NCBI RefSeq assembly: GCF_011058315.1
Contig: NZ_CP049298.1
Location: 1,612,001 to 1,676,000, forward strand
Source of the DNA: Chryseobacterium sp. POL2
GTDB taxonomy: Bacteria; Bacteroidota; Bacteroidia; Flavobacteriales; Weeksellaceae
Direction of reading: 5' to 3'
DNA length: 64,000 bases
Below are positions 1 to 64,000 of this stretch, in pieces. Made by a program: the position numbers and the translations under genes. Every line of letters begins with the position of its first letter. Position 1 is the stretch's first letter. Below the pieces are notes generated by a model that saw only the letters and a list, made by a program, of their open reading frames with translations, was not told the DNA's origin and did not search any database.

Positions 1-42
1 GGGTAAAAAAAAATCACATTCCTGAAAGGTTTGTGATTATGG

Positions 43-115
43 AGCGGAAGACGGGGGTCGAACCCGCGACATTCAGCTTGGAAGGCTGACGCTCTACCAA
101 CTGAGCTACTTCCGC
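43..115 (-). tRNA. tRNA-Gly (anticodon TCC)
   Basis: Read on the minus strand the segment folds as a cloverleaf: 7-bp acceptor stem GCGGAAG/CTTCCGC, D arm with AGTTGGTAGA, anticodon loop CTTCCAA and T loop TTCGACC. The anticodon TCC reads GGA glycine codons. CCA is not fully encoded. It is the last of three tRNAs in the order Thr-Tyr-Gly; in many bacteria this run lies just upstream of tuf, which would be outside the window. Confidence 0.96.
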
Positions 116-190
116 AATTTTGTTTCCAAAAATGTTGGTAACGCTGCAAATTTAAAATAAAATTTTGAATTTGCAAACTTAATAAAAATG

Positions 191-271
191 TGGGGAGAGC
201 AGGATTCGAACCTGCGAAGCCGAAGCAACTGAGTTACAGTCAGTCCCATTTGACCGCTCTGGAATCTCCCC
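191..271 (-). tRNA. tRNA-Tyr (anticodon GTA)
   Basis: The minus strand gives GGGGAGA/TCTCCCC acceptor arms, anticodon GTA in the loop ACTGTAACT, a long variable arm (class II) and T loop TTCGAAT. Its length of about 81 nt fits the extended variable arm of bacterial tRNA-Tyr. It is the middle gene of the Thr-Tyr-Gly run and is probably co-transcribed with both neighbours. Confidence 0.96.
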
Positions 272-287
272 GCGTTATTTTTATTAG

Positions 288-361
288 AGCCTCCAGAGGG
301 ATTCGAACCCACGACCCCGAGATTACAAATCACGTGCTCTGGCCAACTGAGCTATGGAGGC
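288..361 (-). tRNA. tRNA-Thr (anticodon TGT)
   Basis: The minus strand shows acceptor GCCTCCA/TGGAGGC, anticodon loop TTTGTAA with anticodon TGT (reads ACA) and T loop TTCGAAT. The anticodon stem contains one T-T mismatch. It is the first gene of the three-tRNA run. The 238 nt between it and hpf hold only AT-rich sequence. Confidence 0.95.
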
Positions 362-599
362 ATTTTATTTTTAAGAACTCTTATCTTGCTTTGGTTAAGC
401 GGTTGCAAATATAAAAACTTATTTTCTTATTTCCAAAAACTTTTTAAAGTTTTTTTATTTATTATTTTTTAGAAATCGTTCTAAAAGCTAATAAAACTGA
501 GGATTCCAAAAGATCTTATGTTCTGTTTTGCGAGTGCAAATATAACATAGATTTCTTGAAATCCCCAAATTTTTTCTTAAGTTTTTTCAAACTTTTTTT

Positions 600-890
600 C
601 TAAGCTAATTCTTTTTTCTTGATTAACAATTTCTTAGCTGTTTCTGCACACAGGTCTAGACTCTCTTCAAAACTAGCGCAAGTCTTCTTAACAACGATAT
701 CATCTCCTGGAACTTTTACAATAAGTTCTGTTGTTTTGTTTTCTTTGTCGGAGGTATTTTCAACTTTTAAGAACACTTGACACTCGACAATCTTGTCATA
801 AAACGTATCTAGTTTGTTTAATTTTTTCTCAATTCTTTCTTCTAATGGTTCGTGAGGTGTCAACCCCATTGCTTGAACTGTGATTTTCAT
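600..890 (-). CDS. hpf: Ribosome hibernation-promoting factor, short form (HPF/RaiA family)
   Basis: The 96-residue protein starts MKITVQAMGL and has the beta-alpha-beta-beta-beta-alpha pattern of the HPF/YfiA fold, with a lysine-rich C-terminal helix ending KKLLIKKKELA. The family binds the 30S subunit in the mRNA/tRNA channel and inactivates ribosomes in stationary phase. It lacks the roughly 80-residue dimerisation domain of long HPF, so it is the short type. It follows xerC by 26 nt and rpsU lies upstream, giving an rpsU-xerC-hpf order on the minus strand. Confidence 0.9.
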   Translation of the reverse strand: MKITVQAMGLTPHEPLEERIEKKLNKLDTFYDKIVECQVFLKVENTSDKENKTTELIVKVPGDDIVVKKTCASFEESLDLCAETAKKLLIKKKELA

Positions 891-916
891 AACAACATTT
901 GTTTTAAAAATTAATA

Positions 917-1828
917 TTATGGATGTGAGGGTGTATCACTTTCTCCCTGTTTTTTGAGCGCTCTTGGGTGCGCATTATTAAAGACCTTCTTCAGCTGTTC
1001 AATATTAGCATTAGTATAGACTTGTGTCGATGCTAAACTTGAGTGTCCCAAGAGTTTTTTTACTTTCGAAATCTCTGCCCCGTTATTAAGAACATGTGTA
1101 GCAAAGCTATGTCGCAAAATATGAGGACTTCTTTTCTCCTTTGTAGTAACAAGACTAAGGTACTTATTTACGACTGAATAAACAAATCTTTCTCCGAGTT
1201 TTTTGCCCTTTTTATTAACAAAAAAATAATCCTGATGTTCGGCATTTGGTCGACGAATTTGTAGATAATTTAAAAGCTCTTTTTTTAATTCTTCAGAAAT
1301 AGGAATTATGCGTTGCTTATTCCCTTTACCCGTTACTTTAAACTCTAAAGCCGTAAGATCTACATTTAAAAATAAAAGATTACACAATTCTGCCTTCCGC
1401 ATTCCTGTTTGGTACAACGTTTCTATAATTAACTTGTCTAAAAGGGAAATTGTTGTTTTATCTTCTATTTCTGTTTTTAAAGTTTGCATTTCCTCCAGAG
1501 AAAAAGGGCTTTGTTTTTCTGCATAAAACTTCAAGGATGAGATACTTTCCATAGGTGAAATATCGATCTCACCGATTCTTAATAAATAGAGATAAAAACT
1601 TCGCAATGATGACAATTTCCTATTAATGCTTCGTTTGCTGAGTTGCACTTCACTAAGCCGGACAATAAAATTTCGGATAACTTTTTTGTCAACATGCTGC
1701 AACTCTGTTGTTGCTTCTGTTTCTAAAACAAAATTGAGAAAATCCTCTAAATCTTTTTGATAAGAAGTTATGGTATGAGGCGAATATCGTTTTTCGACAC
1801 GAATGTAGTCGATAAATTTTTCTAACAT
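917..1828 (-). CDS. xerC: Tyrosine recombinase XerC
   Basis: I start the protein at the internal Met of MLEKFIDYIR (303 residues), which opens directly on the SAM-like N-terminal core-binding domain; the frame stays open 9 codons further. The C-terminal catalytic domain shows Arg144 (GMRKAEL), a lysine in TGKGNK, His237/Arg240 (HILRHSFATH), His262 (LLGHSS) and nucleophile Tyr271 (TQVYTN). The family resolves chromosome dimers at dif. Setting between rpsU and hpf and normal length mark it as the housekeeping copy rather than an island integrase. Confidence 0.93.
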   Translation of the reverse strand: MLEKFIDYIRVEKRYSPHTITSYQKDLEDFLNFVLETEATTELQHVDKKVIRNFIVRLSEVQLSKRSINRKLSSLRSFYLYLLRIGEIDISPMESISSLKFYAEKQSPFSLEEMQTLKTEIEDKTTISLLDKLIIETLYQTGMRKAELCNLLFLNVDLTALEFKVTGKGNKQRIIPISEELKKELLNYLQIRRPNAEHQDYFFVNKKGKKLGERFVYSVVNKYLSLVTTKEKRSPHILRHSFATHVLNNGAEISKVKKLLGHSSLASTQVYTNANIEQLKKVFNNAHPRALKKQGESDTPSHP

Positions 1829-1912
1829 GAAAATAGGTGACGGGTATAAATACAAAAATCACTCTCAAATATACGAATTCGAGAGTGATTAATATGCGTA
1901 GCTAAAGAAGTT

Positions 1913-2110
1913 TTAAGCTTGTTCTTCTTTGCTTTGTTCTCTTTGTTTGTGAGCTGCTTTTTGTAGAGCTTGTCTGTTCAATACAGAAGGTTTAATAAAT
2001 TGTTGTCTTGCTCTTAGTTTACGAACAACACCTGTTTTATCAAATTTTCTTTTGTACTTCTTTAAAGCTCTGTCGATAGACTCTCCGTCTTTTACTGGAA
2101 TTATTAACAT
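1913..2110 (-). CDS. rpsU: 30S ribosomal protein bS21
   Basis: A 65-residue basic protein beginning MLIIPVKDGESIDRALKKYK with the conserved KFDKTG and R-rich central stretch of bS21. It sits on the 30S platform near the 16S 3' end and helps initiation. A short glutamine- and lysine-rich tail follows. It is the first gene of the rpsU-xerC-hpf group; the AT-rich stretch upstream should contain its promoter. Confidence 0.95.
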   Translation of the reverse strand: MLIIPVKDGESIDRALKKYKRKFDKTGVVRKLRARQQFIKPSVLNRQALQKAAHKQREQSKEEQA

Positions 2111-2209
2111 ATTTTACATCTCATTTTGAGTTGCAAAAATATTAATATTTTTTGACTTTGCAAATTTTATTTTATTTTTTTGAGTATTTTCTATAATTAT
2201 CTGCAAATT

Positions 2210-2317
2210 GCGTGAGCGATGCTAGCGAAAATCCTTTGGGGGTGGCGCGAGGCGGCGGAGCGTAGCGGAGCCGTCCGAGCGTCACCCCAAAAGATTGTAG
2301 CGAACGTAGCGACCCGC
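2210..2317. repeat. GC-rich long imperfect palindrome (REP-like element)
   Basis: An approximately 108-bp GC-rich block in AT-rich surroundings. Its left half, containing CTTTGGGGGTGGCGCGAGG, is the imperfect reverse complement of the right half, which contains GAGCGTCACCCCAAAAG. Short GTAGCG/GCTAGCG motifs recur in it. It lies 3' of pdhB and 5' of rpsU and encodes no convincing ORF. It looks like a dispersed intergenic palindromic repeat; copy number cannot be judged from one window. Confidence 0.6.
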
Positions 2318-2377
2318 ATGTTAACTGCTTAGGAAGCCAAAGGCTTTGCTAAGGATAACAAAGGGACACGCCATAAA

Positions 2378-2403
2378 AAAACTCCTGATTGCTCAAGAGT
2401 TTT
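2378..2403 (-). terminator. Rho-independent terminator of pdhB
   Basis: The stem AAAACTC/GAGTTTT lies a few bases past the pdhB stop on the minus strand. The A-run on the plus strand (2375-2380) becomes a U-tract after the stem on the minus-strand transcript. Confidence 0.65.
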
Positions 2404-2410
2404 ATTGACT

Positions 2411-3394
2411 TTATGCTTTGATGTACATCGCTTTTTTAATTTCTTCTTTAACTTTTTCAAGTTTTGGAAACCACTCCGCAAATAAAGCTGCAGAATATGG
2501 CGCTGGAGCATCTGGCGTGGTAATTCTCTTAATCGGCGCATCCAAATAATCGAAGGCTTTCTGCTGAACCATATAGGTAATTTCTGATGCTACGGACGCA
2601 AATGGCCAAGCTTCTTCCAAAATCACTAATCTGTTTGTCTTTTTCACAGATTCTAAAATCGTATCATAATCCAAAGGTCGTACAGTTCTAAGATCGATAA
2701 CCTCTACAGAAATCCCGTCTTTCTCCAAATCAGCAGCGGCTTGCATCGCCAACTTCATAATTTTTCCGAAAGACACCAAAGTTACATCTTTACCTTCTTT
2801 TTTGATATCTGCTTTTCCGATTGGAATATAGTATTCTTCTTCTGGAATTTCCATTTTGTCACCATACATCTGTTCTGACTCCATGAAAATAACAGGATCA
2901 TTATCCTGGATTGCTGTTTTCAAAAGTCCTTTTGCATCGTAGGGATTAGATGGCACCACAACTTTAAGACCTGGACAGTTGGCATACCAACTTTCAAAAG
3001 CCTGAGAGTGCGTTGCTCCTAATTGTCCTGCAGAAGCAGTGGGCCCACGGAAAACAATTGGGATATTCCATTGTCCACCACTCATTTGGTACATTTTAGC
3101 AGCGTTATTGATAATTTGGTCAATCGCAACCATAGAGAAGTTGAAGGTCATATATTCCACAATTGGTCTATTACCATTCATCGCAGAACCTACTGCAATA
3201 CCAGTAAAACCAAGTTCGGCAATTGGCGCATCGATAACTCTTTTTGGACCAAACTCGTCCAGCATACCTTTTGAAGCCTTGTAAGCTCCGTTGTATTCGG
3301 CTACTTCCTCTCCTACTAAATATATGGATTCGTCCTTGCGCATTTCTTCGCTCATAGCTTGAGCAATGACTTCACGAAAAGTATATTCTTTCAT
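2411..3394 (-). CDS. pdhB: Pyruvate dehydrogenase E1 component, beta subunit
   Basis: A 327-residue transketolase-like E1-beta protein. The N-terminal pyrimidine-binding domain has LVGEEVAEYNGAYKASKGM and the family signature DAPIAELGFTGIAVG. FRGPTASAGQLGATHSQ lies in the central part and the C-terminal transketolase domain has ILEEAWPFASVASEI. With an E1-alpha partner, not in the window, it forms the ThDP-dependent decarboxylase of the pyruvate dehydrogenase complex. 2-oxoisovalerate E1-beta is the main alternative; the SAGQLGATHSQ segment favours pyruvate. Terminators flank it, so it is probably a single transcription unit. Confidence 0.9.
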   Translation of the reverse strand: MKEYTFREVIAQAMSEEMRKDESIYLVGEEVAEYNGAYKASKGMLDEFGPKRVIDAPIAELGFTGIAVGSAMNGNRPIVEYMTFNFSMVAIDQIINNAAKMYQMSGGQWNIPIVFRGPTASAGQLGATHSQAFESWYANCPGLKVVVPSNPYDAKGLLKTAIQDNDPVIFMESEQMYGDKMEIPEEEYYIPIGKADIKKEGKDVTLVSFGKIMKLAMQAAADLEKDGISVEVIDLRTVRPLDYDTILESVKKTNRLVILEEAWPFASVASEITYMVQQKAFDYLDAPIKRITTPDAPAPYSAALFAEWFPKLEKVKEEIKKAMYIKA

Positions 3395-3456
3395 GTATTG
3401 AAAAATTTAGACTACAAAAATATAGATTTTTTTTTATTATTCACCTAACATAAAAA

Positions 3457-3479
3457 AGCAAGCCCAAAAAGAGCTTGCT
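3457..3479 (-). terminator. Rho-independent terminator of the DUF2147 gene
   Basis: The stem AGCAAGC/GCTTGCT with a 9-nt loop lies 23 nt past the stop of the upstream minus-strand gene. It is followed on that strand by a run of U. Confidence 0.75.
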
Positions 3480-3501
3480 AAATTTCTATAAAAACGCAAT
3501 A

Positions 3502-3921
3502 TTAATCTGCTTTTTGCCAAGTTTGAGTTCTTCCTAATAAAGAAATTCCCATATAACCTCTTACATTAAGCTTATCGCCATCTCTTGTAATCGTGCACTT
3601 ATAGGTTTTTCCATTTTTAGGATCTGTAATTGTTCCTCCTGTGAACTCGCTTCCATCTTTTGATAAACCGCGGACAACTTCCATACCTAAAATTGGTTTT
3701 CCTTTTCTGTCATCTTTACAACCTGTACAATTAGGATCTGCAGGTTTTATCAGCAACTGTACAACTTTTCCGTAATACTTTCCATCGGATTTTTTAAATA
3801 TCTCAACATAGGATTTTGCCTTTCCTGTTTCGTCATCAATCGTTTTCCATTTTCCTTCGATTTGCGCAAAAGACATTGCGCTAATGAATATTGTTGCGAA
3901 AGCAAGCATGATTTTTTTCAT
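3502..3921 (-). CDS. DUF2147 family secreted protein
   Basis: The 139-residue product has a clear signal peptide (MKKIMLAFATIFISAMSFAQ, cut after FAQ). The mature part begins IEGKWKTIDDETGKAKSYVEI, the usual opening of DUF2147 proteins, and contains the conserved CTGCKDDRKGKPILGMEV and a closing WQKAD. It should be a small periplasmic lipocalin-like beta-barrel. No function is established for the family. The gene stands alone between pdhB and the sulfatase-like membrane protein and has its own terminator. Confidence 0.85.
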   Translation of the reverse strand: MKKIMLAFATIFISAMSFAQIEGKWKTIDDETGKAKSYVEIFKKSDGKYYGKVVQLLIKPADPNCTGCKDDRKGKPILGMEVVRGLSKDGSEFTGGTITDPKNGKTYKCTITRDGDKLNVRGYMGISLLGRTQTWQKAD

Positions 3922-4051
3922 AATTTTAAATTTTATAACAATGTTATGATAAAGGGATCTTGTTAAAGTTAAATTAACTTTGGATAAAAATAAATAAATA
4001 TTCTATACCTACAAGCTTTTTTTAATTATAGAATCTAAAAATGATATGCTA

Positions 4052-5971
4052 TTAATACAATTTTCGATTAATAACACGATCCATATAATCTTGATACCAA
4101 GCTTTTACCTTTAAAAGATCAAACTCTTGTTGTTTAGACCTTGGCTGATTAATCAGATTTTCTGTAAGCCCCAAATCCGCTTTATTATAAATCCCAATTA
4201 CATCTTTGCCATCGAAAGTATAAATGTAATCGCCGATAATCATTTGTTCTTGTATCGAATTAGAGTTCACAATAATATTTGGTTCTTCTTTATCGGACAC
4301 CAAACTTCTTCCCCAACTTCGTATTGATTTTTTATACCCCATCAAATCTGCTAAAGTTGGGTAAATATCAATTTGTTGTACAAAACGCTTGTCAACACCT
4401 TCTAGTTTATATTTCGGATTTGGGGAATAAAACAACATCGGAATTGCAAAACGGTTCATTGCTTTTTGATATTCATCATAATGTATCATATTGGTATGGT
4501 CCGCGGTTATCACAAAAATTGTGTTTTGGAACCAAGGTTTTATAGAAGCCGTTTCAAAAAATCTCTTCAAAGCCATGTCGGTATATTGCATCGGCTCATG
4601 AATTGCCAAAGGTCCTTTTTTAAACTTCCCATTATATTGTTCCGGAATCTTGAATGGATCATGAGAAGATGCTGTGAAAATCGTTGACATAAATGGTTGC
4701 GTTTTCCCAATATTATTTGCGAAATACTGGAAGAAAGGTTCGTCCCAAATAGCCCAAATCCCATCAAAATCCTCATCATTATTATACTCATCTTTCCCAA
4801 AATAATGTTTGAAACCAAGAATATTTCCAAAACCTTGGAATCCCATACTGCCATTGGGCGCACCATGATAAAAACTCGTGTCATACCCCATATCATTCGC
4901 TACAGAAACGATAGATTGAATTTTTTGATTGGAATAAGGCGAAGACGTAAAAGCGTCCGTCAAACTAGGAATACCTGCCAAAATAGAACTCATCCCATGA
5001 ATGGATTGACGACCATTAGCAAAAGCATTAGTGAAAATTAAACTATGCTGCGCCAAACTATCCACAAACGGCGTGTAAGACACATAATTTTTAATATTTG
5101 ATTCTTTATTAAAAGCGCCAGAATATTCTTTTCCAAAACTTTCTACAATAAAAATAACAATATTCGGCTTTTCCTCAACTTCGCGTTCATAATATTTATA
5201 TGGCTGAATTTCCTCAGTAATAAACGCTTCATCAACAAAATGTACGAGCTTAAAACTATTGGTATTTATAGTTCTAAAAAACGAAAAAACACTATTGAGA
5301 ACAACATTTGCTAAAGTTGGATTCTTGACATGTTTGTTAGCATCAACCAGATTAATGGGTCTTGTACTGTGTTTAAAATCGCCGCGAATACCACCAACAA
5401 CCAAAGTCGCCGTTACACACAACATCAAAATGCTTGACACAAAATAAACAACTAAATTCTGAGGTTTTCGATAATTGACTTTAACAGGTTTATACAAAAA
5501 CACCCAAAAGACCATACAAACTATAAAACTTATTGGCACAAGCGGGCTTTGCAAAATCCCATTGAAAAAGACTTTCCAAAGATTTGACTCGTGTTCTACA
5601 ACAGACAAAACCGACGATGTTAAACGTGATTGACTGAATTTAAAATAAACAAAATCACCAAAGTTGAAAGAATATGCAATTCCGTTTGTTATAAAATACC
5701 ACCAACACAAAAATTTTTGATATCCAGCTTTTGTATTGACAACAATAGGGACCAAACTCAGCAAGATAAACACCGAATTGACATACAAAATCGCTGTTGT
5801 ATCGAATGCCGTACCGTAATATGAAATGCTAAAATAATCGCCAATACTATCTATCGGCAACAAATCTTTATTAAAAATCCAAAACAAAAATCTTGCGATT
5901 TGATAGAAAAAAAACACTAACGCAAGGCGATATATCAGGACCAAAAATTCCTGCCATCTAACATCTTTCAT
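4052..5971 (-). CDS. LTA synthase-type sulfatase-family membrane phosphotransferase
   Basis: A 639-residue inner-membrane protein with about five transmembrane helices in the first 200 residues and a periplasmic alkaline-phosphatase-superfamily domain from about residue 265. Visible features are VIFIVESFGKEY (metal-binding Glu277), ANGRQSIHGMSS with candidate nucleophile Ser323, and ITADHTNM near residue 515 for a second metal site. Family members move phosphoglycerol or phosphoethanolamine groups between lipids and envelope glycans. A Gram-negative has no lipoteichoic acid, so an envelope-lipid or glycan substrate is likely; which one is not visible. Confidence 0.85.
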   Translation of the reverse strand: MKDVRWQEFLVLIYRLALVFFFYQIARFLFWIFNKDLLPIDSIGDYFSISYYGTAFDTTAILYVNSVFILLSLVPIVVNTKAGYQKFLCWWYFITNGIAYSFNFGDFVYFKFSQSRLTSSVLSVVEHESNLWKVFFNGILQSPLVPISFIVCMVFWVFLYKPVKVNYRKPQNLVVYFVSSILMLCVTATLVVGGIRGDFKHSTRPINLVDANKHVKNPTLANVVLNSVFSFFRTINTNSFKLVHFVDEAFITEEIQPYKYYEREVEEKPNIVIFIVESFGKEYSGAFNKESNIKNYVSYTPFVDSLAQHSLIFTNAFANGRQSIHGMSSILAGIPSLTDAFTSSPYSNQKIQSIVSVANDMGYDTSFYHGAPNGSMGFQGFGNILGFKHYFGKDEYNNDEDFDGIWAIWDEPFFQYFANNIGKTQPFMSTIFTASSHDPFKIPEQYNGKFKKGPLAIHEPMQYTDMALKRFFETASIKPWFQNTIFVITADHTNMIHYDEYQKAMNRFAIPMLFYSPNPKYKLEGVDKRFVQQIDIYPTLADLMGYKKSIRSWGRSLVSDKEEPNIIVNSNSIQEQMIIGDYIYTFDGKDVIGIYNKADLGLTENLINQPRSKQQEFDLLKVKAWYQDYMDRVINRKLY

Positions 5972-6070
5972 CTTGCAAAAATACAGATTTTAGTATTTTA
6001 GAAACAGAATCATCTATTTTCTTTACAGAATTCTTAGATGGCCGAACTCAATATTTTGTATTTTTGTCTC

Positions 6071-6805
6071 ATGAATTTCATTAAAAACAACCTAGCCAAC
6101 GCTTTTACGCTTGCCAATTTATTTTCTGGTTGCGTAGGTGTCATCCATTTATTAAACAACGATTACAAAACAGCAGGCTTTTGTCTAATCCTGTCTTTGG
6201 TGCTGGATTTTTTCGATGGATTTGTAGCGCGTGCGTTAAAATCCAACAGCAATCTTGGCGTACAACTGGACTCGTTAGCGGACATGGTGAGTTTCGGATT
6301 TTTCCCGGGCGTTGTCCTTTACAAATTTTTGGAAGTCTACGGTCATACCGCTTTCGGAATCGATTTTCCTTTTGAGATCAAATATCTAGGATTTTTTGTG
6401 ACTTTATTTTCGTGTTTACGATTGGCGATTTTCAATCTGGACGAAGAGCAAACCTATTATTTCAAAGGTCTTAATACGCCGACTAATACTGTATTTTTAT
6501 TTGGTTTATACTTTTTAAATCAAAATCAAATTGCTAGTAACACAGCATCCTTTTTAGAATTAAATAATATTCTAAATGCGGAGGTATTAATCGTTTTAAC
6601 CATCATTTGTAGCTGGCTTTTGGTAAGTCCTATTAAAATGATTTCAATGAAATTCAAGTCGATGAAATTGGAAGACAACCATCCAAAATTGGCTTTATTA
6701 ATTGGCGGAATCATCTTGTTAATCGCATTAGGCGTCAATGCTATTCCGTTTTTGGTGATTTATTATATTCTCATTTCGTTAGTATTTCAAAAACAACTTA
6801 AATAG
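6071..6805 (+). CDS. pssA: CDP-diacylglycerol--serine O-phosphatidyltransferase
   Basis: Translation from the ATG at 6071 gives 244 residues starting MNFIKNNLANAFTLANLFSG; the frame is open 11 codons upstream but those are not family-like. The CDP-alcohol phosphotransferase motif is complete: Asp46, Asp49-Gly50, Ala53-Arg54, Gly63, Asp67, Asp71. Six or more membrane helices follow. The reaction makes phosphatidylserine, the precursor of phosphatidylethanolamine. Length and sequence fit the membrane-integral subclass rather than the E. coli phospholipase-D-like enzyme. Confidence 0.9.
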   Translation: MNFIKNNLANAFTLANLFSGCVGVIHLLNNDYKTAGFCLILSLVLDFFDGFVARALKSNSNLGVQLDSLADMVSFGFFPGVVLYKFLEVYGHTAFGIDFPFEIKYLGFFVTLFSCLRLAIFNLDEEQTYYFKGLNTPTNTVFLFGLYFLNQNQIASNTASFLELNNILNAEVLIVLTIICSWLLVSPIKMISMKFKSMKLEDNHPKLALLIGGIILLIALGVNAIPFLVIYYILISLVFQKQLK

Positions 6806-6851
6806 ATCTAAAGTCTAAAAAAATTAATTCATAATTCATAACTAAAAAAGA

Positions 6852-7616
6852 ATGAATCTCAAATTATATAAACCCCTTTGCGTTTTCGATTTAGAAACAA
6901 CAGGAACCAATGTTTCTACCGACAGAATTGTTGAAATGTCTATTCTAAAAGTTAATCCAGACGCTTCTAAAGAAACCAAAACGTGGTTGGTAAATCCTGG
7001 AATGCCAATTCCGGAAGCTTCAAGCTTGGTACACGGCATCTATGACAAAGATGTGATGAATGCGCCTAGCTTCAAAGATATCGCTCCAAAAATTTTAGAA
7101 ATGATAAAAGATTCGGATTTGGGTGGTTTCAATTCTAACCGTTTTGACATTCCTGTTCTGGCAGAAGAATTACTTCGTGCAGGAATGGATTTTGACCTTA
7201 ACAAGCACAAATTTGTTGATGCACAAACGATTTTCTTTAAAAAAGAACCGCGTAATCTTGGCGCAGCTTATCAATTCTATTGTGGAAAAACTTTAGAAAA
7301 TGCACATTCTGCCGAGGCGGATACTTTAGCAACTTTCGAAGTTTTGGATGCTCAAATCGCAAAATACGAGGATCTTCCAAATGACATCCAAGGTCTCAGC
7401 GAATATTCTTTCCATCAAAAAAATGCTGACTTAGCAGGTTTTATCGGTTATAATGATAAAAATGAGGAAACTTTCAACTTCGGAAAATACAAAGGACAAA
7501 CGGTAAAAAGCGTTTTCCAAAAAGACCATGGCTATTACGGTTGGCTGCAAAATGCGGACTTCCCATTGTACACGAAAAAGATATGGACAAAAATCCAATT
7601 GATGAGCAAATTTTAA
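6852..7616 (+). CDS. DnaQ-like 3'-5' exonuclease with C-terminal DUF3820-like domain
   Basis: The 254-residue protein opens with exonuclease motif I (CVFDLETTGTN, Asp13/Glu15). The middle has GFNSNRFDIPVLAEEL (motif II) and ENAHSAEADTLATFEVL (motif III with the His and Asp), so the DEDDh active site is complete. Residues about 205-254 (FNFGKYKGQTV..YYGWLQNADFP) form a small domain of the DUF3820 type. It acts on DNA or RNA 3' ends; a proofreading role is possible but not shown. It precedes the FAH-family gene by 9 nt, so the two are probably co-transcribed. Confidence 0.85.
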   Translation: MNLKLYKPLCVFDLETTGTNVSTDRIVEMSILKVNPDASKETKTWLVNPGMPIPEASSLVHGIYDKDVMNAPSFKDIAPKILEMIKDSDLGGFNSNRFDIPVLAEELLRAGMDFDLNKHKFVDAQTIFFKKEPRNLGAAYQFYCGKTLENAHSAEADTLATFEVLDAQIAKYEDLPNDIQGLSEYSFHQKNADLAGFIGYNDKNEETFNFGKYKGQTVKSVFQKDHGYYGWLQNADFPLYTKKIWTKIQLMSKF

Positions 7617-7625
7617 AATCCAATC

Positions 7626-8234
7626 ATGAAAATAATCTGCATAGGCCGCAACTATTCTGAACACGCCAAAGAGCTAGGAAACGAAATTCCCGAAAATCCT
7701 GTCATTTTTATAAAACCCGACACAGCGGTTCTTAAAAAAGATACAGACTTCTATATTCCCGAATTCAGCAAGGATGTGCATTACGAATTGGAAGTGGTTG
7801 TTAAAATCTCAAAAGGCGGAAAATATATCCAAAAAAATAATGCTTCCAAACATTATGATGAAATAGGATTGGGCATCGATTTTACAGCGCGTGATCTCCA
7901 AAGTCAACTGAAAGCAAAAGGTCTTCCTTGGGAACTTTCAAAAGCTTTTGATGGTTCTGCTGTTGTGTCTGAATTTCTGAATAAAGAGGATTTTAATCTG
8001 GAATCGCTTCAATTCTCTTTATCGAAAAATGGTGAAAAAGTCCAAGATGGCAACACGAATGATATGATTTTTGATATCGACAGCATTATTGCATTTGCTT
8101 CTCAATACTTCACATTACGCGTGGGCGACCTTATCTTTACAGGAACACCAAAAGGTGTCGGAAAAGTTGAAGAAAACGATATTTTAGAAGGTTTTCTAGA
8201 ACACAAAAAACTTATATCACTTCGTATCCAATAA
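7626..8234 (+). CDS. Fumarylacetoacetate hydrolase (FAH) family protein
   Basis: A 202-residue protein with the compact FAH catalytic fold: CIGRNYSEHAKELGNE at the start, PVIFIKPDTAV, the metal-binding HYELEVVVKI (Glu pair), GIDFTARDLQ, then KAFDGSAV and FTGTPKGVG. Members cleave or decarboxylate C-C bonds in 2-oxo acids with Mg2+, oxaloacetate decarboxylase and acylpyruvase activities being common for this size class. It follows the exonuclease gene closely. The substrate cannot be decided from sequence. Confidence 0.85.
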   Translation: MKIICIGRNYSEHAKELGNEIPENPVIFIKPDTAVLKKDTDFYIPEFSKDVHYELEVVVKISKGGKYIQKNNASKHYDEIGLGIDFTARDLQSQLKAKGLPWELSKAFDGSAVVSEFLNKEDFNLESLQFSLSKNGEKVQDGNTNDMIFDIDSIIAFASQYFTLRVGDLIFTGTPKGVGKVEENDILEGFLEHKKLISLRIQ

Positions 8235-8362
8235 TTATTTAATAAAGAATTACTATCTTTATAAAGAGAAAATGATTAATTAAAAATTAATAGTATTAAA
8301 TTATTAATTCGCAATTAACATCAAATATTTCAAATAGTTATAACCTTGAAAAATATTTCACC

Positions 8363-8806
8363 ATGAAAAATATTATTCTTCCAATCGATTTTTCTGATAG
8401 CACCGACAAGCTTATAGATTATGCTATTTCTTTCGCTAAAGATGTGACTGCAAAAATCCATCTTATCCACGTAAGTCCAACTGATATTGGATTTGTAATA
8501 AGTGACATGGGCTATCAATACTTCCCCGAAGTTGAGGAAAACGAGTTGAAATACGAATTAAAAGAACTCAACCGACTAGAACAATATGTAATTGCACAAG
8601 ATATTGATGCAACCCATATTCTAAAACAAGGTAATGCAGCGGAAGTTATTATGGATTATGTCAAAGAAAAAAATGGAGATTATATTGTCATGGGTTCTCA
8701 TGGAAGAAGTGGGATTTATGATGTTTTTGTAGGTTCATTAACAAAAGATCTAACTAAAAACGCAAACATCCCTGTCGTTGTTGTCCCATGTCGAAAAGAA
8801 AAATAG
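8363..8806 (+). CDS. Universal stress protein (UspA family)
   Basis: 147 residues with a single Usp domain: MKNIILPIDFSDSTDKLIDYA at the start, and the ATP-binding glycine motif GSHGRSGIYDVFVGS near residues 112-126 followed by IPVVVVP. The G-2x-G-9x-G(S) pattern indicates the nucleotide-binding subgroup. It is preceded by a 128-nt AT-rich spacer and followed by a strong terminator, so it is monocistronic. Confidence 0.92.
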   Translation: MKNIILPIDFSDSTDKLIDYAISFAKDVTAKIHLIHVSPTDIGFVISDMGYQYFPEVEENELKYELKELNRLEQYVIAQDIDATHILKQGNAAEVIMDYVKEKNGDYIVMGSHGRSGIYDVFVGSLTKDLTKNANIPVVVVPCRKEK

Positions 8807-8840
8807 TGGTACTAAAACCATATTCCTAATAGATAAAACA

Positions 8841-8868
8841 AAGCCTACATTATTAATAATGTAGGCTT
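8841..8868. terminator. Bidirectional terminator
   Basis: A perfect inverted repeat AAGCCTACATTATT/AATAATGTAGGCTT lies between the convergent uspA-family gene and the small membrane-protein gene. It is flanked by A- and T-rich runs, so it can serve both strands. Confidence 0.85.
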
Positions 8869-8890
8869 ATATTTAATATAATCAATTTAT

Positions 8891-9124
8891 TTAACCTTCG
8901 TTTTTGTAAAGTTTGGGATCGTAGTAAGGGAATTTGCCTTCTGTTTCAGAATGATACTCTTTATCCTTATCACCACCTAAAGTAACTACCAAAATGTAGC
9001 ACCAATAAATGAAAAATCCAGAAGCTACGATAAATAGCACCCAGTTTATGATATTTCCTGCAAAATCAAAGAACCCGAAAGTCCATGTGAAAACACTACC
9101 TAAGAACAACCAGAAAGATGTCAT
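8891..9124 (-). CDS. Small membrane protein (probably DUF6341 family)
   Basis: 77 residues with two hydrophobic segments (about residues 5-20 and 27-48) and a charged tail HSETEGKFPYYDPKLYKNEG. The tail and its position next to the DUF6427-like gene resemble a conserved flavobacterial protein that I recall as DUF6341; the family name is from memory. It is divergent from the next gene with only 43 nt between start codons, so the two promoters overlap. No function is known. Confidence 0.65.
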   Translation of the reverse strand: MTSFWLFLGSVFTWTFGFFDFAGNIINWVLFIVASGFFIYWCYILVVTLGGDKDKEYHSETEGKFPYYDPKLYKNEG

Positions 9125-9143
9125 TGCTTTTCTTTTTTTAAAT

Positions 9144-9151
9144 TAACTTTG
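9144..9151 (+). promoter_or_regulatory. -7 promoter box TAACTTTG for the DUF6427-like gene
   Basis: TAACTTTG matches the Bacteroidota -7 consensus TAnnTTTG and ends 16 nt before the ATG at 9168. It lies within the 43-nt divergent spacer. Confidence 0.6.
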
Positions 9152-9167
9152 CACAAATTTATAAAAA

Positions 9168-10076
9168 ATGTTTCGATTACTTTCTAAAGAAAGCAATATT
9201 TTTTCAATTCCCGTTTATATCGGTTTTCTACTGCTTATCATCATTGCATTCAACGCTATGGATATCAACAGGTTAGACGCTATATCCGCTGTTATTACAT
9301 TTGCTGGGATTTCGTTGGGATATTTTTTATTTAACAAGCTGGACCTTACCTATCAGACACATTTACCTTTATTCCTTTACACTTTTTATGTGTTTGCCTT
9401 TTATCCAGGAGACCTCAGCATTGGTCTGGCTATCACACTTTTGATCAACTCTTTTTTACTTTTAATATTAACCTCAACCAGCGACAAGCTGAGAAAAGGC
9501 TCTTATCTTCTGGTTGGCGCCTTGCTGTGCATCAACTATTTGTTTCTACCCATTTTTTGGCCTTTAATCTTCTTTGTCATCATCCATATTTTTGTAACTT
9601 CTGGAAAGGCTTTGGCCAATTTGTTTCGCTTATTTTTTGGAGCTTTGTTGATTCTAATCATCTATTTCAGCGTGATGTACTGGATGGATTACGAAAGTTG
9701 GGATAATAAATATTGGCCTTTGAGCGCCAATTTCAAAATGGTGAACGAGTTTTCGAATCTCTATTTTATAACGCCTATTATTTTAATGATAATCTATGCG
9801 GTGTTGGACCACTTCAGACATTTCAATGAGAAAAGTCCTACCAGCAAATATAAATATACTTTTTTGCTGCTTTTTTCCTCCGCATTTTTAATATCCATAA
9901 TTTTGTACATGGGAACTTATTACGAAATGCTATTGGTACTAGGTCTTCCTGTAAGTATTATTTTAAGCCGAATGCTAAAGTTTTTTCCTAAATATTGGAT
10001 GCAAGAACTTGGACTTTGGACCATCATTATGTCGCTGTTTTTGTTTAAAATAGCACCTTATATATTTCAAATTTAG
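9168..10076 (+). CDS. Polytopic membrane protein (probably DUF6427 family)
   Basis: 302 residues, almost entirely hydrophobic, with about nine to ten predicted transmembrane segments. It begins MFRLLSKESNIFSIPVYIGF. I place it in the flavobacterial DUF6427 group from its size, topology and neighbourhood; the function is unknown. It is followed 2 nt later by the DUF3109 gene, so the two are co-transcribed. Confidence 0.65.
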   Translation: MFRLLSKESNIFSIPVYIGFLLLIIIAFNAMDINRLDAISAVITFAGISLGYFLFNKLDLTYQTHLPLFLYTFYVFAFYPGDLSIGLAITLLINSFLLLILTSTSDKLRKGSYLLVGALLCINYLFLPIFWPLIFFVIIHIFVTSGKALANLFRLFFGALLILIIYFSVMYWMDYESWDNKYWPLSANFKMVNEFSNLYFITPIILMIIYAVLDHFRHFNEKSPTSKYKYTFLLLFSSAFLISIILYMGTYYEMLLVLGLPVSIILSRMLKFFPKYWMQELGLWTIIMSLFLFKIAPYIFQI

Positions 10077-10078
10077 AT

Positions 10079-10660
10079 ATGATTCAGTTAGATGATAAAT
10101 TAATTTCCGAAGATATTTTTTCTGAGGAATTTGTATGCAACCTTTCCAAATGCAAAGGTGCATGTTGTGTAGATGGTGACACTGGCGCACCGCTTGATGA
10201 AGACGAACTTCCTATTTTAAAAGAGATTTTCCCGAAGATAAAATCTTATCTACGACCAGAAGGCGTTTTGGCAATAGAAGAACAAGGCACGCATGTTATC
10301 GATAACGAAGGCGATCTTGTAACGCCATTGGTTAACAATGCAGAATGTGCTTATGTTATTTTTGATGAAAAAGGCTGGACAAAATGCGGCATCGAAAAAG
10401 CTTATGAAGACGGGATTATCGATTGGAAAAAGCCGATCTCCTGTCACCTCTATCCCATACGTGTTACCAATTACAAAACCTTCACAGCACTTAACTACCA
10501 CGAGTGGCCTATTTGTAACGACGCTTGTACACTAGGAAAAGAATTAAAGGTTAAAATTTATCAGTTCCTTAAAGAACCTTTGACAAGAAAATATGGCACC
10601 GAGTTTTATCAAAACCTAACGGACGCTGCCGAAGAGTGGGAAAGAGAATTTAATTCTTAA
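10079..10660 (+). CDS. DUF3109 family cysteine-rich protein
   Basis: 193 residues with a YkgJ-like cysteine pattern: CNLSKCKGACCVDGD near residues 21-35, then single cysteines in NNAECAYV, WTKCGIEK, ISCHLYPIR and WPICNDACTLG. The spacing suggests a metal or Fe-S cluster. C..H in SCHLYPIR and the ICNDAC motif are typical of DUF3109. The protein has no signal peptide and should be cytoplasmic. The function is unknown. Confidence 0.85.
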   Translation: MIQLDDKLISEDIFSEEFVCNLSKCKGACCVDGDTGAPLDEDELPILKEIFPKIKSYLRPEGVLAIEEQGTHVIDNEGDLVTPLVNNAECAYVIFDEKGWTKCGIEKAYEDGIIDWKKPISCHLYPIRVTNYKTFTALNYHEWPICNDACTLGKELKVKIYQFLKEPLTRKYGTEFYQNLTDAAEEWEREFNS

Positions 10661-10673
10661 CAAAAAAATAAAA

Positions 10674-10974
10674 GAAGCGCTATAAGCCGGATTCTGTGCC
10701 CTCCCAAAAGAGGGTGCTTGTTATTTATCTGATTTGCAAATTACTCTGCAACTTTAGCTGCTTACCCCTCGCCAACGACCGAGCCGACCTTAACTGGCGA
10801 TATACTTAGCATTGCACCGCATAGAGTTTACCTGGTTTCACTACAGCCGAACTGTACCTGCTTTCTGTTGCACTTGTCCTACGCTCGCGCGTGACGGATG
10901 TTATCCGCTATGCTGCTCTGTGGTGTCCGGACTTTCCTAGCCTCCCGAAGGATTCTCAACAAGCCGCACTTCTT
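10674..10974 (-). ncRNA. rnpB: RNase P RNA (bacterial class A)
   Basis: The minus strand starts with GAAGTGCGGCTTGTTGAGAA, then carries the conserved CR-I block GAGGCTAGGAAAGTCCGGAC and ACCACAGAGCAG. The 3' part ends GAATCCGGCTTATAGCGCTT, containing the CR-V partner of the P4 pseudoknot and pairing back to the 5' end (GAAGTGC/GCGCTTC). Roughly 300 nt is short for a class A RNA. Ends are approximate to a few bases. This catalytic RNA removes tRNA 5' leaders. Confidence 0.93.
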
Positions 10975-11063
10975 TTATGCGCCAAAAGTATTACTTTTTA
11001 AGCTATATAAAAAAGTTTTTTATTCAATAAATTAATCACTGCTGTCAGCTTTTTTTAACAACA

Positions 11064-11159
11064 AACGCTTGAGATGCGAAAATAGCAAGCTTGGTATCCA
11101 TCAAAAGCAAGCTTGTTAATGGGCAATAGCAAGCTTGTCATCGGGTCATGACAAGCTTG
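11064..11159. repeat. Four 8-bp palindromes CAAGCTTG at exact 22-bp spacing
   Basis: CAAGCTTG occurs at 11086, 11108, 11130 and 11152, each exactly 22 bp from the next. A degenerate fifth copy (AACGCTTG) sits one period earlier at 11064. The spacer sequences differ, so this is a phased motif rather than a simple tandem duplication. The last two units form a long hairpin (AATAGCAAGCTTGTCA against TGACAAGCTTGCTATT) followed by T6. It lies upstream of rnpB and downstream of the TonB receptor, both on the minus strand. Confidence 0.8.
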
Positions 11160-11265
11160 CTATTTTTTGACCCTCGCAAAGCCGCTCTAGCAGGGCTTTA
11201 CAGAAGGGCTAATTTTTGATTTTAAAAAACAATTTAATGACATGTTTTTAGGCTTAAAAAAAATA

Positions 11266-11299
11266 AAACCCCAAAGCTTTTAAGAGAACTTTGAGGTTT
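11266..11299 (-). terminator. Rho-independent terminator of the TonB receptor gene
   Basis: AAACCCCAAAG pairs with CTTTGAGGTTT with one mismatch. The A-rich run on the plus strand just before it gives U residues after the stem in the minus-strand transcript. Confidence 0.65.
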
Positions 11300-11326
11300 A
11301 TAAATATAGTGTAGATATAGTAAATA

Positions 11327-13594
11327 TTAAAGCTTATAAGTCAATGTAACATAGAAATTACGTGGTGCAATTGGATTAACCGAGTAGTTCTCGTGTACGT
11401 TATAATTAACGACATCAAAAATGTTATTAACTTTGGCCTGAATCATGAATTTCTTCCACTCGTAGCCTGCTGAGAAATAGACCGTCGTATAGTCTTTCAG
11501 TTCAAAAATGCGACTTACGCCATTACGGCCATCCAGGCTAGAAGAGCCACCGTTTTTGGTATCGTTCCACCCGGCAAGACGATCACCGATATAATAGGCT
11601 CCTGCACCCAGTTTAAGCCCTTTTAGCTGGTCTGTGAATTTATAAAACACCGACAAATTGGCTGTTGTAGCTGGTGTTCTTACCAATCTTTGTTTTTCGA
11701 CATAGCCTGTTGTTTCGGGCGTATCCAGATAGACAGCGTTGTTGTACGAGAAACCTCCTATTATTGAAAGATTGGGTGTTGGGTTACCTGTAATATCCAG
11801 TTCTACACCGCGGCTTCTCATTTTGCCTGAGTATTCTTTTAACATGCCCGATGGATCAATTTGGTTGCCATTTTCATCCAAGGCATTTTGATAATAATTT
11901 TGATAAATAATTTGATAAACAGAAAGGTTGAGCGCTACTGCATTGTTCCAAAAATTCTTTTTCGCGCCTACTTCGTACTGATCGATATTGGTAGGTTTCA
12001 AGCCTTCATTATTAATATCTATCCCAACATTATTTGAAAAGGAATTGGTATAAGTTGCAAAAATGGACAAGTTATCATTCGGCATATATACAAGTCCTAG
12101 CTTAGGAGAAATAGCTTGGTCCGACGTTTGCGAATTTTTGACAATTGTCTTACCATAAGCCTTTCCTGCTACGGCATATTGTGTTTTTAAAGACGGCATG
12201 TTTTCAACATACGACCAACGAAGTCCTGCAATAACTTTGAAGGTTTTGCTAAGGCTAATGAAATCTTGTGCATAAACACCGAGTCTTCTTGATGTTGTTC
12301 TGGTTTTGCCAAAAGTTTTTGAGTCTGGCATGGTTCCCGAAACCCAAGTTGATGGATCATCCAGATACAGCAAGTCTGTTGGGCTTCCGTTATTCCCGTA
12401 GATATAGGATGTTCCGTATTCTTTATTATTAGCAGGATTAAAGAACGTGAACGAATCCGATTGTCCAAAGTCGCCATCGGCACCTATTAGAACTTTGTGC
12501 CCAATTTTTCCTGTATTAAATTCTCCATTTAAGTTAACCTGAACAGATCCGTAGTTTTGCTCGCTATATGTTTTGGAAAGATTTCTTTTATATCTATATC
12601 TGTTATCAGCCGTTGTTTCCCAAGAAACCCGCTCTGTTGAGAAATAGTCTTTCGTATAATTTTGGTAAGATGCAATTGCGTCTAGCGTCCACTTATCGCT
12701 TAACTGGCGTTTGTAAGTAACAGTGGTTGACGTTTGTTGAACATTTTGATACTGCCAAGGTGTTCCCAAAAAAGCATTTATAGGAAGCATATCATTCAGT
12801 TTATAACTCTTATCGGTATTAATGATACTTCCGATTCCAAAATCAGGCGTTGAATCATTTTTAAGATAATCCGCTTCAACAATCAATTGGGATTTCTCTC
12901 CAAGATTAAATATAAATGATGGATTAACATAGAATTTATCCGAACTAACAATATCTCTGAAACTATCAGCATGTTCATACGCCATATTGATTCTCGCAGC
13001 AACATTTTTAGAAAGTGGTCCATAGACATCGACTGTTGGCTTGTAGCTATTCCAACTTCCCACGTTCATACTAGCACTTCCTCCAAAGTGGAAACGAGGT
13101 TTTTTAGTAATCATATTAATAACACCACCAGCAGCGGTATTGCCGTACATCATCGCGTTGGCACCTTTAAGAACCTCAACACGCTCTAGTCCAGAAATTT
13201 CTGGAAAAACACCACTGTTAACGCGACTTCCGTTTTTGAAAATATTGTCGTTTCCTAAAATAAAACCTCGCCCACCAAAACTATCTTGCGAGTTTCCACG
13301 AGATGATGTGATATAAACGCCATTTACATTTTGTAAGACATCGCTTAACTGTTTGGCTTGTTGTTCTTCAATAACTTCATGGGTTACAATTGCAATAGGT
13401 TGTGGCGTTTCCATCATCGTGAGATTGGCCTTATACGACAGAGGTTTTGCTTTGTTTGGATTACCAGTTTTATGCAAAAGCACATCTTCAATCTGTTGAA
13501 TCCTTGCTGTATCGCTTACGACTTCATATTTCATCTGGCCAAATGCGAAACCAGAAATTGTGATTAAACCTAATGCAATTATATTCTTATTCAT
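11327..13594 (-). CDS. TonB-dependent siderophore receptor
   Basis: 755 residues: signal peptide (MNKNIIALGLITISGFAFGQ), plug domain at about residues 65-180 (IAIVTHEVIEEQQAKQLSDV, GRGFILGNDNIFKNG, GLERVEVLKGANAMMYGNTA, GGVINMITKKP), and a 22-strand barrel ending in the aromatic YVTLTYKL. NIFDVVNYNVHENY and PRNFYVTL close to the end are typical of FhuE/FpvA-like siderophore receptors. It imports ferric siderophores using TonB-ExbBD energy. There is no adjacent TonB or ABC gene, and I found no convincing Fur box by eye. Confidence 0.9.
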   Translation of the reverse strand: MNKNIIALGLITISGFAFGQMKYEVVSDTARIQQIEDVLLHKTGNPNKAKPLSYKANLTMMETPQPIAIVTHEVIEEQQAKQLSDVLQNVNGVYITSSRGNSQDSFGGRGFILGNDNIFKNGSRVNSGVFPEISGLERVEVLKGANAMMYGNTAAGGVINMITKKPRFHFGGSASMNVGSWNSYKPTVDVYGPLSKNVAARINMAYEHADSFRDIVSSDKFYVNPSFIFNLGEKSQLIVEADYLKNDSTPDFGIGSIINTDKSYKLNDMLPINAFLGTPWQYQNVQQTSTTVTYKRQLSDKWTLDAIASYQNYTKDYFSTERVSWETTADNRYRYKRNLSKTYSEQNYGSVQVNLNGEFNTGKIGHKVLIGADGDFGQSDSFTFFNPANNKEYGTSYIYGNNGSPTDLLYLDDPSTWVSGTMPDSKTFGKTRTTSRRLGVYAQDFISLSKTFKVIAGLRWSYVENMPSLKTQYAVAGKAYGKTIVKNSQTSDQAISPKLGLVYMPNDNLSIFATYTNSFSNNVGIDINNEGLKPTNIDQYEVGAKKNFWNNAVALNLSVYQIIYQNYYQNALDENGNQIDPSGMLKEYSGKMRSRGVELDITGNPTPNLSIIGGFSYNNAVYLDTPETTGYVEKQRLVRTPATTANLSVFYKFTDQLKGLKLGAGAYYIGDRLAGWNDTKNGGSSSLDGRNGVSRIFELKDYTTVYFSAGYEWKKFMIQAKVNNIFDVVNYNVHENYSVNPIAPRNFYVTLTYKL

Positions 13595-13790
13595 TGTTAT
13601 ACTTATTTAGAAAGATTTAAAATAACAATGCGAATTTAGGAATTCTTAACTTTTAGACAAATTTATTTTTAACAATTCTAAATAAAAACACAAACAATAA
13701 TGCAAGTAATTGATTTTCAAATACAAACAAAACATGATATTTCTCAACAAAAACTATTGAGAATAAAATAAAATATGAAAACTCGAAAAA

Positions 13791-14867
13791 TTAGTTTCGG
13801 AAAGCTTGCATATCAAGCTTTAGAGAAAAGAAGTTTGAATAAAAATTGGAACCTCCAATTCCGGAATTCGTAATCGCATAGTCCAAAGTAAGGCCTTTAT
13901 ATTTAATACCTATACCAGCGCTTGGCTGAAAAGAAACTTTCCTTTTTAAACTTTCAATATCTGTAATATTACTGAACTGATTAACACCCAATCTCACAAA
14001 AACCATATCTTGGAATGCTAGCTCAGCACCAGCATAAGGTGTAATACTTGCAAAATCTGTTGATATTAAAGAAGGCGTTTTAGCAAAATCAATATTAAGT
14101 CCAGCTTCTGGCAAAAGTTTCAAATCTCGGTTGATTTCAAAAAGGCGACTCGCTCCGACATTCAGCTTTGGCATTGTAATTTCCAACTTGTCGGCTGGCG
14201 CTGGGTTAAATTCTTCCCCATTGACAATAGTTGACAATTCTTTTTCGTTAATCGTCCAGAAATTGACTGTTGTCGTGGCATCGCGCAACATTGCACCATA
14301 GTTCCAACCATTATCTGTTTTATAAATTGCACCAAGATCGAACCCGAATCCATAGCCACTCGCGAATTTTCCGATATTACGATACACGATTTTTGCATTA
14401 ACCCCGATATTCAATCGGTGATTTCCAGATGGATTAAACGCATAAGACAAAATCGCGGCGTAGTCTGCAGTCGAAAAAGATGAAATTTTATCATAATCGA
14501 TATTGCCTTCTGGATCGATCATTTGGGTTGTGTTAAGAATATTATCAACCCCTAAACGTACCAAAGAAATCCCAAAAACACCATTCTCAACAGATTTGGC
14601 AAAAGCAACATAATCGTATTTGGCAATCGATTCAAAATACTCGGCATGCATTGCGGAGGCTTGCCAATCGCGTTCTACACCATTAAGCCCTGCGGGATTC
14701 CACATCGGCGCATAGACATCTTCTTGATTTGAGATTACCGCACCGCCCATACCAAGACCACGTGCGCCAGCGCCAATGTTTAAAAATTCATTAGAATACT
14801 TACGAATGATTTGGGCATTCGACAAACTAATAAGCAAAAGGCATATAAAAAATAAATGTTTCTTCAT
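13791..14867 (-). CDS. PorV/PorQ-family outer-membrane protein (PorV2-like)
   Basis: 358 residues: signal peptide ending SNAQ, then NIGAGARGLGMGGAVISNQED, the opening that marks the PorV/PorQ group of FadL-like barrels, and YAPMWNPAGL. The rest is alternating beta-strand sequence. PorV acts in the type IX secretion system, shuttling cargo to the attachment complex; this copy resembles the secondary paralogue called PorV2. Its start overlaps the stop of the EamA transporter gene by one base (TAATG), so translation is probably coupled. Confidence 0.8.
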   Translation of the reverse strand: MKKHLFFICLLLISLSNAQIIRKYSNEFLNIGAGARGLGMGGAVISNQEDVYAPMWNPAGLNGVERDWQASAMHAEYFESIAKYDYVAFAKSVENGVFGISLVRLGVDNILNTTQMIDPEGNIDYDKISSFSTADYAAILSYAFNPSGNHRLNIGVNAKIVYRNIGKFASGYGFGFDLGAIYKTDNGWNYGAMLRDATTTVNFWTINEKELSTIVNGEEFNPAPADKLEITMPKLNVGASRLFEINRDLKLLPEAGLNIDFAKTPSLISTDFASITPYAGAELAFQDMVFVRLGVNQFSNITDIESLKRKVSFQPSAGIGIKYKGLTLDYAITNSGIGGSNFYSNFFSLKLDMQAFRN

Positions 14868-15772
14868 TAATCTATTGTCTTGTTGGCTTCGACTGTTGCT
14901 AGTTTTTTTCTTCTTTTGGACTTTATCAAACCATTAACTACGATGGATAAAATCATAACAGCAGAAGCGATATAAAATATCGGACTCATATGTTCTGACG
15001 CGCCAAAGATAAAAAAAGCTAATATAATCCCATAGACCGGTTCAAGATTAACTGTTAATATCAACGTAAATGGTGAAATATACTTCATCAGTTTAATACT
15101 TTCAAACATCGGATACGCCGTAAACAAACTCGCTAATAAAATTACTAACGCATAATCATGCATACTTATTTCGTTAAGGAAAGATAATTGTCCTGTTAGC
15201 AAAAAAAACAATGAAATAATCGCCCATCCACCAAATATCTCATAGAAAATAATATTACCAGACGATACTTTGCCATACATTTTACCATTAAAAACAGAAA
15301 AAACAGTTCCACACAAAGCACAAATGATACCGTAGAAAATCCCCAATTTGTATTTCATTTCAGCATTGAAAATGAGTAAAATGCAGCCAACAATAACAAT
15401 CCCAATCAATATTTCCAGCCAATCTATTTTTCTACGAAATACAATAGGCTCTATAAAAGCGGCAAACAATGTTGACAGGGACAAACACGACAAGGCTATA
15501 GAAACATTCGACACCTTTATCGACTCGAAAAAGAAAAACCAATGTGCCGCCATTACGCTACCAATACCAATTAACCTCAGCAAGTTTTTGCGATCTACTT
15601 TCAGACTTTCTTTTTTAATAAATCTTAAATAAATAAATAAAAAAAATGCTGTAAAAAGCATCCTATAAAATACCAATAACGCAGCATCTATCTGAATTAA
15701 TTTTCCTAAAATAGCGGTGAATCCCCACAAAAAAACAATGAGGTGTAATCTAACGAGATGCGAACTTAACAT
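14867..15772 (-). CDS. EamA/DMT family transporter
   Basis: 301 residues with ten predicted transmembrane helices in two EamA repeats (HLIVFLWGFTAILGKL; second half from about residue 155, GNIIFYEIFGGWAIISL) and the repeat-end motif NLEPVYGIILAFFIFGE-like (NLEPVYGIILAFFIFGA). The drug/metabolite transporter superfamily exports or imports small metabolites; the substrate is not predictable. It is the first gene of a two-gene unit with the PorV-like gene. The basic tail KSKRRKKLATVEANKTID is cytoplasmic. Confidence 0.88.
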   Translation of the reverse strand: MLSSHLVRLHLIVFLWGFTAILGKLIQIDAALLVFYRMLFTAFFLFIYLRFIKKESLKVDRKNLLRLIGIGSVMAAHWFFFFESIKVSNVSIALSCLSLSTLFAAFIEPIVFRRKIDWLEILIGIVIVGCILLIFNAEMKYKLGIFYGIICALCGTVFSVFNGKMYGKVSSGNIIFYEIFGGWAIISLFFLLTGQLSFLNEISMHDYALVILLASLFTAYPMFESIKLMKYISPFTLILTVNLEPVYGIILAFFIFGASEHMSPIFYIASAVMILSIVVNGLIKSKRRKKLATVEANKTID

Positions 15773-15842
15773 TATGTAAAAGTATTGTAAAAACTTAATG
15801 CAAACTTATAAATAATAAAAGTATTTTTGCAAAAATAAAAGT

Positions 15843-16628
15843 ATGGAATTTCTACAAATATTCGCCTCAGTAGATGCGCTCATCGCACTACTCACCTTAA
15901 CTTTTCTAGAGATAATCCTCGGGATAGACAACATTATTTTCATCTCAATAGTTACTGGAAAATTACCACAAGACCAACGCAAGCGTGCAACCAGAATAGG
16001 ACTTTTCCTTGCCATGTTTATGCGTATCGCTTTATTATTTGGGATCACTTGGCTCATCGCTATGAAAGCATCGCTCTTTAGCATCAATTGGGGTTGGTTC
16101 AGCGCAAACTTCACGGGACAAGCCCTGATACTTTTTGCCGGTGGTATATTCCTGATTTATAAAAGCACCAAAGAAATCCACGAAAAAGTGGACAACAAAG
16201 GCGAACACGAAAAAGAATTAGCCACAAGTTCTGGCGCAAAATCTTTCGCAAATATCATTTTCCAAATCCTTTTAATCGACTTGGTATTCTCGGTTGATAG
16301 CATCTTAACGGCAGTCGGGATGACCAATGGCGTACAGGGCGCACTACCTATTATGATAACTGCCGTTGTCATTTCCGTTGGTGTTATGATGTTGTTCGCG
16401 GTGCCAGTCGGTAATTTTGTTAATCAAAATCCATCTATCCAGATATTAGGTTTGGCCTTTTTAATTTTGATTGGTTTTATGCTTTTAACAGAAAGTATGC
16501 ACCTATCAGGCGCGATTCTTGGCGGACAAGAAGTGGGCGCAGTGCCAAAAGGCTATTTGTATTTTGCCATATTCTTCTCTCTCGTTGTCGAATTCCTCAA
16601 CATGAGAATGCGTAAGAAAAAAGCTTAA
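15843..16628 (+). CDS. TerC family integral membrane protein
   Basis: 261 residues with seven or more membrane helices. Typical TerC segments are LTFLEIILGIDNIIFISIVTGKLP and IDLVFSVDSILTAVGMT, each with a membrane Asp that is thought to bind metal, plus FAGGIFLIYKSTKEIHEK. Members are linked to tellurium resistance and, more recently, to manganese export. It is transcribed alone and ends in a strong terminator. The frame is divergent from the EamA gene, 70 nt apart. Confidence 0.9.
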   Translation: MEFLQIFASVDALIALLTLTFLEIILGIDNIIFISIVTGKLPQDQRKRATRIGLFLAMFMRIALLFGITWLIAMKASLFSINWGWFSANFTGQALILFAGGIFLIYKSTKEIHEKVDNKGEHEKELATSSGAKSFANIIFQILLIDLVFSVDSILTAVGMTNGVQGALPIMITAVVISVGVMMLFAVPVGNFVNQNPSIQILGLAFLILIGFMLLTESMHLSGAILGGQEVGAVPKGYLYFAIFFSLVVEFLNMRMRKKKA

Positions 16629-16645
16629 ATTTAAAATCAAATCAT

Positions 16646-16685
16646 AGTCCCCACTTTCTCCATTGACAAGTGGGGACTTTTTTTA
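16646..16685 (+). terminator. Rho-independent terminator of the terC-family gene
   Basis: The perfect 10-bp stem AGTCCCCACT/AGTGGGGACT with a 13-nt loop is followed by T7. It starts 18 nt after the stop codon. Confidence 0.92.
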
Positions 16686-16686
16686 T

Positions 16687-17183
16687 AAGCTCTACGTTCA
16701 ACAATCATGTAATGTCAATTTCAAAAATACAGAACCACATAATTTTAGTTTTAAGGAATTCGATCTAGATATTAATTAAATTTCTTGTTGTTTTTAAAAG
16801 TTTAAAAAATCCTCCAACCCAAATCTTGGACTCGCCGACCTTTAGATTTAGGTTCCAAATAGAAGCCTTGCTGTTAATTAATGAAAATTATAGGTTAATA
16901 ACCGAAAACTTGCGCTTAATAGCGTTTAATTTTTGGGGAACTAAGCTTAAATTCAGGCTTCATAAATCAAAATTTCTGGTCCAGAACCCCAAATTTTGAG
17001 TTCACAAAGCCAAAGGCTTGTATTTTTTACGCCAACACATCTATCTATAACCACAACGGATATGTTCTCAACCACAAAAATCACGTATATAAGCCCAAAT
17101 TATAAGCAATAAATTTTAATTAAAGCTTCAAATTTTGTCCGTATCTATAAAAACGAGTATTTTTAAAGCAATAAAAATAAATA
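16687..17183. other. AT-rich intergenic region without a recognised gene
   Basis: About 500 bp between the terC terminator and the carboxylase gene. No ORF longer than about 40 codons looks real on either strand, and I see no tRNA-like fold or strong repeat. It presumably carries the carboxylase promoter, although no clear TAnnTTTG box stands out close to the ATG. Confidence 0.5.
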
Positions 17184-18812
17184 ATGGATTTAGAATTCAA
17201 TAAACGAGAAGACCAAAACAAGCTGAAACTTTCAGAAATAAACAGGCACTATAATAAAATCAAAAAAGGTGGCGGTGACAAGGCTTTACAAAAGCAACAC
17301 GACCAAGGCAAATTAACAGCCCGCGAACGTATCGACTATCTTTTGGACAAAAACACAGATAGCATAGAAGTAGGTGCTTTTGCTGGCTATGACATGTATG
17401 AAGAACATGGCGGATGCCCTTCTGCTGGCGTTGTCGTGGTAATAGGTTATGTGTCTGGAAAACAATGTATCGTGGTTGCCAACGATGCTACCGTAAAAGC
17501 AGGCGCTTGGTTCCCGATAACAGGAAAGAAAAACCTTCGTGCACAAGAAATCGCTATGGAAAACAGATTGCCAATTATCTATCTTGTAGATTCTGCAGGT
17601 GTATATCTTCCTATGCAAGACGAGATTTTCCCTGACAAAGAGATGTTCGGGCGGATCTTCCGCAACAATGCAAAAATGAGTTCTGCAGGCATTGTACAGA
17701 TTTCGGCGATTATGGGAAGTTGTGTTGCAGGTGGCGCTTACCTTCCGATAATGAGTGACGAAGCCATGATTGTTGATGGTACAGGAAGTATTTTTTTAGC
17801 GGGAAGCTATCTTGTAAAAGCCGCAATTGGCGAATCCATAGACAACGAAAGCCTAGGCGGCGCAACGACACATTGCTCTATTTCTGGCGTTACAGACTAC
17901 AAAGCTAAAGACGACAAAGACGCTTTGGACCGTATCAAAACGATTATGAAATCTATTGGCAGCTACGACAAAGCTGGTTTTGACAGATGCGAAAGCTTTC
18001 CACCAAAAGAAAACCCAGACAACATTTTTGGCATTATGCCTGTTGGTCGTTCTGAGCAATACGACACGTTTGATATTATCAAATGCCTTGTTGACAATTC
18101 CGAATACGAAGAATACAAACCAGACTATGGGAAAAGCATTATCTGTTGTACCGCAAGAATCGATGGCTGGAGTGTAGGCATTGTCGCCAATCAAAGAAAA
18201 TTAGTAAAAAGCGGTAAAGGCGAAATGCAGTTTGGAGGTGTCATTTATTCGGACTCTGCAGATAAAGCAACGCGTTTTATCGCCAACTGTAACCAGCGAA
18301 AAATTCCTTTGGTATTCTTACAAGACGTTACGGGTTTTATGGTAGGTTCTAAATCTGAGCATGGCGGGATTATTAAAGATGGTGCGAAAATGGTGAACGC
18401 CGTTTCCAACTCTGTGGTTCCGAAATTCACCGTCATCACAGGAAATTCTTACGGCGCAGGAAACTATGCCATGTGTGGAAAAGCTTACGATCCTAGATTA
18501 ATCGTTGCTTGGCCTTGGGCAGAGCTAGCTGTTATGGGCGGACAACAGGCAGGAACTGTTCTTCTCCAGATCCAAGAATCTGCACTTAAAAAACAAGGAA
18601 AACAGATTACAGAAGAAGAACGCAAAGAGATTTTAGACAAAATTGTTGCTAACTACAACAAACAAATTGATCCAAAATATGCAGCAGCAAGATTATGGAC
18701 AGACGCAATCATCAACCCAATAGACACCAGAAAATGGATAAGCATGGGTATAGAAGCCGCTAACCATGCACCAATAACAGAAAAATTCAATCTAGGTGTG
18801 ATACAAGTTTAG
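17184..18812 (+). CDS. Acyl-CoA carboxylase, carboxyltransferase beta subunit
   Basis: 542 residues forming two crotonase-like halves. The N-terminal half has KLTARERIDYLLD, an acyl-CoA site GSCVAGGAYLPIMSDEAMIV and GSIFLAGSYLVKAAIGE. The C-terminal half has the carboxybiotin site FLQDVTGFMVGSKSEHGGII followed by TGNSYGAGNYAMCGKAYDPR. This layout fits propionyl- or methylcrotonyl-CoA carboxylase beta subunits; the SEHGG motif and size favour the methylcrotonyl-type branch. No biotin carboxylase subunit is adjacent, so its partner must be encoded elsewhere. Confidence 0.88.
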   Translation: MDLEFNKREDQNKLKLSEINRHYNKIKKGGGDKALQKQHDQGKLTARERIDYLLDKNTDSIEVGAFAGYDMYEEHGGCPSAGVVVVIGYVSGKQCIVVANDATVKAGAWFPITGKKNLRAQEIAMENRLPIIYLVDSAGVYLPMQDEIFPDKEMFGRIFRNNAKMSSAGIVQISAIMGSCVAGGAYLPIMSDEAMIVDGTGSIFLAGSYLVKAAIGESIDNESLGGATTHCSISGVTDYKAKDDKDALDRIKTIMKSIGSYDKAGFDRCESFPPKENPDNIFGIMPVGRSEQYDTFDIIKCLVDNSEYEEYKPDYGKSIICCTARIDGWSVGIVANQRKLVKSGKGEMQFGGVIYSDSADKATRFIANCNQRKIPLVFLQDVTGFMVGSKSEHGGIIKDGAKMVNAVSNSVVPKFTVITGNSYGAGNYAMCGKAYDPRLIVAWPWAELAVMGGQQAGTVLLQIQESALKKQGKQITEEERKEILDKIVANYNKQIDPKYAAARLWTDAIINPIDTRKWISMGIEAANHAPITEKFNLGVIQV

Positions 18813-18842
18813 AAATAACACAACAACAATAAAAAACACAAT

Positions 18843-19469
18843 ATGAAAAAAACTTTAAGCTTGGTTTGTATTAACCTAAGCCTTTTTGCTTTTGCACAAT
18901 GTAACATCATTGGTCCTGGTATCATCAAAACAAATGAGAAAGCCAGCTATCGCATCGAAACCGAAAATGCACAATGTACGAATTGCTACAAATGGGCAAT
19001 CCAAGAAAATAAGGATTTCATTAAGGGTGACGCACGAAAGAGCGCAATCGATATTATAGCAAATAGAGAAGCGAATGTTGTTTTATCTTTAGCGGTCTTA
19101 ACCACGTCTGGCATTGAGCAATGCAGCCGTCACATTGACATCGCTGTCGCGGATCACAAAGTGTTTGATGAACATCCAGAACCTATTGATGAAAAGACTT
19201 GTGATATACCAAACCTAAATTACACAGAAGTAAAATATGCTTTGGGAAAACTTATTTTGATTCCCGAGCAAGACAATCCCGACTTTTCTTACACTTGGAT
19301 TAGCACACTAAAAAATGCTGAAAAAATAGAATCCAAGGAAAGGAATCCTCAGTTTTCCTATTCGGATGAAAATCCAATAGAAACAATCCAGTTGGTTTTA
19401 TCTTCTAAGAAGTGTACAAAACTGTCCATCAGAACTTATAAAGAAGAATTCTGGCAACAAAATCAATAG
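18843..19469 (+). CDS. Secreted protein of unknown function
   Basis: 208 residues with a signal peptide (MKKTLSLVCINLSLFAFAQ). The mature part is rich in cysteine (CNIIG, CTNCYKWA, EQCSRHI, KTCDIPN, KKCTKLS) and could be a small Ig-like or PKD-like exported protein; no family is recognised. It lies 30 nt after the carboxylase gene and has its own terminator, so the two may form one transcript. Confidence 0.7.
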   Translation: MKKTLSLVCINLSLFAFAQCNIIGPGIIKTNEKASYRIETENAQCTNCYKWAIQENKDFIKGDARKSAIDIIANREANVVLSLAVLTTSGIEQCSRHIDIAVADHKVFDEHPEPIDEKTCDIPNLNYTEVKYALGKLILIPEQDNPDFSYTWISTLKNAEKIESKERNPQFSYSDENPIETIQLVLSSKKCTKLSIRTYKEEFWQQNQ

Positions 19470-19478
19470 AAGCTTATC

Positions 19479-19510
19479 AAAGCCTTTCCATCGCGAAAGG
19501 CTTTTTTTTA
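19479..19510 (+). terminator. Rho-independent terminator
   Basis: The 10-bp stem AAAGCCTTTC/GAAAGGCTTT is followed by T8-9, 10 nt after the stop of the secreted-protein gene. Confidence 0.9.
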
Positions 19511-19561
19511 TAATATTAATTAAACTTTATTAATTAAATGTTTAATTTAATTAAAATGTTT

Positions 19562-19576
19562 TTTAACTTTGTTAAA
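19562..19576 (+). promoter_or_regulatory. -7 box inside a perfect palindrome upstream of the DUF2089 gene
   Basis: TTTAAC-TTT-GTTAAA is a perfect 6-3-6 palindrome. It contains the -7 box TAACTTTG (19564-19571), 19 nt before the ATG of the zinc-ribbon/HTH gene. A repressor bound here would block the promoter; autoregulation by the DUF2089 product is an inference. Confidence 0.5.
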
Positions 19577-19590
19577 GTAAAAATCAAACT

Positions 19591-19863
19591 ATGGAAATGA
19601 AACTTCCTATTTTTTGTCCCAGTTGCGAATCTGCATTACGGGTTTCTCAAATGACTTGTAATAATTGTCCAACCACTGTGAATGGCGATTTTGATTTGCC
19701 TTTGTATCTAAAACTTAATAGAGAAGATCAAAATTTCATCTTAGAATTTTTCTTGAGCAGCGGCAGCATTAAAGAAATGGCGAAACAAGCCAATATCTCC
19801 TACCCTACAATGCGCAACAAATTGGACGACCTTATCGAAAAAATAAATTCATTAAAATCTTAA
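19591..19863 (+). CDS. DUF2089 family zinc-ribbon/HTH protein
   Basis: 90 residues. An N-terminal zinc ribbon (FCPSCESALRVSQMTCNNCPT, two CxxC pairs) is followed by LPLYLKLNREDQNFILEFFLSSGSIKEMAKQANISYPTMRNKLDDLIEKI, a sigma-70 region 4-like helix-turn-helix. This arrangement is that of DUF2089 regulators. It is encoded 4 nt before a YIP1-like membrane protein and close to an exported hydrolase, which may be its targets. Confidence 0.85.
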   Translation: MEMKLPIFCPSCESALRVSQMTCNNCPTTVNGDFDLPLYLKLNREDQNFILEFFLSSGSIKEMAKQANISYPTMRNKLDDLIEKINSLKS

Positions 19864-19867
19864 AACC

Positions 19868-20452
19868 ATGAATTGGACTATACTCTTCAACCCTTTAGCA
19901 AAACTTCCTGCAAAACCCATTCTTCTTGTCGGAATTATTAGTGCCGTTATTGGCTCATTTATTTCGCAGTTCAATCATACTATATTTGATGGGTTAGTTG
20001 ATGCGCACACTTATCAACTACTCACTTATACACAAGCCATTACAGCCAATTTGGTCAATATTATTTTGCCTTGTGTATTTTTATTTATTTTGGGGCGATT
20101 TATCAATCCAAAAACCAGAATGATTGATATTCTTAACACTTCTTTCCTATACAGAATTCCAATTTATATTATTCCGTTTGTTACAAGTTTTCCAAGTATG
20201 AAAAGCATCGAAGCTAAGATTAATGAACCTATGATGAGCATCAAAGATCTTCAGTTTTCATCCGACGAAATAACGATGCTTATTATTTTCTCCTGCATCA
20301 GCCTTGCCATTCTTGCATATGCGATTGCACTTTTGTTTATGGGATTCAAAACAGCGACTAATGCTAAAAAAGCTTGGCATTATTTGGCTTTTGTAGGTGT
20401 ATTTATCCTTTGCGAGATTTTAAGCAAATTCATCATTCATTCTTTTTTATAA
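19868..20452 (+). CDS. YIP1-like membrane protein
   Basis: 194 residues with five predicted transmembrane helices: PILLVGIISAVIGSFIS, NLVNIILPCVFLFILGRF, RIPIYIIPFVTSF, IIFSCISLAILAYAIALLF and YLAFVGVFILCEILS. The arrangement resembles bacterial YIP1-domain proteins. It is sandwiched between the DUF2089 regulator and the alpha/beta hydrolase with gaps of 4 and 10 nt, so all three are one operon. The function is unknown. Confidence 0.7.
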   Translation: MNWTILFNPLAKLPAKPILLVGIISAVIGSFISQFNHTIFDGLVDAHTYQLLTYTQAITANLVNIILPCVFLFILGRFINPKTRMIDILNTSFLYRIPIYIIPFVTSFPSMKSIEAKINEPMMSIKDLQFSSDEITMLIIFSCISLAILAYAIALLFMGFKTATNAKKAWHYLAFVGVFILCEILSKFIIHSFL

Positions 20453-20462
20453 ATTCAGAATT

Positions 20463-21815
20463 ATGAAACAACAATTTTTAATATTAGCATTTTTATTGAC
20501 GGTGTTTTTTATAAATGCCCAAAATATTATTGGTAGCTGGAAAGGGGAAATTGAATTTTCTGGACAAAAATTAACCTTAATTTTCAATCTAACAGGAAGT
20601 CCAGACAATCTAAAAGCTACTATGGACAGCCCAATGCAAGGAGCAAAAGATATCCCAATACAAAAAGCAAGTTTTATTGGTAAACAACTTAATATTAATG
20701 CAGAAAACCTAGGCATTACGTATTTAGGAATTTTAAAAGACAATAAAATCTATGGGAAGTTTATGCAAAGTGGATTGAGTTTTGATCTTATATTAACACC
20801 ATTTGACACTAAAAACACTTCTGTTTTTAACCGTCCACAAACTCCAAAACCTCCATTTGATTATCCTATGGAAGAAGTAAGTTTTGTAAACCCAAATGAT
20901 AAAAATATTTTAGCAGGGACTTTAATCCTCCCAAAAGACAAAAAAAACTTCCCTATCGTTGTTTTAATAACTGGTTCTGGAAAACAAAATAGAGATGAAG
21001 AACTATTCGGACATAAGCCTTTTGCTGTTATTGCTGATGATTTTGCGAAAAAAGGAATTGGAACTTTAAGACTAGATGACCGTGGAGTTGGCAGTTCCAG
21101 CGAAGGAAATATCAATGATACTTCAACGAATTATGCAGAGGATATTGGTGCAGCTGTAGATTTTTTAGTAAAAAAAGCTTATAAAAACATTGGACTTGTT
21201 GGTCACAGCGAAGGTGGAATGATTGCACCAATGGTTGCAGTTAAAAATCCAAATGTCAAATTTATCATTTCATTGGCGGGTCCAGGAGTTCCAATAAATG
21301 AATTGATGTATCAGCAAAATGAAGATATTTTAAAACAAATGCAACTTCCAGAAGACATTATCAAAAAGGATTTGAGCAATAAAAAGTTAATGTTCGATTA
21401 TCTGGCTACTTATAATGGAAAAAACATTAAATCTGATTTTGATAATTTCTTAACTATAAAACTATCAGGAATTTCAGAACAAGAAAAGAAAGCTTACTTA
21501 GAACTCACAATGCCTTGGATGTTGTATTTTATTCAATATAAACCTTCGGAAAATTGGTCTAAAATTAAAATACCAGTATTGGCTCTTAATGGAAATCTTG
21601 ATACACAAGTTGCAGCAAAGCCTAATCTTGACGCTATAAAAACAGCTTTAATAAAAGCAAAAAACAAGAATTTCAAAACTAAAGAAATCTTAGGTGCTAA
21701 CCATTTATTTCAAACTGCAAAAACCGGAAGTCCCAACGAATATTCACAAATTGAAGAAACATTCTCACCGAAAGTTTTAGACATAATGAGTGAGTGGATT
21801 TTAAATTTAAAATAA
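20463..21815 (+). CDS. Exported alpha/beta hydrolase
   Basis: 450 residues: signal peptide ending FINAQ, an N-terminal beta-rich domain of about 120 residues (IIGSWKGEIEFSGQKLTLIF), then an alpha/beta hydrolase. The oxyanion region is LITGSGKQNRDEE, the nucleophile elbow is GLVGHSEGGMIAP, the acid is probably in ALNGNLDTQV and the catalytic His in GANHLFQTA. Homologues with this DUF3887-like or lipocalin-like N-terminus are periplasmic esterases or peptidases of unknown substrate. It is the third gene of the DUF2089 operon and is followed by a terminator. Confidence 0.85.
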   Translation: MKQQFLILAFLLTVFFINAQNIIGSWKGEIEFSGQKLTLIFNLTGSPDNLKATMDSPMQGAKDIPIQKASFIGKQLNINAENLGITYLGILKDNKIYGKFMQSGLSFDLILTPFDTKNTSVFNRPQTPKPPFDYPMEEVSFVNPNDKNILAGTLILPKDKKNFPIVVLITGSGKQNRDEELFGHKPFAVIADDFAKKGIGTLRLDDRGVGSSSEGNINDTSTNYAEDIGAAVDFLVKKAYKNIGLVGHSEGGMIAPMVAVKNPNVKFIISLAGPGVPINELMYQQNEDILKQMQLPEDIIKKDLSNKKLMFDYLATYNGKNIKSDFDNFLTIKLSGISEQEKKAYLELTMPWMLYFIQYKPSENWSKIKIPVLALNGNLDTQVAAKPNLDAIKTALIKAKNKNFKTKEILGANHLFQTAKTGSPNEYSQIEETFSPKVLDIMSEWILNLK

Positions 21816-21821
21816 CGATAA

Positions 21822-21850
21822 AGCCTTTTCAAAATTTGAAAAGGTTTTTT
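21822..21850 (+). terminator. Rho-independent terminator of the hydrolase operon
   Basis: CCTTTTC/GAAAAGG stem with AAAATTT loop and T6 following. The loop also contains the probable -33 element of the next gene. Confidence 0.8.
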
Positions 21851-21865
21851 CTTTCCTTATCTTTG
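21835..21865 (+). promoter_or_regulatory. Promoter TTTG-N19-TATCTTTG
   Basis: TTTG at 21835-21838 and TATCTTTG at 21858-21865 are separated by 19 nt, the classic Bacteroidota spacing. The -7 box ends 15 nt before the chosen start of the HAD gene. The -33 element lies within the hairpin of the preceding terminator. Confidence 0.75.
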
Positions 21866-21880
21866 CAAAAAATTAAAAAA

Positions 21881-22543
21881 ATGCCTTTAAAAGCTGTTTT
21901 ATTCGATATGGATGGTGTTATTGTGGATACCGAGCCACTGCATCGCAAGGCTTATTTTGGGATGTTTGATTATTACAATATGACCGTAGATGATGCATTG
22001 TTCAGCACTTTTACAGGTCGCACAACAGATAGCGTTTGTCTAGAACTTATCGAGCGTTTTAACATCCAAGCTGATAAATATGATTTGATAAAAAAGAAAC
22101 GCGATATTTTCAAAGTTTTGTTCGACAATGACCCTGAATTTGATTTAATTCCAGGAGTAAAAAAATTAATTCAACATTATTTTGATAATGATATTAAATT
22201 GGTTTTGGCTTCTTCAGCAAGTAGCATAACTATTGAAATGGTTTTTGAAAAGTTTGAATTAGATCCCTATTTTATCGGAAAAATTAGTGGTGCAGAACTA
22301 AAAGAATCGAAACCCAATCCCGAAATATTTTTAAAAGCAGCCAGCATTGCCAATGAACCTATTGAAAACTGCATGGTAATTGAGGATTCTACTAATGGTA
22401 TTTTAGCTTCTCACAGAGCTGAAATTTTCTGCGCCGCTTATAAAAGCGAACATACTTTACAACAAGATTATGCTCTAGCCAATATTTTGGTTGCCGATTT
22501 TAAAGATTTGGAATTGGAAAAAATTTCTCAATATTTTAATTAA
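21881..22543 (+). CDS. HAD superfamily hydrolase (beta-phosphoglucomutase-like)
   Basis: The ATG at 21881 (MPLKAVLFDMDGVIVDTEPLH) is chosen because it places the DxDGV motif at the N-terminus; the frame is open 29 codons upstream through the previous terminator. 220 residues with motif I FDMDGVIVDTE, motif II LASSASS, Lys in KISGAELKESKPNPEIF and motif IV VIEDSTNGI. The cap between residues 16 and 85 is alpha-helical (class C1), as in beta-phosphoglucomutase and sugar phosphatases. The substrate is not known. Confidence 0.88.
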   Translation: MPLKAVLFDMDGVIVDTEPLHRKAYFGMFDYYNMTVDDALFSTFTGRTTDSVCLELIERFNIQADKYDLIKKKRDIFKVLFDNDPEFDLIPGVKKLIQHYFDNDIKLVLASSASSITIEMVFEKFELDPYFIGKISGAELKESKPNPEIFLKAASIANEPIENCMVIEDSTNGILASHRAEIFCAAYKSEHTLQQDYALANILVADFKDLELEKISQYFN

Positions 22544-22546
22544 AAA

Positions 22547-22568
22547 AAGCTGGAAGAGTATCCAGCTT
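22547..22568. terminator. Bidirectional terminator
   Basis: AAGCTGG/CCAGCTT with an 8-nt loop sits between the convergent HAD and arginine decarboxylase genes. An A7 run lies on one side, giving U on the minus strand. Confidence 0.75.
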
Positions 22569-22578
22569 ATACTACTTT

Positions 22579-23970
22579 TTAATAACCTAAAAGTTTCAGT
22601 ATATCTTGAGGTTGTTGCTCTTCCTGAAAGACTTTGTATATAAAATTACCTTCTTCATCTTGATCGATCAGGATATGTTTCGGTTGTGGAATTAAACAAT
22701 GGTGAACACCGCCATAACCACTAATGGTATCTTGGTACGCGCCCGTATGGAAAAACCCAATATATAATGGCCTTGTGTCGTTATAGACAGGAAGATAAAT
22801 GGCATTGGTATGCTGTTCAGAGTTATAATAGTCATCTGAATCACAAGTTAAGCCTCCTAAAAACACCCTTTCATAAGTATCGTCCCAACGGTTAAGTGGC
22901 AACATGATAAAGTGACGAGAAATTGCCCAAGTATCTGGCAATGTTGTCATAAATGACGAGTCAATCATATTCCATTTTTCTCTATCGTTTTGACGCTTCT
23001 GAGAAATCACACGATAAAGTGTAGCACCGCTTTCCCCAACAGTAAAACTACCAAATTCGGTGTAGATATTTGGTGCTTCCACGCCTTCTTCATCACAGAA
23101 TTTTTTAATTTGAGAAACAATCTCATCAATCATATATTGATAATCGTAATCAAAATTAAGAGAGGTTTTTATTGGGAAACCTCCACCAATATTTAAAGAG
23201 TCTACTTCTGGCGCAATTTTTTTCAAACGTGCGTACACGCGAAGACATTTGTACAATTCGTTCCAATAATAGGCGGTATCTTTTATACCTGTATTAATGA
23301 AGAAATGTAACATTTTTAGTCTTGCATTAGGGTGATCCGCTATCTTCTGACTATAATATGGGATAATATCACGATACCCAATTCCTAAACGAGAGGTATA
23401 AAATTCGAATTTCGGTTCTTCCTCAGAAGCGATACGAATTCCGATGTTAAAAGTTGTATCAATGCTTTCTGTCAGCTTATCAAGCTCACGATAATTGTCC
23501 AAAATGGGTGTAATATTTTCAAAACCAGAATTGATCATTTCCGAAATTTTCATTAAATAATCATCGGTTTTAAAACCATTACAAATTACTTCGATATTTT
23601 TATCTACTTTTCCTTTTGTATGGAGACTTTTAACGATGTCCATATCAAAAGCCGAAGAGGTTTCGATAGAAATATCATTTTTAATAGCTTCTTCCAAAAC
23701 GAAAGCAAAATGGCTTGATTTTGTACAATAACAATATCGGTAATTTTTTTCGTATCCATGCTTTTCAAAAGCTTCTCTGAACCAAGATTTGGCACGTTGG
23801 ATATTGTGAGAAATTTTCGGAAGATAATTGAGTTTTAAAGGGGTTCCGTATTGTTCAACAACGTCCATTAAAGGAATATCGTGGAAGGTCAATTTATTCT
23901 CCTCAACATTGAATTCTTGTGTTGGAAAATAAAGAGTCTGGTCAATTAACTCCGAATATTTTATTTTCAT
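22579..23970 (-). CDS. speA: Biosynthetic-type arginine decarboxylase (fold III PLP enzyme)
   Basis: 463 residues of the alanine racemase-like fold III. YRYCYCTKSSHFAFVL carries the PLP lysine near residue 84. SLNIGGGFPIKTS is the glycine-rich PLP phosphate site, and EFGSFTVGESGATLYRV and the C-terminal CDSDDYY (substrate Cys/Asp) follow. The product is agmatine, the first step to putrescine and spermidine. It is shorter than E. coli SpeA (658) because the insertions are lacking, as in other Bacteroidota. It is monocistronic. Confidence 0.88.
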   Translation of the reverse strand: MKIKYSELIDQTLYFPTQEFNVEENKLTFHDIPLMDVVEQYGTPLKLNYLPKISHNIQRAKSWFREAFEKHGYEKNYRYCYCTKSSHFAFVLEEAIKNDISIETSSAFDMDIVKSLHTKGKVDKNIEVICNGFKTDDYLMKISEMINSGFENITPILDNYRELDKLTESIDTTFNIGIRIASEEEPKFEFYTSRLGIGYRDIIPYYSQKIADHPNARLKMLHFFINTGIKDTAYYWNELYKCLRVYARLKKIAPEVDSLNIGGGFPIKTSLNFDYDYQYMIDEIVSQIKKFCDEEGVEAPNIYTEFGSFTVGESGATLYRVISQKRQNDREKWNMIDSSFMTTLPDTWAISRHFIMLPLNRWDDTYERVFLGGLTCDSDDYYNSEQHTNAIYLPVYNDTRPLYIGFFHTGAYQDTISGYGGVHHCLIPQPKHILIDQDEEGNFIYKVFQEEQQPQDILKLLGY

Positions 23971-24060
23971 TTCTTAAATCCTGATTTTACAAATTATACA
24001 TCTGCAAAATTAAATAAAAAAAGATGCTAAATGCACCTTTTAATATATTTTATGACAAAC

Positions 24061-24675
24061 TTATTGTCCTATGAAAATTAATAAGTTTCCTTTTGCATAT
24101 TGGATGACAACTTCATCATTTTCAGCAATATTTCTTGTGCCTACGCGTTCACCCATTTTCAGATCTTCTTTATAAAGTGGCCATTTCAAACCCTGTGTTG
24201 TTATGCTTTCTGCTTTTGGGAACGGAAAAAGTGAAATTATTTTGTCTTTTACACCAGAAATATTAAAGTTTTTTGGAATAAAATAATAACTCGAAAACTC
24301 ATCAAAAAAACGAATTTCCATTTTTGTTCTCATAAAATCGGCAACACTTAGATTGCCCAGAAAATGATCCATCTCTCCACCACTCGCACCATAAACATCT
24401 ACATTAGGAATCCCTTTTTCTAAAATTATTTCTAAGGATTTCTGGAAATCTGTTTTGTTTTGATCGGGAGTAAGGATAAATTTTTCATTAACAAAATCCA
24501 GACGTTCGTGCGAATCAAAATCTCCCGAGATAAAATCGAGTTTAGAAACAATTTCTGAATCAAATTTTAAAAGATAATCCAACGCGCCATCCGTACATGC
24601 AATAAGTTTATAACTAAAAAACTCGGGCAAATTTTTAGGCGGTTCACCGTTTATAAAGAGCAAAGCTTTGTTCAT
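24061..24675 (-). CDS. Thiamine diphosphokinase
   Basis: 204 residues. ACTDGALDYLL, DFISGDFDS and the signature TPDQNKTDFQKSLE followed by VYGASGGEMDHFLGNLS are the thiamine pyrophosphokinase catalytic motifs. The C-terminal half has the B1-binding beta-sandwich, ending AKGNLLIFIGQ. It converts thiamine plus ATP to thiamine diphosphate. It directly abuts the upstream cobalamin adenosyltransferase gene (ATG at 24675, preceding stop at 24676), so the two are co-transcribed. Confidence 0.88.
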   Translation of the reverse strand: MNKALLFINGEPPKNLPEFFSYKLIACTDGALDYLLKFDSEIVSKLDFISGDFDSHERLDFVNEKFILTPDQNKTDFQKSLEIILEKGIPNVDVYGASGGEMDHFLGNLSVADFMRTKMEIRFFDEFSSYYFIPKNFNISGVKDKIISLFPFPKAESITTQGLKWPLYKEDLKMGERVGTRNIAENDEVVIQYAKGNLLIFIGQ

Positions 24676-25260
24676 TTATTTCGGTGCTCTTTCGTTAGGA
24701 ATCCAATATTCTTCTGGCTCATTCTCGATTTTTGAAATGTATCTTGCCAATACAAAAAGATAGTCGGAAAGTCGGTTCAAATATTTTATCAATTCTGGAC
24801 GAACTTCTTCGGTTTCGTTTAAGAAAACAAGACTTCTTTCGGCTCTTCTGCAAACGGTTCTTGCGACATGAAAATGTGTTGCTGCTTTTCCACCGCCTGG
24901 TAAAATAAAATATTGTAAAGGCTCCAGTTCTTCTTCAAAAGCATCTATCCAATGTTCTAATTCTTCGATTTCCGATTCAGAGATGATTAGAGATAATCGT
25001 GATTTTCCGTTGGCTAAAAACAATTTATCGCTAGGTGTTGCAGCTTCGGAACCTACCGTAAACAAATCAAACTGAATTTTTCGCAGTTGTTCCAAAACAG
25101 GAATATCATGCACGTAAGATTTTGCAACGCCAATAAAAGCATTGAGTTCATCAATATTTCCGTAAGATTCTACCCTTGCCGAAGCTTTGGAAATTCTTGT
25201 TCCACCGTAAAGTCCTGTTTCGCCTTTGTCGCCCGTTTTTGTATATACTTTGAATGTCAT
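24676..25260 (-). CDS. Cob(I)alamin adenosyltransferase, PduO type
   Basis: 194 residues beginning MTFKVYTKTGDKGETGLYGGTRISK, the ATP-binding opening of PduO-type enzymes. HFHVARTVCRRAERSL (the conserved RxxxRRAER helix) and YLNRLSDYLFVLARYI follow. It adenosylates Co(I) corrinoids to coenzyme B12. It is likely the first gene of a two-gene unit with the thiamine diphosphokinase. Confidence 0.92.
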   Translation of the reverse strand: MTFKVYTKTGDKGETGLYGGTRISKASARVESYGNIDELNAFIGVAKSYVHDIPVLEQLRKIQFDLFTVGSEAATPSDKLFLANGKSRLSLIISESEIEELEHWIDAFEEELEPLQYFILPGGGKAATHFHVARTVCRRAERSLVFLNETEEVRPELIKYLNRLSDYLFVLARYISKIENEPEEYWIPNERAPK

Positions 25261-25302
25261 TGCTGTAATTTTAAAGTCTAAAATTAATATTTTTAAATGA
25301 TT

Positions 25303-25884
25303 TTAAGAGGCAACTTCCATAAATTGATAAATAACTCCTGTTTTAGGATTTACAATAATGGTAGACTTATTAGGTAATCGGTTGATTTTGTAGAACTCAA
25401 TAGAATGATCTGTTTTTACTTCATTTAAAAAATTAGAATCAAAAGTGCCTTCGGGAATAAATTTTTCAAAAAAACTAAATTGATCTATAAATTTTTTACC
25501 ATCAATTTTTCTTGCTTCTTTATCGGATTTTACCTCATCGGTTGTAGGTTGAGCCGCCATAAGTTGTAATAAAGCTGCTTTGTCTGCTTTGTATTTTAAG
25601 AAATAGGCCGGACTTCCGTTCGGAAATTTTATTTTTTTGCCCTTAAATTCTGTAATTAAATGAGGCTCTGCTCCAGAAAAAATCTGCTCAAACTGAACAT
25701 CTTCGGCTTTAGTAATAGAATTAATAGAGGTATTAATGGTTTCGTTTAAAGTATTTTGAACAACTTCCTGCGTTTTTTGCTTAGCTGTTTCTGTAGCTTT
25801 GTCGATGCTTTCATTAATCTTTTCTTCAACTTTATTGCAAGAGACTAAAAATAATGTTGATAGTATAATAACGTAATTTTTCAT
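25303..25884 (-). CDS. Lipoprotein of unknown function
   Basis: 193 residues with a lipoprotein signal (MKNYVIILSTLFLVSC, lipobox LVSC). A helical stretch of about 45 residues rich in Glu, Thr and Lys follows (EEKINESIDKATETAKQKTQ) and then a globular domain. A family could not be identified. It is probably membrane anchored by its lipidated Cys and is encoded alone. Confidence 0.7.
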   Translation of the reverse strand: MKNYVIILSTLFLVSCNKVEEKINESIDKATETAKQKTQEVVQNTLNETINTSINSITKAEDVQFEQIFSGAEPHLITEFKGKKIKFPNGSPAYFLKYKADKAALLQLMAAQPTTDEVKSDKEARKIDGKKFIDQFSFFEKFIPEGTFDSNFLNEVKTDHSIEFYKINRLPNKSTIIVNPKTGVIYQFMEVAS

Positions 25885-26016
25885 TTCAAAAATTTAACTT
25901 TTTATCGCAACAATTTACCTGCCAAGATTTATTTAGCATTTAGCTTCAATTTGTAAACCACAAAATAAAATTCAAGCTAAATATTGAAAATAAAATATTT
26001 TGAATATTTCAAAAAA

Positions 26017-27828
26017 TCAATCTTCTTCTTTAAAAGTTTTCACCAATAAATCGAGGTTTAAACTTCTTGCCGAAGCATCAAAAATTTCTTTGTAAACGCC
26101 CTCCTGATGGTATAATTCGTCATGTGTTCCGTTTTCCACAACGCGACCTTTTTTCATTACATAAATCCTATCCGAATCGATAATTTGAGATAAAGAATGA
26201 GAAATAATAACCACCGTTCTCCCTGCTTTTATGGCATCTAATGAGTTCTTAATTTGTTCCGTAGCAATCGCGTCCAAACTCGCAGTGGGTTCGTCCAAGA
26301 AAATAATGGGTGGATTTTTCAGGAATAATCTTGCAATCGCAATTCGCTGTTGTTGACCGCCAGAAAGTTGCGTTGCATCATGTTGATAGGCCGTTGGCAA
26401 ATCCAGAATTTGTTCATGCAAATAGGCTTTTTTTGCAGCTTCTTCAACTTCTTCAAAACTCGCATTCATATCGCCGTAACGAATGTTATCTTCGATGCTT
26501 CCTTTAAAAATATGATTTTTCTGAAGCACCAATCCTAAATCACCTCTCAAAAAAGTATTGTCATATTCATTAAGATTTACCCCATCTAAATGAATATTAC
26601 CCGAATCTGGAAGATAAAATTTGCACAACAAATTAATAATACTCGATTTTCCTGCGCCTGAAAGTCCGACCAAAGCAGTGGTTTTTCCAGCTTCTATCAG
26701 CATATCGACATCAAGAAGAGCTTGCGTACCGTTGGGGTAAGTGAAATTAACATTTTGAAGTTTAAACTCACCTTTAATTTCTTTTTCCACAAAACTGCCG
26801 CTGGGTTCTGCTTCTTCATCCGCATTTAAAATATCAAAATAACCTTCGGCATAAATCATGGCATCGTTCATATCATCATAAATCCTGTGCAACTGACGAA
26901 TAGGCGAAGAAACGTTGTTAAAAAGCATGATGTGAAGCATAATTGCGCCAATCGTCATTTGCTGATCGAGCACCAAATACACCGTTAACAATATGATTAA
27001 AACCACACCAATTTGTTCGATAAAAGTTTTTAAACCATCATAAAAAAAGTTGGTTTTACGCGTGTACAACTGACTTTCCATAAGTTGCATCTGCAAATCG
27101 TATTGTTTTTTACCTTCAAATTTTTCACGGACAAAACTTTTAATCACCAAAATAGAATTAATGAGATTTAAAAGTCCAGAGGTCTTTTCCTCACGTTGAT
27201 TTCTAAGCTGACGACGAACGCCAGAGAGTTTTTTTGCTTGCATATTGCTCACCCAAAAGTAAATCGGAACAACAATTGTGGAAACCAATCCCACATACAC
27301 ATTTTGCATATACATCACCACCAAAGCGATAATGGAAGTCGTAAACAAGGGCAAAATATCGATGAAAAAATTCTGAACCAATTTTGTTAAACTCTCAATT
27401 CCTCTGTCGATGCGGGTTTGAAGTTTTCCAGATTCGTGGTTTTCATCATTAAAATAAGCAACTTTATAGGTTAAAATTTTATCAATTGCGCGTTGAGCCA
27501 ATTCTGAACTTACATTAATTCGGATTTTTTCACCGTAAAATTTTTGTCCAAAATTGATGAAAATATTAGCGATTTCTTTCACCAAAAGAATAATGGTGAC
27601 GACGATTAACACATGAATCCCTTCTTGCATCGGATTTGGTAAATCTATTAATTTCTGAACCTCATCCACCGTATATTTAAGAACAATTGGGTTCACCTGT
27701 GCTGCCAAAGCGCCCAATAAAGTGAGAAGCAACGTCCAAAAAATCATTAAACGATAAGGCTTAATGAAAGGTTTGAGCTGTTTAAAAATTCCAAAAATGG
27801 TGATAGTTCTGTTAAAAGGATTTTTCAT
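26017..27828 (-). CDS. ABC transporter, fused permease/ATP-binding (exporter type)
   Basis: 603 residues: six transmembrane helices in the first 320 residues, then a nucleotide-binding domain with Walker A GLSGAGKSSI, Q-loop region VLQKNHIFKG, signature LSGGQQQRIAIARLF, Walker B PIIFLDEPTASLD and H-loop ISHSLSQI. It is an ABCB-type half transporter and should work as a homodimer. The substrate is not predictable. A 7-bp repeat array precedes the gene. Confidence 0.9.
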   Translation of the reverse strand: MKNPFNRTITIFGIFKQLKPFIKPYRLMIFWTLLLTLLGALAAQVNPIVLKYTVDEVQKLIDLPNPMQEGIHVLIVVTIILLVKEIANIFINFGQKFYGEKIRINVSSELAQRAIDKILTYKVAYFNDENHESGKLQTRIDRGIESLTKLVQNFFIDILPLFTTSIIALVVMYMQNVYVGLVSTIVVPIYFWVSNMQAKKLSGVRRQLRNQREEKTSGLLNLINSILVIKSFVREKFEGKKQYDLQMQLMESQLYTRKTNFFYDGLKTFIEQIGVVLIILLTVYLVLDQQMTIGAIMLHIMLFNNVSSPIRQLHRIYDDMNDAMIYAEGYFDILNADEEAEPSGSFVEKEIKGEFKLQNVNFTYPNGTQALLDVDMLIEAGKTTALVGLSGAGKSSIINLLCKFYLPDSGNIHLDGVNLNEYDNTFLRGDLGLVLQKNHIFKGSIEDNIRYGDMNASFEEVEEAAKKAYLHEQILDLPTAYQHDATQLSGGQQQRIAIARLFLKNPPIIFLDEPTASLDAIATEQIKNSLDAIKAGRTVVIISHSLSQIIDSDRIYVMKKGRVVENGTHDELYHQEGVYKEIFDASARSLNLDLLVKTFKEED

Positions 27829-27927
27829 ATTCTTTCGCGAACCTTAAATTTAGGAAAAAAAGATAAACCGAATAGAGAACAAAAAGAAAGAGCAAAGATT
27901 TTGTTTTCACTCATCTTTGCTCTTATA

Positions 27928-28004
27928 TCTTGATTCTTGGCTCTTGGCTCTTGAATCTTAATTCTTGATTCTTGATTCTCGATTCTTGACTCTTGATTCT
28001 TGAT
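27928..28004. repeat. Heptanucleotide repeat array, about 11 units of TCTTGAT type
   Basis: Eleven consecutive 7-bp units vary around TCTTGAT (TCTTGGC, TCTTGAC and TCTTAAT are variants). The array sits between the ABC transporter start and the stop of the next minus-strand gene. A shorter array of three units lies at 28480-28500, and others at 31805 and 32837. Confidence 0.85.
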
Positions 28005-28006
28005 TC

Positions 28007-28426
28007 CTAATGTGGAAGTTTCTCTCTGAATTTCCCGTACACCCAAGTTCCGAGGATTGCTGACAATAAGGTAACACTTACCACCAAAGCACCCGTTCCT
28101 ATTTGTGCAAACAATGGTCCTGGGCAAGCACCTGTAATCGCCCAACCAAATCCGAAGATTAAACCTCCGTAAATTTGACCTTTATTGAATTTTTTATCAG
28201 CGATTTTTATCGGTTCGCCATCCAAAGATTTTATTTTGAATTTCTTAATCAACCAAACTGAAATCATCCCAGTAACCACGGCACTTCCGATAACACCGTA
28301 CATGTGGAAAGATTGTAAACGGAACATTTCTTGAATTCGGAACCAACTGATGAGCTCCGCTTTTGTAATAACGATTCCGAAAAATATTCCGGCTATTAAA
28401 AACTTTATATAATCTATTGTTTTCAT
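28007..28426 (-). CDS. YeeE/YedE-type membrane protein, half 2 (DUF6691-like)
   Basis: 139 residues, four predicted helices, with FGFGWAITGACPGPLFAQIGTG, the YeeE/YedE signature in which the Cys is thought to relay thiosulfate or sulfane sulfur. Its partner half is encoded immediately upstream (28516-29079). Each half supplies a set of helices that together match one full-length YeeE. It forms part of the sulfur operon. Confidence 0.85.
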   Translation of the reverse strand: MKTIDYIKFLIAGIFFGIVITKAELISWFRIQEMFRLQSFHMYGVIGSAVVTGMISVWLIKKFKIKSLDGEPIKIADKKFNKGQIYGGLIFGFGWAITGACPGPLFAQIGTGALVVSVTLLSAILGTWVYGKFREKLPH

Positions 28427-28515
28427 TTTTTATTTTTAAAATTAATAGATTCAAGACTTTATTTTAAAGTTAACTTAAATCTTGACTCTTGGCTCTTGAT
28501 TCTAAAACCTCAACT

Positions 28516-29079
28516 CTACAAAGACAAAATCCAAGGCATTACAAAATTAGCAACGATAAATCCGCCCAACATAAAGCAAATAGTTGCCACCAAAGAAGGC
28601 CATTGTAAATTTGCCAATCCCATAATGGAATGTCCACTTGTACAACCTCCTGCGTAACGCGTTCCGAAGCCTACCAAGAAACCTCCCACCACGAAAAGGA
28701 AAAAACCTTTCAAAGAAAATAAAGTTTCCCAATTCATAAAATCGGCTGGAATAATGCTCGAAAAATCTGTAATTCCGTAGCCCGCCAATTCAGTTTGAAG
28801 ATCAGGATTTACAGCAACAGCTTGTCCATTAGAAAGAAAATTGAAAGCGACAAATCCACCAATTAAAATTCCGATAACGAAAACTAAATTCCAGATTTCA
28901 CTCTTCCAATTGTATTTAAAAAACGGAATATTCGCTGGTGCACAAGACGCACAAATGTGTCTTAAAGACGAAGAAATTCCGAAGGTTTTATTGGCTAAAA
29001 TAAGTAATATAGGCACCGTAAGACCAATGAGTGGCCCCGCAACATACCATGGCCAAGGTTGCTTGATAAGTTCTAACAT
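28516..29079 (-). CDS. YeeE/YedE-type membrane protein, half 1 (sulfur uptake)
   Basis: 187 residues with five or six helices. Cysteines occur in SLRHICASCAPANIPF and in GFGTRYAGGCTSGHSIMGL, the second being the conserved YeeE channel motif. Family members take up thiosulfate or other sulfane-sulfur donors. It is followed by the second half and preceded by the DUF6132-like gene, 10 nt away. Confidence 0.87.
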   Translation of the reverse strand: MLELIKQPWPWYVAGPLIGLTVPILLILANKTFGISSSLRHICASCAPANIPFFKYNWKSEIWNLVFVIGILIGGFVAFNFLSNGQAVAVNPDLQTELAGYGITDFSSIIPADFMNWETLFSLKGFFLFVVGGFLVGFGTRYAGGCTSGHSIMGLANLQWPSLVATICFMLGGFIVANFVMPWILSL

Positions 29080-29089
29080 TTTTTATAAT

Positions 29090-29299
29090 TTATTCTTTAA
29101 TTTTATTTTTATCTTTTTTAAACATTGAAAAAAATACACCTCCCATAAAAGCACCATAAATACTGCTGTTAAAAGGTTTTGATGTAATAGCGCAACTTCC
29201 TGTGCTACATCCTATAAAATTCCAATACAGAAATCCTGCAATAGCACCAACAACAGCGCCTAAAATGACAATTTTATTGTTTTGAAAAAAAGTATTCAT
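29090..29299 (-). CDS. Small membrane protein, DUF6132-like
   Basis: 69 residues: helix one IVILGAVVGAIAGFLYWNFIG, then CSTGSCAITSKP, then helix two IYGAFMGGVFFSMF. The two-Cys loop CxxxxC between two helices is the family's mark; I recall it as DUF6132. It sits between the methyltransferase and YeeE genes, so a role in handling reactive sulfur at the membrane is inferred from context only. Confidence 0.8.
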   Translation of the reverse strand: MNTFFQNNKIVILGAVVGAIAGFLYWNFIGCSTGSCAITSKPFNSSIYGAFMGGVFFSMFKKDKNKIKE

Positions 29300-29330
29300 A
29301 TTGTTTCAATTTGGAGTTAATGGGACAGAA

Positions 29331-29969
29331 TTATTTTACAACGAGTTCTACAAAAACTTCTGACCCTTTTCTTGGAGGGATAGAATTGTAACATTCTTCC
29401 ATTTTTTTAATCTCAAAATAAGGTTCGAAAATCGGTTTGTACTCACATGGACAACCACCAAACGGCGGACCTTGTTTCTTGAAAGTGGTATCGAACATGA
29501 CGCCTACAATTTTACCTTTTGGTTGCAAAAGTTCGGCAGCTTTTTTAGCGTAATCTTTTCTCATTAATGGCGGAATAGCACAGAAAAAAGTTTGTTCCAG
29601 CATTAAATCATACTCACCTTTATGTTCGAAAAAATCGCCTAACAAAACTTTTATTTGAGGATCATTTCGGAATTTACTTTGAAGAATTTCCACCGCTTTT
29701 GGTGCAATATCAATTAACGTAATATCCTGAAATCCGTTTTTTAAAAGATATTCAGCTTCATAAGCATTTCCGCAACCTGGAATTAAAATCGAGATATTTT
29801 TATCCTCAACTTTGTCCATATAATCGGTAATTGCGGGCGATGCGTAACCAATATCCCAAGAAGTTTCGCGATTTTCCCAACGCGTTTCCCAATAATTTTT
29901 ATCCAAAGGAAGATCGCATTGCGTAACGCAACATTGCATATCTGTTTTGTTATGGTCTTCTGTATTCAT
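29331..29969 (-). CDS. TPMT-superfamily SAM-dependent methyltransferase
   Basis: 212 residues. WETRWENRETSWDIG is the N-terminal signature of thiopurine/thiol methyltransferases. ISILIPGCGNAYEAEYL is SAM motif I, ITLIDIAPKAVE motif II and EQTFFCAIPP motif IV. Members methylate thiols, halides or thiopurines. In this operon it may methylate sulfide or other thiols to volatile products; that is an inference from neighbours. It begins 10 nt after the rhodanese stop. Confidence 0.85.
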   Translation of the reverse strand: MNTEDHNKTDMQCCVTQCDLPLDKNYWETRWENRETSWDIGYASPAITDYMDKVEDKNISILIPGCGNAYEAEYLLKNGFQDITLIDIAPKAVEILQSKFRNDPQIKVLLGDFFEHKGEYDLMLEQTFFCAIPPLMRKDYAKKAAELLQPKGKIVGVMFDTTFKKQGPPFGGCPCEYKPIFEPYFEIKKMEECYNSIPPRKGSEVFVELVVK

Positions 29970-29978
29970 TTTTCACTT

Positions 29979-30293
29979 TTAACGGGTAATGTTTTTCATA
30001 TTTTGCAAAGAACCGCCATTAAAAACATTGGTAATTCCGGCTTGTTTTAAAATAGATTGCGCTTGTTTGCTGCGCATTCCACTTCTGCAAAATACAACAA
30101 TATTTTCCTTATTTTTTAATGATTTTACTTTAGAAGAAATTTCATTCAACGGAATATTCACCGCATTTTTTACACTTCCAGAAGCAAATTCACCTTTAGA
30201 GCGAACATCTATTAAAGTAGCTCCGTTATTGATAACTTCGACTAGTCTTTCCGAATCTTCGGAGCCAAAAAGTTTTTTTAAAAATCCGAACAT
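29979..30293 (-). CDS. Single-domain rhodanese
   Basis: 104 residues with TLIDVRSKGEFASGSVKNAVNIPLNEI and the active-site loop VFCRSGMRSKQA (catalytic Cys in CRSGMR). The N-terminal 20 residues (MFGFLKKLFGSEDSE) are an amphipathic extension. It transfers sulfane sulfur. Its ATG overlaps the stop of the MBL-rhodanese gene by one base, so the genes are translationally coupled. Confidence 0.9.
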   Translation of the reverse strand: MFGFLKKLFGSEDSERLVEVINNGATLIDVRSKGEFASGSVKNAVNIPLNEISSKVKSLKNKENIVVFCRSGMRSKQAQSILKQAGITNVFNGGSLQNMKNITR

Positions 30294-31702
30294 TATGACA
30301 TTATTTTAGATTGACAAACAAATTCAGTTTTGGGAACATCTGTTTTTGAAATGGCATTGAAACCACCTTCAACTTCAGAAAAATTATGATAACCACGCGC
30401 TTTCAAAATACTTGCAGCCATCATACTTCTGTATCCACCCGCACAATGTATGTAGAAATGTTCATCAGCTTTCACCTCTCCAATCCAGTCATTAATATAC
30501 GCCAAAGGTCTTCTGTAAGCGTTTTCTACGTGTTCAGCTTCGTATTCGCTTTCTTTACGAACGTCTATTACTTTTACATTTTCATTAAACTCAGTTTTAA
30601 ATTGCGTTGCAGAAATTCTGTTCACGGTATCAATTTCTTTCCCTGAATTTTTCCAAGTTTCAAAACCTCCCTCTAAAAATCCTAAAGTATGATCGAAACC
30701 AACTCGGCTCAATCTGGTAACGGTTTCTTCTTCATCACCAAGATCTGTAATCAACAAAATAGGTTGTTTAACATCTTTTATCAAAGCGCCTACCCAAGGT
30801 GCAAAATCGCCTTTAAGACCGATATTTACAGATTGAGGAATATAGCCTTTTGCGAAATCTGCAGCCGAACGAACGTCTAAAATTAAGGCTTCTGAATTTT
30901 CTACAACCTCCTCAAATTCCGTTACAGAAAGCGCTCTCAAACCATTATTAAGAACCTCATCAAAATTTTGATAACCCTGCTTGTTCATCGCTACATTCAT
31001 CCCAAAATAAGCGGGAGGCGGCAACAAACCATCTGTAACAGCTTTTATAAACGCTTCTTTATTAGGTTGATTAAGGGCATAATTGGTTTTCTTTTGGTTT
31101 CCTAAAATATCCACCGTTTCTTTCTGCATATTTTTACCACAAGCCGAACCCGCGCCATGAGCAGGATACACCGTAACGTCATCCGCTAAAGGCATAATTT
31201 TATTTTGTAAACTGTCGTAAAGCATTCCCGCCAAATCTTCTTGTGTCATGTTTGCAGCTTTCTGAGCCAAGTCTGGACGACCAACATCTCCTAAAAACAA
31301 TGTATCTCCAGAGAAAATTGCAGTTTCTTTTCCGTTTTCATCGATCAAAAGATAGGTGGTACTTTCCAAAGTATGTCCAGGTGTATGAAGCACTTTAATT
31401 TTGATATTTCCAATTTCGAAAATTTGTTCATCTTCTGCGATAATAGCTTCAAAATCTGGGTTGGCTGTTGGTCCGTAAACAATTGCCGCACCTGTCTTTT
31501 TACTTAAATCTACGTGTCCACTCACAAAATCTGCGTGAAAATGGGTTTCGAAAATATATTTTAAACGAACATTATCTTTTGCTAGTCTATCTGTATAAGA
31601 TTGCGTTTCACGAAGCGGATCTACAATCGCAGCTTCACCATTTGAAACAATATAATAAGCTCCCTGAGCTAAACATCCTGTATAAATTTGTTCTATTTTC
31701 AT
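30293..31702 (-). CDS. MBL-fold hydrolase fused to two rhodanese domains (persulfide dioxygenase-like)
   Basis: The start at 31702 (MKIEQIYTGCLAQGAYYIV) is preferred; the frame stays open 16 codons upstream. 469 residues: metallo-beta-lactamase domain at about 1-245 with THFHADFVSGHVD, HTPGHTLESTTYLL, FSGDTLFLGDVGRPDL and YPAHGAGSACG; then two rhodanese domains. The first (ILDVRSAADFAKGY) has LLITDLGDEEE where a Cys loop is expected, so it looks inactive. The second keeps CAGGYRS. The layout matches CstB-like persulfide dioxygenase-sulfurtransferases that oxidise persulfides. Confidence 0.88.
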   Translation of the reverse strand: MKIEQIYTGCLAQGAYYIVSNGEAAIVDPLRETQSYTDRLAKDNVRLKYIFETHFHADFVSGHVDLSKKTGAAIVYGPTANPDFEAIIAEDEQIFEIGNIKIKVLHTPGHTLESTTYLLIDENGKETAIFSGDTLFLGDVGRPDLAQKAANMTQEDLAGMLYDSLQNKIMPLADDVTVYPAHGAGSACGKNMQKETVDILGNQKKTNYALNQPNKEAFIKAVTDGLLPPPAYFGMNVAMNKQGYQNFDEVLNNGLRALSVTEFEEVVENSEALILDVRSAADFAKGYIPQSVNIGLKGDFAPWVGALIKDVKQPILLITDLGDEEETVTRLSRVGFDHTLGFLEGGFETWKNSGKEIDTVNRISATQFKTEFNENVKVIDVRKESEYEAEHVENAYRRPLAYINDWIGEVKADEHFYIHCAGGYRSMMAASILKARGYHNFSEVEGGFNAISKTDVPKTEFVCQSKIMS

Positions 31703-31804
31703 ATTCTTTATTTTAGTTGTACAAAGTTCTTGATAAATAAATTCCTGCACAGTTACTTTTGTTACATTAGGAGTTTTTTAGAAGTTAGAGGTTAGAAATT
31801 AGAT

Positions 31805-31860
31805 TTTAGACTTTAGACTTTAGACTTTAGACTTTAGACTTTAGACTTTAGACTTTAGAC
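31805..31860. repeat. Eight perfect tandem copies of TTTAGAC
   Basis: The 7-bp unit is repeated eight times without change over 56 bp. It lies in the gap between the MBL-rhodanese gene and the TauE/SafE permease gene. It does not encode protein and is not palindromic. Confidence 0.97.
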
Positions 31861-31886
31861 GAAACTAATTCAAAACTTCTAATCGA

Positions 31887-32678
31887 TTAAAAAAACATTT
31901 CTTTTACGATGACAAAAATGCCCATCACAAGGACAAACCAACCAAAAGCGGGTTTTAGTTTTTTACCATCAATATTTCTGGAAAGTCGGCTTCCTATTAA
32001 AATTCCTATAATTGCCATTGTGGTAATGCTCAATAAAAACTTCCAATTGACTTCTCCAAAGTGTGCATAAGAGGTTACAAAACCGAACGCAGAATTAATA
32101 GCGATAATCAGTAAAGATGTTCCGATGGCTTTCTTCATAGGAGTTTTCAGTAAACTTACCAAAGCTGGAATAATTAAAAATCCGCCACCCGCACCTACAA
32201 ATCCTGTTATAATTCCTACCAAAAAACCTTGAAAAACCACCAATGGATAATTGTAATTTTGATGAGAGGTATTATTTGGTTTTGTATCTTTTTTTATCAT
32301 TTTAAATGCAGCCATCAACATTAAAACCGCAAAAACAAGCATTAAAAAATTACTTTTGGTGACTTCAAAACCACCAATGTTGAAAAGTACGTCTGGAATA
32401 TGAGGTAAAATTTGCTGTCTGGAAATATACACTCCAATTATTGAAGGGATACCAAATGCAAAAACCGTTTTAAAATCTATTAATTTATTTTTGAAATAAG
32501 TGGTTGACCCCACAAAACTGGTTGCTCCCACTACAAAAAGCGAATAAGTAGTGGCCAAAACAGCGTCTACATGAAAAAGATACACCAATACAGGAACCGT
32601 AAGAATACTTCCGCCACCGCCGATTAATCCTAAAGAAATTCCTATTAAAATTGATGCTAAAAATCCTGCTATCTCCAT
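31887..32678 (-). CDS. Sulfite exporter TauE/SafE family (TSUP) permease
   Basis: The ATG at 32678 (MEIAGFLASILIGISLGLIGGGGSIL) opens on the first TSUP repeat; the frame is open 10 codons upstream. 263 residues, about eight helices, with the duplicated motif GLIGGGGSILTVPVL and GFVGAGGGFLIIPAL. TSUP proteins move organosulfonates, sulfite or other sulfur compounds. Neighbours (persulfide dioxygenase-like enzyme, rhodanese, YeeE) suggest sulfite or thiosulfate export after oxidation of persulfides. Confidence 0.88.
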   Translation of the reverse strand: MEIAGFLASILIGISLGLIGGGGSILTVPVLVYLFHVDAVLATTYSLFVVGATSFVGSTTYFKNKLIDFKTVFAFGIPSIIGVYISRQQILPHIPDVLFNIGGFEVTKSNFLMLVFAVLMLMAAFKMIKKDTKPNNTSHQNYNYPLVVFQGFLVGIITGFVGAGGGFLIIPALVSLLKTPMKKAIGTSLLIIAINSAFGFVTSYAHFGEVNWKFLLSITTMAIIGILIGSRLSRNIDGKKLKPAFGWFVLVMGIFVIVKEMFF

Positions 32679-32836
32679 TCTCTTGTTTTGTAATGCAAAA
32701 TTCAGCAAATCAAAAGAGATGCACAGCTACTTTTGTTACAAAAGGATTTTTTGGTTGATGGTTTTTGGTTTTTAGTAATAAGTTGTAAGTCTGAATATCG
32801 GCTGAATTTTTACGAACGAAGTTCAAGAAAACTAAT

Positions 32837-32885
32837 TTCTTGATTCTTGACTCTTGGTTCTTGACTCTTGGTTCTTGGCTCTTGA
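32837..32885. repeat. Heptanucleotide repeat array, seven units of TTCTTGA type
   Basis: Seven 7-bp units around TTCTTGA/CTCTTGG. They sit just past the stop of the Crp/Fnr gene, between it and the permease gene. Confidence 0.85.
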
Positions 32886-32890
32886 TTCTC

Positions 32891-33514
32891 CTAAAGCAAA
32901 GTAATTTTGTTGCGTCCAAGTTGTACTTCACCGTTTTCTTCGAGTTGCTTCAGAAGGCGAGAAACCACTACACGCGCAGTTCCCAACTCGTTAGCAAGTT
33001 GTTCGTGAGTAACGTTGAGGCTATTAGATTGTGTGAGTTCAGCTTTCTTTTCGAGGAGGTTTAATAATCGTTCGTCCACTTTTTTAAAAGCAATTTCGTT
33101 GATGATTCCAAGAAGTTCTTCGAAACGTTTATGATACAATTTAAAAATATAATCCAACCATTCTGGATGATCTTTTATAAACTCTGAAACTCTGGTTACT
33201 GGAAGAAAAAGTATTTCGGCATCTTCCTCTATTTCAGCTTTCACTTTACTGGTTTCGTTGTGTAAACCACCCAAAAAAGACATAATGCAAGATTCGCCAG
33301 CTTTAATATAGTACAAAAGTATTTCTCGACCATCTTCCTCAGTACGCACCACTTTCATAGCACCTTTTGTGACAATAGGAATCGATCGTATTTGAGAATT
33401 TTCGTCCACAATAATATCTCCAGCCTGATAGTTTTTTATCATGCTGTATTCATATAATTTTTCTAGAAGTTCCGGTGTGGACTGAAATTCTTGTTTTAAT
33501 TCTGGGCTTTCCAT
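32891..33514 (-). CDS. Crp/Fnr family transcriptional regulator
   Basis: 207 residues: N-terminal cyclic-nucleotide-type beta-roll (YQAGDIIVDENSQIRSIPIVTKG, DGREILLYYIKAGESCIMSF), dimer helix and C-terminal winged HTH (VTHEQLANELGTARVVVSRLLKQLEENGEV). The sensor domain has a single Cys (GESCIMS), and no FNR-type Cys cluster or cAMP pocket is obvious. Being first in the sulfur gene run, it is the likely regulator, perhaps responding to oxygen, reactive sulfur or redox state. Confidence 0.9.
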   Translation of the reverse strand: MESPELKQEFQSTPELLEKLYEYSMIKNYQAGDIIVDENSQIRSIPIVTKGAMKVVRTEEDGREILLYYIKAGESCIMSFLGGLHNETSKVKAEIEEDAEILFLPVTRVSEFIKDHPEWLDYIFKLYHKRFEELLGIINEIAFKKVDERLLNLLEKKAELTQSNSLNVTHEQLANELGTARVVVSRLLKQLEENGEVQLGRNKITLL

Positions 33515-33516
33515 TT

Positions 33517-34581
33517 TTATATTGTTTTAGTATCAAACGATGTTAGAAACTTCATTTTCTGACTGGAAAGTTTTTCGGCTTGGTTTTTAATTTCGTCCAA
33601 ATTTCTATTAGGTCGCAATTCTATTTTTTGGAGGATGAAAGAATTGTGTGCGTTTTTGTCCACCACTTCAGCAAAAATATGTTCGATTTCAGAATTGGCC
33701 AAAGAAGCAAAACTGATATCCTCAAAACCATGAAGAAGTTTTAAATCGCTTGTATTTTGGAAAGTATCATCTGCATAAGATTGAAATTCTATTTTTGAAT
33801 CAAAATCTCCAGCCCAGATATTATACACCCAATGTTTTGATTTTGGTTTATCTTCAATTTTCTGATAAACGAAGTTTTCACCCAAATAGGCTTCACGAAC
33901 TTGTGGATCATTCGCTAAATCTTCCGGAAGACCTTCTTTTAAGATTTTCCCTTCGAACATAATGTAGGTTTTATTGGTAATCGCTAAAGTTTGCTGCACA
34001 TTGTGGTCGGTAATTAAGATTCCAATATTTTTGTCCACCAAACTTCTCACAATTTTCTGAATATCTTCCACCGCAATCGGGTCAACCCCCGCAAAAGGCT
34101 CATCTAGAAGGATAAAATTCGGACTTGTTGCTAAACAACGGGCAATTTCTGTTCTACGTCTTTCACCTCCAGAAAGCAAATCGCCACGGTTTTTCCGAAC
34201 ATGTTCTAAAGAAAACTCTTCAATCAACTCATCACATTTCATCTGCTGTTGTTTTTTGGAAAGCTTTGTCAATTGTAGAACTCCTAAAATGTTATCTTCC
34301 ACAGACAATTTTCTAAACACAGAAGCTTCCTGAGCCAAATATCCGATTCCTTTTTGAGCTCTGCGATACATGGCATCGCTGGTGATTTCTTTATTATCGA
34401 GGAAAATTTTACCAGAAGTAGGCTTCACCAATCCAACAATCATATAGAAAGAAGTAGTTTTACCTGCTCCATTGGGTCCCAACAAACCTACAATCTCACC
34501 TTGTTGAACCTGTACCGAAACACCTTTTACCACCTTTTTAGGTCCGTATTCTTTAATTAAATTTTCTCCTCGTAGAATCAT
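33517..34581 (-). CDS. lptB: LPS export ABC ATPase LptB with a C-terminal extension
   Basis: The ATG at 34581 (MILRGENLIKEYGPKKVVKG) is used; the upstream open frame is not family-like. Residues 1-240 are a complete LptB: Walker A GLLGPNGAGKTTSFYMIVGL, Q-loop GYLAQEASVF, signature LLSGGERRRTEIAR, Walker B FILLDEPFAGVDP, and EAYLGENF. LptB powers LPS transport with LptFG. The protein continues for about 110 residues after GENFVYQKIED, about 45 per cent longer than usual LptB. That part resembles no domain I know. The frame runs into Crp/Fnr only 2 nt away. Confidence 0.9.
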   Translation of the reverse strand: MILRGENLIKEYGPKKVVKGVSVQVQQGEIVGLLGPNGAGKTTSFYMIVGLVKPTSGKIFLDNKEITSDAMYRRAQKGIGYLAQEASVFRKLSVEDNILGVLQLTKLSKKQQQMKCDELIEEFSLEHVRKNRGDLLSGGERRRTEIARCLATSPNFILLDEPFAGVDPIAVEDIQKIVRSLVDKNIGILITDHNVQQTLAITNKTYIMFEGKILKEGLPEDLANDPQVREAYLGENFVYQKIEDKPKSKHWVYNIWAGDFDSKIEFQSYADDTFQNTSDLKLLHGFEDISFASLANSEIEHIFAEVVDKNAHNSFILQKIELRPNRNLDEIKNQAEKLSSQKMKFLTSFDTKTI

Positions 34582-34648
34582 ACAACAAAGATAAATATTT
34601 TTTGAATCTAAATAACTTTCTATAAAGGACTTCGGTGTTGAATTTTTT

Positions 34649-34747
34649 AGCCCCGATTGAACGGTATGTCTGAGCTCATCTCGAAAGAAAGGCAAAAGAG
34701 CTGGCTCGAGATAGCGAGTAGTGAAAGCGGGAATAGCTCCTGAAAAG
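34649..34747. repeat. Intergenic structured element (AGCCCCGATT ... AAAGCGGGAATAGCTCC)
   Basis: A roughly 100-bp GC-richer block between divergent lptB and the RNA methyltransferase gene. It starts AGCCCCGATTGAACGG and ends AAAGCGGGAATAGCTCCTG, with internal self-complementary parts (GAGCTCATCTCG; CTGGCTCGAGATAGCG). Its ends resemble a short element I have seen repeatedly between genes in Flavobacteriia. It contains no ORF. Confidence 0.6.
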
Positions 34748-34805
34748 CTATCAAAATTTGGAAAAAGCTAAAAATATTACCGTAATTTGCTGAAAAATTG
34801 CTGAA

Positions 34806-35576
34806 ATGCAGATTATTGAAAGTTTTCAAAACGAAAAAATAAAGAAAATAAGCCGTTGGCTGACTAAAAATAGTGATCGAAAAAAAGCGGGAATTTTTGT
34901 GGTGGAAGGACAACAAGAGAACGAACGTGCTTTGCAATTTGGTTATGAAGCGATTGAGTTTTATATCGCACCTCAAATTTTTGGAGGAACAAATCCTTGC
35001 GAACCGATCCATTTTGTAAGTAATGCTGTCTATGAAAAGTTGGCTTATCGCGGGACAACAGAAGGTATAATTGGGGTTTACAAAAATAAAGAACTGAATA
35101 TCGATTCTTTAAAAATAAAAGACAACTCAACAGTTATTATTCTGGAAAGCATTGAAAAGCCTGGAAATCTAGGAGCTATTTTAAGAAGCTGCGAAGCTTT
35201 TGGCATTGACGCATTAATTGTTACAGATCCTAAAGTTGATTTTTTTAATCCGAATGTTATCAGAAGTAGTGTTGGTTGTCTTTTTGGAATGAATTTTTGC
35301 GCGGTAACCAATGCAGAAGCCTACGAATTTTTGCAAAAGGAAGATTTCGAGATCTATACCACTTTCATGTCAGATGGCGCCAAGGATTTAGCGTCTAGAA
35401 ATATGACGGTAAAAAGTGCTGTATTATTTGGGACCGAACATTCGGGCCTGAGTGATTATTGGAAAGACAAAGGAAAAAACACCTTAATTCCTATGGTCGG
35501 CAGTATAGATTCTTTAAACTTAAGCAATGCCGTGGCAATAACTTGCTATGAAGCTTTAAGACAAAAAAGGAAATAA
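34806..35576 (+). CDS. TrmH/SpoU-type RNA 2'-O-methyltransferase
   Basis: 256 residues: an N-terminal substrate-binding domain (KKAGIFVVEGQQENERAL) and a SPOUT knot with motif 1 ILESIEKPGNLGAILRSCEAFG, motif 2 VLFGTEHSGLSDYW and motif 3 IPMVGSIDSLNLSNAVAITCYEALR. All three SpoU motifs are complete. It methylates a 2'-hydroxyl in rRNA or tRNA; the target nucleotide is not predictable. It is monocistronic with its own terminator. Confidence 0.9.
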   Translation: MQIIESFQNEKIKKISRWLTKNSDRKKAGIFVVEGQQENERALQFGYEAIEFYIAPQIFGGTNPCEPIHFVSNAVYEKLAYRGTTEGIIGVYKNKELNIDSLKIKDNSTVIILESIEKPGNLGAILRSCEAFGIDALIVTDPKVDFFNPNVIRSSVGCLFGMNFCAVTNAEAYEFLQKEDFEIYTTFMSDGAKDLASRNMTVKSAVLFGTEHSGLSDYWKDKGKNTLIPMVGSIDSLNLSNAVAITCYEALRQKRK

Positions 35577-35579
35577 AAA

Positions 35580-35606
35580 AAACCGTTTCGAAATTCGAAA
35601 CGGTTT
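35580..35606. terminator. Bidirectional terminator
   Basis: The stem AAACCGTTTCG/CGAAACGGTTT with AAATT-type loop lies between the convergent methyltransferase and lipoprotein genes. Confidence 0.85.
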
Positions 35607-35627
35607 TCATTTACAAATAATTTTTAA

Positions 35628-35858
35628 TTATTTTGTAGCTTCTTTAACTTCAGCAGCAGCATCTTGTACTTTAGCAGCAGCAGAATCAACAGTTGCAGCA
35701 GCAGAATCAACTGTAGCAGCAGCAGAATCAACAGTTGCAGCAGCAGAGTCAACCATAGCAGCAGCAGAATCAGTGTTAGCAGCGTCTACGTTTTCAGTTT
35801 TTTTACAAGCTACAAGAGCAACAGCAGCGATAGCAGCTACAAATAATGACTTTTTCAT
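35628..35858 (-). CDS. Heptad-repeat lipoprotein A
   Basis: 76 residues: lipoprotein signal MKKSLFVAAIAAVALVAC, then KKTENVDAANT and about six copies of a seven-residue unit VDSAAAT, ending AAAEVKEATK. Alanines in the a/d-type positions predict a long amphipathic helix or coiled coil, like a small Lpp- or LEA-type envelope protein. A paralogue of the same design is encoded 2 kb away (37894-38109), and the two promoters are near copies of each other. The function is unknown. Confidence 0.8.
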   Translation of the reverse strand: MKKSLFVAAIAAVALVACKKTENVDAANTDSAAAMVDSAAATVDSAAATVDSAAATVDSAAAKVQDAAAEVKEATK

Positions 35859-35905
35859 AATAAATTAAATTTAATTTTGTTTGTTATTTTAAATGAATTC
35901 TTTTC

Positions 35906-35998
35906 TGTTCTTTCAATTTGAACAGGACAAAGGTATGGTGAGAAAAATATTTGTGTTAGAAAATTAATTGTAATATCTTTGTAAAATAGTTTTACAAA
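35906..35998. promoter_or_regulatory. Double-palindrome promoter module of lipoprotein A
   Basis: Palindrome 1 (TGTTC-N9-GAACA, 35906-35924) lies 3 bp downstream of the minus-strand -7 box TACCTTTG (35928-35935), so it covers the start of transcription. Palindrome 2 (TTTGTAAAA-N3-TTTTACAAA, 35978-35998) lies 53 bp further upstream. A plus-strand -7 box TATCTTTG for the divergent gene is at 35974-35981. The same layout recurs at 38152-38243. Confidence 0.7.
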
Positions 35999-36040
35999 TA
36001 AACATTACTGTAATACAGGTAATTATAAATTTTTCAAATA

Positions 36041-37219
36041 TTGGACAATTTAGAAATTTTATACTTTGAACAGCTAAAAAAGGAGGTAGAAACTAAGTAT
36101 TTAGAAAATCACACCCCTTCTCAAGCTGATATTAGCAAATGGAAAGGAATAGATATTATCTACTTCCAAGAAGATTTGCGAAAATATGCTAAAGGCAACA
36201 TCAGCGAAAAATCTTTTTACACTTACTTCAAAACGGCTCCTGTAAAGAAATTGCCGAGAATTGACATGCTAAATTTGTTATCAAATTACGCAGGTTATGA
36301 ATCTTGGTTTAATTATAAAAAATTAAAACCTATTGAACTTCCTAAAGAATCTATCCAACAAGAAGTTATTTTTGAGGAAAAGGCTCTAGTAAATGATAAT
36401 ACATCTACGGAACAGGACTTACCTCTAACAAATTCTATAGAAAATACAGTTCCAAAAATATTAAATACTTTAGAACCTGAAGCCGAACAAGAACAACTAA
36501 TCTCAATAGAAAAAAAGGACATTCTAAAAGAAGAAATAAATAATATTTTACAAATAAACAGCACTGATAATCAAACAACAAAAGAAAAAAAACAGATTAA
36601 CAACTCTAATTTTTTTAAAAGAAATATCTGGTATTTGATAACCAGTGTATTAAGTCTTTTAATTTTATTTTTAATTTTTAGAGATCAATGGTTAATTAAT
36701 GATTTTACGTATAGCTTTATCGATTCGGATAGAAACACCTTAATTAAAGACGAATTGGATGTTAAAATCTTAAATGAAAACGAATCTCCAATTCTCATTC
36801 GTGTTAAGCCGAATGAACCTTTTAGATACAGCACCAAAAGTAAAACTTTAACCATGATTGTATCGTCGCCATTTTACAAAACAGATACAATAAAACGCAA
36901 TCTAGAAACAGCACCAAGCAACGAAAATATTGAACTAAAACCGAATGATTACGCCATTCTGTTGTACTATTATTCTCGTTCTATTAAAGATTTCAAAAAG
37001 AAAAGAGAGCAACTCAATCAATTAATTAGTGATAACGCTCAAATAACCCAGGTTTATGACAACGAAACATATGGCGTAGAGCGACTTGACAAACAAAAAT
37101 ACATTAGCCTTGTAACCTTACCAACAACTGCTTTGGAAAACCTGAATGTGATTGACACACAGATGAAAAATGGAAAAATTGTACTTATCCGCTTTAAAAT
37201 TTCTACCAATGAAAAGTAA
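36041..37219 (+). CDS. Single-pass membrane protein of unknown function, probable TTG start
   Basis: 392 residues if started at TTG (36041); no ATG occurs before 36264, and the residues between fit the fold well. The N-terminal 95 residues (SQADISKWKGIDIIYFQEDLRKYAKGNISEKSFYTYFKT) look like a helical domain found in several Bacteroidota signalling proteins. One transmembrane helix follows at about residues 200-217 (IWYLITSVLSLLILFLIF), then a periplasmic beta-rich domain. No family is recognised. It overlaps the next gene by 11 nt. Confidence 0.7.
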   Translation: MDNLEILYFEQLKKEVETKYLENHTPSQADISKWKGIDIIYFQEDLRKYAKGNISEKSFYTYFKTAPVKKLPRIDMLNLLSNYAGYESWFNYKKLKPIELPKESIQQEVIFEEKALVNDNTSTEQDLPLTNSIENTVPKILNTLEPEAEQEQLISIEKKDILKEEINNILQINSTDNQTTKEKKQINNSNFFKRNIWYLITSVLSLLILFLIFRDQWLINDFTYSFIDSDRNTLIKDELDVKILNENESPILIRVKPNEPFRYSTKSKTLTMIVSSPFYKTDTIKRNLETAPSNENIELKPNDYAILLYYYSRSIKDFKKKREQLNQLISDNAQITQVYDNETYGVERLDKQKYISLVTLPTTALENLNVIDTQMKNGKIVLIRFKISTNEK

Positions 37220-37838
37220 ACTACTACACGGATTATTCGTTGCAATTGCAATAGTTTCTATGGCGTCTTGTAACAAAAAATACGAAGGCGACACGACTAT
37301 CAACGATGTTAAATATAAAAATAACCGCAATACTATCCCTTCCATAAAAATGGATAGTGCACAAGCGATTAACACCATTACAAAGCAAAAGATACAAGAT
37401 CTCTTGGATCTTTCCACGCTTTATATCTCAGGAAATAAGGACACTGAAATAGATTCTGTAATCTATGCACAAATGCAAAGTTACTTTTTGAAGCCCGATT
37501 CCTTGCAATTGAAACCTCTTTTCAAAGATCTGGATAGTCTAAAAGTACGCTACGCCAACATCAACAAATTAAGCATTCAGCGGCAAATAGTTGGCAAAGA
37601 CACTTTTGACATTGCAAAATTCAATGTTGAGTATTTTAATAATAAAAAATTATTCATAGGAAGTTACGAACGTGACGCACAATATGTCTTAAAATCGGTT
37701 CCCACAAAAGCAAATAACGAATTTAAGTTCTATTTCAAGAATTTTTATGATGAATTGAATAAAAAAGAAGATAGCATAAAAACGATTATCATACCACCAA
37801 CAACAACAAATTTACCTAAAGCATCTTCTGGAAAATAA
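37209..37838 (+). CDS. Lipoprotein of unknown function
   Basis: The start at ATG 37209 gives a normal lipoprotein signal (MKSKLLHGLFVAIAIVSMASC, lipobox MASC); 209 residues. The frame is open 13 codons earlier but that would bury the signal. The mature part is helical and lysine/asparagine rich. It overlaps the membrane-protein gene and must be co-expressed; the two may form an envelope complex. A strong terminator follows. Confidence 0.72.
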   Translation: MKSKLLHGLFVAIAIVSMASCNKKYEGDTTINDVKYKNNRNTIPSIKMDSAQAINTITKQKIQDLLDLSTLYISGNKDTEIDSVIYAQMQSYFLKPDSLQLKPLFKDLDSLKVRYANINKLSIQRQIVGKDTFDIAKFNVEYFNNKKLFIGSYERDAQYVLKSVPTKANNEFKFYFKNFYDELNKKEDSIKTIIIPPTTTNLPKASSGK

Positions 37839-37843
37839 AACAA

Positions 37844-37870
37844 TAAAGCCACCGAGACTCGGTGGCTTTA
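37844..37870. terminator. Bidirectional terminator
   Basis: The 13-bp stem TAAAGCCACCGAG/CTCGGTGGCTTTA with a one-base loop lies between convergent genes. T and A runs flank both sides. Confidence 0.92.
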
Positions 37871-37893
37871 TTTAATAATTTAGTTTCGGATGA

Positions 37894-38109
37894 TTATTTA
37901 ACCGCCTCAACAGCTTCTTTAACTTCAGTTTTTACAGAGTCAACTTTCGCCTGAACCGAATCAACTTTTGCAACAGCAGTATCAACTTCTTTAGATAAAG
38001 AATCCATATCTGTAGCTACTGAATCAACTTTTGTATCAACTGTTTCTGCTTTCTTACAAGATACTACTGCTAATGAAGCGATAGCTACTGCGAAAAATAC
38101 TTTTTTCAT
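37894..38109 (-). CDS. Heptad-repeat lipoprotein B
   Basis: 71 residues: signal MKKVFFAVAIASLAVVSC and a mature helix of repeating VDSV, VDTA and KVDSVQAKVDSVKTEV units in seven-residue steps, ending EAVEAVK. It is the same size and plan as lipoprotein A (signal, KKaEtVD, heptads, VKEA tail), with Val/Asp/Ser replacing Ala-rich units. The two flank the membrane-protein/lipoprotein pair and share their promoter layout. The function is unknown. Confidence 0.8.
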   Translation of the reverse strand: MKKVFFAVAIASLAVVSCKKAETVDTKVDSVATDMDSLSKEVDTAVAKVDSVQAKVDSVKTEVKEAVEAVK

Positions 38110-38151
38110 AATAAATGGTTTTTTAATTATTAATATATAAAATCTGTGTTT

Positions 38152-38243
38152 CGTTCTTTCATTTTGAACATTCCAAATTTATAACACTAAAAACTATGAA
38201 TAAAATAATTCGCTTGTAATGTTTTTGTAATCTATTTTACAAA
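38152..38243 (-). promoter_or_regulatory. Double-palindrome promoter module of lipoprotein B
   Basis: Palindrome 1 (CGTTCTTTCATTTTGAACA, 38152-38170) differs from the copy upstream of lipoprotein A at 2 of 19 positions. It is again 3 bp from a -7 box (TAAATTTG on the minus strand, 38174-38181). Palindrome 2 (TTTGTAA-N6-TTACAAA, 38224-38243) starts 54 nt beyond the end of palindrome 1, exactly as in the other copy. Confidence 0.7.
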
Positions 38244-38285
38244 TTTAAACACTGATTTACAATGAATTAAAACAAATCGAAACTT

Positions 38286-38858
38286 TTAAAATACAAAAAA
38301 ATAATTAGGAGTTATTAAATAATCTAGCCGAACATCTGTTTTAAAAACATTATCAACACACTCAACTGGCTTATAAAAAGAAAGACCAATTTTTGAAATA
38401 ACTTTATTTTCCTCAAAAAACTTATCATAAAATCCTTTTCCGTAACCAATTCTATTTCCTAACGGATCACAGTAGACCAACGGCGTGATGCAAATATCAA
38501 ACTCAATTTCTCCATAATCCAGATTGCTTACAGGCTCTTGGATATTCCATTTGCTTATTTTAAATTCAGAATCTGGATTGATTTCAATAGAAATAATTTT
38601 ATCACCGACGACTTTTGGAACAAAAATTCTAATATTATGTTTGAAGCAATAATCAAAGAAAAAGCTGGTATCTATCTCATTTTTCGAAACAATGGGCAAG
38701 AAGCAATGGATTTTAGAATTTGCTTTAATTTCAAAATTAGAAATAAAAGTGTCAAAGATTTCTTTAGAAAATAGAAAAACCTCGTCTTTTGACAAGGTCA
38801 TTCTTTTTTCTAAATATTTTTCTCTTAAAACTGATTTTTGTTGAAAAATAGTATCCAT
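38286..38858 (-). CDS. 5-formyltetrahydrofolate cyclo-ligase
   Basis: 190 residues with the cyclo-ligase pattern: KSVLREKYLEKRMTLS at the start, HCFLPIVSKNEIDTS, and the ATP/Mg loop TPLVYCDPLGNRIGYGKGFYDKFFEE, which carries the conserved GxRxGxGxGxYD. It converts 5-formyl-THF to 5,10-methenyl-THF. It abuts the ferredoxin gene (stop to start contact at 38858/38859), so the two are cotranscribed. Confidence 0.9.
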   Translation of the reverse strand: MDTIFQQKSVLREKYLEKRMTLSKDEVFLFSKEIFDTFISNFEIKANSKIHCFLPIVSKNEIDTSFFFDYCFKHNIRIFVPKVVGDKIISIEINPDSEFKISKWNIQEPVSNLDYGEIEFDICITPLVYCDPLGNRIGYGKGFYDKFFEENKVISKIGLSFYKPVECVDNVFKTDVRLDYLITPNYFFVF

Positions 38859-39089
38859 CTAAATTTCTTTAACTGAAATTATATTAACCGGACAAGCTTT
38901 TGCTGCTTTATCACAAGATTCAAAAGCGTCTGGAGATGGTGTTTTTATTGTAAAAAACCCTTTTTTCTCTATGGATTTAAGAAGCACAGATTTCCCATCT
39001 TTTTTAGACATTCTAAAATAGTCTGGTGCAAACTCTGCACAATAATTACAGCCGATACACTTATCTCTTTGCAATGTTACAATAACCAT
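38859..39089 (-). CDS. Single-cluster [4Fe-4S] ferredoxin
   Basis: 76 residues with CIGCNYCAEFAP and, after an insert of about 38 residues, CDKAAKACPVNII. The three Cys of the first motif plus Cys of the last CxxxxxCP set indicate one [4Fe-4S] cluster. It follows the U32 peptidase-family gene by 21 nt and could feed electrons to it or to another Fe-S enzyme. Co-transcription with the folate gene is likely. Confidence 0.85.
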   Translation of the reverse strand: MVIVTLQRDKCIGCNYCAEFAPDYFRMSKKDGKSVLLKSIEKKGFFTIKTPSPDAFESCDKAAKACPVNIISVKEI

Positions 39090-39110
39090 TAACTCTGAAT
39101 AAATTTAAAA

Positions 39111-40406
39111 TTAATGAGAATAAACACCTTCTTCTACATTATTCTGCTGAGTGCCTGGCTCTTCAACCTTAACAACTTTATAAAGTTTATCAGAAGGACG
39201 AACTCTAAAGTCGGTTTTAAAAGTTACAACGTCTGATTTTGTCGCTTTTGTAGCATCATCTTTAGCATCTACTTTGAGACCTTCTATTACCATCTCTTGT
39301 GAACCTGTCGTTGGGCCTTGGATCAAAACGGTATCGCCTTCAGCTAAATCATAAGCTTCGATTAAAAATTCAGCAATCTCGGATTTTGGATAATAGTGTC
39401 TTCCTTTTCCGATATAGACTTTTTTCTGTGTCGCACTAGAACCAGAATTAGCAGACCACTCTCCTAACTCTTGACCAAGATAATATCCAGACCAGAAACC
39501 GCGGTTATAAACCGTTTCTAATTGCTTCATCCATTCCGCAACTTTTTCTTGAGAGAAAGTACCTTCCGCAACACTATCGATTGCTTCACGATAACATTTG
39601 GTTACCATCGCAACATATTCTGGAGCACGTCCACGTCCTTCAACCTTCAAAACTTTAACCCCAGCATCTGTAATTTGGTCTAAAAATCCGATGGTACAAA
39701 GATCTTTTGGCGACATCATATATTCGTTATCCAATTCGATTTCGAAACCAGAATCTTGATCGATTACAGTATATTTTTTACGACAATTTTGCTTGCACGC
39801 ACCTCTATTTGCTGATGAGTTGTGAGAATGAAGGCTTAAATAGCACTTTCCTGAAACCGCCATACATAAAGCACCATGACCAAAGATTTCAACTTCTACC
39901 AAATTACCAGAAGGTCCTTTAACCTGTTCTTTTTCAATTTGGCTACAGATTTTTTTAATTTGGCTAATACTTAGCTCACGGCTCATCACCATTGTATCTG
40001 CAAACAAAGCATAAAACTTAACCGTTTCAATGTTGGTTACATTAATCTGCGTCGAGATATGCACTTCCATACCGATTTGTCTGGCATAAGCAATCACTGC
40101 TTGGTCCATAGCAATTACTGCTGTAAGATTGGCTGCTTTGGCTTTGTCTAGGAGTGTTTTTATGATTGACAAATCATGATCATATATAATTGTGTTGAGC
40201 GTCAAATAAGTTCTAACACCTTTTTCTTCACAACGTTTTGCAATCTCTGGAAGATCGTCAATTGTAAAATTCATGGAAGCGCGAGCACGCATATTAAGCT
40301 GCTCTACTCCGAAATAAACAGAATCTGCCCCATTGTCAATCGCCGCTTGTAACGAAGTAAAATCTCCTGCGGGAGACATTAGTTCTATTCTTCCTGTTTT
40401 TGTCAT
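39111..40406 (-). CDS. trhP: Peptidase U32 family protein, tRNA hydroxylation TrhP-like
   Basis: The ATG at 40406 (MTKTGRIELMSPAGDFTSLQAAID) fits the family; the frame is open 8 codons upstream. 431 residues with the U32 signature EIFGHGALCMAVSGKCYLSLHSHNSSANRGACKQNCRKKY, Cys-rich as needed for an Fe-S cluster, and DGADSVYFG-like NGADSVYFGVEQLNMRAR at the N-terminus. TrhP-type enzymes hydroxylate U34 of certain tRNAs using prephenate. The adjacent ferredoxin fits a redox role. Confidence 0.85.
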   Translation of the reverse strand: MTKTGRIELMSPAGDFTSLQAAIDNGADSVYFGVEQLNMRARASMNFTIDDLPEIAKRCEEKGVRTYLTLNTIIYDHDLSIIKTLLDKAKAANLTAVIAMDQAVIAYARQIGMEVHISTQINVTNIETVKFYALFADTMVMSRELSISQIKKICSQIEKEQVKGPSGNLVEVEIFGHGALCMAVSGKCYLSLHSHNSSANRGACKQNCRKKYTVIDQDSGFEIELDNEYMMSPKDLCTIGFLDQITDAGVKVLKVEGRGRAPEYVAMVTKCYREAIDSVAEGTFSQEKVAEWMKQLETVYNRGFWSGYYLGQELGEWSANSGSSATQKKVYIGKGRHYYPKSEIAEFLIEAYDLAEGDTVLIQGPTTGSQEMVIEGLKVDAKDDATKATKSDVVTFKTDFRVRPSDKLYKVVKVEEPGTQQNNVEEGVYSH

Positions 40407-40705
40407 TTTATTATCAATAAATTTTTGCAAAGGTAATTAATTTATTCTTGATTAAAATAATTCCCAATTGATAGTTTTGTTCGTTTACAATCACCGTTTC
40501 TATGACAAGATTTCATATTGCTGAACAAATATTGACAAAATTTCCTATTACATAATGAATAGAAGTTAGGATAGTATTATAAAAAGACTTTAAAACAGTT
40601 TAAAAAACTCTTAAAATCAGTCAATATTTATTAATTTATATTTAATAATGGTTAAATTTTGTTAAATATGTAACACTAAGTTTTTAGTTTATACTTATTT
40701 AGCAT

Positions 40706-40713
40706 TAAATTTG
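40706..40713 (+). promoter_or_regulatory. -7 box TAAATTTG upstream of htrA
   Basis: The AT-rich 344-bp gap between the divergent U32 and protease genes has one good TAnnTTTG match, 37 nt before the protease ATG. No other feature was seen in that gap. Confidence 0.45.
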
Positions 40714-40750
40714 TTAGACAATAATCAAAATAAAAAAAAAGAGATATAAA

Positions 40751-42271
40751 ATGAAGAATACTTTAAAAAAACTAATGCCATTAGCTGTTGTGGGTGTTTT
40801 ATCTGGAGCTACTACTTTTGGAGCTATTAAATATTTCGATCCGCAAAACTCAGGAGAAGATTTCTCTTATTTCACAAAATCAAGTCCGAAAGCTAACTTC
40901 GTAGGCATGAATTCGGCGGCTGTAGGTGACGACTTTGTAAAAGCTTCCAAAACTACCGTTCCCGCAGTTGTTACCATAAAAAATTATTCTGACAGATCCG
41001 CACAAAGAGCACCAGACAAAGATTTATTCGATTTCTTTTTCGGTAACCCATTTGGTCGCGGTGGTCAACCACAGCAACGTCAACAAACACCTAAAAACAT
41101 GCCTTCTGGTTTAGGTTCTGGCGTTATTATCTCACCTGATGGTTATATCATTTCTAACAATCACGTTATTGCAGGTGCTAATAAACTTGAAGTTGTATTA
41201 AGCAATAAAAAATCATATATCGCAAATCTTGTAGGAACAGATCCTAACACAGATATAGCATTATTAAAAATTGAAGAAAAAGGCTTACCTTATCTTAATT
41301 TCGCAAATTCTGATGCGGTAGAAGTTGGGCAATGGGTTTTAGCTGTTGGTAATCCGCTGGGACTTAACTCAACGGTAACAGCTGGGATTATTTCAGCAAA
41401 AGGTAGAAGTATCGATCTTCTTAGCCAACAATCGAGAACACCAATTGAAAGTTTTATCCAAACGGATGCTGCTATTAATCCAGGTAACAGTGGCGGGGCT
41501 TTGGTTAACGTAAGTGGTGACCTTATTGGTATTAATACCGCTATCTCATCCAATACTGGCTACTACGAGGGTTATGGTTTTGCAGTTCCTTCTAATTTAG
41601 CAAGAAAAATTGTTGAAGATATTAAGAAGTTTGGTTTGGTGCAAAGAGGCTTCTTAGGTGTTGGTACACTTGATCTATCCAACGACAACCAAGTTATGGC
41701 ATACAATCAAGAGAAAAAAGCCAATTTAAAAACAGGAAATGGTGTCTATGTACGAGAAGTTAGTGATAATAGTGGCGCGGGCGATGCAGGAATAAGAATT
41801 GGAGATGTTATTACGAAAATAGATAATACAGACATCAATAGCTACGCAGATTTGTCATTCGTAATTGGCAGCAAACGTCCTGGCGACAAAGTTGCACTTA
41901 CCTATACAAGAAATGGTAAAGCGACTACGACTACGGTAGTTCTTAAGGATCAAAAGGGAAATACTTCAGCAAGAAGCAAAGCCGACCTTAGCGTGACAGA
42001 AAAAATTGGTAGCGACTTTGACCCATTAAGTGACCGAATTAAAACCAACTACGGACTAAACAGTGGCGTTATCGCAAGAAATGTTGTTGAAAATAGTGAA
42101 ATGGACAAAATTGGCGTGGTAGATAATTATATCATTATCGAAATAAATGGCAAACCTGTTAACAGTCAAAAAGATGTAGAAAAAATCCTTAACGATTATA
42201 AAGGAAATGTCCAAGTAAAGTATGTTGACGAATATGGCAGAATTACCACAAGAGGATTCAAAATGCCATAA
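40751..42271 (+). CDS. HtrA/DegP-type serine endoprotease
   Basis: 506 residues: a signal anchor (MKNTLKKLMPLAVVGVLSGATTFGAIK), a trypsin-like domain with His in ISNNHVIAGA, Asp in TDPNTDIALLKI and Ser in QTDAAINPGNSGGALVN, then two PDZ domains (about residues 290-380 and 400-500). A Gln/Arg-rich linker (GRGGQPQQRQQTPKN) precedes the catalytic His. It degrades or refolds misfolded periplasmic proteins. It is monocistronic with its own terminator. Confidence 0.93.
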   Translation: MKNTLKKLMPLAVVGVLSGATTFGAIKYFDPQNSGEDFSYFTKSSPKANFVGMNSAAVGDDFVKASKTTVPAVVTIKNYSDRSAQRAPDKDLFDFFFGNPFGRGGQPQQRQQTPKNMPSGLGSGVIISPDGYIISNNHVIAGANKLEVVLSNKKSYIANLVGTDPNTDIALLKIEEKGLPYLNFANSDAVEVGQWVLAVGNPLGLNSTVTAGIISAKGRSIDLLSQQSRTPIESFIQTDAAINPGNSGGALVNVSGDLIGINTAISSNTGYYEGYGFAVPSNLARKIVEDIKKFGLVQRGFLGVGTLDLSNDNQVMAYNQEKKANLKTGNGVYVREVSDNSGAGDAGIRIGDVITKIDNTDINSYADLSFVIGSKRPGDKVALTYTRNGKATTTTVVLKDQKGNTSARSKADLSVTEKIGSDFDPLSDRIKTNYGLNSGVIARNVVENSEMDKIGVVDNYIIIEINGKPVNSQKDVEKILNDYKGNVQVKYVDEYGRITTRGFKMP

Positions 42272-42290
42272 TAAAATATGAGTCATAAAA

Positions 42291-42322
42291 AGAAAAGCAG
42301 CTCGGTTGAGCTGCTTCTTTTA
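42291..42322. terminator. Terminator between htrA and the DUF72 gene
   Basis: The stem AGCAGCTC/GAGCTGCT with a GGTT loop is flanked by A-rich and T-rich runs between convergent genes, so it can act on both strands. Confidence 0.88.
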
Positions 42323-42323
42323 T

Positions 42324-43217
42324 TTAAAACAAAGTCAATTTCGATGGCTCCGTAGCCATTTGCGGAATATGGAGGTTTTCGCCCCAAGTTTTATTTAATT
42401 TCTCAATAAAATGTACAGATAACAAAGGTGAGGCTTTTTCAATGTTTTGGTGTACGAAAAAATACAAATGTTCTAAACCTTGTTCTTTCCAAATTGTCAA
42501 ACGCGTCAACCAATCGTCGAGTCTTTTATAATCGCTTTCTGCATTGGCACCAACATAGCGTATAAAGGCAACGGGCGTAGTCAATCGCATGTGCAACATA
42601 TCGCGTCGTCCCGCTGTATCAACAATAATATTTGTAATATTATATTTTTCAAAAAGCTCACAAGTTTGGTTAAAAACCTCTTCGTCTGTAAACCATTCTG
42701 TATTTCGGAGTTCGATAGCCAAAGGCACATCACGAGGCCAATCTTTGACAAATTTTTCTAACCGATCGTAATCTTTAGGTTTAAAATTATCGTGCAATTG
42801 TAAAAAAACCATTCCCAACTTTTCATCAAAATTCATAACGGACGTTACAAACTGCGTTACAGGCTCTGTGACGTCTTTCAGTCGTCGAAAGTGCGAAACG
42901 GTATTGGTAATTTTTGGAAAAAATTTAAAATCGTCTGGTGTTTTGTCTTTCCATGTTACGACTTGCTCAAGCGAAGGCATTCCGTAGAACGTTGCATTCA
43001 GCTCAATCGAATTAAATTGTGTAGAATAATAGCTTAATTCGTCTTTTGTTCCTTTTGGGTAAAAGCCTTTTAGGTCGGTTTTGTTCCATTTGGCGCATCC
43101 AATTTCGATGTCTATTAGACCAGATTTATTTAGATTTAAAATCGTTTTAGTTTGTGGATGATCAGTTGGTAAACTGAAATCTATTTTTGAAGGATCTTCA
43201 ACTTGTCCGAATTTCAT
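42324..43217 (-). CDS. DUF72 family protein
   Basis: 297 residues of a TIM-barrel-like DUF72 fold: IEIGCAKWNKTDLKGFYPKGTKDELSYYSTQFNSIELNATFYG at the N-terminus, then FKFFPKITNTVSHFRRL, ELRNTEW, and LYFFVHQNIEKASP. No enzyme activity is established for the family. It is convergent with htrA and divergent from none; it is transcribed alone. Confidence 0.88.
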   Translation of the reverse strand: MKFGQVEDPSKIDFSLPTDHPQTKTILNLNKSGLIDIEIGCAKWNKTDLKGFYPKGTKDELSYYSTQFNSIELNATFYGMPSLEQVVTWKDKTPDDFKFFPKITNTVSHFRRLKDVTEPVTQFVTSVMNFDEKLGMVFLQLHDNFKPKDYDRLEKFVKDWPRDVPLAIELRNTEWFTDEEVFNQTCELFEKYNITNIIVDTAGRRDMLHMRLTTPVAFIRYVGANAESDYKRLDDWLTRLTIWKEQGLEHLYFFVHQNIEKASPLLSVHFIEKLNKTWGENLHIPQMATEPSKLTLF

Positions 43218-43282
43218 TTTAATACAATTTAAAGTTTAAAGTTAGAAAAAATTGTTTTATTTCATTTTTAAATCTAAAATAA

Positions 43283-43310
43283 AAAAGCCATAGAAAAATC
43301 CATGGCTTTT
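43283..43310 (-). terminator. Rho-independent terminator of the nrd operon
   Basis: AAAAGCCAT/ATGGCTTTT with a short A-rich loop lies 22 nt past the nrdA stop, with A6 on the plus strand giving U on the transcript. Confidence 0.75.
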
Positions 43311-43331
43311 ATATCAATTATTTATTATCGT

Positions 43332-44990
43332 TTAAGCTTCGCAAGAAGAACATGAAACGAAGTTGACCATCAGTTCTTTAGAAACCGAAGAACTTCTTTG
43401 ATAGTATAGGGTTTTAACACCTTTTTTCCAAGCTTCAATCATCAAATAGTTAACATCTTTAACAGGCATTGTTGACGGTATCTGCAAGTTAAGCGATTGC
43501 GCTTGGTCAATATATTGTTGTCTTTGCGCTGCCTGAGAAATAATCTCCATCGGAGAAATCTCTCTAAAGGTTTTAAAGACTGCTTTTTCATCTTCTGTTA
43601 AACCTTCCAGATGTTGTACAGAGCCGTGGTTAAGCATAACATTTCTCCAGGTTTCTTCGTTATCAAGACCTTTTTCTTCTAACAATTTAGCCAAATATTT
43701 GTTCTTACGCATGAAGTTTCCTTTTGCCAAACCAGCTTTATAATAGTTGGAAGCGAATGGCTCAATACCTGGCGAGGTTTGTCCCAAAATTGCAGAACTG
43801 GACGTTGTAGGCGCAATAGCCATCAAAGTTGTATTTCTCATGCCATAGCCTTTCAACATATCTGACTCGCCATAGATATTTGCTAACTCACGAGATGCTT
43901 GTTCGGCTTCTTCTTTAATATGTCTGAAAGCGCGTGCATTGAATTGTGTTGCTTCAAAACTTTCAAACGGAATCATATTTTTTTGTAAATACGAATGGTA
44001 GCCTAAAACGCCTAAACCTAAAGCACGGTGTCGCATCGCGAAGTTACGTGCAGAAGTTAGGTAATAGTTACCTTCGGTTTTTTCAATAAATTCTGATAAA
44101 ACTGCGTCGAGGAAATAGATAGCCAATTTAACAGCATTGGTATCTTTCCATTCGTCATACAATTCCAAATTCATGGAAGAAAGACAGCAAATGAAAGATT
44201 CATTGGTTGTTGATGGCAACATAATCTCCGAACAAAGATTACTTGCATTAACCATCAACCCTGCATCTTTATAGACCTGAGGTTTGTTTCTGTTAACATT
44301 ATCTGTAAAGAAAATATATGGCAAACCTTTTTGTTGACGGCTTTCCAAAACTCTTGCCCAGATTTTACGTTTTTCCATATCGCCATCTACCATATCTTGC
44401 ATCCAATAATCTGGAACACAAATCCCTGTAAATAGATTTTGAATGGGACTTCCGATATCTTTAATCGACAAAAATTCTTCAATATCACCATGGTCAACAT
44501 CAAGATAAGCTGCAAAAGCACCGCGTCTTACGCCACCTTGGGACACAACATCCATCGCGGTATCAAATAACTTCATGAACGATACTGCTCCAGAAGATTT
44601 TCCGTTGTCTGTCACGGCTGTTCCACGATTTCTTAATTCTCCAAAATAACCAGATGTCCCACCACCGATTTTGGTTTGCATGATAACCTCACCCATTTTG
44701 TGTGTGATCCCTTCGATGCTATCAGGAATATGAACGTTAAAACACGAAATCGGCAATCCTCTTTGCGTTCCCATATTGGCCCACACCGGAGATGAGAAGC
44801 TAATCCAACCTTTGACAATCATTTCTTTGAAAGCCGGTTGCAATTCAGGCTTAAATAATCTTTTCGCTGCGGCCGTTGTAATACGGTCTATTGCACCTTC
44901 TACAGTTTCTCCTTTAAGAAGATAGCCTCTGTTAAGCATTTGCTCGGACTCTTCGTTGAGCCACCAGATATCGATATTTTCGTCCATCAT
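43332..44990 (-). CDS. nrdA: Class I ribonucleoside-diphosphate reductase, alpha subunit
   Basis: 552 residues, short because the N-terminal ATP-cone is absent. Catalytic residues are all visible: LPISCFNVHI (first redox Cys), SNLCSEIML (radical Cys with Asn and Glu), FICCLSSMNLELY (second redox Cys), and the C-terminal shuttle CSSCEA. It reduces ribonucleotides to deoxyribonucleotides with NrdB. Lack of the ATP-cone means the usual overall dATP inhibition site is missing in the alpha chain. It lies 65 nt downstream of nrdB. Confidence 0.95.
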   Translation of the reverse strand: MMDENIDIWWLNEESEQMLNRGYLLKGETVEGAIDRITTAAAKRLFKPELQPAFKEMIVKGWISFSSPVWANMGTQRGLPISCFNVHIPDSIEGITHKMGEVIMQTKIGGGTSGYFGELRNRGTAVTDNGKSSGAVSFMKLFDTAMDVVSQGGVRRGAFAAYLDVDHGDIEEFLSIKDIGSPIQNLFTGICVPDYWMQDMVDGDMEKRKIWARVLESRQQKGLPYIFFTDNVNRNKPQVYKDAGLMVNASNLCSEIMLPSTTNESFICCLSSMNLELYDEWKDTNAVKLAIYFLDAVLSEFIEKTEGNYYLTSARNFAMRHRALGLGVLGYHSYLQKNMIPFESFEATQFNARAFRHIKEEAEQASRELANIYGESDMLKGYGMRNTTLMAIAPTTSSSAILGQTSPGIEPFASNYYKAGLAKGNFMRKNKYLAKLLEEKGLDNEETWRNVMLNHGSVQHLEGLTEDEKAVFKTFREISPMEIISQAAQRQQYIDQAQSLNLQIPSTMPVKDVNYLMIEAWKKGVKTLYYQRSSSVSKELMVNFVSCSSCEA

Positions 44991-45055
44991 AGATTGGTTA
45001 TATTGGGAATCACAAGGTGTGATGTTATATTTAAAATTAAAAAATAAAATTGAGT

Positions 45056-46030
45056 TTAGAACAAATCGTTTGCTGTAATCGATTTGTCGTGCTTTGTATA
45101 ATCAACTGGTCTTTTTGCAAAAAAGTCGTCCATAGAATTGGCAAAAACCTCTTCTTCGAACCATACCATTGGCTTGTATTGTTCTGGAGAAACATTGTAA
45201 CGGGTTTTCATTCCGATTTTCTTTAAAGAATCATCTACACGGTATTTCATAAAGTTAAGAAGATCTTCTTTTGAGAAGTTGTCCAGCTCGCCATTCATAA
45301 AAATCCAATCAAGAATCTCTGCTTCCAATGCGATAGACTCATCCACTAAAGTATAAATATCTTCGATGTCAGAATCGCTTAATAAGTCTGGTTGCTCTTC
45401 TCTGATTTTATTAATTAAATAAATACCAGCATTGGCATGGATCTGTTCGTCCACCGACGTCCAAGCAATAATGTTGGATACATTTTTCATAAAACCTTTG
45501 AACCTTGTAAACGACAAAATAATCGCAAACTGAGAAAACAAAGACACATTTTCTATTAGGATCGAAAACAACAACAATGAAGAAACGTATTCTTTGGGCG
45601 TTGTAGAATTAGCGTGTTTCAAAACATTTGAAAGGAAATCAATTCTTTTACGAATTGCTGGAATTTCAATAACCTTATTAAACTCCTCATTGTAACCCAA
45701 AACTTCTAACAATCTAGAATAAGCTTCGGAGTGACGGAATTCGCATTCAGCAAACGTTGCTCCCAATCCATTGAATTCTGGCTTTGGCAAATGGTTGTAA
45801 AGATTACCCCAAAATGTTTTAACAGAAACTTCAATTTGAGCAATAGCCAAAAGAGCATGTTTTACAGCCATCTTCTCATGTGGTTGTAGCTGAGAATGAA
45901 AATCTTGCACATCTGCCGTAAAATCTACTTCAGAATGCACCCAAAACGATTTGTTAATAGCTTCCACAAATTGTAAAATCTCTGGATACTCAAACGGTTT
46001 GTAGCTTACTCTTTTATCAAAAATGCCCAT
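45056..46030 (-). CDS. nrdB: Class I ribonucleoside-diphosphate reductase, beta subunit
   Basis: 324 residues. The di-metal ligands are seen in AECEFRHSEAYSRLL (Glu, His), LIENVSLF (Glu) and DEQIHANAG (Glu, His). Tyr at +7 from the Glu of ExxH (HSEAY) sits in the position of the E. coli Tyr122 radical, so this is probably a tyrosyl-radical enzyme. It is the first gene of the nrdB-nrdA unit. I see no NrdR box or clear -7 box in the short upstream region by eye. Confidence 0.94.
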   Translation of the reverse strand: MGIFDKRVSYKPFEYPEILQFVEAINKSFWVHSEVDFTADVQDFHSQLQPHEKMAVKHALLAIAQIEVSVKTFWGNLYNHLPKPEFNGLGATFAECEFRHSEAYSRLLEVLGYNEEFNKVIEIPAIRKRIDFLSNVLKHANSTTPKEYVSSLLLFSILIENVSLFSQFAIILSFTRFKGFMKNVSNIIAWTSVDEQIHANAGIYLINKIREEQPDLLSDSDIEDIYTLVDESIALEAEILDWIFMNGELDNFSKEDLLNFMKYRVDDSLKKIGMKTRYNVSPEQYKPMVWFEEEVFANSMDDFFAKRPVDYTKHDKSITANDLF

Positions 46031-46430
46031 AATTTTTACTTTTTATTCGCGTTTTATACTATTTGTGATGTAATTTAGATCGATTAAAAACGACTACCTA
46101 TTTCAATTTCAAGAGATTAAATGTTTTGATTTTGAAATAAATCAGCCTCACAAAAATAGAAAAGGAAAGTCTAAAAAAAAATCGAAAAGTCCCGAAAAGT
46201 CCCAAAAGCATGTTAATATTTTAAAAAGTTTTCCACAGAATTCGCCAAGACCTGATTAACAAGCGGTTAAGCAAACCTCCTTGTTGTTTTATTCCATTTC
46301 AACCAATCCAAGTTTAAACATCCAAACATAAACGGCTAATTATCAGCATTTAAAAAACAAACAGAACCACTTAGAGCTTTTTCTATTCTGTAGATTATCC
46401 CAGTTAATAAAAAACACGATATAATTTTTG
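46031..46430. other. AT-rich intergenic region between nrdB and tmRNA
   Basis: About 400 bp without a credible ORF. It should hold the nrdB promoter (minus) and the upstream elements of tmRNA (plus). No tRNA or strong repeat was seen. Confidence 0.5.
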
Positions 46431-46438
46431 TATCTTTG
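46431..46438 (+). promoter_or_regulatory. -7 box TATCTTTG of tmRNA
   Basis: A perfect TAnnTTTG box ends 11 nt before the first base of the mature tmRNA, the distance expected for a stable RNA with a short leader. Confidence 0.75.
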
Positions 46439-46449
46439 CAGACACTTAT

Positions 46450-46845
46450 GGGGTTGACTGGTTTCGACAGCAAGACCAATGCATAAGTAAGCATGCAGAG
46501 AACCGTAGCGCGATCTCTTAAATCCCTTGCTACAAATTTTTAACTGGCAACGAAGAGTTCGCTCTTGCAGCTTAATCCGAAGTTTAGTAGGCACAAGCGC
46601 TTTCCCGAAGATAGTAAGGAAGCAAGATGTCTCGCCATCGCTCTGTTCTGCGGCGTTGGATTTTGGGGCATAGGAATGCAGAAATAAGGTTTTGGGCACT
46701 TTGACCAAAGCTCGAAAATTTTAGAAGATAAGCTCAAAGTTGGCGGTCTGTTGTCTGCTTTGGGTCGAAAACCAATAACAGAATAAGCATGTAGAAAGCC
46801 TATGTATTGCTTGTTTGGACGAGGGTTCGAATCCCTCCAACTCCA
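46450..46845 (+). ncRNA. ssrA: Transfer-messenger RNA (tmRNA), tag GNEEFALAA
   Basis: The 5' end GGGGTTGACTGGTTTCGACAG pairs with 3' CAACTCC, and the T arm GGGTTCGAATCCC is intact. The resume codon GGC at 46546 opens the tag ORF Gly-Asn-Glu-Glu-Phe-Ala-Leu-Ala-Ala, closed by TAA at 46573-46575. The ALAA end is the standard protease signal. It rescues ribosomes stalled on broken mRNA together with SmpB. Its 3' end is a common target of integrating elements, and the accessory island starts right after it. Confidence 0.95.
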
Positions 46846-46892
46846 CAATCGCACCTGTAAATCAATGATTTACGAAAATTACACCCAAAATT

Positions 46893-46925
46893 ACACCCAA
46901 TTTTTTAAAATTGGGTGTTTTTTTT
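46893..46925 (+). terminator. Rho-independent terminator downstream of tmRNA
   Basis: ACACCCAATTTT pairs with AAAATTGGGTGT, followed by T8. The hairpin is 48 nt beyond the tmRNA 3' end. A partial direct repeat (ATTACACCC twice) precedes it. Confidence 0.85.
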
Positions 46926-46983
46926 GAATTACATTTTAAGGATTCTATAATTTTCTATCAATTGTTTTTGTAATTTTGATTTT

Positions 46984-47427
46984 ATGCTCAAACACATTAA
47001 TTCTATCGAATATTTTTACTTTCAAATAGGTGGTTATTTTGAAGGGAATAGACAGATAATTATTAAAGATAATTATTTTGAGTTGATGAAATCACAATAC
47101 GGATTTTCAGAAAACATCTTATCTAAAGAAAATCACTTAACAATCAATTCAATAAGTAGCTTAATAGAAGTACTCAATGATATTTCTCTCTTATCTTGGG
47201 ACGAAAACTATTCAAATGAGGATGTAATGGATGGCACACAATGGGAAATTGAAATAAAATACAATAATCTTAAAAAAATAAAAAAATCCTTTGGAAGCAA
47301 TCAATTTCCTTACGTTGACAAAATAAATAACACCATCTCTTCCAAAAATTCAGATAATACTCCAGATTTTTTAAAATTGATAGTTGTACTCAATAAAATA
47401 GTTAAAAAGAAAAATTTCTTTTACTAA
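46984..47427 (+). CDS. Hypothetical protein with DGTQWEIEIKY motif
   Basis: 147 residues, AT-rich, with no signal peptide or membrane helix. The central part ISLLSWDENYSNEDVMDGTQW and GSNQFPYVDKI resembles a short domain found in uncharacterised bacterial proteins, but I recognise no named family. A -7 box TAATTTTG (46971-46978) lies only 5 nt before the ATG, so the mRNA may be almost leaderless. It is the first gene of the island. Confidence 0.6.
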   Translation: MLKHINSIEYFYFQIGGYFEGNRQIIIKDNYFELMKSQYGFSENILSKENHLTINSISSLIEVLNDISLLSWDENYSNEDVMDGTQWEIEIKYNNLKKIKKSFGSNQFPYVDKINNTISSKNSDNTPDFLKLIVVLNKIVKKKNFFY

Positions 47428-47668
47428 ATCTTGCAACCTACTTCTATTTTAGATTCAAAAAACTCACAATTTATATTAGGTTAAAGGTATTTTTCATTAA
47501 TTCTATAACTTTTAAATCAGGCATATTATCTTTAATGTGTCATTTTATTTTAACTATTTTCAAAATTTATTTTTAATTCCCTACTTAATAATAGTTAAGA
47601 TTATTGAATTGAATTTAAAAAGAAATGAAAATTATGTTTTTCCGTAATTTTCTTTCATTTGCTTTTTG

Positions 47669-47676
47669 TAATTTTG
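47669..47676 (+). promoter_or_regulatory. -7 box TAATTTTG of the helicase gene
   Basis: TAATTTTG is preceded by TTTTCTTTCATTTGCTTTTTG. The promoter at 46971-46978 of the preceding gene has the same box and closely similar upstream sequence (TTTTCTATCAATTGTTTTTG), so the two promoters may be related by duplication or co-regulated. Confidence 0.55.
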
Positions 47677-47703
47677 AGAATTATATAATTCTTAAAAACA
47701 AAT

Positions 47704-49486
47704 ATGCCGAATAAATTTCTATCTATTCTTGATAAATACCGTAAAATTTCATTTTCTGAAAAAGATAAAGGAGAACGTTTTGAAAGACTAATAAAAGCCT
47801 ATTTATTAACTGACCCTAAATATTCAAACTTATTCAAAAAAGTTTGGCTTTGGAATGAATTTCCATCAAAAGCTGATTTGGGAAGCACGGATACAGGAAT
47901 AGATTTAGTTGCATTAACCAATAATGGCGATTATTGGGCGATACAATGTAAGTGTTATGCTGAAGATACAACCATAGACAAGAAATCTGTAGATACTTTT
48001 TTGGCTACTTCTAGTAGAACATTTAAAGATGTTGAAACTATAAAAACCGTTCACTTTGCTCAAAGATTATGGGTTTCTACATCTAGTAAATGGACAAATA
48101 ATGCCGAAGAATCACTTAAAAATCAAAGTCCACAAGTTTCTAGAATTAATGTTCACGATTTAGCAAATGCACCTGTAGAATGGGAAAAATTAGAAAACAA
48201 TATTACAGGCGAACAAGCAAGAACCAAAAAATATCCTCTTAAAAAACATCAAAAAGATGCTCTTGAAAAAACACATGAATATTTTCAAGAAAATGAAAGA
48301 GGAAAACTAATTATGGCTTGTGGAACTGGTAAAACATTTACTTCGCTTCGTATTGCTGAAAATGAAACCAATGGAAAAGGGTTGGTTCTTTTTTTAGTTC
48401 CTTCTATCGCACTTCTTGGACAAACTTTGAATGAATGGAGTGCACAATCTTTAGAAAAGATAAATCCAATCTGTATTTGCTCTGACCCAGAAATTACCAA
48501 GAAAAAAACTAAAGTTGAGGATATTGATACTTCTTCAGTAATTGATTTGGCTTTGCCTGCTTCTACCAATGTTCCCAATATTATTCATCAATTCAAAAGT
48601 TTAAAATTATATTCTAATGATGGAATGACAGTGGTTTTTTCTACCTATCAATCTATTGAGGTCATTTCTAAAGCACAGAAAGAATTAGCCAAAATTTATC
48701 CTGAATATTCGGAATTTGATTTAATTATTTGTGATGAAGCACACCGAACGACAGGCGCAAAATTGGCTACAGAAGACGAATCTGCTTTTACCAAAGTACA
48801 CGATAATGACTTCATTAAAGCCAAAAAAAGGCTTTATATGACCGCTACTCCTCGTTTGTACGACCAAGAAACCAAAAGCAAGGCAGCTCAAGCCGAAGCT
48901 TTACTTTGGTCTATGGACGATGAAAAAATTTATGGCGAAGAAATTTACAGAATTGGTTTTGGCGAAGCCGTTGAAAAAAAATTACTTACCGATTATAAAG
49001 TTCTCATTCTTACTTTGAGTGAGAACGATGTTCCGCCAGTAATTCAGAATATGATTTCTAATGGGGAACACGAAATAAAAATAGATGATATGCCGAAATT
49101 AATCGGCTGTATCAATGCACTTTCTAAACAAGTTTTGGGCGATGAAGGTTTAATAAAATCTACAGACCCTAATCCTATGAAACGTGCAGTTGCGTTTTGT
49201 TCTACCATTGCAAATTCCCAAACTATTACCCAAACTTTCAACGGAATATCTGGGGAATATATTGAAGTGTTACCTCAAGAAAATAAAGATGTTACGGTTT
49301 CTGTAGCCTCAAAACATATTGACGGTTCTATGTCTGCCACACAAAGAGAAGAACTTCTTACTTGGCTAAAAGATGAACCCAAACAAGATGAATGTAGAGT
49401 GCTTACCAACGTAAGATGTTTGAGTGAAGGTGTAGATGTTCCTTCGCTTGATGCAGTAATGTTCCTTTCTGCTAGAAATAGTCAGG
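47704..49486 (+). pseudogene. Type ISP-like restriction enzyme, N-terminal nuclease-helicase part, cut by an IS
   Basis: About 594 codons remain. Residues 20-100 form an Mrr-type nuclease (GIDLVALTNNGDYWAIQCKCY, PD-D..QxK motif). Residues about 190-590 are an SF2 helicase with Walker A MACGTGKTFTS, DEAHRTTGA, MTATPRLY and motif V-like LTNVRCLSEGVDVPSLDAVMFL. Full proteins of this class (LlaGI/LlaBIII-like) are about 1,500-1,600 residues, with an adenine methylase and target recognition domain after the helicase. These are missing: reading passes into the IS at 49487 and stops at 49569. Confidence 0.8.
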
Positions 49487-49544
49487 TGTACGTCTTCAAA
49501 CTAAATTGGACAGTTTCAGTTAAATCCTTAAGGAGTATTTCGGA

Positions 49545-50552
49545 TTATAAATTTATTAATTTTTGTTGATTATACAACTGTCTTCTTTTTTTGATAGAAT
49601 GCTCTTTTATTTGCTTTCTTTTTTCTAAAATCTGCTCAGATCTTCCAAAATAGACATCGGCTGGAGTCAAGTTGTTTAATGACTCGTGGTAACGATTTGT
49701 ATTGTAATTATTTACAAATATTTCCAATGCCTCTATGAGTTCTTCTGGATGATAAAAATGATTCAATTTCACCACGTTTTTCATCGTTCTGTGATAGCGT
49801 TCAATTTTGCCCTGAGTCTGGGGATGCATGGGTCTTCCATGAACCTGTTTCATCTTCAAATCCTCTTTCAGATAGGTTTTCAGCTCATTTGAGATGTAAC
49901 AAGGTCCGTTGTCTGAAAGTAATCTGGGTTTGACTTTGGACTTCAATTTTGCTTTTTCAATCGCTGTATTTACCGTTCTTTTTACATCTTCGGCTTTCAT
50001 CGAATCACAAAGTTCCCAATGAATGATATATCTGCTGTAATCGTCTAAAATCGTACTTAGATAGTACCAACCCCAACCCACAATTTTGAAATACGTGAAA
50101 TCCGTCTGCCACATTTGATGTACAAAATTGGTTTTATCTTTAAATTCATTTGCAGCAGCAATCAAAAAATGATTAGGTGCCGCTATCAAGTCCCTTTGCT
50201 TTAAGATCCGATAAACGCTTGATTCTGAAATAAAAATACCTTGTTCATCTGTGATTTTATGTGCCAATTCTCTGGAAGAAAGCTCGGTATGTTCTAGTGC
50301 GATTTCCACTACCAAATCTTTTTGTTCCTCGGGGATGCTGTTCCATTGTCTTTTGCTCTTTCTTTTTGAGGTTTTTAAGCCATCATAACCATTTTCAAGA
50401 TATTTTTGATACCATTTATAGAAAGTGCTTCTTGCAATTCCAAAGCTCTCCAAAGTACGCTTGACGCCTATTTCACTGGTGGTAACGCTTTGAATTAGTT
50501 CGTATTTCTCTCCTGCTGATAATCTCATATATTTTCTGTATTTATGGATCAA
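49545..50552 (-). CDS. IS3-family transposase OrfB (DDE integrase domain)
   Basis: 335 residues if started at TTG (50552); an ATG 8 codons later (50528) is the alternative. An N-terminal helix-turn-helix of IS150/IS3 type (LESFGIARSTFYKWYQKYL) precedes an rve integrase core with DDE residues in WQTDFTYF, LLSDNGPCYIS and GKIERYHRT. The start overlaps the orfA stop (TTGA), typical of IS3 orfA-orfB coupling or frameshifting. The gene looks intact. Confidence 0.88.
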   Translation of the reverse strand: MIHKYRKYMRLSAGEKYELIQSVTTSEIGVKRTLESFGIARSTFYKWYQKYLENGYDGLKTSKRKSKRQWNSIPEEQKDLVVEIALEHTELSSRELAHKITDEQGIFISESSVYRILKQRDLIAAPNHFLIAAANEFKDKTNFVHQMWQTDFTYFKIVGWGWYYLSTILDDYSRYIIHWELCDSMKAEDVKRTVNTAIEKAKLKSKVKPRLLSDNGPCYISNELKTYLKEDLKMKQVHGRPMHPQTQGKIERYHRTMKNVVKLNHFYHPEELIEALEIFVNNYNTNRYHESLNNLTPADVYFGRSEQILEKRKQIKEHSIKKRRQLYNQQKLINL

Positions 50553-50902
50553 TCCAGCATGTCTAAACTTTTTTTTACGATGTCGTAACGCAGAACCAAA
50601 TCAGCTACCATCTCTTTGAGCCTGGCATTTTCCTTTTTTAAATCTGATACTTCATCACTGGTCGCTTCCCTTTCAACATCTCCGTTGAGTCGTTTTTTAC
50701 CAGCTTCCATAAATTCTTTGTTCCAAGCATAAAACTGAGATTGGGCAATGCTGTGTTTCCTGCATAATTCTGCTACAGAAGTCTCAGCGCGAAGTCCTTC
50801 CATCACGATTAAAATCTTTTGTTCGGCTGTAAAAATCCTGCGCGTATTCTTGCGAATGTCTTTTACAAATGTTTCTGTACTTTTTTTCTTCGGTGTTCCC
50901 AT
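50549..50902 (-). CDS. IS3-family transposase OrfA (HTH)
   Basis: The likely start is ATG at 50902 (MGTPKKKSTETFVKDIRKN); the frame is open 10 codons upstream. 117 residues: an HTH of transposase IS3/IS911 type (FTAEQKILIVMEGLRAETSVAELCRKHSIAQSQFYAW) followed by a leucine-zipper-like stretch (VSDLKKENARLKEMVADLVLRYDIVKKSL). It partners OrfB to give the active transposase. Confidence 0.87.
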   Translation of the reverse strand: MGTPKKKSTETFVKDIRKNTRRIFTAEQKILIVMEGLRAETSVAELCRKHSIAQSQFYAWNKEFMEAGKKRLNGDVEREATSDEVSDLKKENARLKEMVADLVLRYDIVKKSLDMLD

Positions 50903-50980
50903 AATTAAAGCTAATTCTTTTTTTGAAAACACTCCTTAAGTTTTTATATTATAATGTCCACTTTTTGCTGACGATTTACA

Positions 50981-51836
50981 GGAAGAAGTAATTAAAATTA
51001 TTCTAATTTCAAAATCATCAAAATGGAAAAATTTAATAATTGAAATAGAAAAAGATAAATATTTAAGAGGACATATTGCAATTTTATTACACTTTGCAGA
51101 TATATTTGAACATTATAACAATGATCCAACGTTAAGTTGGGACAATGAAACAGAAAGAATAATTTTTGATAATCTTTCAAAATATTTTTCAATTTATAAA
51201 ATGTTTTTTGATGATAAAGGTTTAAAAAATTATGAAAATGAAAATTTTAGAAGCGCTATGCTTTGTATAGGAGATTATCTAATATATTCTAAAAATTGGA
51301 ATTTCATTCAAAATGAATCAAGAGATGTAAGTTGGAAAAGATTATTTAGGGAAGTTAATAATTCGAAATTTAGAAATAATATAAGTGTTCTAAAAGATTT
51401 ATTTGATGAAATTGATTTAAAACTTTCTGACAAACAAAATTTACAAAGTATTATTAAGAAATATAAACCAAATGTAAATGATTGGAGGTTGGAGTTTGTC
51501 AATAATCCAGAAACCATAAAATTAATGACATACTATGTTAAATTTAATGAATCTTCTAGTGAAATTTATCTTTTAAATGCGCCAAAATTTAGTTCAAATG
51601 CAATTGATTTAGATATATACTTAATAAAAAAACAACTAGAGAAAAAAGGCATTTCATCGAGAATATTATTTGACGAAAAATATTGGAAATCAATTATCAA
51701 AGGAATTGGTAATAGACAAAGTAAAGTTATACATTATGGCATTAAAGAGAAAAATTTTGTGGTAATACAACATGGAAAAGAGGATTTTGTATGTATCCGA
51801 GAAATTGTAATAGCTGCCACAAAACAACTCAGCTAA
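50981..51836 (+). pseudogene. DUF262 (GmrSD-like) protein, C-terminal fragment
   Basis: The reading frame is open from the IS edge (EEVIKIILISKSSKW) to the stop at 51836 and has no start codon upstream except one at 51201. LRGHIAILLHFADIFEHYNN, YFSIYKMFFDDKGL and AMLCIGDYLIYSKNW..SWKRLFREV are those of the C-terminal part of DUF262/GmrSD proteins, which restrict modified DNA or act in phage defence. The N-terminal NTPase/nuclease domain is missing. It is the remnant on the far side of the IS. Confidence 0.72.
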
Positions 51837-51909
51837 ATTATATTATCGATAGAAATAGTGCCTATATATTCTTTGGATATATAAGCACTGTTTTTTATTT
51901 AAAGTCCAT

Positions 51910-52269
51910 TTAGTCTTCATCTTCAGCATTAAACAACTCCTCATAGAACTTTCTATTTTCCTCGCCCCATTGGTCCAATGCGTCTAGAATAGGAAATGCG
52001 GAACGACCTAAATCAGTCAGAAAATACTCAGTACGAGGTGGTTGTTCTGCATAAATTTTTCTATCTATAATCTTATACTCCAACAATTCTTTAAGTTGTT
52101 GATTTATTACACGTTCTGTTGCATCAGGCACCTCCTTGAATATCAGACTTGGGCGTAGTGGCTTATCTCGAAGTGCTTCTATGATGCAAATTTTCCACTT
52201 TCCGCCAAGCACCTGCATAGCAATGCTATAACCACATTCTAGATATATAGGGATTTTTCTTTCAGACAT
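51910..52269 (-). CDS. HxlR family transcriptional regulator
   Basis: Start at ATG 52269 (MSERKIPIYLECGYSIAMQVLGGKWKICIIEAL), 119 residues; the frame is open 9 codons upstream. It is a winged HTH of HxlR type with YSIAMQVLGGKWKICII, LIFKEVPDATERVINQQLKELLEYKII and RTEYFLTDLG. It lies 80 nt downstream of the tetracycline-resistance gene on the same strand. HxlR proteins often respond to redox or electrophile stress, so its link to tet is positional only. Confidence 0.9.
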   Translation of the reverse strand: MSERKIPIYLECGYSIAMQVLGGKWKICIIEALRDKPLRPSLIFKEVPDATERVINQQLKELLEYKIIDRKIYAEQPPRTEYFLTDLGRSAFPILDALDQWGEENRKFYEELFNAEDED

Positions 52270-52300
52270 AATTGTATAGTTAATTTGTAGGAACAAGATA

Positions 52301-52325
52301 CAAAAATAGTGCGAGAATGCATTCT
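52301..52325 (-). promoter_or_regulatory. -7 box TATTTTTG and upstream palindrome AGAATGCATTCT of the hxlR gene
   Basis: On the minus strand TATTTTTG (plus 52301-52308) fits TAnnTTTG. A perfect 12-bp palindrome AGAATGCATTCT (52314-52325) lies 5 bp farther upstream, in the spacer between the -7 and -33 positions. It is a candidate operator for autoregulation by the HxlR protein. Confidence 0.55.
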
Positions 52326-52349
52326 TTGATTATTTTGCTTATCATTCTC

Positions 52350-54269
52350 TTATCCTAATTCCTTCTCAAACATATACATCAATTTATCTTTTTCATTCAG
52401 TTCTACACTTCTGCTTACCTTTTTATTGGTGATTTGATAGCCCGAAAATCGAGTAACAAAAATGCCCAAGCCTTGAGTGTAGGAGCTGACTTCTGCTGAG
52501 TATTCTTTACTAGTATCTAAAGGAATTTCACCCAAAATAGTAGTCCAATCACCATCTGAAGTAATAGTAGATATTTCGCCTTGCATCTTGTTGATGTCTG
52601 TAATAGCCCTAGCATTCACAGCTATTGGAATTTGCAATTTAAAATCTAAGATTGGCTCCAACAACTCAACATCAGCTTGTTGTAAAGCCAATCGAAAAAC
52701 ATAGGGAGCTAAACTTCTAAAGTCGGCAGGTGTGCTCACTGGACTATAATAGATTCCGTGAGAAAAAGTGACTTTAAGGTCGGTTACTTCCCAGCCATAC
52801 AAACCCGATTCACAGGCTTTCTTGACTCCATCGAATACTGCATTCTGAAAAGATTGATTCAAGTAGCCCAATGAAATATCGCTCTCTATCGTAAGTCCCG
52901 CACCGATTGGCAAAGGTTCTATAATCAAGCCAATAGATGCCCAATAAGGATTAGGTGGCACTTCGATATGAATGGTGTATTCCGATTTCGTTTTCAGACG
53001 TTCCTTATAAATCGTTTTCACCTCTTCAAAGTAAGCATCTACCGAAAATCGCTCCTCCAACAAAGTCAAAATAACTTCCCGTTGAGTTGCTCCATAAAGA
53101 GAAACTTCTAGCTCATTATTATCAGCATTGATACCAAACGTTAAAGATGGATCTTCTACCGATAATACATTCATAGCAGAAATTAATTTACTCCTATCCT
53201 CTACTTTGGCAGGATGTATAGATGATTTGAGAGCAGGACTAGGAATATTCAATTTATCAAATAAACTTGGCATTGTTCCTAAATAATCACCTACCATCAG
53301 ACTTTCGGCATGGTCTAAAATTGCAATATCGTTTGTAGAAACTTCATCTACATCTATTTCGTTTCCAGCGTAAAAGGTCTTTAAACTTCTTATTTTCAGA
53401 TTCTCATCTGAGCCATTGAGGTTGTATGATTTTCTTGTTCTAAGGCTTCCCCCTATAATCTTTAGATAGGCTCGTTTCTGTTCCTTCTTATTATGCTCAA
53501 TTTTATAGACATAGGCAGATAAATCGTTCTCTTGAGGTAGAGATGTTTCAATAAAAGTAGTGATTGAGTTTAGCAAATCTTCGATACCAATGCCATACAT
53601 TGCTGAGCCATGGTAGATAGGATGTAGTTTAGCGAATTGAACAAGATGAATCATTGAACTCCAATAGTCTGAATTTGAGAGTTGCGTATCGCTTAAGTAT
53701 TTTTCAAGCAAAGAATCATCTTTCTCCAAAATTGTTTCTCTGTCCTTTTCTGATATGTTGTGTATTGTACAGCTAGAAGTTAAAATCTTGCCATCAACGG
53801 ATTGCATAAGAAGAATATCTTTTGAAAGGCTATTTTGTATTTCGAAATAAAGCTGATTTAGATTTACTCCCTCTCTATCTATTTTGTTGATAAATAGAAT
53901 GGCTGGAATTTCTAGTTGTTGCAAGACATTGAACAACAATCTCGTTTGAGCTTGAATACCCTCTTTAGCAGACACCACAAGAATAGCACCATCTAGCATT
54001 CTAAAAGTGCGTTCCACTTCTGCTAGAAAGTCCATGTGTCCAGGAGTGTCGATAATATTAATCTTTGTATCGTTCCATTGAATAGACGTTGTAGAAGCTC
54101 TAACGGTGATACCTCTTCGTTTTTCAATATCCATCGAATCGGTTGTGGTATTACCTTTGTCCACACTTCCACGTACCTCAGTTGCTCCACTAGCAAATAG
54201 CAAGTTCTCAGTAATGGAGGTTTTTCCTGCATCAATATGTGCAAGAATACCTATATTTATAGTTTTCAT
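52350..54269 (-). CDS. Tetracycline ribosomal protection protein, Tet(Q)/Tet(36)-like
   Basis: 639 residues, a GTPase of the EF-G-like Tet(M/Q) group. G1 [10 protein letters not shown]2 [23 protein letters not shown]3 DTPGHMDF and G4 NKIDREGV are intact, and [25 protein letters not shown] is the domain IV signature. It removes tetracycline from the ribosomal A-site. The start resembles Tet(Q) strongly (e.g. [17 protein letters not shown] against GATEKCGCVDNGDTITD); overall it looks diverged, so I compare it to Tet(Q)/Tet(36) and leave the exact class to alignment. Confidence 0.9.
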
Positions 54270-54383
54270 TTGATTTTGTAAATAATATAGCGGATGCTTT
54301 GTAGAAATGCATCACATAAAAAATACATCCTTGATGGTAGAATGTACCACAAGAACTTGAATTCGTATTTCTAATTATATTAT

Positions 54384-54395
54384 TTACTGCCGCAT
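54384..54395 (-). CDS. Three-codon leader ORF upstream of the tet gene
   Basis: ATGCGGCAGTAA encodes Met-Arg-Gln-stop on the minus strand, about at the predicted transcription start and 115 nt before the tet ATG. Tet(Q) of Bacteroides is controlled translationally through a very short leader peptide in its mRNA; a similar leader would explain this ORF. It is too short to call by itself, so the context carries the claim. Confidence 0.45.
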   Translation of the reverse strand: MRQ

Positions 54396-54402
54396 AGTGT
54401 GA

Positions 54403-54431
54403 CAAAGGTAGAAAATAAATTTTAAAATCAA
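54403..54431 (-). promoter_or_regulatory. Promoter of the tet gene: TTG-N18-TACCTTTG
   Basis: Minus-strand TACCTTTG (plus 54403-54410) fits the -7 consensus and TTG (plus 54429-54431) lies 18 nt upstream. The IS3-family element begins within two bases upstream of that TTG, so the insertion point abuts the -33 element. Confidence 0.6.
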
Positions 54432-54521
54432 CTGTATTAGCCCGTAATAACCGAGCACATTAATTGTATTTAATCTTTTTTATTACTTTTGTATCGGACA
54501 AGCTGATCCGATGGTGATATA

Positions 54522-55571
54522 TTATACCGAAGGATTTATTGAAGGGGTGTTACTGTAAGTAATTGCCCCTTTTATCATTGACTGAAGAGCTATTTCATTT
54601 CTTCGTGGCATTGAGCCACTTGAAATGAGGACAAGCTGAACCTCAGGATCCTTATTGCCCGATGGTATGTCATCATTTTCTTTTCGCTGGCTTTCGGCGT
54701 ACTTTTCCCTGTATTCTACAGGAGAACAGTATTCCAGTCTATGAAATATCCAATCCGTGTTGTAGTCATTAATAAATTGATTAATACTGTTATAAGCTTC
54801 CTCAAAGGAAGAAAATGTTTCTGTTTGCAACACCTGTTCTTCCAGGGTGCGGTGAAACCGCTCTATTATCCCGTTGCATTGCGGTGACCGTACAAACGCT
54901 TTGGACACCTCCAATCCCAGGAATTTCATTTCATTCATAAAATCAGCAGAGTCATACTGCGAGCCATGGTCGCTTCTTAATTGCAACTTCATTCCTTTAC
55001 ACACATCCTTACCTACCGAACCGAAAGTCTTCCGTACAGCGGCCCTAACAGGCTCCATGGCGGCAAACCGGTTGCCTTTCCTTGCAATATGCCATGAGAT
55101 AATCTCATCGTTAAAGTGATCGATCACACCAAAGAACCAATGCCAACCTGACCCATCAATCCAAAACCTCTTCCCGTCAGTGGCCCACATTACATTGGGT
55201 GCATCCGTGATTATAGTACCATCATGTTCGCGCTTATTCGTCTTCCCGGGCCTTCTGTAGGGGCTCAGCAGGTTGTTTTCCCGCATGATGCGGTTCACAC
55301 GTGCCTTGCCGGCTACCAGAGCGTTTATCTTCCTTTTACCCATGCGCTTCTTCACTTTCAGATAACCTTCAGCGTTGAATGTACTCTTCTTAATTTCTTC
55401 CTTAATCTCCTGTAAAACCTCTTCATCGCTATGCTTGGGTTTTCTGCCCCGTTTCCCTGTTTTGGGAGTAGGGTTTTCATACCAGGTGCTGCTGCTGTAG
55501 CCGACTACCTTGAATATCAAACGCTTCGGATATGGTTTCCCGGTTAATGGATAATGTTCCTCTATCAGCAT
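54522..55571 (-). CDS. IS3-family transposase OrfB
   Basis: 349 residues. An HTH_21-like N-terminal segment (KINALVAGKARVNRIMRENNLLSPYRRP) is followed by the rve core with DDE at MWATDGKRFWIDG, LRSDHGSQYDSADF and NGIIERFHRTLEE. It can be expressed alone or as an OrfAB fusion by a -1 slip on the A9 run in the orfA end (see orfA). It looks intact. Confidence 0.9.
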   Translation of the reverse strand: MLIEEHYPLTGKPYPKRLIFKVVGYSSSTWYENPTPKTGKRGRKPKHSDEEVLQEIKEEIKKSTFNAEGYLKVKKRMGKRKINALVAGKARVNRIMRENNLLSPYRRPGKTNKREHDGTIITDAPNVMWATDGKRFWIDGSGWHWFFGVIDHFNDEIISWHIARKGNRFAAMEPVRAAVRKTFGSVGKDVCKGMKLQLRSDHGSQYDSADFMNEMKFLGLEVSKAFVRSPQCNGIIERFHRTLEEQVLQTETFSSFEEAYNSINQFINDYNTDWIFHRLEYCSPVEYREKYAESQRKENDDIPSGNKDPEVQLVLISSGSMPRRNEIALQSMIKGAITYSNTPSINPSV

Positions 55572-55576
55572 GGAGA

Positions 55577-55858
55577 TTATTTCCTTTTTAGTTTTGCTGC
55601 CAATTCGTTCTTTTTTTTTGTGAGTTCGAGCTCCATCTGCAGTTGCCCGATCTTACGCTCGGCAGCACCCAGCCTCGAATCGTCGGGTTTACGTTTGAAC
55701 CCGTCGGTACCACTCTCGATAAATTGATCCCGCCAAAGGTTGATATCAGCCAGAGTAACTCCGTATTCACGGCTAAGCAGCTCCGGATCCTCTCCACGCA
55801 ACAAGGATAAAACTAATTCAGCCTTGATTTTCGATGTAAAATTTTTCCTCTTTTCCAT
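55577..55858 (-). CDS. IS3-family transposase OrfA with frameshift signal
   Basis: 93 residues with an HTH (TSKIKAELVLSLLRGEDPELLSREYGVTLADINLW) and a coiled tail (GQLQMELELTKKKNELAAKLKRK). The minus strand has a run of nine A before GAACG (plus T9 at 55611-55619). Reading -1 after the slip A-AAA-AAG continues GAA CGA ATT GGC AGC AAA ACT AAA AAG in the OrfB frame through to its ATG, so an IS3-type programmed frameshift fusing OrfA and OrfB is possible. Confidence 0.85.
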   Translation of the reverse strand: MEKRKNFTSKIKAELVLSLLRGEDPELLSREYGVTLADINLWRDQFIESGTDGFKRKPDDSRLGAAERKIGQLQMELELTKKKNELAAKLKRK

Positions 55859-56031
55859 AGCAGTTGTAAAAATAACTTTTATTTTTTACTGCTCGGTTTA
55901 TTTGAGGGCTAATATATAGTGCAAATATAATAGGTAAAATATTTAGAATCAACTTGAAGTAAAAAAATAATCTGATTCTCCGCAAACACACCTAATATTT
56001 TTAGTATATTAGCGCTCAAAAAGCAGGGATT

Positions 56032-57480
56032 ATGAACATATTCAGTTTTACGGCTCATTTCGGTTCGGAGGAAGATTGTCGTTTGCATTTCAAGGAGCAG
56101 CGTGATAAGGAAGGGGTTGTCTGCAAGCGATGCGGGGGCACTTCCCATTATTGGTTACAGGGTAAATGGAGTTATGAATGCAAAGGTTGCCGTTTCCGCA
56201 CCTCGTTGCGCAGCGGTACGAACATGGAGAGCTCCAAGCTGCCGTTTCTGGTGTGGTACAAAACGATGTTCCTGATGAGTTGCACAAAAAAGGGATTCTC
56301 CACCAACGAACTCCAGAAGCAATTAGGATTGAAGCGTTACGAACCGGTATGGGCGATGGTACACAAACTCCGCAGGGCGATGGGCAACCGGGATGCAAGG
56401 TATACACTGGAAGGGATGATAGAACTGGATGAGGGTTACTTTTCGGTGGCCAGTAAGGAAATCGAGCGAGGCAAGGGTACACGTGGCCGGGGAGCCGAGG
56501 GAAAGCAGAACGTTGCGGTGATGGCCGAAAGCACCCCGTTGGAAGATATCGAAACGGGCAAAAAGGAGAAGCATGTGCGTTATTTCAAGGCCAGGGTACT
56601 GGATAGCCATCAAAGTGAAGGAACCAACGGGTTGTCGGTTGCTGCACCATTGATCATCAACTATATTGATAGCGCAATGATGTTGGCTGATTTTAAAAAA
56701 GCACGCGACTTGAAACCAGATGCGATCATTTGTACCATGCATTGGGGAACTGAATACCAAAGCTTGCCCAACAGTTATCAGAAAAAATGGGAAAAGTTTT
56801 GTTATGACCAAGGCGCAGATATGGTCATAGGTGGTCATCCTCATGTTTTACAGCCTGTTGAATTGAAAGAAGTTAACGGGAAACAGCGGCTAACAGCTTG
56901 GTCACTGGGTAATTTCGTGTCCAATCAGCGGGATCGTTACAAGGATGGCGGTATGATTTTGCGGGCTGATTTGGTAAAAAGTAGCGAGGCAGTCAACATT
57001 GAACACGTGACACATACCTTCACTTGGGTTTATCCGCGTCAAGAAGCTGCAGTGAAACCATTTTATATTCTACCGGAGTTTGATTATGGCATCCATCGTC
57101 CGGATTTTTTCACCCCTGAGGTACAAACCAAAAGCAACTTGTTTTACACCGATTCAAGAGCACTTTTTCAAAGTCATTCGAAAGGATCTGTTGAATATAA
57201 GGTAGATGCTGATTCCACGGTTGTGACTCATTACAAATTGCTTTTGTCAGGGTATTATGCCCAAGAGTATTCAGAAGGGATACTTCGCAATCCAATTAAT
57301 TTCTCAAAAAAATTCACCCCAACGATCCACAAGGTGGTGGCTCCGGATGGAACCTATCATTGGGTAATTGGTTATTTTCTCACGGAAGAAGAGGCCAGGG
57401 GAACACAGGTTCACGATGCAGTAATTCCAAATCCCCGCATGGTGTTCATTTCACCTACAATTTACAAAGTACTTCCATGA
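56032..57480 (+). pseudogene. In-frame chimera: IS1595-type transposase N-terminus joined to CapA-like C-terminus
   Basis: Codons 1-201 are an IS1595-type transposase: zinc ribbon VCKRCGGTSHYWL..YECKGC, then the start of the DDE domain GMIELDEGYF. From about residue 200 (GTNGLSVAAPLIINYID) the sequence is that of a CapA/PgsA metallophosphatase-like protein: MHWGTEYQSLP, GADMVIGGHPHVLQPVE, WSLGNFVSNQRD. The fusion point is near 56635, in frame. The transposase lacks its C-terminal half and the CapA protein its N-terminal half, so neither part should work. It is followed by dihydrofolate reductase. Confidence 0.8.
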
Positions 57481-57980
57481 AAGTAGCATTGATTGTTGCT
57501 GTTGATCAGCAATTCGGTATTGGAAAGAACAATGATTTGATGTGGCATTTGCCTGCAGATATGAAATTTTTCAAAGAAACAACCACGGGACATATTGTGG
57601 TTACAGGTAGAAAAAACTACGATTCCATTCCGGAACGTTTTCGGCCGTTGCCCAACCGCGAGAATGCGGTCTTAACACGCAATACCGAATATCATGCTCC
57701 TGGAGCAGTTGTTTTTTCTTCCTTGGAATCCTGTTTGGATCATTATAAAAATGAAGTGGAACGAACCGTTTTCATAATTGGAGGCGGACAAATTTACCGA
57801 GAAGCTTTAGCGCTTGATTGTGTTCAAGAGATGTTTATTACCCATGTGCAGGGCGAATTTGGTGCAGATACCTTCTTCCCGAAATTCGAAGCTGTCGCTT
57901 GGAATGTTGAAACGGTAGCAACCCAAGCAGTGGATGAGAAAAATGCCTATGCGTTTGAAGTGAAAAGGTATTGGAGGTAA
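57477..57980 (+). CDS. folA: Dihydrofolate reductase, island-borne copy
   Basis: The ATG at 57477 overlaps the stop of the preceding chimera (ATGA). 167 residues: ALIVAVDQQFGIGKNNDLMWHLPADMKFFKETTTGHIVVTGRKNYDSIP, the substrate Asp/Glu-type acid of DHFR in WHLPADMKFFK, and IIGGGQIYREAL for NADPH. It reduces dihydrofolate. Lying in a resistance island with no folate partner, it could give trimethoprim resistance, but a chromosome-derived ordinary copy cannot be excluded. Confidence 0.85.
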   Translation: MKVALIVAVDQQFGIGKNNDLMWHLPADMKFFKETTTGHIVVTGRKNYDSIPERFRPLPNRENAVLTRNTEYHAPGAVVFSSLESCLDHYKNEVERTVFIIGGGQIYREALALDCVQEMFITHVQGEFGADTFFPKFEAVAWNVETVATQAVDEKNAYAFEVKRYWR

Positions 57981-58153
57981 CGTGATTACTTGATGAGAAA
58001 TAAGAAATCATTGTCTACCTACTTTCGTTATATTTGATCAAATAAAGAAACAAACCTGCACAAAAACATCAAGTATTATGCTGTTTTGTACAGAAAAGCC
58101 GTATCAATAAATAAGTTATGTGTAATTTTAGCCGCAAACGCAGTTAAAACAAA

Positions 58154-58176
58154 AAGGCTCCGAATTTCGGAACCTT
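58154..58176 (-). terminator. Rho-independent terminator of catB
   Basis: AAGGCTCCGAA/TTCGGAACCTT is an inverted repeat 8 nt past the catB stop with A5 on the plus strand giving U on the transcript. Confidence 0.8.
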
Positions 58177-58183
58177 CTTTTTA

Positions 58184-58813
58184 TCATTTCATTTTTCTAA
58201 AAAACTTGTACAACAAATCGATTTTATTTGAACAAAGAATTGGCATTGCTTCAAAAAGGGTTTCTTCATCCCATTCCCACCATTTCATTTCCTGCAATTT
58301 TTGGATGTCATCATCACTAAATCTCTTTTTTATCAATTTGGCTGGATTTCCCCCTACAATTGAATAAGGTTCAACATCTTTTGTAACCAAAGCACGACTG
58401 CCAATAACAGCTCCATCTCCTATCTGAACTCCTGGCATTATCATAGCTTCACTACCAATCCAAACATCATTCCCAACAACTGTATCTCCTGCTTTTTGAA
58501 ATCCATCTTGGCTTTTACTGAAAACATCAAATTCAGACATATAAAAAAATGGAAAACTGGAAATCCAATCATATTTATGACCTTGATTACCTGCCATTAT
58601 GAAACTTGCACCGCTCCCTATTGAACAATAAGAACCGATAATTAGTTTATCGACATCATTCCTGTCCGGAAACAGATAACGAGCACAATCGTCAAATGAA
58701 TGACCGTGATAATAACCAGAATAATAAGAATATTTACCCGAAATTATATTGGGATTAGTTATGTGGTCTTTGATTATTTTTCCTTTAAAAGGACTTTCGA
58801 AGTAATTTTTCAT
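58184..58813 (-). CDS. catB: Type B chloramphenicol acetyltransferase (CatB)
   Basis: 209 residues of the hexapeptide-repeat xenobiotic acetyltransferase family. [63 protein letters not shown], and [47 protein letters not shown] closely match the integron-borne CatB proteins. It acetylates chloramphenicol. Its promoter and an attC-like repeat lie upstream and a terminator follows. CatB genes are often integron cassettes, which fits the repeats. Confidence 0.93.
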
Positions 58814-58929
58814 TATTTAACATATTTAATTTACAATAAGAGACAATAAGGAAACGAAGAATAATACTAAACTATTCTCTTCCTATACGTTGCGTAAAGT
58901 AAATTTGCTAATCTGATAATTTCATCTGA

Positions 58930-58937
58930 CAAAGATA
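58930..58937 (-). promoter_or_regulatory. -7 box TATCTTTG for catB, next to repeat A
   Basis: On the minus strand TATCTTTG lies 11 bp from the end of palindromic repeat A, and the -33 region falls within the repeat terminus (GTTATGTG). The leader to catB is about 115 nt. An identical box stands in the same place next to repeat B. Confidence 0.65.
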
Positions 58938-58948
58938 CTAAAAAACTA

Positions 58949-59146
58949 CACATAACATCGCATTGGCAAAATGGCGGGTTAAGTTCAAAATTCAACTTTT
59001 GTGCTTTTTATTCCGCCGAATGTGTCCCACATTCAGCTTTTTTTTAATAATTTAGCTTCTGTGGAAACACATCGGCTACGTCACTGCTAAATTGAACTTT
59101 CGGTTCAATTTATCCGCCACTTCGCCAATGCGTTTCCCGTTATGTG
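58949..59146. repeat. attC-like palindromic repeat A
   Basis: The 198-bp repeat has terminal arms CACATAAC and GTTATGTG, and inner arms GCATTGGC-N5-GGCGG and CCGCC-N5-GCCAATGC with AT-rich loops inside. The layout (core site, spacer, second arm, mismatch spacer, then the mirrored set) recalls integron attC sites. Core GTTATG fits the GTTRRRY class. It lies between catB and the erythromycin esterase gene. Repeat B is about 85 per cent alike by eye. Confidence 0.75.
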
Positions 59147-59208
59147 AAAGAATAAAACGGCACCTCCAAAAAAGAAAGTACCTTTTCGAAATCAAATTTA
59201 CATTATTC

Positions 59209-60435
59209 TCAATCCACTATTTCTGAAACAGTTGATTTTTCTATTAGGAAAATCCCATCAAAAGAATCTACTATTTCAGTTTTTAGATATATAGAATCAA
59301 AACGAATCTTACTACAATTTTTTAATTCCTTACTTTTATTGATTATTAAACAGCATTCTTTTCCTGATAATTCCTGCATAAAAAATTCAACAGAATCCGA
59401 CTCTGGAGAATCAAGTGGAAATTTATCAACCCTAAAACCAAATTGATAATCATTATCAGGATACAATGCGGCAGTTTCTCCACGTAGATTAGTTATTGCA
59501 AATGCTTTGTATTTTTCTCCAAAAGTCATCGAAAGTCTTTGCCCCATTGGATAACAACTAATAAATCCGTCAAAATCCACCGGAGTTTTTTGAATGTGAG
59601 CATTGTGGGCAACTAAAATAATCTTTTTACCAAGTGAATTTTTCAAAAACCAATCAATACTTTCTGCCATATACTGGTCTTTTGCTCCCATATCTCCCTC
59701 AATTCCCTTTTCAGTAATGAAGCTTTCCATAGCATCAGCATTATAATTCATATAAATCAAGCCTTTAACTTGATGAAGTATCGATTGAAACTCTAAACTT
59801 TCCAGTTTTGGTTGAAGAGTGACCAAACGAATGTAAACTTTTAATAGCAATGCTTTTAATTCATTATGTTCAGCTTCATCAAAAAGCGATAAATTTAACG
59901 CAAGCTGAGAAGTCGAATAGAAATCAAATTTCTCAGCAAGATTTAAAATCTTCTGTAAGACATCAGAAGAAACGATTGAAAGTCTTTGCAAATAATCAGA
60001 TACAATACGAAAGTTTGGAAAATAAGAACCTCCATTTTTAGGAATATCCACACCTAAAAAGGTAATTTGATTATTATTGTCTTGATTATACCGACGAAGC
60101 CATAGCAAAGTATCTTTAAACTCATTTGGATAATAAAAGTGTGACAGTAACTTATCCAAATCGTCGAATGGAATTTGTGATTTTATCCACTTATCAACTT
60201 CTAATCCTTCAGAAAAACCAAACTCAAATGCCAAGGTGTCAAAATCACATTCAGTTACTAAAAACTCAATAACTTGATGCCTGAATGTAAAAAACTCTTT
60301 TATGAAATGTGCGTTTTCGCCTAAACCAACAATTGTAGAAGAATCAAAATATTCTCGAAATCGAAAAAGACTTTGTTTTATGGATGTATTATTTTCCGAA
60401 TTAAACGGAAAAGTTAAGGGTTTTATATTTTTCAT
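59209..60435 (-). CDS. Erythromycin esterase family enzyme (Ere)
   Basis: 408 residues. GLGENAHFIKEFFTFRHQVIEFLVTE has the His and Glu of the Ere active site, and CDFDTLAFEFGFSEG, FLGVDIPKNGG and ILVAHNAHIQKT follow. The family hydrolyses the lactone of 14-membered macrolides. It belongs to the Ere(A/B/C/D) group; it resembles the Ere(D) lineage of Riemerella, which I cannot confirm without alignment. It is flanked by the attC-like repeats A (3') and B (5'). Confidence 0.88.
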   Translation of the reverse strand: MKNIKPLTFPFNSENNTSIKQSLFRFREYFDSSTIVGLGENAHFIKEFFTFRHQVIEFLVTECDFDTLAFEFGFSEGLEVDKWIKSQIPFDDLDKLLSHFYYPNEFKDTLLWLRRYNQDNNNQITFLGVDIPKNGGSYFPNFRIVSDYLQRLSIVSSDVLQKILNLAEKFDFYSTSQLALNLSLFDEAEHNELKALLLKVYIRLVTLQPKLESLEFQSILHQVKGLIYMNYNADAMESFITEKGIEGDMGAKDQYMAESIDWFLKNSLGKKIILVAHNAHIQKTPVDFDGFISCYPMGQRLSMTFGEKYKAFAITNLRGETAALYPDNDYQFGFRVDKFPLDSPESDSVEFFMQELSGKECCLIINKSKELKNCSKIRFDSIYLKTEIVDSFDGIFLIEKSTVSEIVD

Positions 60436-60565
60436 TATTACCTTATTTTAAATTAAAAATTAACGTACCAAATAGCAACCGTCTCAAAAAGACGATTTAA
60501 TAATTTACTTTAATTTTTAATTACCAAGGCTTGCTGAAATACATAAAATGTGAATTATTTGAATA

Positions 60566-60573
60566 CAAAGATA
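60566..60573 (-). promoter_or_regulatory. -7 box TATCTTTG for the ere gene, next to repeat B
   Basis: Minus-strand TATCTTTG is 14 bp from the end of repeat B, the same geometry as for catB and repeat A. The shared flank ACAAAGATACTAAAAA shows that the promoter and repeat travel together. Confidence 0.65.
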
Positions 60574-60586
60574 CTAAAAATTCCTT

Positions 60587-60780
60587 CACATAACATCGCA
60601 TTGGCAAAATGGCAGGTTAAGTGCTAAATTGAAAGTTTCTGCATTTTATTCCGCCGAATGTGTTCCACATTCGCTTTTTATTTGTAAGTTAGCTCTGTGG
60701 AAACACATCGGCTACGTTCTCGCTAAATTGAACTTTTTGTCCAATTTATCCGCCACTTCGCCAATGCGTTTCCCGTTATG
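60587..60780. repeat. attC-like palindromic repeat B
   Basis: The 194-bp copy has the same arms as repeat A: CACATAAC at one end, CGTTATG at the other, and GCATTGGC/GCCAATGC inside. It lies between ere (minus) and tet(X) (plus), ending 12 nt before the tet(X) ATG, so it probably supplies the tet(X) promoter region. The interior loop differs from A mainly by small gaps. Confidence 0.75.
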
Positions 60781-60792
60781 GGCCATTTTTGA

Positions 60793-61959
<1,167 letters not shown>

Positions 61960-61974
61960 AATGGAATAAAACGG

Positions 61975-62107
61975 CACATAACAAACAAATTGGCAATAGA
62001 GCCGGTGAAGTACTTCTATTGAACTTTTGTGCAATGTTGAAGATTAGTAATTCTATTCAACATTTGTGCTAAAAGTCGGCTCCATCGCCAATTTGCCAGC
62101 CGTTGGC
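61975..62107. repeat. attC-like palindromic repeat C, shorter and divergent
   Basis: From CACATAAC to GTTGGC, with arms AAATTGGC-N6-GCCG and CGGC-N6-GCCAATTT. The overall plan is the same as in A and B but the arms differ (AATTGG instead of CATTGG) and it is about 130 bp long. It follows tet(X) by 16 nt. The sequence AATAAAACGGCAC just before it also occurs next to repeat A (59151-59163). Confidence 0.65.
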
Positions 62108-62188
62108 GGCAAAGCTAACGGACGACCGTGCTAACATCAGCAGTCCGACAAAAATCCGTTTTGACTTTGTTGCCGTAACGGAACGGCA

Positions 62189-63871
62189 ATGGCAAAAAAA
62201 GAAGTACTGACAGATTTTTGGGTAAGAGATATACTCAAAGAAGCAAACATAGATTTACATCCACAAGGAAGCAACATCAAAGAAATTGACGAAGCCCTAA
62301 AAACCGCTTCAAAAGCAGGAACAGGCAAAGTCGGATTTCCTGAATATTGCGGAGTTGTCAAAGATTTTGTTCTCATCATTGAAAACAAAGCAGACGTTTC
62401 GCAACACATCAAACGCAACGACAAAGACGTAATTTGTAGCGAAGTTGCAAACGTGAAAAACTATGCTGTAAACGGTGCGTTGTTTTACGGATTACACTTA
62501 TCAAAAAACACATCTTACAAAAAAATCATTGCCTTTGGAATTTCGGGCAATGAAAAACGCCACAAAATCTCGCCTATTTTTATTGACGAAAGAGGCGGTT
62601 ACAAAGAGTTGGAAGACGTTGAAACGTTTACACTTTTCAACGAAAAGAACATTGACGAATACTACACAAAAACCATTCTCAAAGAACAAACGCCAGACGA
62701 AAAGACAACCGAAGAAATTCTGAAAGACGCAAAAAATCTTCACGAAGATTTGCGGAATTACGGCAGTATTCAAGACAAAGACAAACCTTTGATTGTTTCG
62801 GGAATTTTGTTGGCATTGCGAGAAATGGAATACAAAGGTTTCAACATTGACAGCTTAACAGGCGACCAAACCACAACAGACGGAGAAAAAATTTACGAAG
62901 CCATTGAGAAAAACCTGAAACGAGCCAACGTAGCACCGCAGGTAAAAAAAGACAAATTATTGAGCCAATTTTTGGTAATCAAAGATACGAAAGCGATTAA
63001 CGAAGTCAATGAATATTTAAAGAAAACGCCACTCAAACATTACACCGAATTTCTTTACGAGAACATTTACAAAAACATCAAATACATTCATTCGGCAGAG
63101 GATTATTTGGGGCGTTTTTATGGCGAATTTATGTCGTATTCGGGTGGAGACGGACAAAATTTAGGCATTGTATTGACACCAAAACACATAACCGAACTGT
63201 TTTGCGAGTTGGCAGAGTTAAAAACAACTGACGTTGTTTTTGACCCTTGTTGCGGAACAGCAGGTTTTTTGATTGCTTCAATGCACGATATGTTGCAGAA
63301 AACGGACAATCCGAAACAACAAGCCGACATTAGAAAAAATCAGTTGCACGGTTTGGAGTTACAGCCGTATATGTTCACGATTGCAACAACCAATATGATT
63401 TTGCGTGGAGACGGAAAAAGTAATTTGGAGCAAGAAGATTTTTTGAAACAAAATCCTGCACAATTACAGCTCAAAGGTTGCACCGTTGGAATGATGAACC
63501 CACCCTATTCAATGGGAAGCAAAAGCAATACGAGTTTATACGAAATCAATTTTACCGAGCATTTGCTCAATTCCATAACCCAAGACGGAAAAGTAATTGT
63601 AATCGTTCCTCAATCTTCAATGACAGGAAAATCCAAAGAAGAACAAGCGATAAAAGAAAACATTTTAAAACATCACACATTGGAAGGCGTGATAACGCTG
63701 AACAAAAACACATTTTACGGAGTTGGAACAAATCCGTGCATTGCGGTTTTTACAGCAGGAGTTCCGCACCACAGTGCAAAGTTCAGAAAAGTTTACTGTA
63801 ACGATGAAAACCTATTTATCAATAATTTTTGTTTTATTTTTTTCTATTTCTTTCGGACAAGGCATACTTGA
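62189..63871 (+). pseudogene. Restriction-methylation protein (BcgI-like A subunit/HsdM-like), C-terminally truncated
   Basis: About 528 family-like codons. Residues 40-80 (FPEYCGVVKDFVLIIENKAD) show a PD-D/ExK nuclease motif, and residues about 280-530 are an N6-adenine methylase with FDPCCGTAGFLIAS (motif I) and GMMNPPYSMGSK (motif IV, NPPY). Combining both in one chain resembles type IIB BcgI A subunits. Reading breaks up after FTAGVPHH near 63775: the remaining residues are not family-like and stop at 63871. No specificity gene is visible. Confidence 0.72.
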
Positions 63872-64000
63872 ACCCGGTGTGCGTTTAAGAGATGAAGGAA
63901 AATATGACGAATCTATTAGCTATTATCTTAACCAAAAGAAAAAGGGACATTGGGATTGGGGATTTAAGTATAATTATACAAAAGTTCTTGCGCTAGCAGG
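63804..64000 (+). CDS. Secreted protein, 5' part only (runs off the window)
   Basis: The ATG at 63804 opens a frame with a signal peptide (MKTYLSIIFVLFFSISFGQ) followed by GILEPGVRLRDEGKYDESISYYLNQKKKGHWDWGFKYNY, possibly the start of tetratricopeptide-like repeats. It continues past 64000. Its start lies inside the extended frame of the truncated methylase gene, so the join between them is recent or the gene is intact chromosome beyond the island. Confidence 0.6.
   Translation, partial: MKTYLSIIFVLFFSISFGQGILEPGVRLRDEGKYDESISYYLNQKKKGHWDWGFKYNYTKVLALA

Follow-up and report, generated by a model that had tools for sequence, protein, structure and literature searches.

A candidate operator array for a putative membrane-anchored regulator and a predicted 5'-terminal mRNA hairpin at a lipoprotein locus of Chryseobacterium sp. 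POL2

Two small lipoprotein genes of Chryseobacterium sp. POL2, lip1 and lip2, carry the same arrangement of two palindromes at their promoters, which raises the question of what reads each of them. A first-pass annotation had taken this to imply a shared regulator at the start site together with one farther upstream or, alternatively, a conserved hairpin at the 5' end of the transcript. The window analysed here is a stretch of 64,000 nucleotides (contig NZ_CP049298.1, positions 1,612,001 to 1,676,000) from a 3.24-Mb single-contig genome, and what we say about the genome as a whole is based on pattern searches and a 464-kb sample. We consider it likely that the whole module combines an operator array for a local membrane-anchored one-component regulator with a 5'-terminal mRNA stem-loop. 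Among the GTDB contigs, the closest named relative is Soonwooa buanensis; next come Chryseobacterium, Kaistella, Elizabethkingia, Riemerella and Bergeyella, which places the genome in the family Weeksellaceae.

The lip locus and its promoters

The paralogous genes lip1 and lip2 flank a putative regulator gene, ORF392, and a second lipoprotein gene, ORF222, which runs in the same direction as ORF392 and overlaps its end by 11 nt (Table 1). Profile searches revealed that Lip1 and Lip2 resemble PG1828-family and Lpp-type lipoproteins, with a weak similarity to Lpp; yet both stay below the curated cut-off of 50 of the NCBIfam profile PG1828_fam_lipo (NF050142), with 45.5 bits for lip1 and 38.2 bits for lip2. 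Orthologues of ORF392 and ORF222 are present in 191 and 190 of the 197 family genomes, respectively, and most Weeksellaceae loci have a lip1 orthologue. In nearly all loci inspected, a small exported gene overlaps or adjoins the regulator gene. Nearly all ORF392 orthologues across Weeksellaceae start with TTG (36041-36043 here), rarely with GTG, and this conserved start suggests selection for low expression. Strong inverted repeats at 35579-35607 and 37833-37881 lie between convergent gene ends and are probable bidirectional terminators.

Compared with Bacteroidota sigma-A promoters, lip1 and lip2 each have a TAnnTTTG -7 box, and ORF392 has a full -33/-7 promoter. A TTG near -33 is absent from 46 of 48 lip1 promoters and present in the other two; on the ORF392 strand, 44 of the 48 lip1 arrays keep TTG-N19-21-TANNTTTG, which is the -33/-7 of ORF392 itself. 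In Flavobacterium psychrophilum, the TAnnTTTG box was measured at -12 to -5 (PMC9723704). Transferring this rule, we place the +1 of both lip1 and lip2 at the G of GTTC, and that of ORF392 at about 35986.

Table 1. Genes and predicted elements of the lip locus (window coordinates)
Feature	Position	Strand	Description
lip1	35628..35858	-	ORF; 76-aa Ala/Asp/Ser-repeat lipoprotein (MKKSLFVAAIAAVALVAC|KK)
lip2	37894..38109	-	71-aa lipoprotein, paralogue of lip1
ORF392	36041..37219	+	putative membrane-anchored regulator, between lip1 and lip2; TTG start
ORF222	37209..37838	+	lipoprotein, start MKSKLL at 37209; putative co-component
lip1 5'-terminal RNA stem-loop (predicted)	35905..35925	-	CTGTTC-N9-GAACAG; predicted +1 at 35923
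-7 box of lip1	35928..35935	-	TACCTTTG; no TTG at -33
ORF392 core promoter	35951..35981	+	TTG (35951-35953)-N20-TATCTTTG (35974-35981), embedded in array
Box 3 of lip1 array (putative operator)	35968..35973	-	TTACAA; about -50 to -45 of lip1
Box 2 of lip1 array (putative operator)	35979..35984	-	TTACAA; 11 bp from box 3; overlaps -7 box of divergent ORF392 promoter
Box 1 of lip1 array (putative operator)	35992..35997	-	TTGTAA; inverted relative to box 2
lip2 5'-terminal RNA stem-loop (predicted)	38152..38170	-	TGTTC-N9-GAACG; predicted +1 at 38169
-7 box of lip2	38174..38181	-	TAAATTTG
lip2 array (putative operator)	38214..38242	-	boxes 38214-38219, 38225-38230, 38237-38242; without divergent promoter

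The upstream three-box array

The far palindrome TTTGTAA..TTACAAA starts exactly 54 nt beyond the start-site palindrome in both copies, as described in the first-pass annotation. The two modules were also said to align without gaps; this alignment breaks at the far arm of the far palindrome, which spans 21 bp at lip1 (35978-35998) and 20 bp at lip2 (38224-38243), where 7 and 6 nt, respectively, separate boxes 1 and 2. Further inspection revealed that the palindrome is part of a larger array, of which a third box, TTACAA, had been missed; it lies nearer the promoter at a fixed 11-bp period. Read in the direction of the lipoprotein genes, the array is TTGTAA-N6-8-TTACAA-N5-TTACAA. The gap between boxes 2 and 3 is 5 in 67 of 67 promoters, and the distance from box 3 to the -7 box is either 32 nt (55 promoters) or 33 nt (12 promoters).

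In the 3.24-Mb genome, the exact three-box pattern has two matches, the lip1 and lip2 promoters, and the reversed control pattern has none, which excludes chance as the source of the array. The exact array is present in 163 of the 197 family genomes; the loci that we read typically have one array where only lip1 exists and two where lip1 is accompanied by lip2. Among the matches listed, few lie away from the locus, a number similar to what the reversed control pattern gives (some 15 in 197 genomes). Among 80 named Weeksellaceae loci, which were retrieved separately but overlap the 197-genome set, 78 carry the array at the same 32-33 nt from the -7 box, 76 of them at 32; of the two loci that lack it, one (L184) is truncated by a contig edge. 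In genera g18 (L094, L096 and L097) and g25 (L091, L095 and L098), ORF392 is kept and the neighbouring array has diverged, split or moved farther off, and in the three g25 loci the divergent exported gene was not found.

The lip2 promoters retain the boxes although no divergent gene exists there, so that conservation of the boxes can be separated from conservation of a promoter. Poorly conserved palindromes amid well-conserved surroundings, which would have spoken against a site, are not what the upstream element presents: lip2 shares boxes, -7 box and spacing with lip1. Altogether, the upstream array is almost certainly a protein site. In the lip2 promoters of genus g7 (for example L022, L025 and L032), a block TTTTTGTCAGACNGTNCTA between the array and the -7 box is also strongly conserved, possibly through shared ancestry alone.

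The start-site element

Read on the minus strand, the start-site palindromes are TGTTCAAATTGAAAGAACA at lip1 (35906-35924) and TGTTCAAAATGAAAGAACG at lip2 (38152-38170). It was correctly noted before that 17 of the 19 bases are alike and that each palindrome lies 3 nt 3' of the -7 box; the lip2 copy ends in GAACG and therefore lacks a Watson-Crick match at its outermost pair. The stem recurs from genus to genus, around a loop of 3 to 24 nt. The arms co-vary in pairs, namely TGTTC/GAACA, TGTTGA/TCAACA (L090), TGTTGAA/TTCAACA (L043) and TGTCGAAA/TTTCGATA (L050), and likewise TGTCTTA/TAAGGCG (L004), TAATTAT/ATAATTA and TTAATAT/ATATTAA in lip2 genes. The stems also contain G-U pairs (GTTC..GGAC).

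A stem score of at least 10 was reached by 91% of lip1 and 85% of lip2 starts; in shuffles the proportion was 22-27%, and among 29 other promoters of the same genome it was 24%. Folding energies likewise set the lip starts apart from both controls, with a mean for lip1 of -3.8 versus -1.0 kcal/mol. In a partner-swap test with 22 distinct 5' arms, the observed pairing was reached in 7 of 5000 permutations; with lip1 alone it was reached in 36 of 5000, and with lip2 alone in 1756 of 5000, which is not significant. The hairpin is not obligatory: some lip2 genes (L010, L012) have a weak one or none, and genera g14 and g8 possess the array and no evident hairpin.

The variable loop and the compensated arms, neither of which is predicted by a dimer-binding DNA site, indicate that the start-site element is very likely a 5'-terminal RNA hairpin rather than a DNA operator. 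A reading in which both palindromes are operators, one at the start site and one upstream, could draw on the lip1 copy, where TGTTC..GAACA forms a perfect dyad on the start site. However, the arm spacing of 3 to 24 nt conflicts with the near-fixed spacing that a protein dimer needs, and the arms vary from gene to gene and from genus to genus while still pairing, G-U pairs included; we regard the two-operator arrangement as improbable, and loop length and compensated changes led us to discard the start-site palindrome as a DNA operator. The shared regulator of the first-pass annotation is accordingly retained for the upstream site, with ORF392, between the targets, as its probable gene, and given up for the start site, where the alternative of a conserved 5'-end hairpin fits the data.

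RppH and RNase E require single-stranded 5' ends, and 5' stem-loops stabilise E. coli mRNAs (PMC3997798). On both grounds, we lean towards a role of the hairpin in stabilising the lipoprotein mRNAs: both would begin at or within one nucleotide of the hairpin (GUUC..GAAC), which would most likely block 5'-end-dependent decay. Lip1 and Lip2 are presumably abundant proteins. The E. coli ompA and papA mRNAs similarly have a hairpin within about a nucleotide of the 5' end of an envelope-protein mRNA, and the lip mRNAs have theirs at the extreme 5' end if the start is placed according to PMC9723704. Compared to ompA and papA, the lip hairpins belong to a different phylum and differ in sequence. Little work has been done on leader function in Bacteroidota, for which the lip hairpins provide a comparative example of a 5'-terminal mRNA hairpin.

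Other assignments of the element were rejected as well: a general promoter feature, as the 29 other promoters of the genome, a small sample, stay at shuffle level, and a terminator or attenuator, as no T run follows the stem. The motif GTTCAAA after a -7 box has 25 matches in 10 genomes, which are mostly scattered singletons apart from the lip promoters. Searches for known RNA families across the window returned only RNase P, tmRNA and tRNAs; the RNase P RNA gene (10667-10975, minus strand) and the tmRNA gene (46450-46848, plus strand) are ordinary.

The putative regulator ORF392 and its homologues

ORF392 is predicted to comprise an XRE-like helical domain (residues 1-95), a disordered linker, a transmembrane helix (about residues 191-217) and a periplasmic β domain that resembles transthyretin or CarboxypepD-reg-like domains. 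In the AlphaFold2 model, residues 1-100 form five helices with a pLDDT of 90, and the helix of residues 191-217 corresponds to the transmembrane region expected of transmembrane transcription regulators (TTRs). Nearly all family members scanned have one strongly hydrophobic 19-residue segment after the N-domain, and their C-terminal part usually ends in a motif like GKIVKLKF. Neither the DNA-binding profiles of Pfam and NCBIfam nor a sequence comparison of the N-domain against PDB chains gave a credible match, and no profile library that we used names the protein. Structural similarity search of the N-domain using Foldseek returned nothing significant (E of at least 3.5). A second structural aligner ranked the XRE controller protein C.Esp1396I first, with a Z of 5.5, and most other rows were XRE repressors; according to the aligner's own note, such values may reflect merely a common arrangement. 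We therefore treat the XRE fold of the N-domain as a lead supported by the linkage to DNA, not as proof.

ORF392 is laid out like the TTRs and co-component systems ToxR/ToxS, TcpP/TcpH, VtrA/VtrC and CadC: in one protein, a putative DNA-binding domain in the cytoplasm is joined to a periplasmic domain by a single transmembrane helix. As in systems of the ToxR/ToxS type, a small exported protein is encoded directly downstream (ORF222), and the predicted regulon is short and local. The ToxR-type domains are OmpR-type winged helices; in contrast, the N-domain of ORF392 matches no Pfam DNA-binding family and looks XRE-like, and the partner in the ORF392 family is a lipoprotein or a secreted protein. 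The XRE controllers and repressors, including C.Esp1396I, SinR, DdrO and TP901-1 CI, have a five-helix domain like the one modelled for ORF392 and are its best structural neighbours, and C-proteins also act at their own promoter. ORF392 differs from them in its weak similarity (Z about 5.5), the missing profile match, the membrane anchor and the arrays of TTGTAA boxes. A published census of TTRs found its members by Pfam DNA-binding profiles (PMC10269533), and such a census would probably miss the ORF392 family.

Two further families of the order, f3 and f6, have the N-domain as well, in proteins of the same layout with one hydrophobic segment. Upstream of 20 homologues from outside the family, the most enriched 6-mers include TTGTAA/TTACAA, with 54 occurrences against an expected 9.6, together with words that overlap it; the 11-bp box repeat precedes 16 of the 20, compared to none in 60 shuffle sets. 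Whole-genome pattern searches of 12 f6 genomes gave 11 matches, and those of 11 genomes from f3, g8 and g16 gave 8; compared by coordinates, all 19 lie within about 100 nt upstream of an ORF392 homologue. These patterns were written after the loci had been seen, so what counts is that the same genomes have no matches elsewhere. As the species are related, the counts are not independent trials, and it is the pattern seen in three families, not any one count, that carries the argument. The divergent exported gene varies with the clade, from Lpp-like lipoproteins in Weeksellaceae to a DUF4349 protein (L130), a vWA/YfbK lipoprotein (L131) and a SIMPL-type secreted protein (L149), and the regulator, the array and the small exported downstream gene persist across the f3 and f6 loci L130-L149 despite this change. 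Because regulator and array stay together while the target gene changes, the simplest interpretation is a regulator-operator pair. The array most likely serves the ORF392 family as its operator, and it is quite likely, judging from sequence comparison, that this family is what binds it.

Transmembrane one-component regulators with co-encoded partners and 5'-terminal hairpins are kinds of system already known. Neither the family libraries that we used nor our search of open-licence papers yielded the ORF392 family, its domain or its operator. There is about an even chance that ORF392 is the founding member of a hitherto undescribed family of membrane-anchored regulators spread across several Flavobacteriales families, which, with its own DNA-binding domain, TTGTAA arrays and a co-encoded exported partner, senses the envelope and adjusts swappable exported envelope proteins. 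Such a family would constitute a switch for lipoprotein and envelope homeostasis in this group of Flavobacteriales. The papers found say little about how Weeksellaceae (Chryseobacterium, Elizabethkingia, Riemerella and relatives) regulate their abundant surface lipoproteins; ORF392 and its array provide a concrete and testable regulator-operator pair, and one type of regulator and operator facing four kinds of envelope target amounts to a natural experiment.

We propose that ORF392, anchored in the membrane, would use its XRE-like domain on the cytoplasmic side to bind the TTGTAA/TTACAA boxes. In the lip1 and lip2 promoters, these boxes lie at about -45 to -75, next to a good -7 box that has no TTG at -33; activation of both genes upon binding is therefore the most likely effect, one we hold to be rather probable with its direction read from geometry only. 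At its own promoter, where box 3 falls within the spacer and box 2 on the -7 box, ORF392 would most likely limit its own synthesis by covering the -7 box; this autorepression, again read from geometry only, deserves the same degree of trust. The opposite direction, repression of the lipoproteins by ORF392, is conceivable too. The periplasmic domain, perhaps together with the co-encoded ORF222, would sense the state of the envelope and thereby adjust lipoprotein production.

Three further explanations of the upstream element and its neighbour were weighed. The palindrome TTTGTAA..TTACAAA overlaps the start region of ORF392 and its loop varies by 1-2 nt, as would suit an RNA hairpin of the divergent ORF392 transcript; but with a +1 at about 35986 the left arm is not transcribed, and lip2 has the same array without a divergent promoter, which makes this the most improbable of the explanations considered. 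ORF392 resembles RodZ in its layout, with a helical HTH-like domain in the cytoplasm joined by one transmembrane helix to a periplasmic β domain, and might be a structural protein whose helical domain binds protein rather than DNA, the array being regulatory otherwise. Against this stand its strict one-to-one association with a DNA array and the outcome of the profile search, in which none of 39 ORF392 orthologues matched the RodZ/HTH_25 Pfam profile; we regard a RodZ-like role as improbable. Direct repeats of 11 bp are typical of winged-helix response regulators, and the array contains such a repeat beside a protein without a recognised DNA-binding profile, so binding by another global factor, for example of the OmpR/PhoB type, with ORF392 as a mere neighbour, is unlikely without being far-fetched. 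A global factor sits poorly with the small number of sites, just one or two in a genome and almost all beside ORF392, and with a pairing of regulator and array that outlasts changes of the divergent gene in other families. Where a genome has two homologues it also has two arrays: in G394, the homologues on contigs C72 and C83 are each preceded by an array of their own.
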